A stretch of DNA of 33,938 nucleotides from Bacteroidaceae bacterium (GTDB lineage Bacteria; Bacteroidota; Bacteroidia; Bacteroidales; Bacteroidaceae): assembly GCA_024398405.1 (NCBI GenBank), contig JAKSJE010000016.1, positions 1 to 33,938 on the forward strand, written 5' to 3'. Shown in pieces: positions 1 to 33,938 of this stretch. Each line of letters starts with the position of its first letter. The stretch's first letter is position 1. A model generated the notes under the pieces. It ran no database searches. It was given only the letters and a program-made list of their open reading frames with translations, and had not been told where the DNA came from. Both the position numbers and the translations under genes were made by a program.

Positions 1-80
1 TTAGTAACAGGTGGTATATGGCTGTTAGTAACAGGTGGTATATGGCTGTTAGTAATGGGTGGTATATGGCTGTTAGTAAC
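1..80 (+). repeat. 24-bp tandem repeat array with TTAGTAAY core (array A)
   Basis: Three full 24-base units lie at 1-24, 25-48 and 49-72, and a fourth partial copy begins at 73 (TTAGTAAC). Units 1 and 2 are identical. Unit 3 differs at two bases, so its core reads TTAGTAATG. After the core each unit continues GGTGGTATATGGCTG. The array starts at the first base of the window, so it probably extends to the left. There are no unique spacers, so it is not a CRISPR. The core TTA(G/C)TAA is an odd-length palindrome, as is common for sites of dimeric DNA-binding proteins. It recurs in the array at 18815-18952. Function unknown. Confidence 0.9.
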
Positions 81-279
81 AAAAGCATGATTTCATCCGG
101 TATTTTCGGTTATTTCGTGCGATTGTGCTAACTTCGCTGTCGCGTGACGATGAGTCATTCGAACGCACAGGCATTATGGGTCGTTCAGGGCATGGCAGTC
201 TGATGCCACGTCTTCGGATGATCGGCATGCGCGGGTTTTGCCTTCTTACGGCGAGAAGGTGTGGAAACTTGTCAATTCT

Positions 280-311
280 TTTGGTGGATAGAATAATAAT
301 CTCTATATTTG
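280..311 (+). promoter_or_regulatory. Bacteroidota-type promoter for the fucosidase gene
   Basis: TTTG at 280-283, a 20-base gap, then TATATTTG at 304-311, matching the -33 TTTG / -7 TAnnTTTG pattern. The start codon at 320 follows after only 8 bases, so the predicted mRNA leader is a few bases at most. Confidence 0.6.
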
Positions 312-319
312 CAATCGCT

Positions 320-1624
320 ATGAAATCAAGATTATCAATCGTTCTGTTTTGCATTCTCCTCCCACTGAATGCGGCGGCTCAGGACTATGTTCCCACCGAT
401 GAGAATCTAAAAGCCCGTAGGGAGTTCTCGGACATGAAGTTCGGCATTTTCCTCCATTGGGGCATCTACAGCATGTTCGGCCAGGGTGAATGGTATCTCC
501 ATAATGCCGGCCTTGACCACAAGGAGTATGCCAAGGCCGCTGCCGGATTCTATCCTGCCTTGTTCGACGCCAAGGCATGGGTGACGGCCATCAAGGATGC
601 GGGCGCGAAGTACATCACCATCACGTCGCGCCATCACGACGGGTTCTCGATGTGGAACACGGCACAGTCGGACTACAACATAGTCAAGTCAACCCCTTTC
701 CGTCGTGACATACTCAAGGAACTTGCCGACGAATGCCATCGTCAGGGCATAATGATCAACTTCTATTATTCCCATCTCGACTGGACCCGTGAGGATTACC
801 CTTGGGGTCGCACCGGCCACGGCACTCACCGTGATTCCACCAAGGCGGACTGGCCTAAGTACTATCGGTTCATGAACAACCAGCTTACCGAGCTTCTCAC
901 CCAATATGGCAGGATAGGCGCCATATGGTTCGACGGGTTCTGGGACCATGACCACGACTCCGTACCGTTCGACTGGCAGTTGGGACCTCAGTACGAGCTT
1001 ATACACAGACTTCAGCCATCATGCCTTGTCGGCAACAACCATCACGTTGAGATCCATCCCGGGGAGGACATACAGATATTCGAGCGTGATGTTCCCGGAG
1101 AGAACAAGGCCGGGTACTCCGAAGGTGTCAGCATCAGCCGCCTGCCTCTTGAGACGTGCCAGACGATGAACGGCATGTGGGGCTATAAGATCACAGACCA
1201 GAACTACAAGACGGCCAGCGAACTGATACGCCTGCTTGTCCGCACTTCCGGCAAAGGCGCCAACCTCCTTCTCAACATAGGTCCTCAACCAAGCGGCGAA
1301 CTACCTGCCACCGCACTCTCACGGCTGAGGGAAATAGGTGACTGGCTCAGGCAATACGGAGAGAGCATATATGGCACTATGGCAGGAGACGTAGGCGCAC
1401 AGCCGTGGGGCGTGACAACGAGGAAAGGCAATGACCTCTACGTACATATCCTCGACTTGAAGGAAAACACGCTGCTCCTGCCCATCACATGCAAGGTGAA
1501 GGAGGCCAAGGTGCTCGCTGACGGCCGTCCTGTCAGGGTGAGGAGAACCAAGGCAGGAGTGCTTCTCACGCTGCCTGAGGTGCCGTCGGGAACTGACTAC
1601 ATACTCAAACTGACGACGAAATGA
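320..1624 (+). CDS. GH29 alpha-L-fucosidase, secreted
   Basis: A 434-residue glycoside hydrolase family 29 enzyme that removes terminal alpha-L-fucose from glycans, probably in the periplasm. The start at 320 gives a clean signal peptide (residues 1-21, ending NAAAQ). Family landmarks are FGIFLHWGIYS (41-51), the HHDGF segment (105-109) and IWFDGFWD, whose D205 fits the catalytic nucleophile. The acid/base is less certain; E255 or E261 are candidates. A C-terminal beta-rich region follows from about 385. The open frame runs upstream to 125, but that extension would bury the signal peptide. The gene overlaps cutC by four bases (ATGA), so the two are probably translationally coupled. No susC/susD pair is visible nearby, so this is not an obvious polysaccharide utilisation locus. 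Confidence 0.93.
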   Translation: MKSRLSIVLFCILLPLNAAAQDYVPTDENLKARREFSDMKFGIFLHWGIYSMFGQGEWYLHNAGLDHKEYAKAAAGFYPALFDAKAWVTAIKDAGAKYITITSRHHDGFSMWNTAQSDYNIVKSTPFRRDILKELADECHRQGIMINFYYSHLDWTREDYPWGRTGHGTHRDSTKADWPKYYRFMNNQLTELLTQYGRIGAIWFDGFWDHDHDSVPFDWQLGPQYELIHRLQPSCLVGNNHHVEIHPGEDIQIFERDVPGENKAGYSEGVSISRLPLETCQTMNGMWGYKITDQNYKTASELIRLLVRTSGKGANLLLNIGPQPSGELPATALSRLREIGDWLRQYGESIYGTMAGDVGAQPWGVTTRKGNDLYVHILDLKENTLLLPITCKVKEAKVLADGRPVRVRRTKAGVLLTLPEVPSGTDYILKLTTK

Positions 1625-2310
1625 TAGAAGTCTGTGCTGGGACCATCGGAAGCGTCCTCGCCGCCCATCGTGGCGGGGCAGACAGAGTCGAGCTCTGTTC
1701 CGCACTCAGCGAAGGCGGGCTGACTCCTTCTGCTGGCATGATAAGGATGGCTAAGGAATGCGAGGGTCTGAAGGTGCATGTGCTCATACGTCCACGTTCC
1801 GGGGATTTCGTCTATTCCATTCCGGAAGTACGCACCATGGAGCTCGACATTCTCAATGCCAGACAACTCGGCGCTGACGGAGTGGTCATTGGAGCATTGA
1901 CTGCCGACGGCGAAATCGACCTGCCTGTCTGCCGACGCCTCGCCGACGCCGCCAGAGGAATGTCAATCACCTTCCATAGGGCATTCGACGTATGTAGAAG
2001 ACCTTATGAGGCGCTTGAACAGATTATCTCCCTTGGTTGTGACCGCCTGCTCACATCAGGTCAGGCCTCAACGGCGGAGGAGGGAATACCAGTACTGGGG
2101 CGACTTGTGCGTCAATCGGCCGGGCGCATCATCATCATGCCAGGCAGTGGAGTCAACCCACGAAATGCCCTGCACATCCTCAGAGAGACAGGAGCGACGG
2201 AAATACACGGCTCGTTCCGTTCCTCCACGCAGACCACCCATCCTGAGACCGACGAGGCATCAGTATCGGCACTGAGGAAACTGCTCTCGTCAGTTTGCCA
2301 CGGCTCCTGA
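1621..2310 (+). CDS. cutC: CutC family protein
   Basis: A 229-residue TIM-barrel protein of the CutC family. The N-terminus (MIEVCAGTIGSVLAAHRGG, then ADRVELC) and the segment ITFHRAFDVC are family hallmarks, followed by LTSGQ and the phosphate-loop-like PGSGVN. The family was named for copper homeostasis in E. coli, a role that has been disputed, and no enzymatic activity can be read from this sequence. The start codon overlaps the fucosidase stop, so both proteins are probably made from one mRNA. That context fits a carbohydrate-related role better than a copper role, but this is inference. Confidence 0.92.
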   Translation: MIEVCAGTIGSVLAAHRGGADRVELCSALSEGGLTPSAGMIRMAKECEGLKVHVLIRPRSGDFVYSIPEVRTMELDILNARQLGADGVVIGALTADGEIDLPVCRRLADAARGMSITFHRAFDVCRRPYEALEQIISLGCDRLLTSGQASTAEEGIPVLGRLVRQSAGRIIIMPGSGVNPRNALHILRETGATEIHGSFRSSTQTTHPETDEASVSALRKLLSSVCHGS

Positions 2311-2401
2311 CATATGCCTGCAACCCCCATAGACAGTTAACCCGGAAATCACAGGAAATATACTCATAGAATGCCTACTGGGCATCAGAACCCGACAGAC
2401 A

Positions 2402-3154
2402 ATGAAAAGAAACTATCACATGAACCTGATTGCGGCATTCGCGATTTCGATGTTTACGATTGCCTGCTCCAACAACGGCAGGCAGGTTTCCCCTGAGATG
2501 GACAGCTCGCAGTTCGTCCTGATAGCAGAACACATTCCTGATGCGATTCTGGAAATCCGCTACTACAGCACCTACAATTTCATCGGCGACCGCATACCAG
2601 GCTATGAGGAGCCGGTGGCGATTCTCAGCCGTCAGGCAGCCGACTCGCTCAGGGAGGTCAGCGATGACCTGATAGGGCAAGGCTATCGTCTCAAGATCTT
2701 CGACGCCTATCGTCCCCAACGTGCGGTGGATTACTTCATGCAATGGGCTGGAGATACGGCTGACGTGAGGATGAAGGAGTATTTCTATCCTGAACTGGAG
2801 AAGTCGGTGCTTGTGCCTCGTGGGTATATCGCAGAGAAAAGCGGCCACACCCGTGGCTCAACCGTTGACCTCACCCTCTTTGACATGAGGACGGAGAAGG
2901 AGGTTGACATGGGGTGCACTTTCGACTATTTCGGGCTGGCGTCGCATCCTGACGTCCTTCCCGGACAGGAGGTGGGAGCCTACGAGCCGATCAACGAGGA
3001 GCAGTATCGCCACCGGATGATCCTCCGGGAGGTTATGCTTCGCCACGGCTTCAAGCCATACGACAGTGAATGGTGGCATTTCACTCTGAAAGACGAACCG
3101 TTTCCCGATACCTATTTCGATTTCCCGGTCTCAACGGAAAGCGTCGGAGACTGA
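2402..3154 (+). CDS. D-Ala-D-Ala dipeptidase (VanX/DdpX family), probable lipoprotein
   Basis: A 250-residue zinc dipeptidase of peptidase family M15D, which hydrolyses D-alanyl-D-alanine. The N-terminus is a lipoprotein signal (hydrophobic stretch, then FTIAC with the lipid-modified Cys at residue 22). Zinc ligands are visible as H149 and D156 (SGHTRGSTVDLTL) and H226 (EWWHF); E223 fits the catalytic base, and R104 (DAYRP) the conserved arginine. As an envelope lipoprotein it would act outside the cytoplasm, on wall-derived dipeptide rather than the cytoplasmic precursor pool, so a salvage role is likelier than vancomycin resistance; no vanH, vanA or vanRS is nearby. It lies 91 bp after cutC with no clear promoter between, and is convergent with ftsZ (52 bp between stops). 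Confidence 0.9.
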   Translation: MKRNYHMNLIAAFAISMFTIACSNNGRQVSPEMDSSQFVLIAEHIPDAILEIRYYSTYNFIGDRIPGYEEPVAILSRQAADSLREVSDDLIGQGYRLKIFDAYRPQRAVDYFMQWAGDTADVRMKEYFYPELEKSVLVPRGYIAEKSGHTRGSTVDLTLFDMRTEKEVDMGCTFDYFGLASHPDVLPGQEVGAYEPINEEQYRHRMILREVMLRHGFKPYDSEWWHFTLKDEPFPDTYFDFPVSTESVGD

Positions 3155-3173
3155 ATCAGCACAAGCGGCTCTG

Positions 3174-3191
3174 CAATCATTTGGATGATTG
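3174..3191. terminator. Possible bidirectional hairpin between the dipeptidase gene and ftsZ
   Basis: A perfect 7-bp inverted repeat, CAATCAT (3174-3180) and ATGATTG (3185-3191), around a TTGG loop, sits in the middle of the 52-bp gap between two convergent genes. There is no T-run on either side, so it is a weak terminator by intrinsic rules. Position is the main argument. Confidence 0.35.
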
Positions 3192-3206
3192 GTGCATCCG
3201 GCATGG

Positions 3207-4493
3207 TCAGGCGTTCTCTGCCGATTTCTCAGAGAACAGTTTATTGGTTTCCTTATTGCGCTTGTATGTAGGTTGTGACTCGACCATGCTGATAAGATCG
3301 TCGTTGTCCAAGTCGCAGTCACGGAAGATATAGCTATAGATCATGCGATGGATTCTGCCACCCTTTCGGTCAGGTCCGTAAACCTGCTCACGACGTTCCT
3401 GGCGGTGCATGGCCTCTTCACGGCGTTCAGCCTCGCGCTGGATATCGACCTCGAGGCGCTCGCTGACACGTTTGTTCATCTCCGGAGTGTTGATGTTCTG
3501 AACTCCGAAGCCAGTGGCAAGCACAGTGACCTTTACCCTGTCGCCGAGTGACGCGTCAACGGACAGCCCCCATTTCGTCTCTACGTCCTCAATGGTCTTC
3601 ATCTTATCCATGAAGTCATTGATTTCGTTCATCTCGTCCATCATGAGGGTGTTGTTTCCACTCTCGGATGTCTCATCGCCACAGAAGGAGATATGAAGGA
3701 GAACCTTGCGGGAATGGTATATGTCGTTGTTGTTGAGTAGCGGTGAGTGGAGGGCGCTCTCGATGGCTTTGGAGATTCTGCATTCGCCTCTGCCGTAGCC
3801 TGAGCTCATGATAGCCACGCCTCCGTCTTTGAGTACGGTGCGTACGTCATTGAAGTCGAGGTTGATGATGCCGTGCATGGTGATGATCTCAGCTATGCTG
3901 CGTGCTGCGTTGCACAATGTGTCATCGGCCTTCGCGAACGCATTGAGAACCGAGAGGTCCTGATAGATCTCACGAAGACGTTCGTTGTTGATGACGAGTA
4001 GGGCATCGACGTTCTCGCTGATGAGTTCGACTCCGTCGAGGGCCTGGTCTATCTTCTTGTTTCCTTCCCACCTGAATGGGATTGTCACTATGCCAACCGT
4101 AAGGATGCCGAGTTCCTTGGCGACCTTTGCGATGACAGGAGCAGCACCCGTTCCGGTGCCGCCGCCCATACCGGCTGTGATGAAGACCATCTTGGTGCCG
4201 TCGGAAAGCATTTGGTGAATATCGCTCATGCTGTCTTCTGCTGCCTTACGTCCGCATTCCGGCTTGTTGCCTGCTCCCAGACCCTCGCTACCTAACTGGA
4301 GCTTGTTAGGGACGGGGGAATCCTTTAGAGCCTTGTTGTCGGTATTGCACACGACGAACGACACATCGTGTATTCCTTCGTTATACATGTGGTTAACGGC
4401 ATTGCATCCACCGCCACCGACACCTATTACCTTGATAATACTGTCTTTAACCTGGTTGAAGTTATAGACGAATCCTTCTTTGTTCTCTGCCAT
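3207..4493 (-). CDS. ftsZ: Cell division GTPase FtsZ
   Basis: A 428-residue tubulin homologue that polymerises into the Z-ring at midcell. The nucleotide-binding core [14 protein letters not shown] (about 20-33), the tubulin signature GGGTGTG (110-116) and the catalytic T7 loop NLDFND (211-216, NxDxxD) are all present. After the C-terminal domain (to about 345) comes a charged linker rich in E, R and Q. The conserved [15 protein letters not shown] segment follows, probably the FtsA-binding peptide, with a short extra tail of about 15 residues behind it. It is the last gene of the dcw cluster, starting four bases after the ftsA stop, and is convergent with the dipeptidase gene. Confidence 0.98.
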
Positions 4494-4497
4494 GGTA

Positions 4498-6117
4498 CTA
4501 ATCTTTTTCAGTTAACAAATCATCTATCCAAGCAGTCAGTCTGGTGATGATGCCTGTCTCCTTCTCTGCCTGACGGACAGTGTCCTCAAGTTTCTTTATT
4601 TCATCGTCACGCTTGACAATGAGGCTTTCAGCCTCACGGAGTGACTGCTTGTACTTATCCTTGCCCATCAGCGTGCGTGTGGCTTGTTCGTATTCCGCCC
4701 CGAGTAATGAATTTGACTCGTTTATCAGTTCCTTGGCGTCATTGCGCACGTGTTTGTTGGCCTTGTGTTCCGTGACATCTTCGGTTGTATCCTGAATCTG
4801 CACAATCAACTCACGCAGTTTGCCCTTGTAGCCCTCGAGTGTCGCCAAGGCAGCATCTTCTTCCTTCTGAACGGATGTGGCATTGGCTTTCTTGGTACTT
4901 ATGTCGTTGTCTGTCTGCTGACGTACGAACATATCCGGATCGCCGATTTCGCCACTTACGCAGTTGTCAGTACCGGAGAGCAGCAGCGACACTACCGTAT
5001 TGGTTGTGCATTTGTCAAGAGACAGGTTCGTCAGCGTGCTGTTCTTGATTATTGGTTCGACGAGTTTCCTCGCTACACGGACCTTGTCTATATTAGTGTT
5101 GCGCATTACGGCGCGCTCAAGGTTCTTCAGGTTGGCTCCACCGCCTGTAAGGACTATTCCGCCCAACAGGTTCTCGGAATAATCAGAGCGTGAGATCTGA
5201 GTACGGACATTCGCGAGAATCTCAGTCAGACGTGCTTCGATGATGAATTGTATCTTCGCAATCTCAAAGTTGCGTCCGTCGGTAGTCACGTAATCGCCTT
5301 CGGACTCGTCGTCTTCGGAAGGATTGTCTCCTGGAACGGCATCGCCATACTTCATAAGCAGTTCCTTAGCCTCAGAGTATTCTATCTGGAGTGAACAGAG
5401 GTCCTGAATAATGTTGTTGAATCCCAAAGGGATGGTGCTGACCAGACGGACGATATTGTTCTTGAACACCACAACGGTAGTTGTTCCAGCCCCGAAATCG
5501 ATTAGGGCACAGCCTGAACGTTTCTCGGTCTCGGTGAGCACGTTCTTTGCCAGTTCATGAGCCGAAACCTTGAACCCGATAATGTCAATGTCAGTGTTGT
5601 CGAAGCAGGTGGTGATGTTGTTGATGAGCTTGCTGTTGGCAATCACATTGAGGAACCGTCCTTCGAGGTTGGTACCTACAATGCCAACAGGATCAGAAGT
5701 CACGTTGGAATCAACAATGAAATCCTGCGGGAAGGACTCAACGAGTTGATAGTCGTCACGAAGTACTTCACGACTCTCAGCGGTGACGGCGTCGATATGT
5801 GCCTGATTGATACAGGTCGGAGTCTGGAGGTTGCTCTGGACGAGCCTGAACTCGGAATGCAAAGACTGTCCTCCCAATCCTACGTAGATACGTGACACTT
5901 TATGCTTCATCGTTGTCTCGAGCCTACTGACCACGTTCTTGATGCACAAGGTGGTTTTCTCGATGTTATAGACCACACCGCGTTTCACGCAATCATGTGT
6001 CTGGTCTTCGGCATACGCAATAATCTGCATTGTGCCGTCTTTCATCTTTCCTGCAACGCCTGCAATCTTAGATGAACCGATCTCAATGGTGACGATAATA
6101 GGTTCAAACTCTCCCAT
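4498..6117 (-). CDS. ftsA: Cell division protein FtsA with long C-terminal coiled coil
   Basis: An actin-like ATPase that tethers FtsZ to the inner membrane. At 539 residues it is much longer than E. coli FtsA (about 420). The actin-fold core covers roughly 1-395: IEIGSSKIAG near the N-terminus, the SHS2 region about 85-170, and phosphate-binding motifs LIDFGAGTTTV (205-215) and VLTGGGANL (322-330). An acidic insert lies at 263-278. After the core, residues about 410-520 form a charged, heptad-like helix, followed by an amphipathic helix GIITRLTAWIDDLL (522-535) that fits the membrane-targeting sequence. The coiled coil therefore sits between the core and the membrane anchor. It lies 11 bp after ftsQ and four before ftsZ. 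Confidence 0.96.
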   Translation of the reverse strand: MGEFEPIIVTIEIGSSKIAGVAGKMKDGTMQIIAYAEDQTHDCVKRGVVYNIEKTTLCIKNVVSRLETTMKHKVSRIYVGLGGQSLHSEFRLVQSNLQTPTCINQAHIDAVTAESREVLRDDYQLVESFPQDFIVDSNVTSDPVGIVGTNLEGRFLNVIANSKLINNITTCFDNTDIDIIGFKVSAHELAKNVLTETEKRSGCALIDFGAGTTTVVVFKNNIVRLVSTIPLGFNNIIQDLCSLQIEYSEAKELLMKYGDAVPGDNPSEDDESEGDYVTTDGRNFEIAKIQFIIEARLTEILANVRTQISRSDYSENLLGGIVLTGGGANLKNLERAVMRNTNIDKVRVARKLVEPIIKNSTLTNLSLDKCTTNTVVSLLLSGTDNCVSGEIGDPDMFVRQQTDNDISTKKANATSVQKEEDAALATLEGYKGKLRELIVQIQDTTEDVTEHKANKHVRNDAKELINESNSLLGAEYEQATRTLMGKDKYKQSLREAESLIVKRDDEIKKLEDTVRQAEKETGIITRLTAWIDDLLTEKD

Positions 6118-6128
6118 AGACTTATTAT

Positions 6129-6956
6129 TTACTGGTTATTTGTTTCATTCTCATTCCGAATGTCCTCAGTCTTTTCCACTGTCTGGTGCTTAAGATGCTT
6201 CCTCTTCGTCCCTATCACCTGATTGGCGTATTCGAGATTGAGACGAGAGTAGATGTTCCATCCTACCTCGGGCATTGCCTTCTGATAGAACTGCTTCAGA
6301 CGGCTGAGCTTTCGCTCCACATCCGTCATCCTGCCAATATAGATAATCTGGTCTCCCACGCGCGGGACGCATTCGACCACGTACTGTCCTTCATCATCTT
6401 TCATGACATGGAGTTGCTCAATCTGGTTATTCCAGAAGTCATCGTGGCGAAGGAAATTGCCAAACTCCATGAGTGTCGTCGCTGCGTACTCCTTGGAAAT
6501 GCAGCCCGTAGCCACCACGATGTCGGTAGTGTAGCGCATGTCGTGGATTATGTTGCCGTGAGAGTCAACGAAATAGCCGTTTTCAGTGGAGTCGGGCAAC
6601 ACATACACTACAGGTGTGCGCATGATGACCGAGACACACACCTTGTTGGTGGATGTCTTGAAGCACTCGACGCTATCTACGTACTGGCTCCTGCTGATAG
6701 CGTCCTCAATCTTGGCGAGGTTGACATCATTCATCCTTTTCCCCGAAGGGTCGATCTTCGCCTCGGCTATCATGTCCCTCAGTCCGGACTCATCGAGGAA
6801 ACGGGCATTCAGGTCGTCTTTTATGTCGAACACCAGACCGCCGCAGACTGCCTCCTTGCTGGATTCCTGACGTACGGTGATGGCATAGACCATGTATGCC
6901 GAGACTGCTCCGATAAGTAGCAGGATTACTACGATGCGTGTTACCTTCTTTATCAT
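6129..6956 (-). CDS. ftsQ: Cell division protein FtsQ/DivIB
   Basis: A 275-residue bitopic membrane protein of the divisome. A short basic N-terminus precedes one membrane segment (about 5-26), then a POTRA-like region (VFDIKDDLNARFLDESGLRDMI, 42-63) and a beta domain. Sequence conservation in this family is low; the call rests on topology, length and position between murC and ftsA. The ATG overlaps the murC stop (ATGA). The last 30 residues are polar and probably disordered. FtsQ normally binds FtsL and FtsB and helps recruit FtsW/FtsI. Confidence 0.9.
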   Translation of the reverse strand: MIKKVTRIVVILLLIGAVSAYMVYAITVRQESSKEAVCGGLVFDIKDDLNARFLDESGLRDMIAEAKIDPSGKRMNDVNLAKIEDAISRSQYVDSVECFKTSTNKVCVSVIMRTPVVYVLPDSTENGYFVDSHGNIIHDMRYTTDIVVATGCISKEYAATTLMEFGNFLRHDDFWNNQIEQLHVMKDDEGQYVVECVPRVGDQIIYIGRMTDVERKLSRLKQFYQKAMPEVGWNIYSRLNLEYANQVIGTKRKHLKHQTVEKTEDIRNENETNNQ

Positions 6957-8329
6957 TTGTACTGACTGAGGATATCGGTTATTTGTGGTACGTAGTTATC
7001 TATGTCTCCGGCACCAAGTATGAGAAGCACGTCGAAGTCATGGGCCTCGGCTACTGAAAGCACGTCTTCTTTATGGATGAGTTCTTTCTCGACCCCTTCT
7101 CTCAGGTTGTCGTAGATTAACTTGCTGGTGACTCCAGGAATAGGAAGCTCGCGTGCTGGATAGATGTCGCATAGATAGACCTTGTCGAGCAGTGAGAGGC
7201 TATCGGCGAATTCCTTGTGGAAGTCGCGAGTCCGTGTGTAGAGGTGCGGCTGGAAGACTGCTGCGATTTTCCTGCCGGAATAGAGTTCTCTGATGGAACG
7301 CACACTCTGTGCTATCTCGTTCGGATGGTGTGCGTAGTCACTCAGGAGAACCATTCGGTCGGTCTTGATTCTGAAGTCGAACCTCCGGTCAACTCCGGAG
7401 AATGTCTTCATGCCTTCGCGAATCTCGTCGTCCGTCACACCGTTGAGCTGAGCCAATGCCATTGCGGCAATTCCATTGTCGATATTGATGCTGACGGGCA
7501 CACCCAACCGGACATCATGGATGACTCCTTTGGGTGATACGAAATCGAAGACGATATCTCCGTTACCGATGCGGATGTTCCCGGCATGGAAATCACCTCG
7601 GTCGCGTGAATACTCGTACACGGTCACACCGTCCTGAACGTCTGCCTTCATCTCAAGACCGGTATGGATGATGAGAGCACCTCCTGGTTTTATCAGTGAC
7701 GAGTATTTCCTGAAACTCTCGAGGTACGCTTCTTTTGTTCCGTAGATGTCGAGGTGATCGGGGTCTGTTGCCGTGATGACCGTCATGTAAGGGCTCAGCC
7801 AATGGAAGGAACGGTCGAATTCATCTGCCTCGATGACCACATAGTCGCTGTGATCTGACAGTATGTAGTTAGTGCCGTAGTTCTTCGTTATGCCACCGAG
7901 AAAGGCATTGCATCCTACGTGCGATTGATGAAGCAGATGGGCAGCCATTGACGAGGTAGTGGTCTTGCCGTGGGTTCCCGCCACGCAAAGCCCAAGATGC
8001 TCGCGTGTCAACGTACCGAGGACCTGCGCGCGTTTCTGTATTTCGAATCCGTTGCTACGGAAATACACCAGCTCGCTGTGGTTCTCTGGTATGGCAGGCG
8101 TGAACACCACCAGAGTGGATGCCTTGTCCTTGAAACATTCAGGGACCAGGCTGACGTCATCCTCGTAGTGTATCCGTGCGCCCTCTTCGATGAGTCTGCT
8201 CGTAAGTGGTGATGGGGTCTTGTCGTACCCACCGACATTGCAACCTTTGTTAAGGTAGTAACGTATCAAGGCACTCATGCCGATGCCCCCGGCTCCCACG
8301 AAATATACGTTCTTTACTTCAAGATTCAT
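6953..8329 (-). CDS. murC: UDP-N-acetylmuramate--L-alanine ligase MurC
   Basis: A 458-residue Mur ligase that adds the first stem-peptide residue, L-Ala, to UDP-MurNAc in the cytoplasm using ATP. Visible motifs are the N-terminal dinucleotide-like fold YFVGAGGIGMSAL (9-21), the ATP-binding GTHGKTTT (118-125), the DEFDRSF segment, and ATDPDHLDIY in the central domain. The start overlaps the murG stop by four bases, and the stop overlaps the ftsQ start in the same way, indicating tight translational coupling. No ddl gene sits between murC and ftsQ, unlike the E. coli dcw cluster. Confidence 0.98.
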   Translation of the reverse strand: MNLEVKNVYFVGAGGIGMSALIRYYLNKGCNVGGYDKTPSPLTSRLIEEGARIHYEDDVSLVPECFKDKASTLVVFTPAIPENHSELVYFRSNGFEIQKRAQVLGTLTREHLGLCVAGTHGKTTTSSMAAHLLHQSHVGCNAFLGGITKNYGTNYILSDHSDYVVIEADEFDRSFHWLSPYMTVITATDPDHLDIYGTKEAYLESFRKYSSLIKPGGALIIHTGLEMKADVQDGVTVYEYSRDRGDFHAGNIRIGNGDIVFDFVSPKGVIHDVRLGVPVSINIDNGIAAMALAQLNGVTDDEIREGMKTFSGVDRRFDFRIKTDRMVLLSDYAHHPNEIAQSVRSIRELYSGRKIAAVFQPHLYTRTRDFHKEFADSLSLLDKVYLCDIYPARELPIPGVTSKLIYDNLREGVEKELIHKEDVLSVAEAHDFDVLLILGAGDIDNYVPQITDILSQYK

Positions 8330-9450
8330 ATTGACTGTTTTTTTGACTTTGCGAGTCTGAAGACTTCTTCTGCTATGATTTCCGCTGAGTTGAAGAGAGC
8401 CAGTTTCCTGACGTTCTCCGACAGTGCTGCCAACTGAGCCCTGTCCCTGACCAGTTCGAGAGCGAGTGGCATCAGCCTATCCCTTGCCTCAGCATCCTTC
8501 ACCATCAATGCGGCATTGCGTGATGTAAGTGCCAGAGCGTTCTTCGTCTGGTGGTCCTCTGCGACATTGGGCGACGGAACCAGAATGCAGGGTTTGCCTA
8601 ACTGGCACAATTCAGAGATGGAACTGGCGCCGGCACGCGAGATTACCAGGTCAGCCGCTGCGTATGCCTTGTCCATGTCGGCTATGAAGCTGGTGGCGCG
8701 GAGAGAAGGTACCTGCGGTCTTGACTTCAGCTTGCCGTCTATGGTCTCAAAATAATGTTTTCCTGTCTGCCAGAGTATCTGGATGCCTGACTGCCTTATC
8801 ATGTCAAGACTGCCGAGCACGCTTTCGTTGATGGTACGCGCGCCAAGACTGCCACCGACGATGAGGATGACAGGCTTCCCTGAATCGAGTCCGAGTGCCG
8901 CCGCAGCCTCGTCTCTGGTCAATGGACATACGGACAATGACTGACGCACGGGGTTTCCCGTGAGGAGTATCTTGTCCTTCGGGAAGAACCGCTCCATGCC
9001 TTCGTATGCCACGCAGATTCTCTCTGCTTTCTTCGCGAGGCTCTTATTCGTGACTCCGGCGTATGAGTTCTGTTCTTGTATGAGACAAGGCACTCCGAGC
9101 GAGCAAGCGGCATTGAGAGTTGGTGCTGATGCATAACCGCCCACACCAACCGCAACGTCAGGTGCGAAGTCGGTTATCACCTTCTTGACCATTCTCCGGC
9201 TACGGAAGAAGTCCATCAGGACAGAGATGTTCCTCAGACTCCACAACGGCCTGACGAGTCCCCTGACTGGAAGACCGATGATTCTATATCCGGCGTCCGG
9301 CACCCGTTGCATTTCCATGCGCCCCTCAGCACCCACGAACAGGATTTCCGCCGCAGGTTCCTTGCTCCTGATGGCATTCGCTATCGACACAGCGGGGAAT
9401 ATATGCCCTCCGGTCCCGCCGCCACTTATGATTACTCTTATTGGATTCAT
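8326..9450 (-). CDS. murG: Lipid II synthase glycosyltransferase MurG
   Basis: A 374-residue GT28 glycosyltransferase that transfers GlcNAc from UDP-GlcNAc to lipid I at the inner face of the membrane. The start at 9450 places GGGTGGHIFPA at residues 10-20, where the family has it. An open frame extends upstream to 9561, but it overlaps ftsW and its translation is arginine-rich and unlike MurG. Further motifs are GVGGYAS, the GGSLGAR loop and the donor-site segment AGASSISELCQLGKPCILVP. It begins 16 bp after the ftsW stop. Confidence 0.97.
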   Translation of the reverse strand: MNPIRVIISGGGTGGHIFPAVSIANAIRSKEPAAEILFVGAEGRMEMQRVPDAGYRIIGLPVRGLVRPLWSLRNISVLMDFFRSRRMVKKVITDFAPDVAVGVGGYASAPTLNAACSLGVPCLIQEQNSYAGVTNKSLAKKAERICVAYEGMERFFPKDKILLTGNPVRQSLSVCPLTRDEAAAALGLDSGKPVILIVGGSLGARTINESVLGSLDMIRQSGIQILWQTGKHYFETIDGKLKSRPQVPSLRATSFIADMDKAYAAADLVISRAGASSISELCQLGKPCILVPSPNVAEDHQTKNALALTSRNAALMVKDAEARDRLMPLALELVRDRAQLAALSENVRKLALFNSAEIIAEEVFRLAKSKKQSI

Positions 9451-9466
9451 ACCTCTTTTCCTTCTG

Positions 9467-10777
9467 TTATTCCATTCCCACACTGCTGAAGTACTCCTCA
9501 GTCTCATTTGAGCTGACTGTCTCCGCCGGTTTGTTCCTGGTCTCCTGCACCTTGTCAGCATATCTGCTTATGCTCAGTATCATGCCGATGTTGAAGCTGA
9601 CCATCAGTATCGAACTGCCGCCCTTGCTTATCAGAGGCAATGTCTGTCCGGTGACAGGAAGCATTCCCACGGCGACACCCATGTTGACCAGTGCCTGAAG
9701 GGTGATCATCATCCCAAGTCCCATGACGACGAAAGACGGGAAGAACTTGTCGCATCTCTGGGCTATTCGCCCGGTGCGTATCAGCAAGGTCAGGTACAAA
9801 CCCAGCAAGAACCCCCCTCCGAGCACTCCCAGCTCTTCCACGATGATGGCGTAGATGAAGTCGGATTCCGCACGATACAAGAAGTCCCGGCCTTCGGAAT
9901 TGCCAGCGCCGCGCCCTATGATGTCAGAGTTGGATATGGATATTCTGGCGTTCGTCTCCTGTCTCTGTATGTCAGCCAGTGTCGGCGTATCGCCTTTGGC
10001 TTCCTGGTTTATGCCGAACTTGTCCTCGATTCTCGACTTCCATGTCGTCGCGCGCTTCAGGAATGTGACGGACTGCAGCTGGCTGTCCGACAATGACAGC
10101 AACGTCGTCACGCCGATTGCAGCGATAGCGAAGACCACTCCAAGCCCTTTGAACATCAAGTCGTAAGGAATGTGTCCGATGAACATCAGCACCACGACGA
10201 CGACGAAAAGCAGGCAGGCGGTAGAGAAGTTCTCAGTGCAGATAAGTCCGCAGATAGGCACTATCATCATGACGCACCACCAGAAAGGACGTGTCCGGCC
10301 TCCTTTGACAGCCCTCGGCACGATGCGCGACCCCTTTTTCGTGTTCAGCTTGACCTCACACTGGGTTTTCGAGAGAATCATCGCGATTGAGAGAATCAAG
10401 GCGGTCTTCGCTATCTCCGATGGCTGGAAGGAAATGAATCCGAAGGAAAGCCAACGCTGTGAGTTGTTGATGTCACCACCCACGACGCGTGTGCACACAA
10501 GCAAGACCAACGAAAGGGGCAACATGACCAACGGCAAGAGCTTGAAATACTTGCACGGAATCCTGTGGACTACGAGGATGATGATGAATCCGGTCACCAG
10601 GAATCCCGCCTGGCTGATCATCGGACTCCAATGGTTGCCGCTCTTGAATGTGAGGTTGCTCGAAGCGCTGTATATCTCCACAAGGGAAATCATGCACAGG
10701 AAGAAATAAATCATCCACACACACTTGTCACCCTTGAAAAAGTTGTTTGACAGGAAACTCGAAATCTTATTGCCCAT
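9467..10777 (-). CDS. ftsW: Septal peptidoglycan polymerase FtsW (SEDS family)
   Basis: A 436-residue polytopic membrane protein of the SEDS family, the glycan polymerase that works with FtsI at the septum. The signature region GNSEGRDFLYRAESDFIYAI and the following IVEELGVLGG match the family loop, and about ten hydrophobic segments are spread along the protein. Two starts are possible, 10795 (overlapping murD by 11 bases) and 10777. I prefer 10777 (MGNKISSFLS), seven bases past the murD stop. A basic cytoplasmic stretch (KKGSRIVPRAVKGGRTRP) lies between membrane helices in the middle. Confidence 0.95.
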   Translation of the reverse strand: MGNKISSFLSNNFFKGDKCVWMIYFFLCMISLVEIYSASSNLTFKSGNHWSPMISQAGFLVTGFIIILVVHRIPCKYFKLLPLVMLPLSLVLLVCTRVVGGDINNSQRWLSFGFISFQPSEIAKTALILSIAMILSKTQCEVKLNTKKGSRIVPRAVKGGRTRPFWWCVMMIVPICGLICTENFSTACLLFVVVVVLMFIGHIPYDLMFKGLGVVFAIAAIGVTTLLSLSDSQLQSVTFLKRATTWKSRIEDKFGINQEAKGDTPTLADIQRQETNARISISNSDIIGRGAGNSEGRDFLYRAESDFIYAIIVEELGVLGGGFLLGLYLTLLIRTGRIAQRCDKFFPSFVVMGLGMMITLQALVNMGVAVGMLPVTGQTLPLISKGGSSILMVSFNIGMILSISRYADKVQETRNKPAETVSSNETEEYFSSVGME

Positions 10778-10784
10778 CCTATTG

Positions 10785-12089
10785 TCAGTTATCAAGTTGA
10801 ATCCTCAGTTTCCTCACACCCTCCTTGAACTGCTCACCGCGGTCCTCCATGTTCCTGAACAAGTCGAAACTTGCGCAGCAAGGACTCAGCAGCACGCAGC
10901 ACCCCGGACGCGACATCCTCATACACTCCGTCAGGCAGTCAGGCATGCTCCTGACGTCTGCCATAGGAATGCCGAAGGAGTCGAAATTCTCATGGAGTTT
11001 GCTGTTGTCAACGCCCATCAGCACAAGTCCTATGCATTTCTGCCGCACCAGTTCGTAGATCTGGCTGTAGTCATTCCCCTTGTCAAGTCCTCCGAGAATG
11101 AGGACTGTCGGCTTGGTCATGCTCTCCAGTGCGTACCAGCACGCATCCACGTTTGTGGCCTTGGAGTCGTTCACGAACTCCACATCACCTACGAAACCGG
11201 CTTTCTCCAGTCGGTGCTCCACTCCGGGGAAGTCGGAAAGACCTTCATGGATGACCTCCATCGGCACACCTGCCGCCTCGGCGGCATAGCCGGCAGCGAG
11301 GGAGTTGTAGAGGTTGTGCCGGCCTTTCAGCGAGAGGGACTCCTTGGCCATACCGCCTGGCAACGGTGTGTCTGCCGTGAAACCATGACGGACCGCGAGC
11401 AGCTCCGAGTCGTGGGCTGTCACCTCCCTGCTCACTATAGGGTCGCCTGCCCAGTAGATGAAGGTGTCGGCAGGGGTCTGGTTGCGGGTTATGCGCATCT
11501 TGGAGTCAACGTAGTTCTGCATGCGGAAGTCATAGCGGTCAAGATGGTCGGGCGTGATGTTCATGAGCACCGCTATGTCTGCCTTGAACTCGTACATGTT
11601 GTCCAGTTGGAAACTGCTCAGTTCGATGACGTACACATCGTGATGTTCTGTCGCCACCTGCAGGGCAAGACTCCTGCCTATGTTCCCGGCGAGTCCGACA
11701 TTCATGCCGGCCTTGCACAGGATGTGATATATGAGCGAGGTGGTAGTGGTCTTGCCGTTCGAGCCAGTGATGCAAATCATCTTGGCGTCCGTATAACGTC
11801 CGGCGAACTCTATCTCGCTGATTATGTGTATGCCCTTCTCCACCGCCTTCCTCACTATCGGGGCTTTGTCGGGAATGCCGGGACTCTTTATGATCTCATC
11901 GGCGGAGAGTATCAGCTCCTCCGTGTGCCGCTTCTCTTCCCAACGGATTCCATGCTTGTCCAACAGTTCCTTATAACGGTCCTTGACCGCCGACATGTCC
12001 GACACGAACACGTCGAATCCTCTGGTCTTGGCGAGCACAGCGGCTCCGGCGCCACTCTCTCCTGCTCCGAGTACAACTATCTTTTTCAT
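10785..12089 (-). CDS. murD: UDP-N-acetylmuramoylalanine--D-glutamate ligase MurD
   Basis: A 434-residue Mur ligase that adds D-Glu to UDP-MurNAc-L-Ala. N-terminal VVLGAGESGAGAAVLA (5-20), ATP-binding GSNGKTTTT (109-117), NITPDHLDRY and NDSKATN are all family motifs. It lies 19 bp after mraY and just before ftsW. Length and order are normal for the family. Confidence 0.98.
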   Translation of the reverse strand: MKKIVVLGAGESGAGAAVLAKTRGFDVFVSDMSAVKDRYKELLDKHGIRWEEKRHTEELILSADEIIKSPGIPDKAPIVRKAVEKGIHIISEIEFAGRYTDAKMICITGSNGKTTTTSLIYHILCKAGMNVGLAGNIGRSLALQVATEHHDVYVIELSSFQLDNMYEFKADIAVLMNITPDHLDRYDFRMQNYVDSKMRITRNQTPADTFIYWAGDPIVSREVTAHDSELLAVRHGFTADTPLPGGMAKESLSLKGRHNLYNSLAAGYAAEAAGVPMEVIHEGLSDFPGVEHRLEKAGFVGDVEFVNDSKATNVDACWYALESMTKPTVLILGGLDKGNDYSQIYELVRQKCIGLVLMGVDNSKLHENFDSFGIPMADVRSMPDCLTECMRMSRPGCCVLLSPCCASFDLFRNMEDRGEQFKEGVRKLRIQLDN

Positions 12090-12108
12090 CGTTACGTCTT
12101 TAGGGATG

Positions 12109-13380
12109 CTACCTTACTTTCAGTGTGATTATCGTGAGTGCGGCCAACAGTATCGAGACAATCCAGAACCTGATCGTGATGGTGTTCTCGTGGAGCACCG
12201 TGGTCGGTTTCGCGATGAGGTACTTGGTGTCAGTCTGCAACTGGCTCTTGAGCACCCGGAAATGGTCGTGGACGGGTGCGCGCTTGAAGAAACGCAGTTT
12301 CCTGCCATGCCTCGTCCCGTATTTCGCGGTACGGACCTGAAGGATGACGGAGAGGCTTTCCAAGAGGAATATCCCACAGAGGATGGGGATGAGCAGTTCC
12401 TTGTGGATGATGATCGCCGTGACCGCTATGACACCTCCGATGGTCAGGCTGCCGGTGTCGCCCATGAACACCTTGGCCGGATAGATGTTATACCAGAGGA
12501 AGCCTATCAGGGCACCTACGAAAGCGCAGATGAACACCACGATCTCCTCAGACCCCGGGATATACATCACGTTCAGATAGCTGGCGTAATGTATGTGTCC
12601 CGACACATAGGCCAGTATGCCTAACGCGACACCGATGATTGCCGAGTTCCCGGCACACATACCGTCCATGCCGTCATTGAGGTTAGCGCCGTTCGACACC
12701 GCGGTGATGACGAACGTGGTGACGATGATGAACAAGAACCAGCCACAGGCACGCTTCGCAGTGCCGTTGCCCATCCAGCCGAAGGCCTCGTAGTAGTCCA
12801 GGTTGTTGTTCTTGAAGAAAGGCACCGTTGTCACAGTGGACTTCCTCGCCTCGCTCTTATGATACACCTCGGTGGTGGCACTGTCACGCACCATCTCCAC
12901 GTTCTCACGCACCACCGCCTGCGGACTGAGCCAGAGGGTGACGCCGACGATGCATCCGAAGAACAACTGACCTATCAGTTTGTGCCGTGGTCTCAGTCCG
13001 TCCTTGTTGCCCTTGAGCTTGATGAGGTCATCGAGGAACCCCAGAAGCCCGAAGAACAAGGTGGTTGACAGGAGGAGCACGATATAGACGTTGTCCAGCC
13101 TTCCGAGAAGGATGACCGGGATGATTATGGCTATGATGATGATGACTCCGCCCATCGACGGAGTGTCGGTCTTGTAGATGCCGTACGGGTCGGTCTGTTC
13201 GTCACGGGCTGCTTCCAGATGGCGGTTGCGCTTCATGAAGGTGATGAACCTCTTCCCGAACCACATGGAGATGACCAACGACACCATCAGGGCGAGAAGC
13301 GAGCGGAAAGACACGTACGTCCACATCCCGGCGCCTGGTATGTTCAGTTCCTCGAGAAACTGCGAGAGATGATACAGCAT
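12109..13380 (-). CDS. mraY: Phospho-MurNAc-pentapeptide transferase MraY
   Basis: A 423-residue polytopic enzyme that joins phospho-MurNAc-pentapeptide to undecaprenyl phosphate, giving lipid I. It is longer than E. coli MraY (360) because of an insertion of about 50 residues (VRENVEMVRDSATTEVYHKS and what follows) between two membrane helices, as I recall for Bacteroidota homologues. Conserved acidic motifs are present: FGLLGFLDDLIK, NGANLNDGMDG and KVFMGDTGSL. The cytoplasmic histidine motif near the C-terminus reads PVHDHF instead of the HHH of E. coli. It begins 27 bp after the murE stop. Confidence 0.97.
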   Translation of the reverse strand: MLYHLSQFLEELNIPGAGMWTYVSFRSLLALMVSLVISMWFGKRFITFMKRNRHLEAARDEQTDPYGIYKTDTPSMGGVIIIIAIIIPVILLGRLDNVYIVLLLSTTLFFGLLGFLDDLIKLKGNKDGLRPRHKLIGQLFFGCIVGVTLWLSPQAVVRENVEMVRDSATTEVYHKSEARKSTVTTVPFFKNNNLDYYEAFGWMGNGTAKRACGWFLFIIVTTFVITAVSNGANLNDGMDGMCAGNSAIIGVALGILAYVSGHIHYASYLNVMYIPGSEEIVVFICAFVGALIGFLWYNIYPAKVFMGDTGSLTIGGVIAVTAIIIHKELLIPILCGIFLLESLSVILQVRTAKYGTRHGRKLRFFKRAPVHDHFRVLKSQLQTDTKYLIAKPTTVLHENTITIRFWIVSILLAALTIITLKVR

Positions 13381-13407
13381 GGTATTTTGCTTTTTCTATG
13401 TTACCGT

Positions 13408-14859
13408 TTAAATGCCGAAGACCTTGTTGACCTCCTCCTTGTCATCGAAATGATACTTGACACCTTCGATTTCCTGATAGTCCTCATGCCCTTTCCCTGC
13501 CACGAGCACCACGTCGCCCTTCGCCGCCATCATGCAGGCGGTTCTGATGGCCTCCCTCCGGTCCGTTATCGTCAGCACGTTCCGCCTCTGGTCCTCATCC
13601 AGCCCGTCGAGCATCTCGGCGATGATGGCGTTCGGATTCTCGAACCGCGGGTTGTCACTGGTGAGAATCACCTTGTCGCTCTGTCTGGCAGCCTCTTGCG
13701 CCATGAGTGGCCGCTTGCCACGGTCACGGTTGCCGCCGGCTCCGCATACGGTGATGACATGTCCCTTGCCGCCGAGTATGCCGTGGATGGTCCTGAGCAC
13801 ATTGTCGAGGGCGTCGGGGGTATGGGCGTAATCGACTATGGCAGTGACTCCGTCGGGTGATGTGATCGCCTCGAAACGTCCGCTCACCGGATGCATGGCG
13901 CTCAGAGCCACGAGCACATCCTCCTTGCGCTTGCCGAGCATGGAGGCCGCGCCGAAAACGGCAAGCAGGTTCGACACGTTGAACCTGCCGATGAAGTTCA
14001 CGCCTACTTCCACACCGTTGATGTCGAGGTACATTCCCTCGAAGTGGCTTTCGATGATTCTTGCCTTGAAGTCAGCCATCTGCTGAACGGAGTAGGTGCG
14101 GACCATGGCTCTCGTGTTCTGCGTCATCACCAGGCCGTTCTTGTCATCGAGGTTGGTGACTGCGAACGAGCCTGCCGGGAGACTGTCGAAAAAACGCTTC
14201 TTCGCCCTCAGGTAGTTGTCGAAGGTCTTATGGTAGTCCAGGTGGTCCCGGGTGATATTCGTGAAGATACCGCCCGCGAACCTCAGTCCGCCGATCCTGT
14301 TCTGCACCACGGAGTGCGAGCTGACCTCCATGAACACATACTCGCATCCCGCGTCGGCCATACGGGCCAGCAAGCGGTTCAGCGTGATAGGGTCCGGGGT
14401 GGTGTGTGAGGTGGGGTAGGCCTTGCCGTCGATGTAGTTGGTCACCGTTGACAGCAAACCGGCCTTATGCCCCATGAAGCGGAACATATCGTACAGCACC
14501 GTCGCCGTGGTCGTCTTGCCGTTGGTGCCTGTCACGCCCACCAGCCTGACTTTTGAGCTCGGGTCGTCATAGAACGTGGTTGCCACTTGCCCCACCACCT
14601 GGCCGGTGTCCTCCACGCGTATGTAGGTCACGCCGGGAGCCACCTCCTTCGGCATCTCCTCGAGTATCACTGTCTCGGCTCCGTTCTCTATGGCCTTGGT
14701 TATGTAGTTGTGGCCATCGGTCTGCGCACCTCTGACGGCGAAGAACAAATGTCCTCGCTCGATGAGGCGTGAGTCGATGTTCACACCTGTCACTTCCCGG
14801 TCAGGACATCCTGTGATGCCCAGCACCTTTATCTTCTCTGTCAGTCTTGTCAGTCTCAT
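13408..14859 (-). CDS. murE: UDP-MurNAc-tripeptide synthetase MurE (meso-DAP type)
   Basis: A 483-residue Mur ligase that adds the third stem residue. GTNGKTTT (111-118) is the ATP-binding loop, and [10 protein letters not shown] with K220/K221 nearby covers the carbamylated-lysine region. The DNPR motif (402-405, in [13 protein letters not shown]) is the established marker for meso-diaminopimelate specificity, as opposed to lysine. The stop lies 27 bp before mraY and the start 28 bp after ftsI. Confidence 0.97.
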
Positions 14860-14887
14860 TTGCTGTATGTCTGTTGTCTCTTGTCAC

Positions 14888-17074
14888 TCATTGGCCCAGT
14901 TCCAGTCTCACCGTCTTGCCCTTCACGATTTTCTCGCCGGGTCTCACGCTCTGCGACACCACCGTGCCGACGCCCGATATCCGCGCCTTCATGCCGCGGC
15001 TCTCTATGGCGAATATCGCGTCCCTCGCGCCCATGCCGGTCAGGTCGGGGAACGAGTCCGGGTGGTAATGGCTGGCGTGGTAACCGAGGGCGCCGTCTGC
15101 TACAAACGCCTCGCCCCACGTGCCCGCCGGGACTTCGCCGCCCGTGAAACCGATGCCCAGCGCGCTCAGCACCTTGCCGGCAGCGGACATGTTGCCGTTC
15201 TTCACGTCGGGAACGAATACCGATGACGAGTCCTGAGCCACTGACAGGTCCGTCACGGTGGTCTTGAACGTGATTTGCTCGGCTATCGATGCGAACACCG
15301 GCCCGGCGGTGCCTCCACCGGATGCGGTGCCTTTCTTGTCTATGGCGACTATGCATGTGTACTTCGGGTTCTCGGAAGGGAAGTAGCCACAGAAACTGAC
15401 CAGGTACTCACGCCCTGAGTATCCGCTCTTTCCGTGTGACACCTGCGCCGTGCCTGTCTTGCCGGAGATGCTCACCTTCTTGCTGCCGGCCCTCTTCCCC
15501 ACGCCTTGCTCGTCGTTGACCACACGGTAGAGCGCCGTCTGTATCTGCCGCAGGGTCACGTCCTTGCAGATGTGCTCCCTGAGCACCACGGGTGGGAGTT
15601 CCTCCACGACCTCGCCGTCCTTCTGGATTGCCTTGACGAAGCGCGGCCGCATCATCTTGCCGCCGTTGGCTATGGCATTGTAGAACGTGACCGTCGATAT
15701 AGGAGGAATCTGGGTAGAGTAGCCGATTGACATCCAGGGAAGTGCCACTTTCGACCATAGCCGGCTTCCCGGCCTGATGAGCCTCGGCGTGGCGGTGCCC
15801 TGGAACGGTATTCCCAGGGAGTCCGCGATGCCCACGCGGTGCAGGCCTTCTATGAACTTCTCAGGCTGGTTGTGGTAGTGCTCGTCGATGAGACGGCTCA
15901 CGCCGACGTTCGAGGAGTACATGAGCGTATGGGGTACGTCAATCTCACCGTAGCCGCCCCTGTGCCAGTTGTGGTCCTTCATGAGCCGTCCGTACATGGA
16001 ATAGACGCCCGCGTAGGTCTGGACCCTGTCGGTGTATTTTATCATGCCATCGTCCAGCGCCACCATGATCGACGCTGTCTTGAACGTGGAGCCGGGCTCC
16101 ATGAGCGTGGAGAGGGCGCGGTTCTGTGTCTCCACGTACTGGCCACCCACGCGGTCGAGGTTGGCGATGGACTTCACGTCACCCGTGGCGGCCTCCAGCA
16201 GCACCACCACGCCCCACTCCGCCTCGACCTCCTCGAGCTTCGACTTCAGGGCGGTCTCGCATATGTCCTGCATGTCAACGTCGATGGTGCTCACGATGTC
16301 GCTGCCGTCCTTGGCCGCCTCGTCTATGATGTCGAGATAGACCGAGCGCACCTTCTTCCTGTGGCCCTTGCCGCCCTTGCCCCTGAGCACGGAGTCGAAC
16401 GCCAGCTCCAGTCCTGACCGCGCTGAGTCCTTAGCGCCGTAGAGGCTGCCGAGGGTGCGCTTCGCCAGTGTGCCGAACGGGTGCATCCTGTTGTTGCGGG
16501 GGTAGATGGCAAGACCCACCATGTACCTGTAGGAGTTGTTGATGGTCATCAGGCGGAAGAAAGGAAGCGACATGAGTTTGTTGAACTGTATGTAGTTCAG
16601 CACCTGGTTAGGGCATATCTCGTAGTAGCGGCTCTTCGAGTCCCAGCCATCCAGCAGGTATTTCCTGTATTCCCCCGCCGTCATCATGGGACAGATGTCG
16701 TGCAGCCCCATGCAGATGGAGTCGAGCCCGGCGTGGAAAAGGCTGTCCTTCTTCGCCCACATGGTGCTGTCGGCCTTGGTGACAGGTTTCCTCGCCGCCG
16801 CGCCTTTATCGGACAGACCCGAGAGGAAGTCGATGTACACGGTGTAGTTGGGCAGGCTGCTCGCCATCAGCTGCCCGTCGGCTGCCAGTATGTTGCCGCG
16901 TATCGGCTCCACGTCCACGTCGGTCTTCTCGCGCGACTTACGCATCTTCTCCAGCTCCTCGTGGTCAACGGTCATGGTCTTCAACATGAAGAACATGATT
17001 AACGCCCCGAATATGAAAGCGAAGACCACGATGTACGGGTACAGCCCCGTTATGTATTTCTTGTCGAATCTCAT
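14888..17074 (-). CDS. ftsI: Septal transpeptidase FtsI (PBP3-like) with PASTA tail
   Basis: A 728-residue class B penicillin-binding protein that cross-links septal peptidoglycan. Order of parts: short cytoplasmic N-terminus, one membrane segment (about 12-32), dimerisation region, then the transpeptidase domain with active-site S329-T-F-K332, S387-S-N389 and K539-T-G541. A C-terminal extension holds PASTA-like repeats (about 620-728); FPDLTGMGARDAIFAIESRG is the clearer one and VPDVKNGNMSAAGKVLSALG the weaker. PASTA tails on FtsI occur in Bacteroidota and Firmicutes but not in E. coli. It follows ftsL by 14 bp. Confidence 0.97.
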   Translation of the reverse strand: MRFDKKYITGLYPYIVVFAFIFGALIMFFMLKTMTVDHEELEKMRKSREKTDVDVEPIRGNILAADGQLMASSLPNYTVYIDFLSGLSDKGAAARKPVTKADSTMWAKKDSLFHAGLDSICMGLHDICPMMTAGEYRKYLLDGWDSKSRYYEICPNQVLNYIQFNKLMSLPFFRLMTINNSYRYMVGLAIYPRNNRMHPFGTLAKRTLGSLYGAKDSARSGLELAFDSVLRGKGGKGHRKKVRSVYLDIIDEAAKDGSDIVSTIDVDMQDICETALKSKLEEVEAEWGVVVLLEAATGDVKSIANLDRVGGQYVETQNRALSTLMEPGSTFKTASIMVALDDGMIKYTDRVQTYAGVYSMYGRLMKDHNWHRGGYGEIDVPHTLMYSSNVGVSRLIDEHYHNQPEKFIEGLHRVGIADSLGIPFQGTATPRLIRPGSRLWSKVALPWMSIGYSTQIPPISTVTFYNAIANGGKMMRPRFVKAIQKDGEVVEELPPVVLREHICKDVTLRQIQTALYRVVNDEQGVGKRAGSKKVSISGKTGTAQVSHGKSGYSGREYLVSFCGYFPSENPKYTCIVAIDKKGTASGGGTAGPVFASIAEQITFKTTVTDLSVAQDSSSVFVPDVKNGNMSAAGKVLSALGIGFTGGEVPAGTWGEAFVADGALGYHASHYHPDSFPDLTGMGARDAIFAIESRGMKARISGVGTVVSQSVRPGEKIVKGKTVRLELGQ

Positions 17075-17088
17075 CTCATGCGTGTTAA

Positions 17089-17514
17089 TCAGTTGACAAT
17101 CTCGAATGGCTGTGTGGTCGATTTCAGCAGGGTCGAGTCGCCGCAGTCCTTCATGCGCTTCTCTATGAGCGACTGCCGTTTCAGGTTCGTCAGCTCACTG
17201 GATATGGTGAGCACGTTGTATCTCGCCGTCTGCAGTTCGAGTTGCATCTCGTCAATCAGGATAGCGTCCTGCTGGCTCGAGTACCTGTTGCCGGTATATA
17301 CGATTATGAGCACCGCGAGGAACATCACGAAGATGATCTGCCGCATCATGAATCGGCTCTGCAGTATGTCGCCGCCGAGAACCGAGCGCAGCGTCAGGTC
17401 GCTCGACTTGTCAGCCTCGTCCTCGTCGGCGAACTTCCTTATGGCCTTGATGGTGTCGGACTTGGTGTTCACGACGTCGGACGGCGTGTCAATGTCTCTT
17501 TTCTCTTCATCCAT
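17089..17514 (-). CDS. ftsL: FtsL-like division protein
   Basis: A 141-residue bitopic protein. A long polar cytoplasmic N-terminus (1-56) precedes one membrane helix (about 57-74, IIFVMFLAVLIIVYTG), followed by a probable coiled coil (LIDEMQLELQTARYNVLTIS and onward). The family diverges too fast for motif-based assignment; size, topology and position between rsmH and ftsI support FtsL. The periplasmic coiled coil would pair with an FtsB homologue and contact FtsQ and FtsW/FtsI. It starts 25 bp after the rsmH stop. Confidence 0.85.
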   Translation of the reverse strand: MDEEKRDIDTPSDVVNTKSDTIKAIRKFADEDEADKSSDLTLRSVLGGDILQSRFMMRQIIFVMFLAVLIIVYTGNRYSSQQDAILIDEMQLELQTARYNVLTISSELTNLKRQSLIEKRMKDCGDSTLLKSTTQPFEIVN

Positions 17515-17539
17515 GTCGGGTATTGTCTTTTCTCTTGTC

Positions 17540-18463
17540 TTACACTCTTTCCGCTATCCTCAGTTTAGCGCTCCTCGAACGCGGGTTGCGGGCGGTCTCC
17601 TCGTCGTCAGGGACGATGACCTTCTTGTTGACGGGCTCGAACGGCGACGACACCCTGCCGTAGAAGTCCTTCTCGGCTCTGCCCTCCACGTTGCCCGTCT
17701 TCATCATGTTCTTCACCATCCTGTCCTCGAGTGAGTGGTAGGTTATCACCGAGAGCCTTCCTCCCGGTCTGAGGAGCCTCACCGACGCGCGGAGCATCTC
17801 GCTGAGTGCGTCCATCTCGTGGTTCACCTCTATCCGTAGGGCTTGGAATATCCTGGCCAGCGTCTGCTTGTCATCGGTCCTGAGGATGCCGACGAAGTCG
17901 TCGGTACGCTCTATCCTGTGGTCGCGCCGCGCGGCGACGATTCTCGACGCCAACTGGCGGCTGTTCTTCAGCTCCCCGTACATGTAGAGCACGTCGGCCA
18001 GCCTCGTCTCGTCGTAGTCGTTGACCACGTCGGTGGCCGAGACACCGGAGCGCTGGTTCATGCGCATGTCGAGCCTGCCGTCGAACCGGAACGAGAAACC
18101 GCGGCTTTCGTCGTCGAAGTGGTGCGAACTGACACCGAGGTCGGCGAGGATGCCGTCAACATGCTCAACGCCGTAGTACCGCATGAAATTCCTCATGTGA
18201 CGGAAATTGCCTCTGACAAATGTAAAATAGTCATCGGCGAGTGCGTTCTTCTCGGCGTCGGCGTCCTGGTCGAAACCGTACAGATGCCCTGCCGGCACTT
18301 CAGCGGAATCACCCTCAGAAATACTTCTGAGACGGAAAAGTATCTCGCGGCTGTGACCACCGCCTCCGTATGTCGCGTCAACATACACCCCGCCGGCATT
18401 GATGTTCAGTCCATCAACGCTCTCTCTCAACAGAACCGGTATGTGATACGATACATTGTTCAT
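17540..18463 (-). CDS. rsmH: 16S rRNA (cytosine1402-N4)-methyltransferase RsmH
   Basis: A 307-residue methyltransferase (formerly MraW) that methylates C1402 of 16S rRNA. It begins MNNVSYHIPVLLRESVDGL, matching the family start, with the SAM-binding motif VDATYGGGGHS (28-38). Further family motifs are LADLGVSSHHFDDESRGFSF and LSVITYHSLEDRMVK. The open frame continues to 18541, but that part is promoter leader; the ATG at 18463 is preceded by GGGAGAG, a possible ribosome-binding site. It is the first gene of the dcw cluster here; the mraZ gene that usually precedes it is absent. Confidence 0.97.
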   Translation of the reverse strand: MNNVSYHIPVLLRESVDGLNINAGGVYVDATYGGGGHSREILFRLRSISEGDSAEVPAGHLYGFDQDADAEKNALADDYFTFVRGNFRHMRNFMRYYGVEHVDGILADLGVSSHHFDDESRGFSFRFDGRLDMRMNQRSGVSATDVVNDYDETRLADVLYMYGELKNSRQLASRIVAARRDHRIERTDDFVGILRTDDKQTLARIFQALRIEVNHEMDALSEMLRASVRLLRPGGRLSVITYHSLEDRMVKNMMKTGNVEGRAEKDFYGRVSSPFEPVNKKVIVPDDEETARNPRSRSAKLRIAERV

Positions 18464-18538
18464 CAATCTCTCCCGTTTGTGGTAATTGTCTGAAAACCAA
18501 TCTCGTGACTTTAAATAACAAGCCGCCTGATTCTTTTG

Positions 18539-18573
18539 CAAATTTAGTAAAAAAAAGGATAACAGCCAACAAA
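18539..18573 (-). promoter_or_regulatory. Promoter of the dcw cluster
   Basis: On the minus strand a TTTG (18570-18573) and an overlapping TTGG (18566-18569, 19 bases from the -7 box) precede TAAATTTG (18539-18546), matching TAnnTTTG. The predicted leader to rsmH is about 70 bases. A copy of the heptamer TTAGTAA (18544-18550, plus strand) overlaps the -7 box, the same heptamer as in array B upstream. No other strong promoter was noticed at the short gene junctions, so much of the 15-kb cluster may depend on it. Confidence 0.65.
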
Positions 18574-18588
18574 AGGAGGTGTGTTTTT

Positions 18589-18603
18589 ACATTTTTCAAA
18601 TGT
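18589..18603. promoter_or_regulatory. Dyad (possible operator) just upstream of the dcw -33 box
   Basis: The 15-bp sequence ACATTT-TTC-AAATGT is a perfect 6+6 inverted repeat, ending about 15 bp upstream of the -33 region. Such a site could bind a dimeric regulator. In AT-rich promoter DNA a dyad of this size can also arise by chance. Confidence 0.35.
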
Positions 18604-18735
18604 TAAAAAAATATAACATGCGGACAAGCGTTTCTTTTCCATTTGTAAACGGCATTCGAGGCTGCGGAAAACCGTCCGCACGGCTACTTGCCACCATCCC
18701 CGGGCGGGCGGCACTGTCGGCGGACACGGGCGGTC

Positions 18736-18765
18736 GGACTGCCGTATGCGGACGTACGGCAGTCC
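18736..18765. repeat. Perfect 11-bp inverted repeat with 8-base loop
   Basis: GGACTGCCGTA (18736-18746) and TACGGCAGTCC (18755-18765) form a perfect, GC-rich hairpin with loop TGCGGACG. Neither strand has a T-run after it and no gene ends nearby, so it is not an ordinary intrinsic terminator. It lies between array B and the dcw promoter. Confidence 0.85.
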
Positions 18766-18814
18766 ATGCGCAAGCACTCGCCGACCCGCCGGATAGCACA
18801 AGCATGATATGTAT

Positions 18815-18952
18815 GACTACTAACCTTAACCATGAAACATTACTAATCTTTACTTGGTAACATTACTAATCTTTCGCCATGAACATTACTAATCTTTCGC
18901 TGTGAACATTAGTAACCTTTCCATGTCAACATTACTAACCTCTCGTATCAGT
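18815..18952 (-). repeat. 23-bp tandem repeat array with TTA(G/C)TAA core (array B)
   Basis: Six units of exactly 23 bases begin at 18815, 18838, 18861, 18884, 18907 and 18930. The plus-strand core is CATTACTAATCTTT in the best units, and the rest of the unit varies. Heptamers lie at 18840, 18863, 18886, 18909 and 18932. The unit at 18907 has the C-to-G change at the centre of the palindrome (TTAGTAA), and the first unit is degenerate (CTACTAA). Read toward rsmH the core is TTAGTAATG, identical to unit 3 of array A. The array ends 241 bp upstream of the dcw promoter. Function unknown. Confidence 0.9.
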
Positions 18953-19056
18953 CCATTGTGGTCGGCATAGTCGCTGTGCGCTGTCGGAGACGATGGAGAG
19001 TTGGTGCGGCAGTGTGGCTGACACTTGCTTGCGGACGTGTCAGGCGGTATGGACGG

Positions 19057-19080
19057 AAAAAGCCGGCGATGATGCCGGCT
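19057..19080 (-). terminator. Intrinsic terminator downstream of priA
   Basis: Minus strand: AGCCGGC (19080-19074), a six-base loop, GCCGGCT (19067-19061), then a run of Ts from 19061 to 19057. A 7-bp GC-rich stem plus a T-tract is a classical Rho-independent terminator. It lies about 170 bp past the priA stop, after the 22-bp array. Confidence 0.8.
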
Positions 19081-19089
19081 GTGTCATAT

Positions 19090-19199
19090 GGTTGTCTGGT
19101 TGTGGGTTTGTGGTTGTCGGGCTGGGTGTTGGTGGTTGTCGGGTTGGGTGTTGGTGGTTGTCGGGTTGTGGGTTTGTGGTTGTCGGGTTGTTGGGTGGA
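19090..19199 (-). repeat. 22-bp tandem array, C/A-rich in the priA transcript
   Basis: Five units of exactly 22 bases begin at 19090, 19112, 19134, 19156 and 19178. Each starts GGTTGTC(G/T)GG on the plus strand and differs mainly in the second half. The plus strand is G/T-rich with several GGG runs, so G-quadruplexes are conceivable. The priA transcript reads the other strand, a C/A-rich, G-poor, unstructured stretch of the kind Rho binds, just before the intrinsic terminator. The 22-base pitch is not a multiple of three, so the repeat is unlikely to code for protein. Confidence 0.88.
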
Positions 19200-19248
19200 C
19201 TCAGCCGGGTGTGGGGTTTGCGGGTGAGTGGGGATGGGTGTCGGGCGT

Positions 19249-21267
19249 TCACACGGGATCGACGTCGAAATAGACGTTGACGCCGTTGGCGAAGGGTTGT
19301 TCCGTGAGGTCTTGTCTGGCCTGGAGGAGTGCTTCCCTTACCTTGGCCGGGGAGTAGTTGGTGGGGTGTTTCACTATTATCTTGCGCAGTGACATGGAGT
19401 GTATCCTTGACACGGGAGGGCGGTCGGGTCCGAGGATGTTGTCGCCGAAGCTGGCTCTCAGCCGTGTGGCGAGGTGCTGTGCGCATTGCTCGGCGCGCGC
19501 GGCGTCGCGGTGCTTCAGGTAGATGTAGATGAGCCGGCAGAGCGGGGGATAGCCGAAGAGCCGTCGTTCGGCCATTTGCATGGTGTGCATGGAGGTGTAG
19601 TCGTTATTCACGATGCAGGAGATGATGGGGAGTTCGGCGTTGCGCGTCTGGAGTATCACCTTGCCTGTGTGGTGCTGTCGTCCGGCTCGTCCCGCCACCT
19701 GGGCCAGTACATGATAGGTCCGTTCGTAGCTTCTGAAATCGGGGAGGTTGAGCATGGAGTCGGCGTCGAGAATGCCCACGACGCTCACGTTGTCGAAGTC
19801 GAGGCCCTTGCTCACCATCTGTGTGCCGATAAGTATGTCGCACTTGTGGCTGGAGAAGTCGTTGATGATCTCCTCGTACTCTTTGCGTGTCTTGGCGGTG
19901 TCAAGGTCCATGCGCGACACCTTGGCTTCGGGGAAGAGTGTGTGAATCTGGTCCTCAATCCGTTCGGTGCCTAAGCCGATGTATGTCAGTTGGTGTTCCT
20001 CGCACTGTGGACACTGCTGTGGCAGGGTGTATTGCTTTCCGCAGTAATGACAGGTCAGCACACCTTGGCGCTTGTGGTAGGTGAGGCTCACGTCGCACCG
20101 CTCGCACCGCGGCACCCAGCCGCAGTTACGGCACTGTACGTAACTGGAGAACCCCCTGCGGTTCTGGAACAGTATGACTTGCTCGCCCTGCTCCAGTGCC
20201 TGGCTGATTGCCTCGGTCAGTGCGGGCGAGAACGCGCCTCTCATTCGTTTCTGTTTGTGCAGACGGGCGATGTCAACGACCTCGACTTCGGGTAGTCGCA
20301 TGTCATGGTATCGGTGAGTGAGTTGTACGTAGCCGTATCTGCCTGTCTGTGCCATGTGGTAACTCTCGAGGCATGGTGTGGCTGTGCCGAGCAGCACTTT
20401 GGCGTTCTGCTGTCGGGCGAGGATGATGGAGCAGTTCCGGGCATGGTAGCGTGGAGCCGGTTCCTGCTGCTTGTATGAGGTCTCGTGTTCCTCGTCAACG
20501 ATGACCAGGCCGAGGTCGCGGAAAGGCAGGAGTACGGAGGACCTGACTCCGAGGATGATTTGGTATGGTGAGCCGGACAGTTGCCGCTCATAGACTGACC
20601 GGCGTTCCTTGTCGGTGAATTTGGAATGATACACACCTAACCTGTCGCCGAAGACGCGGCGGAGGCGTTCTGTGATCTGTGTTGTCAGGGCAATCTCGGG
20701 GAGGAGGTACAGCACCTGCTTCCCTGCGCGCACGTATGTATTTATAAGGTGTATGTAGATTTCCGTCTTGCCGGAAGAGGTGACTCCGTGCAGGAGCGTT
20801 ATGTCGTTGCCGAGGAACGAGTGCGTGATTTCCTCATAGGCTTTCTGCTGGTATTCGTTGAGTTGCTTTGCCGGCGCGGGCATGTCGGCGGCAAAGGCGT
20901 CGGGGCATGCTGTGCCATGTCCTGACTGGGCGGATGGCTGTTCGCGTAGCCTGAGGTTCGTCGGTATGGCTGCCTTGAACACTTCGCCCAAGGAGCACAT
21001 ATAGTACTGCGAGAGCCAGTTCCACAGTGTGAGTTGTGCCGACGTGACCACGGGCCGCTCGTCCATGAGGGAGATGAGTTCCTTGACTACATATCCTCCG
21101 TCGGGCTTCCGGTCGTGTACATCGACCACGAGGGCCGTGTATGTCTTGCTTGCTCCGAAAGGCACGGTGACCCTGCAGCCCACCCGGACCTTGCCGGTGA
21201 TGGAGGCGGGGATGAGATATGTGTAGCTGCCTGGCAGCGGCAGCGGCAGTACTACGTCAGAATAGAT
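19249..21267 (-). CDS. priA: Primosomal replication-restart helicase PriA, no canonical start codon
   Basis: A superfamily 2 helicase that reloads the replisome at stalled forks. Homology to PriA begins at YSDVVLPLPLPGSYTYLIP, upstream of the first GTG (21183), and the in-frame stop TAG lies just before codon CCT at 21270. No ATG, GTG or TTG exists in that interval; by alignment the start would be the ATC at 21267, and CTG codons shortly after are the alternatives. Numbering from ATC: Walker A GVTSSGKT (161-168), DEEH (258-261), and eight zinc-binding cysteines (379, 382, 388, 391, 406, 409, 419, 422). The whole is 672 residues. The winged-helix domain between the 3'-DNA-binding domain (to about 110) and the helicase (from about 136) appears to be missing. 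The ORF overlaps the 3' end of the barrel gene by 11 bases. Confidence 0.9.
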   Translation of the reverse strand: MYSDVVLPLPLPGSYTYLIPASITGKVRVGCRVTVPFGASKTYTALVVDVHDRKPDGGYVVKELISLMDERPVVTSAQLTLWNWLSQYYMCSLGEVFKAAIPTNLRLREQPSAQSGHGTACPDAFAADMPAPAKQLNEYQQKAYEEITHSFLGNDITLLHGVTSSGKTEIYIHLINTYVRAGKQVLYLLPEIALTTQITERLRRVFGDRLGVYHSKFTDKERRSVYERQLSGSPYQIILGVRSSVLLPFRDLGLVIVDEEHETSYKQQEPAPRYHARNCSIILARQQNAKVLLGTATPCLESYHMAQTGRYGYVQLTHRYHDMRLPEVEVVDIARLHKQKRMRGAFSPALTEAISQALEQGEQVILFQNRRGFSSYVQCRNCGWVPRCERCDVSLTYHKRQGVLTCHYCGKQYTLPQQCPQCEEHQLTYIGLGTERIEDQIHTLFPEAKVSRMDLDTAKTRKEYEEIINDFSSHKCDILIGTQMVSKGLDFDNVSVVGILDADSMLNLPDFRSYERTYHVLAQVAGRAGRQHHTGKVILQTRNAELPIISCIVNNDYTSMHTMQMAERRLFGYPPLCRLIYIYLKHRDAARAEQCAQHLATRLRASFGDNILGPDRPPVSRIHSMSLRKIIVKHPTNYSPAKVREALLQARQDLTEQPFANGVNVYFDVDPV

Positions 21268-21877
21268 AGGCTACGGAGATTTGGTGGTATTTGCTATTGA
21301 GTTCGCCTGTGATGACTTTATGCCAGGCGTCGAAATAATTGAACTCGCCTATGCGGCCAAGGCCGATATTGTATGTGTATCCCACCTGGAAATGCCTCAG
21401 AAGCCTGAATCCGGCTCCGAAGTTCCAGCTGAACTGCGACTCGGTGAGCTTGAACAGGGCGTGCGAGTGCTCCCAGTCCTCTAACTGGCTGAACAGGTCG
21501 TCGTTGCCCAGTTCGAAACTCCACTGAGGCCCGGTGGCGAAATAGACTCCGAATACGCCCAGGGCGCCGATTATGAACTTGGCATTCAGGGGGACGACGA
21601 TGAAGCGGGCTTTCTCTGTCTGCTCGTTGAGCGTTATGTCTTTCTTGCTATACAGCACAGAGACATCGAGCCCTACCGGCAGCACGAAGCCCTTCACCTC
21701 GAGCATGGGACCGACGGAGAAGCCGTTGGTGTTGGAGGCTGACAACTTGTCTCTGACATCGCCGTCGAGCGATGCGTCGATCAGGTCCCAGCCGCCTGTG
21801 ACACCGAGCCTTACCTGAGAGAGGGCGGACTCAGCGCTCAGCAGCGAGATGAACAAAAACAGATAGACTCTTCTCAT
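21257..21877 (-). CDS. Outer-membrane beta-barrel protein (PorT-like)
   Basis: A 206-residue secreted protein with a signal peptide (about 1-20, ending SALSQ). Alternating beta strands rich in aromatic residues follow, and a C-terminal phenylalanine (VAYLF) typical of outer-membrane barrels. It resembles the PorT/OMP_b-brl_2 group in Bacteroidota, but I see no type IX secretion genes, so its function is unassigned. ATG codons at 21883 and 21877 are equally placed for the signal peptide. An in-frame ATG at 21967 lies six bases from the promoter -7 box and would add 30 basic residues. It is the first gene of an operon with priA and has its own promoter. Confidence 0.85.
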   Translation of the reverse strand: MRRVYLFLFISLLSAESALSQVRLGVTGGWDLIDASLDGDVRDKLSASNTNGFSVGPMLEVKGFVLPVGLDVSVLYSKKDITLNEQTEKARFIVVPLNAKFIIGALGVFGVYFATGPQWSFELGNDDLFSQLEDWEHSHALFKLTESQFSWNFGAGFRLLRHFQVGYTYNIGLGRIGEFNYFDAWHKVITGELNSKYHQISVAYLF

Positions 21878-21973
21878 ATACATCGAATTGCGAGACGCGA
21901 CCCTGTCCTGGCCTCCGCGACTGAGCCGTCGTCCTGGCGGATGACTCCTCGCGACGGACGGGGTCATGCGTCG

Positions 21974-22004
21974 CAAAGTTAACTCAAATCCGTGTGATGG
22001 CAAA
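21974..22004 (-). promoter_or_regulatory. Promoter of the barrel gene-priA operon
   Basis: Minus strand TTTG (22004-22001), exactly 19 bases, then TAACTTTG (21981-21974), a full match to the Bacteroidota consensus. The resulting leader is about 85-90 bases and GC-rich, with complementary segments (GACCC with GGGTC, CCGTCG with CGACGG), so it could fold. Confidence 0.75.
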
Positions 22005-22065
22005 ATAAAAAAGGTTAAAAGATTCATTTTTCGCCTTTCGTCATCAGCTTTTCGCTATTTTTTAG

Positions 22066-22073
22066 TACCTTTG
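22066..22073 (+). promoter_or_regulatory. -7 box of the pgpH-like gene, abutting its start codon
   Basis: TACCTTTG fits TAnnTTTG and ends only four bases before the ATG at 22078, so the transcript would be leaderless or nearly so. I see no good TTTG at the usual -33 distance, which lowers confidence. Confidence 0.45.
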
Positions 22074-22077
22074 CCAC

Positions 22078-24168
22078 ATGAAACCTAAGAAAATCAGAAC
22101 GAAGAAACTACAGGAGCAAAGAAGGAGGCAGCGGCTGTTTCTCTTCAAGTCCTTGCTTGTCGTAGTGTCGGCGATATTGATAGTGTATCTCATCCCACGT
22201 CACAACGAGTTCAGCTACAACTACGAGTTGAACCAGCCCTGGAGATACGGGGCTCTGCTGTCGTCGCAGAAGTTCAACATCCTCATGAGCGACTCAGCCA
22301 TCACTCATCAGCGTGACAGCATAGTCAGGCACTTCAGCCCCTATTTCCTTAGAGACACTAATGCGAAGGCCTACGTGGTCCAGGCTGTCAAGTCGATTGC
22401 GAGGAAGTCGGACCTCGACTCCAGGACGGTGTCGGTGCTGATTTCGTCGCTCGACTCTATCTACGGTCACGGAATAATGTCGTCCGGCTCGCGTGACAGC
22501 CTTCTGCACTCCGAGACCGAAAGGATCCGCGTGGTGACGAACAACATCGCCTCTCTGTGTGAGACCAGCGCGACGTTCACTCCCAAGACCGCCTATCAGT
22601 TCGTCCGGGCGTATCTGTCGGAGAGACTGGGTGATGATGCCGTCTCCGGGCTGTCCGCCCTCAACCTCGACGCCATCATAGCCATCGACCTCACTTACGA
22701 CGCGGCTAAGAACCGGTCGGAGCTTGAGGATGAGCTCAGTTCCGCCTCGTCGGTCATGGGCTTCGTGAGCGCCAACGAGAAGATAGTTGACCGGGGCGAC
22801 ATCGTCACCGGGGAGGTCTTCCAGAAGCTGCGCTCGTACCAGAGGGCGTTGGAGAGCGGCAATGAGCAGGACAGCCACTCCGGCGAGATGTTCCTGCTGC
22901 TCGGTCAGTCGCTGCTGGTGCTCATCATCTTGTCCTTGCTCGTGGCGTATCTGTCAATCTACAGGACCGAGTATCTTGAGAAGAGACGATGTTCCGTGCT
23001 GCTCTTCTCGCTCGTGGTCATCTTCTTCGTAGCTGCCGCGCTGATGGTGCAGCACCGGTTCTTCCACATCTTCATCATGCCATGCTGTATGCTGCCCATC
23101 ATCATCCGCATATTCCTCGACTCACGCACAGCGTTCACGTTCCACTGCGCCACCGTGATTCTCATATCGCTGTTGCTCTCCAACCCTTATGATTTCATCA
23201 TCCTCCAGATGATAGCGGGACTTATCGCCATACTCGACCTGCGTGAGCTCACCCAGCGCTCACAGATCATCCACGCCGCCGTGTCGATTATCATCGTCTA
23301 TGTCTTGTCCTATTGCGCCTATCAGCTCGCCACCGGTACCGAGCTCAAGGACATAGAGCCGCGTAGCCTTGCCTACTTCGTCATCAACGGGGTGCTGCTT
23401 CTCTTCACCTATCCGCTCCTGTGGCTCATCGAGAAGATGTTCGGTTTCGTGTCGGACGTGACGCTTGTGGAGCTTTCCAACATCAACCACCCGTTGCTCC
23501 GCCAGCTTTCGGAGGAGGCTCCGGGCACGTTCCAGCACTCGCTCCAGGTGGCCAATCTCGCCGCCGATGTGGCTAAGCGCGTCAACGCCAAGGTGCAGTT
23601 GGTGCGTACCGGCGCGCTCTATCATGACATCGGCAAGACCGACCGGCCTGTCTTCTTCACGGAGAACCAGAACGGGGCGAGCCCTCACAAGCACATGTCG
23701 AGCACCAAAAGCGCGGAGGTCATCATCGCCCATGTGCGCAAGGGTCTCGAGCTGGCTGACAAGTACGGACTGCCGCAAGCCATCAAGGATTTCATATCCA
23801 CTCATCACGGTTTGGGCAAGACGAAGTACTTCCTCGTGACCTACAGGAACGAGCATCCTGACGAGACGGTTGACGAGAGCCTCTTCACCTACCCGGGGCC
23901 TAACCCGCAAACCAAGGAGGAAGCGATACTCATGATGTCGGATGCCGTAGAGGCTGCGTCGCGAAGCCTGCCTGAATATACTGAGGATTGCATCAGCTCA
24001 TTAGTGGAGAGAATCGTTGACGGACTTGTGGCTGAGGGTTTCTTCCGTGAATGTCCGATTACCTTCCGCGACATACACGACTCTAAGGATGTGTTCAGGA
24101 ACCGTCTGATGAACATCTACCATACACGCATCTCCTACCCGGAGCTCCAGTCGCCGAGGAAAGACTGA
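22078..24168 (+). CDS. pgpH: 7TM-HD family phosphodiesterase (PgpH-like, c-di-AMP)
   Basis: A 696-residue membrane protein. A basic N-terminus and one membrane helix (about 22-40) precede an extracytoplasmic region of about 230 residues (7TMR-HDED type), then a cluster of about seven membrane helices (about 272-455) and a cytoplasmic HD domain (about 465-690). HD-domain residues include H487 (FQHSLQVANLA), the YHDIGK motif with H516 and D517, and STHHGLGKT. Family members such as Listeria PgpH hydrolyse cyclic di-AMP, so that is the likely substrate; no cyclase gene is in the window. It is divergent from the barrel gene and convergent with gcvPB. Confidence 0.92.
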   Translation: MKPKKIRTKKLQEQRRRQRLFLFKSLLVVVSAILIVYLIPRHNEFSYNYELNQPWRYGALLSSQKFNILMSDSAITHQRDSIVRHFSPYFLRDTNAKAYVVQAVKSIARKSDLDSRTVSVLISSLDSIYGHGIMSSGSRDSLLHSETERIRVVTNNIASLCETSATFTPKTAYQFVRAYLSERLGDDAVSGLSALNLDAIIAIDLTYDAAKNRSELEDELSSASSVMGFVSANEKIVDRGDIVTGEVFQKLRSYQRALESGNEQDSHSGEMFLLLGQSLLVLIILSLLVAYLSIYRTEYLEKRRCSVLLFSLVVIFFVAAALMVQHRFFHIFIMPCCMLPIIIRIFLDSRTAFTFHCATVILISLLLSNPYDFIILQMIAGLIAILDLRELTQRSQIIHAAVSIIIVYVLSYCAYQLATGTELKDIEPRSLAYFVINGVLLLFTYPLLWLIEKMFGFVSDVTLVELSNINHPLLRQLSEEAPGTFQHSLQVANLAADVAKRVNAKVQLVRTGALYHDIGKTDRPVFFTENQNGASPHKHMSSTKSAEVIIAHVRKGLELADKYGLPQAIKDFISTHHGLGKTKYFLVTYRNEHPDETVDESLFTYPGPNPQTKEEAILMMSDAVEAASRSLPEYTEDCISSLVERIVDGLVAEGFFRECPITFRDIHDSKDVFRNRLMNIYHTRISYPELQSPRKD

Positions 24169-24190
24169 CGGTGCGGATGCGCTTACGTGA

Positions 24191-24226
24191 AACCCCGCAA
24201 GCCGGATGGAGCCGGCCTGCGGGGTT
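24191..24226. terminator. Terminator between the pgpH-like gene and gcvPB
   Basis: AACCCCGCA with AGCCGG (24191-24205) pairs with CCGGCC plus TGCGGGGTT (24212-24226): a 15-bp stem with one mismatch and a 6-base loop. A pyrimidine-rich CTCTTT follows on the plus strand; on the minus strand the stem runs into TTTC. It sits between two convergent stops, so it may serve both. Confidence 0.75.
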
Positions 24227-24257
24227 CTCTTTGAGGTTTGCCGTCGGGCTGTGTGTG

Positions 24258-25655
24258 CTATGCCTGATAGCGCAGTATCGGATTGCGCGCCGCCGTCGTC
24301 TCGTCAGGACGTGTGATAGGGGCGTTATGGGGCGCCTGATGGAGGATGTCAGGATTCTCAGCCGCCTCATCGGCTATCCTGCGCATGACCTCGATGAACT
24401 CGTCTATCGTCTCCTTCGACTCTGTCTCGGTAGGCTCAATCATGAGTGCCTGGTGGAAGAGAAGCGGGAAGTAGATAGTCGGGGCGTGGAAACCGAAATC
24501 GAGCAGGCGCTTGGCCACGTCGAGGGTGGTGGCTCCCGGGACTCCCTCACGGGCTCCGTCGTCGATGAGCCCGTCATATACGAACTCGTGCTTGCAGACT
24601 GACGGAATCGGGAGTTTGTATTTGTCCTTGAGGCTCTCTTTGATGTAGTTCGCGTTGAGGGTAGCGAGCGGACCTACCATCTTGACATTCTGCCGACCGA
24701 GCATGAGGATGTATGTGTATGCGCGGAGGATGACGGAGAAGTTGCCGTGGAACCCAGATACCCTGACTCCAAGGAACGGTACGAGTTTCTCGCATACACC
24801 GACGGGACCGCTGCCCGGACCGCCACCGCCGTGAGGGGTGGAGAAGGTCTTGTGGAGATTGAGATGCATGACATCGAAGCCCATGTCGCCCGGGCGGACT
24901 GTTCCCACGAGAGGATTCATGTTGGCTCCGTCGTAATAGAGAAGGCCGCCTGCCTCATGGACGAGACGGGCTATCTCCTTGATGTCGCGCTCGAAAAGCC
25001 CGAGGGTGTTAGGGTTGGTCATCATGATTCCGGCTATGGTGTCATCGAGCAATGGCTTGAGGTCGTTGACATCCACGAGTCCGTCGGCATTCGACTTGAC
25101 CTCTACGATCTCAAGTCCGCACACTGCCGCGGAAGCCGGGTTGGTGCCGTGAGCGCTGTCGGGAACTATGATCTTAGTGCGTCTGGTGTCGCCACGGCTC
25201 ATGTGGTAGGAACGGATAATCATCAGTCCCGTGAGCTCGCCGTGTGCCCCTGCGCAAGGAAGGAACGTGAAATGCCTCATGCCAGTGATGGCGGCAAGCG
25301 CGCTGTCGAGTCCTTCATAGACTGCTTTCGCCCCACTGACCGTGTCGTCCGGCTGAAGTGGGTGAAGTCCGAGGAATGACGGCAGTGAGGCAATCTCCTC
25401 GTTGATTTTAGGATTGTACTTCATCGTGCAGCTGCCGAGTGGGTAGAAGCCTGTGTCAACGCCGAAGTTCATCTGGGAGAGATTGGTGTAGTGACGTACC
25501 ACATCGATCTCGCTCACCTCCGGCAGCTGAGGGGCGGAGGCGCGCAGGAGGTTAGCGTCGATGGACGAAACGGAAGATGACTCAGGGGCAGGAAGACTGT
25601 AGCCTGTGCGGCCCGGCTTGCTTAGCTCGAATATGAGTTTATCGTAGTATTTCAT
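24258..25655 (-). CDS. gcvPB: Glycine dehydrogenase (decarboxylating) subunit 2
   Basis: The 465-residue C-terminal half of the glycine cleavage P-protein, here a separate subunit. K269 in [21 protein letters not shown] is the lysine that binds pyridoxal phosphate. [25 protein letters not shown] and [10 protein letters not shown] are further family motifs. With GcvPA it decarboxylates glycine and passes the aminomethyl group to the lipoyl arm of GcvH. The ATG overlaps the gcvPA stop by four bases, so the two subunits are probably made in equal amounts. Confidence 0.97.
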
Positions 25656-26992
25656 GCTTCAACCTCCTTGTTTATGATATTGATGAGTGAATCGATTTCC
25701 TGCTTTGTCCGTTTCTCAGTAGCACAGAAGCTCACATAGCCTTCTGATGTCTCAAGGGCGGCGAAGAAACCGTTCTCGCTGAGTTTCCGCTGTAGTGTCC
25801 TGACATCGACCAAAGGACGCAGGACGAATTCCTTGAGGAACGGTGCCTGGAACACCTCTTCGAACTTGCCAGTCTTTATGAGCTCGTCGTGGAGATAGTG
25901 GGCATTCTCGTAGCAGAGCTGGTTGAGCCGCTTCATGCCTTCAGGCCCCATGAGTGACAGATAGACAGTCACCCAGAGTGCCATGAGCGACTCGTTGGAG
26001 CAGATGTTGCTGGTTGCCTTCTCACGTCGGATGTGCTGTTCGCGCGCCTGTAGGGTGAGTACGAAGGCGCGACGCCCCTGACCGTCCTTGGTCTGACCGA
26101 CGATACGTCCCGGAAGCTTGCGCAGGTGTTCCTTCCGGCAAGCCATGAAGCCGACGTAGGCGCCGCCGTAAGAGAGTGGTATGCCGAGTGGCTGGGCGTC
26201 ACCTACCGCGATGTCAGCACCCCATTCAGCCGGAGTCTTGAGCACGGCAAGGGCGGATGGGTCGCAATAGACAGTGAGCAGGGCCTTCTGTGCGTGCAGT
26301 GAGTCGGCGAAGCCTGTGAGGTCCTCAATGATGCCGTGGCGGTTGATGGACGGTATGATGGCACCGGCGACGCCGGTCTTTACGGACGAGAGTATGGAGG
26401 TGAGCGACTGGAGTGACGTGCGACCGTCGGCTTCGTCAATCATCTCTATCGTGGTTCCGTAGAACTTAGCGTAGGTCCTGATCACCTCGATGACGTTTGG
26501 CAGGAGGGTGGAGGAGACGAGTACGGTAGTGCTTTTCCTGACACTCGCGACCATCATCCTCATTGCCTCCGCGGCGGCAGTCGGTCCGTCGTACATGGAC
26601 GCGTTGCTGACGTCGAGACCTGTGAGGTCGCATATCATGGTCTGGTACTCGAAGATGTAGCGAAGGGTACCTTGTGATATCTCACACTGATAAGGTGTAT
26701 AGGCTGTGATGAACTCCGAGCGGCTTGTGATATATGGTATCACTGACGGTGTGTAGTGGTCATAAGCACCTGCTCCCACGAAGCAGGTGAGCCTGGAGTT
26801 CCGGGATGACAAACCGTAGAAGAAGTCCCTCACTTCCTGCTCTGACATAGCGTCAGGAAGGTCGTATTCTTTCTTGTAGAGATAGTCGGCGGGAACATCG
26901 TCGTAGAGTTCGCCTACCGACTTCACTCCTATGCGTTCCAGCATCTGCTGTATGTCAGCCTCGGTATGTGGAAAATAGCTGAATCCGTTCAT
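25652..26992 (-). CDS. gcvPA: Glycine dehydrogenase (decarboxylating) subunit 1
   Basis: The 446-residue N-terminal half of the P-protein. Landmarks are [17 protein letters not shown] near the N-terminus, [33 protein letters not shown], and [11 protein letters not shown]. It forms a heterotetramer with GcvPB in organisms with a split P-protein. It starts three bases after the gcvH stop and overlaps gcvPB. Many Bacteroidota carry a single fused GcvP of about 950 residues, so the split form is worth noting. Confidence 0.97.
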
Positions 26993-26995
26993 GGG

Positions 26996-27376
26996 CTATT
27001 TGGCGGTGAATTCGTTGTATGCGGCAGCGTCCATGAGTCCCTCGGCTTCCGCCGGGTCGCTCATCTGGATTTTGATGAGCCAGTTCTCGTATGCGTCCTG
27101 ATTGACAAGCTCAGGAGCATCCACCACTGCGTCGTTCACCTCGACCACGACACCGCCGACGGGCATGTAGAGGTCGCTTGACGCCTTGACGCTTTCGAGG
27201 GCACCGAACTCCTCACCCTTGGCGAACTCATCATCGACGGATGGAACGTCAACATAAGTGATGTCGCCCATCTCAGCCTGCGCGAAATCAGAAACCCCGA
27301 TGAACGCGAATTCACCATCGACTTTAACCCATTCATGTGACTCACTGTAACGGAGTCCTTCAATAACTTTTGACAT
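26996..27376 (-). CDS. gcvH: Glycine cleavage system H protein
   Basis: A 126-residue lipoyl carrier protein that shuttles the aminomethyl intermediate between the P, T and L proteins. The lipoylated lysine is K64 in FGALESVKASSDLYMPV, the standard motif. It begins RYSESHEWVKVDG, also typical. It lies 26 bp after gcvT. Confidence 0.98.
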   Translation of the reverse strand: MSKVIEGLRYSESHEWVKVDGEFAFIGVSDFAQAEMGDITYVDVPSVDDEFAKGEEFGALESVKASSDLYMPVGGVVVEVNDAVVDAPELVNQDAYENWLIKIQMSDPAEAEGLMDAAAYNEFTAK

Positions 27377-27402
27377 AATTCCTGTTTTTGTTAATGTGTT
27401 GC

Positions 27403-28494
27403 CTATTTCTTGTAATTGGTCTGATAGAACCTCTTTTTCACCACTTCGCCTGGGAATACCTTCTTGCGTATGCGGATGGAGAGGGCTGTCCCGAGTTTGG
27501 AATGCTCACTGTTGACGAGTGCGAAGCAAATGCTCTTGTCGAGTGATATGCTGTGATAGCCGGTAGTGACGGTGCCCACCTCGGTCCCGTCCTCAAGTTC
27601 CACGGCGTATCCTGCGCGCGGTATGGCGCGGTCATGTATCTCAATGCCCACGAGTTTCTTTGCGGTACCATTGGCTTTCTGCACCGCAAGTGCATCCTTG
27701 CCGATGAATTCCTCCTTGTCGAGCTTGCAGAACATGCTCAGTCCAGCCATCACCGGGGATATTTCCGCTGAGAGCTCATCACCATAGAGCGGCAGACCGG
27801 CCTCAAACCGGAGGGTGTCGCGGCAGCCAAGTCCGCAAGGGGCGACACCTGCTGAGAGGAATGACCTCCAGAGTGCCACGGTCTTCTCAGGAGTCGTGTA
27901 TATCTCGAAACCGTCTTCACCTGTATAGCCGGTACGGCTTACGATGTAGTCGCCGAAATCACAGAACTCGTAGAAGCCAAGGTCAAGAGATGACTGCAGG
28001 TCAGCGTCACTGAGGCCTATGTGCTTGATGAAGTCAGCCGCAAGCGGTCCCTGAAGGGCTATCTGACCCCATGACGCGGACTGGTTGTCGATGTTGACAT
28101 CGAAACCATCCTTGTTGTCGAGCATCCACTGATGGTCCTTGTCGATGTTCGCGGCATTGATGACCAGCAGGAACTTATCAGCGTATTTATACACGAGCAG
28201 GTCATCAACCACACCACCGTCAGGGTAGCACATCATCCCGTAGAGAATCTTGCCCGGCACCATGCCGATGACATTGTTGGTGAATATATGGTTGACGTAC
28301 TTTTCGGCGTCCGGGCCGGTGATGAAGACCTCACCCATGTGACTGACGTCGAACATTCCGACTTTCTCTCTTACTGCCAGATGCTCCTCAGTTATTCCAC
28401 TGTACTGGATAGGCATGTCGAATCCCGCGAAAGGACTCATCTTCGCTCCGAGGGCTATGTGCTCTTCGTGGAGACAGGTTAATTGTATGTCCAT
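27403..28494 (-). CDS. gcvT: Aminomethyltransferase, glycine cleavage T protein
   Basis: A 363-residue tetrahydrofolate-dependent enzyme that releases ammonia and makes 5,10-methylene-THF. Family segments are HIALGAKMSPFAGFDMPIQY, FDVSHMGEV, SRTGYTGEDGFEIY and RDTLRFEAGLPLYGDEL. Two close starts, 28500 and 28494, are possible; I chose 28494 (MDIQLTCLHEEH) to fit family length. The open frame upstream of these (to 28551) crosses the promoter and is not used. It is the first gene of gcvT-gcvH-gcvPA-gcvPB. The L protein gene (lpd) is not in the window. The leader is too short for a glycine riboswitch. Confidence 0.97.
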   Translation of the reverse strand: MDIQLTCLHEEHIALGAKMSPFAGFDMPIQYSGITEEHLAVREKVGMFDVSHMGEVFITGPDAEKYVNHIFTNNVIGMVPGKILYGMMCYPDGGVVDDLLVYKYADKFLLVINAANIDKDHQWMLDNKDGFDVNIDNQSASWGQIALQGPLAADFIKHIGLSDADLQSSLDLGFYEFCDFGDYIVSRTGYTGEDGFEIYTTPEKTVALWRSFLSAGVAPCGLGCRDTLRFEAGLPLYGDELSAEISPVMAGLSMFCKLDKEEFIGKDALAVQKANGTAKKLVGIEIHDRAIPRAGYAVELEDGTEVGTVTTGYHSISLDKSICFALVNSEHSKLGTALSIRIRKKVFPGEVVKKRFYQTNYKK

Positions 28495-28511
28495 AATCAT
28501 AATTATTTCTG

Positions 28512-28542
28512 CAAATTTAGTGCAATTTGGTGTCACTACAAA
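28512..28542 (-). promoter_or_regulatory. Promoter of the gcv operon
   Basis: Minus strand TTTG (28542-28539), 19 bases, then TAAATTTG (28519-28512). The -7 box and its flanks (ACTAAATTTGCA) are identical to those of the dcw promoter. Predicted leader about 6-12 bases. Confidence 0.78.
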
Positions 28543-28620
28543 ATAAATCACCGTTTTTTTGGAACTCCAAACCCAAAGAAGGAGAAAAAGCCATGCGGCG
28601 AGGTGAATTATCTGGAAAGT

Positions 28621-28652
28621 TTTGGTGAATTGAGTTATTTATTGTACTTTTG
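28621..28652 (+). promoter_or_regulatory. Promoter of argS and downstream genes
   Basis: TTTG (28621-28624), 20 bases, then TACTTTTG (28645-28652), a match to TAnnTTTG. The start codon of argS follows 29 bases later. It is divergent from the gcv promoter about 80 bp away. Confidence 0.7.
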
Positions 28653-28681
28653 TGAGATATTTCTATTCTGAGCTCAACAAT

Positions 28682-30436
28682 ATGGAAAAGATAATTATCT
28701 CAGCCGTCCAGACGGCAATAAAGACATTATATGGTGCTGACGTAGAAGCCAGACAGGTGCAGGTACAGAACACAAGAGCGGAATTTCAGGGACATCTGAC
28801 CGTGGTCACGTTCCCGTTTCTCCGTATTTCGAGAACCGGCGCCGAGCAGACGGGAGAGGCTATAGGCGAGTATCTTAAACGGAGCATCCCGGATGTAGTC
28901 ACTGACTTCAATGTCATCAAGGGCTTCCTGAATCTGGTCATATCCGACAGGTGCTGGGTGAATGCACTTGGTAACGTGATGGCTCCTGCCGCCACCTCGG
29001 AAGAGAAACCTTTAGTGATGATTGAATTCTCGTCACCTAACACCAACAAGCCGCTTCATTTAGGTCACGTCAGGAACAACCTCCTCGGTGAGTCCCTGTC
29101 GAGGATAGTGAAAGCCTGCGGCAATGACGTGGTCAAGACGAATATCGTCAATGACAGGGGCATTCACATCTGCAAGTCGATGCTGGCATGGCAGAAGTGG
29201 GGTAACGGAGAGACTCCGGAATCGTCGGGGAAGAAGGGTGACCACCTGATAGGTGACTATTACGTGCTGTTTGACAGGAAGAACAAGGAGCAGGCAGCCG
29301 GACTTGGTGAAGGCGAGGATACTCCGTTGATGAGGGAAGCGCATGAAATGCTGGTGAGATGGGAGCAAGGTGACCCTGAGATAAGGGGACTGTGGGAAAT
29401 GATGAACAACTGGGTCTATGAGGGGTTTGACGAGACGTACAAGGCACTCGGTGTCTCCTTCGACAAAATCTACTATGAATCGCAGACGTACCTCACCGGC
29501 AAAGACCTTGTGCTGAAAGGTCTGGAGGATGGCCTGTTCTACAGAAGGGATGATGGTTCGGTATGGGCTGACCTCACGAAGGACGGACTGGACGAGAAGC
29601 TGCTCCTGCGAAGCGATGGTACGTCTGTGTATATGACTCAGGACATCGGTACGGCGAACCTCAGGTTCAAGGACTTCCCTATCGACAAGATGATATATGT
29701 CGTAGGCAACGAACAGAACTACCATTTCCAGGTGCTCTCGATCTTGCTTGACAGACTGGGGTTCAGATGGGGCAAGGATCTCGTGCATTTCTCTTACGGC
29801 ATGGTGGAACTGCCTAACGGTAAGATGAAAAGCCGTGAGGGAACTGTGGTGGATGCCGATGACTTGGTCGGCGCTATGATAGACAATGCTTATAACGTGT
29901 CACGTGAGCTCAGCAAGAATGCCGACATACAAGAGGAGGAGGCAAGGGAGATCGCAAGGAAAGTGGGTCTGGGAGCGTTGAAGTACTTCATCCTGAAAGT
30001 GGATGCAAGGAAGAACATGACGTTCAATCCGGAGGAAAGCATAGACTTCAATGGTAACACGGGTCCTTTCATACAATACACCTATGCTCGCATCCGCTCG
30101 ATCATGCGCAAGGCCGAGGGTATGTCTGCCGACTTAGGCCAAGATGTGACAGAGGGTGAACCTGAGCTGAATGAGAAGGAAATCTCGCTCATCCAGAAAC
30201 TCTGTGCCTATCAGGGTGTGGTCAAGCAGGCAGGAAAAGAATACAACCCTTCGCTCATCGCCAACTACTGCTATGAACTGACGAAGGAATTCAACCAGTT
30301 CTATCATGACTACAGCATCCTCAGCGCTGAGACCACGGTTCTGCGACGTTTCCGCCTGACACTGGCTGAGACAGTGAGCCAAGTACTGTTGGAAGGCATG
30401 TATCTCCTCGGCATCGAAATGCCTGAGCGTATGTAA
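28682..30436 (+). CDS. argS: Arginyl-tRNA synthetase
   Basis: A 584-residue class I aminoacyl-tRNA synthetase that charges tRNA-Arg. The HIGH-type motif is HLGH (126-129, in SPNTNKPLHLGHVRNN); KMKSR (381-385) stands at the KMSKS position. The N-terminal additional domain (about 1-105) and the C-terminal anticodon-binding region (from about 460) are present. The open frame begins at 28652, but the ATG at 28682 (MEKIIISAV) fits the family and leaves room for the promoter. Confidence 0.97.
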   Translation: MEKIIISAVQTAIKTLYGADVEARQVQVQNTRAEFQGHLTVVTFPFLRISRTGAEQTGEAIGEYLKRSIPDVVTDFNVIKGFLNLVISDRCWVNALGNVMAPAATSEEKPLVMIEFSSPNTNKPLHLGHVRNNLLGESLSRIVKACGNDVVKTNIVNDRGIHICKSMLAWQKWGNGETPESSGKKGDHLIGDYYVLFDRKNKEQAAGLGEGEDTPLMREAHEMLVRWEQGDPEIRGLWEMMNNWVYEGFDETYKALGVSFDKIYYESQTYLTGKDLVLKGLEDGLFYRRDDGSVWADLTKDGLDEKLLLRSDGTSVYMTQDIGTANLRFKDFPIDKMIYVVGNEQNYHFQVLSILLDRLGFRWGKDLVHFSYGMVELPNGKMKSREGTVVDADDLVGAMIDNAYNVSRELSKNADIQEEEAREIARKVGLGALKYFILKVDARKNMTFNPEESIDFNGNTGPFIQYTYARIRSIMRKAEGMSADLGQDVTEGEPELNEKEISLIQKLCAYQGVVKQAGKEYNPSLIANYCYELTKEFNQFYHDYSILSAETTVLRRFRLTLAETVSQVLLEGMYLLGIEMPERM

Positions 30437-30448
30437 TGGCTGGTCTGT

Positions 30449-30862
30449 ATGGGGCACGTCTTCGAATCGCAAGCCATCTGTGTGGATGCCGGTTGCTCGG
30501 GCAACCCGGGCAATATGGAATACCAAGGAGTCCATCTGCCATCAGGCAAGAGGATTTTCCACTTCGGTCCTGTATGGGGCACTAACAACATCGGTGAGTT
30601 CCTTGCGATAGTCCATGCGCTTGCACTACTGAAGAAGAAAGGCATGGACATGATGGTCTATTCTGACAGTAACACGGCTCAGACATGGGTCAGGAACATG
30701 CGCTGCAAGACCACGCTCCCGAGGGATGAGAAGACAGAGCCGCTGTTTGGGCTAATCGAAAGAGCCGAGCTCTGGCTGAGGAACAATCCCGACCATTCCC
30801 GGGTTGAGAAATGGAACACCGCCTTGTGGGGCGAGATTCCGGCGGACTTCGGCAGAAAATGA
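30449..30862 (+). CDS. RNase HI-like protein, single domain
   Basis: A 137-residue RNase H-fold protein. Candidate catalytic acids are D13 (CVDAGCSGNPG), E50 (TNNIGEFLAIVHAL), D73 (VYSDSNTA) and D133 in the C-terminal GEIPADFGRK. Proteins of this group would cleave RNA in RNA:DNA hybrids. Many Bacteroidota relatives carry an N-terminal viroplasmin-like domain for hybrid binding; here there is none, the protein starting almost at the first beta strand. It lies 12 bp after argS and 25 bp before the ABC exporter, probably in the same transcript. Confidence 0.87.
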   Translation: MGHVFESQAICVDAGCSGNPGNMEYQGVHLPSGKRIFHFGPVWGTNNIGEFLAIVHALALLKKKGMDMMVYSDSNTAQTWVRNMRCKTTLPRDEKTEPLFGLIERAELWLRNNPDHSRVEKWNTALWGEIPADFGRK

Positions 30863-30887
30863 ATTCTCCTCTCTTGAGTTGCATGAT

Positions 30888-32720
30888 ATGAAAGATTTCT
30901 TCGGTGTTATGGGGGGCTATTTTGCCCCATACAAAAGGTTCATCGCCATGACCTTGTCGCTCAATGTCCTTGCGGCGGTGATGAACGTGTTCTCATTCAC
31001 TATGCTGCTGCCTATTTTGCGCATCCTGTTCAACGTGGATCAGATACACTATGACTTCATCCCTTGGGAGAGCGACATGGACTTCGCAGAACTGGCTGAG
31101 AACAACTTCTATTATTTCTCGCAGACATTAGTGGAACAGTATTCGCCTGCCACGGCTTTGTTGTTGTTCGGATGTGCATTGTCGATTCTGACGCTTCTGA
31201 AGACTTCTGCCGATTTTGGAAGCGCCGCCACACTCATGCCCATACGTACCGGCATCGTGCGTGACATCCGGGGGAAGATTTACAGAAAAATCCTCGACCT
31301 TCCTTTGTCGTTCTTCACCGAAGAGAAGAAAGGTGATATACTCGCAAGGGTGAGCACGGATGTCAATGAGGTGGATGCCTCAATCACAAGTTCATTGGAA
31401 GCCGTAATCAAGAACCCCATTCTTATCATAGTCTATATGACCACCCTGGTGTGTCTGTCATGGCAACTGACGGTGTTCACCGTGTTCGTGGTGCCGTTGC
31501 TTGCGTTGGGAATCGGGAAAATCGGCAAGAGCCTGAAAGCTAAGTCGCTGCTCCTGCAACAGAAATGGAGTGAAGGGTTCAGCCTAATCGAGGAGACCCT
31601 CGGCGGACTAAGGATTATCAAGGCCTTCATCGCAGAGAGAAAGATGACGGAGCGGTTCGTGTCGGTCAACAACGCACATAGGAAAATCGCGACGAGGGTC
31701 GCCGTGAGACAGTCGGCTGCACATCCCGTGAGCGAGTTCCTCGGCACGGTGATGATTGTCTTTGTACTGTGGTATGGTGGCATGCTGATTTTCTCGGGCA
31801 ACACCATGCTTGACGCAAGCAAGTTCATATACTATCTGGTTATCCTCTATACTACGTTGCAGCCTCTGAAAGACCTGTCGAAAGCAGGGTATGCCATACA
31901 GAAGGGTATGGCTTCGATGGAAAGGATAAACAAGATACTCGATGCCGTGAACAACATCAAGGAGGTAGCGGAACCGGTCATGGCAGATACACTGAGGAAG
32001 GATATCGTCTTTGACCATGTGTCATTCAGCTACAACCGAGGACATGAGGTGCTGCACGATATCTGTATGGAGATAAAGAAGGGACAGACCATTGCGCTGG
32101 TGGGACAGAGCGGTTCTGGCAAATCGACTCTCGTTGACCTTGTGCCACGTTTCCATGACATCAATGAAGGACACATCATCATCGATGGTGTTGACATCAG
32201 GCAGATGTCCATCCATTCGTTGCGGTCACTCATTGGTAACGTGAATCAGGAAGCGATACTGTTCAACGATACTGTCTTCAATAACATAGCCTTCGGCATG
32301 GAGGGCGCGAGCCGGGAACAGGTGGAAGCCGCCGCCAGGATAGCGAATGCGCATGAGTTCATCATGGAGATGGAGAAAGGCTATGAGACGAACGTTGGTG
32401 ATCGTGGATGCAGGCTCTCGGGCGGTCAGCGACAGAGGATAAGCATTGCGAGAGCAATCCTGAAGAACCCTCCAATCCTCATCCTTGACGAAGCGACGAG
32501 CGCTCTTGACACGGAATCCGAAAGGCTGGTGCAGGATGCCCTTGAGAGACTGATGAAGTCACGTACGACAATCGCCATCGCTCACAGGCTCTCCACCATC
32601 CGCAATGCCGATATGATATACGTGCTTCATGAAGGGAAGATAGTGGAGAAAGGCAGTCATGACCAGCTTACAGCCCTCGGCGGATACTACAAACACCTGA
32701 ACGACATGCAGCAACTATGA
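30888..32720 (+). CDS. MsbA-like ABC exporter (fused membrane and ATPase domains)
   Basis: A 610-residue half-transporter with an N-terminal membrane domain (about six helices within 17-345) and a C-terminal ATPase domain. Walker A is GQSGSGKS (406-413), the signature LSGGQ (510-514) and Walker B ILILDE (530-535). Membrane-domain motifs such as [22 protein letters not shown] fit the lipid A/lipid flippase group (MsbA), but drug exporters share this architecture, so the substrate is not certain. The ATG at 30888 is chosen because the upstream extension to 30804 overlaps the RNase H gene. The stop overlaps the next start by four bases (ATGA). Confidence 0.9.
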
Positions 32721-33938
32721 GCAACCCAGTATCAAAAGTCCGTTCCGCGGCACTCCACGGTCTTCATGCGACACCGATCACGATAGAGGTAAACGCGACC
32801 AACAACCCACAGTCACGCTTCATCATCGTCGGACTTCCTGACAGCGCCGTGAAGGAAAGCCAGGAACGCATCCTGTCGTCCATATCACAAATCGACTTCA
32901 GGATTCCCATGAAGCAGATAGTGGTCAACCTGTCACCTGCCGACATCAAGAAAGAAGGTTCTGGATTCGACCTGCCCATATCAATAGGAGTACTTGCGTC
33001 ATTAGGACTTGTCAAGACCGAACTCTTGGACCGCTGTATGTTCATAGGCGAACTTGGGTTAGATGGTGACATTCAGGCTGTGAAGGGTGCTTTGCCCGTT
33101 GCTATCAAAGCGCGTGAGATGGGTATCGAAGCATTGTTCGTCCCGACATCCAATGCCAGAGAAGCAGCAGTGGTTGACAGACTCAAGGTCTATGGTGTGA
33201 GCAACCTAAGGGAAGTGTTGGGTTTTCTTGACGGAAGGACGGTACTCGAGCCGACAGATGTCGATACGAGAAGGGAATTCAAAGAACAACAGTCACATTT
33301 TGACTGTGACTTTGAGGATGTCAAGGGGCAGGAACAGGTCAAGCGTGCCTTTGAGATTGCCGCTGCTGGTGGACATAATATCATCCTCGTCGGAAGCCCA
33401 GGATGCGGCAAGTCCATGATGGCGAAACGACTGCCTACCATACTTCCGCCGCTCTCACTGGCCGAAAGCTTAGAGACCACCCAGATTCATAGCATTGCCG
33501 GCAAGTTGTCAAGCGATACCTCGCTCATATCACAAAGACCTTTCCGTACTCCACACCATACGATATCGGATATCGCTCTGGTCGGAGGTGGAACGACCTT
33601 CCTGCCAGGTGAGATATGCCTGGCACATAACGGTGTGCTTTTTCTCGATGAACTGCCTGAATTCAACCGCGGCGTGCTCGAGACTCTCCGTCAGCCGTTG
33701 GAAGACAGAATCATCACCATATCGAGGGCTAAGTACAGCATCACCATGCCTTGCTCGTTCATGCTCGTGGCAAGTATGAACCCTTGTCCTTGTGGATTCC
33801 TCCACCATCCTACTCGTTCATGCGTCTGCTCCCAGACTCAGGTCCAGCGCTACATGAACAAAATCAGTGGTCCTCTCATGGATCGTATAGATATACAGGT
33901 AGAGGTCGAGAGCGTTCCATTCGAGGATATGGCAAAGA
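32717..33938 (+). CDS. comM: Mg-chelatase-like AAA+ ATPase (ComM/YifB family), 3'-truncated by the window
   Basis: The first 407 residues of a protein usually about 510 long; it is open to the last base, so the end is cut by the window and not by mutation. The N-terminal ChlI domain shows [20 protein letters not shown] and [18 protein letters not shown]. The AAA+ part has Walker A GSPGCGKS (226-233), [19 protein letters not shown], and Walker [10 protein letters not shown] (309-317, D311, E312), followed by MNPCPCGF. In naturally transformable bacteria ComM is a helicase that promotes branch migration of incoming DNA; in other bacteria the role is unclear. It overlaps the ABC exporter gene by four bases. 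Confidence 0.95.

Follow-up and report, generated by a model that had tools for sequence, protein, structure and literature searches.

TTASTAA repeat arrays with a 22- to 24-bp pitch are dispersed through the extragenic DNA of several Bacteroidales genomes

The stretch of DNA analysed here – the window – is 33,938 nucleotides long and is the whole of contig C8 of a Bacteroidaceae genome (1,705,894 bases in 75 contigs, 59.7% complete). It contains two arrays of the short palindrome TTASTAA (S being G or C): array A, which lies at the very start of the contig and is therefore truncated, and array B, upstream of mraW at the dcw locus. The features are as follows.

1–79, + strand: array A, four TTAGTAA cores at a pitch of 24 bp (exact cores at 1–7, 25–31, 49–55 and 73–79), unit TTAGTAACAGGTGGTATATGGCTG
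80–178, + strand: conserved tail, CAAAAGCATGATTTCATC..., of an A1 composite element, defined by alignment of eight A1 copies
18817–18938, − strand: array B, unit TTASTAAYCTTTCNNNNGAAACA, pitch 23 bp, one degenerate core and five exact TTASTAA cores at 18840, 18863, 18886, 18909 and 18932 (spacing exactly 23 bp)
19089–19196, no strand assigned: tandem repeat TGGTTGTCGGGTTGTGGGTTGG at a 22-bp pitch, lacking the core, in the same intergenic region as array B

An earlier note, made from the letters of the window, had described array B as six 23-bp units and array A as a series of 24-bp units, and had singled out the odd palindromic core at a fixed pitch as the element that they share. These descriptions are accurate: the sixth core of array B, CTACTAA at 18817–18823, carries one mismatch and is in register with the other five. 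TTASTAA occurs ten times in the window against an expectation of 0.86, a number reached by none of 100 shuffles, and the arrays are thereby confirmed as real. The core-less repeat at 19089–19196, which is G/T-rich and lies between array B and the 3′ end of a priA-like gene, is an example of a wider class of 22-bp repeats discussed below. No mraZ-like frame was seen upstream of mraW (window positions 18463–18840), all frames between mraW and the array being shorter than 94 aa; at the same place in a sister genome there is a MraZ gene (PF02381) together with a GTGGAG-type 10-bp repeat (L330).

Neither array is an isolated curiosity. The genome contains 195 core pairs, defined as two TTASTAA with 14–19 bases between them, compared to none for the same pattern read backwards (AATSATT), a control that is likewise an odd palindrome and has identical composition. 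Reading the stretches around the listed genome matches yielded 48 arrays of two to nine cores each, 232 cores in total. The centre base was left free in this reading and proved to be G or C in 231 of the 232 cores; that G and C centres are mixed inside single arrays favours a symmetric reading of the duplex. Of 150 contig ends, 24 are no more than 60 bp from an array, so the true number of arrays is probably higher.

The arrays fall into two types. Forty of the 48 are A-type, with unit lengths of 24 and 23 bp (approximately TGTTASTAACARGTGGTATATANNTG), while the remaining eight – array B and seven others – are B-type, with a 23-bp unit, unrelated flanks and no shared leader or tail. A-type arrays comprise two subfamilies that differ in leader and tail, and both flanks carry 22-bp tandem repeats of their own. 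A leader or a tail is recognisable in 38 of the 40 (both in 14, one in 24, neither in L084 and L113), many of the arrays with one flank being cut by a contig end. The A1 tail at 80–178 has matches at 13 other places in the genome, with 75–91% identity over the matched stretch. The 22-bp repeats of A-type leaders (e.g. L092 3895–3961) include TTATCAACG or TTATCCAC, both of which may resemble DnaA boxes.

The arrays are extragenic. With genes called by a simple codon-usage caller made for this analysis, none of 141 distinct arrays from this genome and its relatives overlapped a called gene by more than 15 bp. Once the 36 arrays lacking a called neighbour on one side are set aside, the genes that flank the remaining 105 are co-directional in 57 cases, divergent in 24 and convergent in 24; orientation with respect to genes is neutral.

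Extension of the search to 399 Bacteroidaceae genomes revealed core triples in 29: 381 triples, counting overlapping triples separately, of which 140 come from the present genome. The reversed pattern gave 16 triples in 8 of the 399. Occurrence among relatives is nonetheless patchy. Nine of the 29 positive genomes hold just one triple, and the 16 same-genus genomes searched contain no exact triple. At the dcw locus itself, given by 15 of these 16 sister genomes, no TTASTAA array was present in any of the 15, ruling out a fixed core at this locus across the genus; other 22-bp tandem repeats occur there in two (L332, L334). One of them, upstream of mraW in a sister species (L334 3228–3381), is a palindromic array of 22-bp repeats, AAAGGTGTACACCTTTTTTCAG, built on another core.

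Beyond the genus, a scan of named genomes returned at least 110 matching stretches, and among the 80 listed were Bacteroides rodentium, B. gallinarum, B. heparinolyticus, B. propionicigenes, Phocaeicola vulgatus ATCC 8482, P. sartorii, Parabacteroides and Porphyromonas canoris, along with scattered matches far outside Bacteroidales. Whole-genome counts, made in 38 genomes chosen because a match was already there, gave 8–39 triples in each of nine Bacteroides, Phocaeicola, Parabacteroides and Porphyromonas genomes, one triple in each of two Prevotella-type genomes, and 1–8 in each of the other 27; in the 15 of these 27 for which individual matches were listed, they fall at one or two places. 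Among 12 genomes of the genus Porphyromonas, none of them recognised as P. gingivalis, P. canoris has 47 core pairs, three genomes have one or two, and eight have none. In a genome of another family (G040) the reversed pattern, AATSATT, forms 31 equally spaced triples of the same kind, which indicates that large families with another core exist; these are possibly a sister class. TTASTAA was preset in the genome search patterns and the constancy of the core across genomes is partly built in; independent support comes from the reversed-pattern control, the free centre base and the orthologue comparison described below.

The invariant part of the unit is the 7-bp odd palindrome TTA(G:C)TAA. Around it the arms depend on the species (for example AAGATTASTAATCTT, ACGATTASTAATCGT, GGCATTASTAATGCC, CGTTASTAACG and TTTTASTAAAA) and are palindromic in most groups; in B-type units the two core-adjacent positions lack complementarity. 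Pitch, too, is species-specific, at 22, 23 or 24 bp. When spacings from 11 to 41 bp were scanned, exactly 23 bp separated 20 of 25 core pairs in P. vulgatus (G308) and 21 of 27 in a near relative (G266), while 13 of 19 pairs in a Bacteroides genome (G351) were 22 bp apart. Over any spacing the reversed pattern gave 27, 28 and 7 pairs in these three genomes, so that the signal there is the sharp spacing and not the count of pairs. Spacers occur in both orientations inside arrays. In several groups the spacer bases at +5 and −5 form complementary pairs more rarely than expected, most of the combinations being C..T or A..G, which suggests that spacers are directional.

Evidence that the core itself is under constraint comes from orthologous arrays. 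All eight P. vulgatus arrays have a partner in G266, arrays having been found separately in both genomes and terminal one-mismatch cores having been counted. Across the eight pairs 1 of 203 core positions differs, compared to 36 of 341 in spacers and 377 of 3370 in flanks (Fisher p = 5.3e-7 for core versus spacer, 2.7e-9 for core versus flank), although the flank rate is inflated by badly aligned stretches in L233/L240, L236/L243 and L239/L246, and the pairs are not fully independent since some arrays of one genome sit in mutually similar segments. Two pairs, L233/L240 and the inverted-spacer pair L237/L244, contribute 25 of the 36 spacer changes; leaving out both, the most divergent of the eight, gives 0 of 154 core and 11 of 261 spacer changes (p = 0.009). 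One pair (L238/L245) differs by an extra unit. In Bacteroides (G351 and G103) the three well-aligned pairs show 2 of 98 core, 9 of 165 spacer and 84 of 1263 flank changes (core versus spacer, p = 0.22), all five pairs show 9 of 154, 27 of 255 and 322 of 1997, and three of eight G351 arrays lack a partner among the 11 G103 arrays fetched. On these alignments the core footprint is evident in Phocaeicola but remains unproven for Bacteroides.

What kind of entity might these arrays be? Our preferred reading, tentative and given slightly less than an even chance, is that they are a dispersed extragenic repeat of Bacteroidales, akin to BIMEs and BrickBuilt, whose cores form a lattice of symmetric putative protein sites. 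Each unit combines TTA(G:C)TAA and species-specific arms with a spacer that varies, and recurs at intervals of 22, 23 or 24 bp; a pitch of about two helical turns would place typically three to nine symmetric sites on nearly one face of the DNA. A putative dimeric protein that binds double-stranded DNA might hold the core and fill the array cooperatively, while the arms drift or coevolve species by species. In the present genome most A-type arrays are carried in composite repeats made up of a leader with 22-bp repeats, the core array and a tail. The symmetric core, the centre that reads G:C either way, the two-turn phasing and the conservation of the core all suggest cooperative binding by a symmetric protein. 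Several observations sit uneasily with a lattice: the footprint was not significantly reproduced in the Bacteroides pair, the presence of arrays is patchy, B-type arms are not palindromic next to the core, G040 is rich in the reversed pattern, and the family abounds in core-less repeats of about 22 bp. A bolder version – a putative dimeric protein that recognises species-specific arms around a fixed TTA-G:C-TAA centre and coats phased extragenic arrays chromosome-wide, organising the nucleoid or titrating a replicon, with no known counterpart in model bacteria – strikes us as rather unlikely.

The main rival is a neutral minisatellite: a class of repeats of about 22 bp, prone to slippage and duplication, that spreads through the intergenic DNA of Bacteroidaceae and in which TTASTAA persists by descent or through a bias of the generator and is read by no protein. 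We consider this somewhat unlikely, but the wider repeat landscape lends it substance. In unselected stretches of DNA, 45 of 60 sampled being long enough, noncoding arrays with a period of 20–25 bp number 15 in 34.3 kb from the family and genus (with seven more in open reading frames), one in 12.1 kb from other families of the order and two in 40.0 kb from outside the order (family and genus versus outside the order, binomial p = 4e-4; against noncoding repeats of other periods, Fisher p = 0.037). TTASTAA is present in none of the 22 family and genus repeats of this period, coding or not, and the palindromicity of their units is not significant, 25 of 300 shuffles reaching the family mean and 122 of 300 the genus mean; general palindromicity of all 22-bp arrays is not supported by this comparison. 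Dense core-less repeats of about 22 bp in the family mean that the pitch may come from a general repeat generator, and both the extra unit in L238/L245 and the weak footprint in Bacteroides sit comfortably with neutrality. What neutrality accommodates poorly is that the Phocaeicola core is nearly unchanged against differences of about 11% in spacer and flank, and that one core is common to the unrelated A and B units and to many species when reversed-pattern matches are few in the family. The TTASTAA arrays are a palindromic, core-conserved class beside this broader population of 22-bp repeats, to which the 22- and 23-nt repeats mentioned for P. gingivalis (PMC4596501) may also belong.

Alternatively, the arrays could function as RNA, hairpins in read-through transcripts altering mRNA stability or termination; this we regard as improbable. 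At least one strand of each of three folded arrays is more stable than shuffled sequence (z from −3.9 to −5.6), but two of the six strands are ordinary (z = −1.7 and −1.0), and palindromes outfold shuffles whatever their role. At 11 of 12 co-directional sites of this genome it is the sense strand that forms the stronger fold, which hints at an RNA role; relatives lack this bias (25 of 45 sites). Divergent sites, moreover, equal convergent sites in number, and an Rfam scan of the window gave no match above the gathering score. One spacer has been inverted in situ between P. vulgatus and its relative (L237, about 2495–2590; L244, about 2483–2580), and its ends show a paired change from C-G to T-A, which speaks for this reading. 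Beyond the fixed arms, however, Watson–Crick covariation is inconsistent between groups: z exceeds 2 in 6 of 176 cells, with a maximum of 3.2, and many more cells lie below. Covariation in units (H1) or in spacers (H2) was rejected on these grounds, and its inconsistency fits contact with protein better than base pairing.

Still more improbable, in our estimation, is that the arrays are nothing but internal modules of MITE-like elements, moved by host transposases and devoid of any further role. Shared leaders or tails on 38 of 40 A-type arrays are what such modules would show, and BrickBuilt has been described as a MITE (PMC4596501). Some P. vulgatus arrays have longer stretches of homology in common, L235 and L246 for example over 526 bp at 87% identity. 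An element of about 830 bp (L232 2146–2978), whose 74-nt inverted ends are 92% complementary, encloses a TTASTAA array in the same species, and L234 2895–4547 carries a second pair of ends similar to those of this element. Against a purely modular origin stand the unrelated flanks of B-type arrays and the ragged ends of the A elements, in which clear terminal inverted repeats are not evident by eye in eight A1 and five A2 copies. All eight P. vulgatus arrays, furthermore, are partnered in G266, indicating stability in place, and no transposase is tied to the arrays.

The leading idea of the earlier note, a multi-site operator linked to promoters, we judge very improbable. Matches to TAnnTTTG do lie 225 bp past array A (304–311, + strand) and 271 bp from array B (18539–18546, − strand), roughly at the distances that the note had given, but the window contains no more copies of this motif than chance predicts (7 observed, 7.0 expected). 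A fixed distance before promoters is contradicted by the convergent genes that flank 24 of 105 arrays and by the B arrays, seven of eight of which face a gene start at distances ranging from 126 to 473 bp; elsewhere, copies of either array type sit in different gene contexts. These counts of position and orientation rule out a promoter-linked operator as a general explanation, and largely refute an operator at a constant place upstream of a gene start. The note had reasoned that its case would suffer if arrays were equally common inside genes, absent from the rest of the genome and from relatives, or at random distances from promoters: neither of the first two holds, given an overlap with called genes in 0 of 141 arrays, 48 arrays in the genome and triples in 29 of 399 family genomes, whereas the distances are indeed random. 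Its broader proposals, be it several sites bound by a dimeric protein or a repeat that changes fast around a selected core, agree with the Phocaeicola footprint. The observation is real and the interpretation partly supported.

Lastly, a REP/RAYT system of Bacteroidales, suggested by extragenic, palindromic, high-copy repeats in alternating orientation, retains almost no probability and was rejected, because Y1_Tnp (PF01797) does not track the arrays: it is found in 8 of the 29 genomes with arrays and in 12 of 50 without them (p = 0.79), and there is no match to it in G308, G266, G238, G351 or G103.

Returning to the lattice of protein sites, neutral orientation and position point to a role that is chromosome-wide or concerned with maintenance of the element. 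The role would accordingly be a general one – chromosome structure, or the spread and upkeep of repeats – in place of local promoter control, and the arrays look more like landing pads for a putative DNA-binding protein than switches of neighbouring genes. If the footprint holds, several genera of Bacteroidales, including the human gut species P. vulgatus, would carry genome-wide phased DNA sites, making nucleoid organisation or repeat maintenance directly testable in the order. Even if the arrays are neutral they matter in practice, since many assembly breaks fall at or near them (24 of 150 contig ends), and the family seems to be characterised by intergenic repeats with a length of about 22 bp.

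We have not found this class described before, and the comparison of orthologous arrays provides one clear indication that its core is under selection. A full-text literature search yielded no title or abstract on TTASTAA arrays of Bacteroidales, a weak indication given that sequence words are poorly indexed. Several known systems nevertheless offer parallels. The iteron arrays of plasmid origins comprise several sites at a pitch of about 22 bp, or two helical turns. TTASTAA arrays share with iterons this multiplicity of sites about two turns apart, but differ from them in being dispersed by the dozen over the chromosome and in having mostly palindromic units.

BrickBuilt of P. gingivalis consists of 23-nt tandem repeats in 19 dispersed, always intergenic copies, with a leader and a tail, conserved and variable halves of the unit, a copy number that varies between strains and small terminal inverted repeats (PMC4596501). 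To judge from that description, the likeness is one of architecture: the TTASTAA arrays, too, are tandem, dispersed, intergenic and hosted by Bacteroidales, their pitch is 23 bp in B-type and 24 and 23 bp in A-type arrays, and A-type but not B-type arrays possess a leader and a tail. Clear terminal inverted repeats were not evident by eye at A1 and A2 ends, although one P. vulgatus array does lie within 74-nt inverted ends. The arrays span several genera, whereas the same source reports no BLAST match to the 23-nt repeat outside P. gingivalis (PMC4596501). With the REP and BIME repeats of Enterobacteria and Pseudomonas (PMC3733652; see also PMC2817692) they have in common extragenic palindromes, high copy number, mosaics of alternating orientation and species-specific sequence. 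By inspection, a central TTASTAA stands in place of the REP foot tags GTAG or CGTC; and, unlike REP and BIME repeats, the arrays keep to a strict pitch of 22–24 bp and have no link to a RAYT gene. The TTASTAA arrays are a real class of dispersed repeats, the closest known counterparts of which are BrickBuilt and the REP/BIME repeats.
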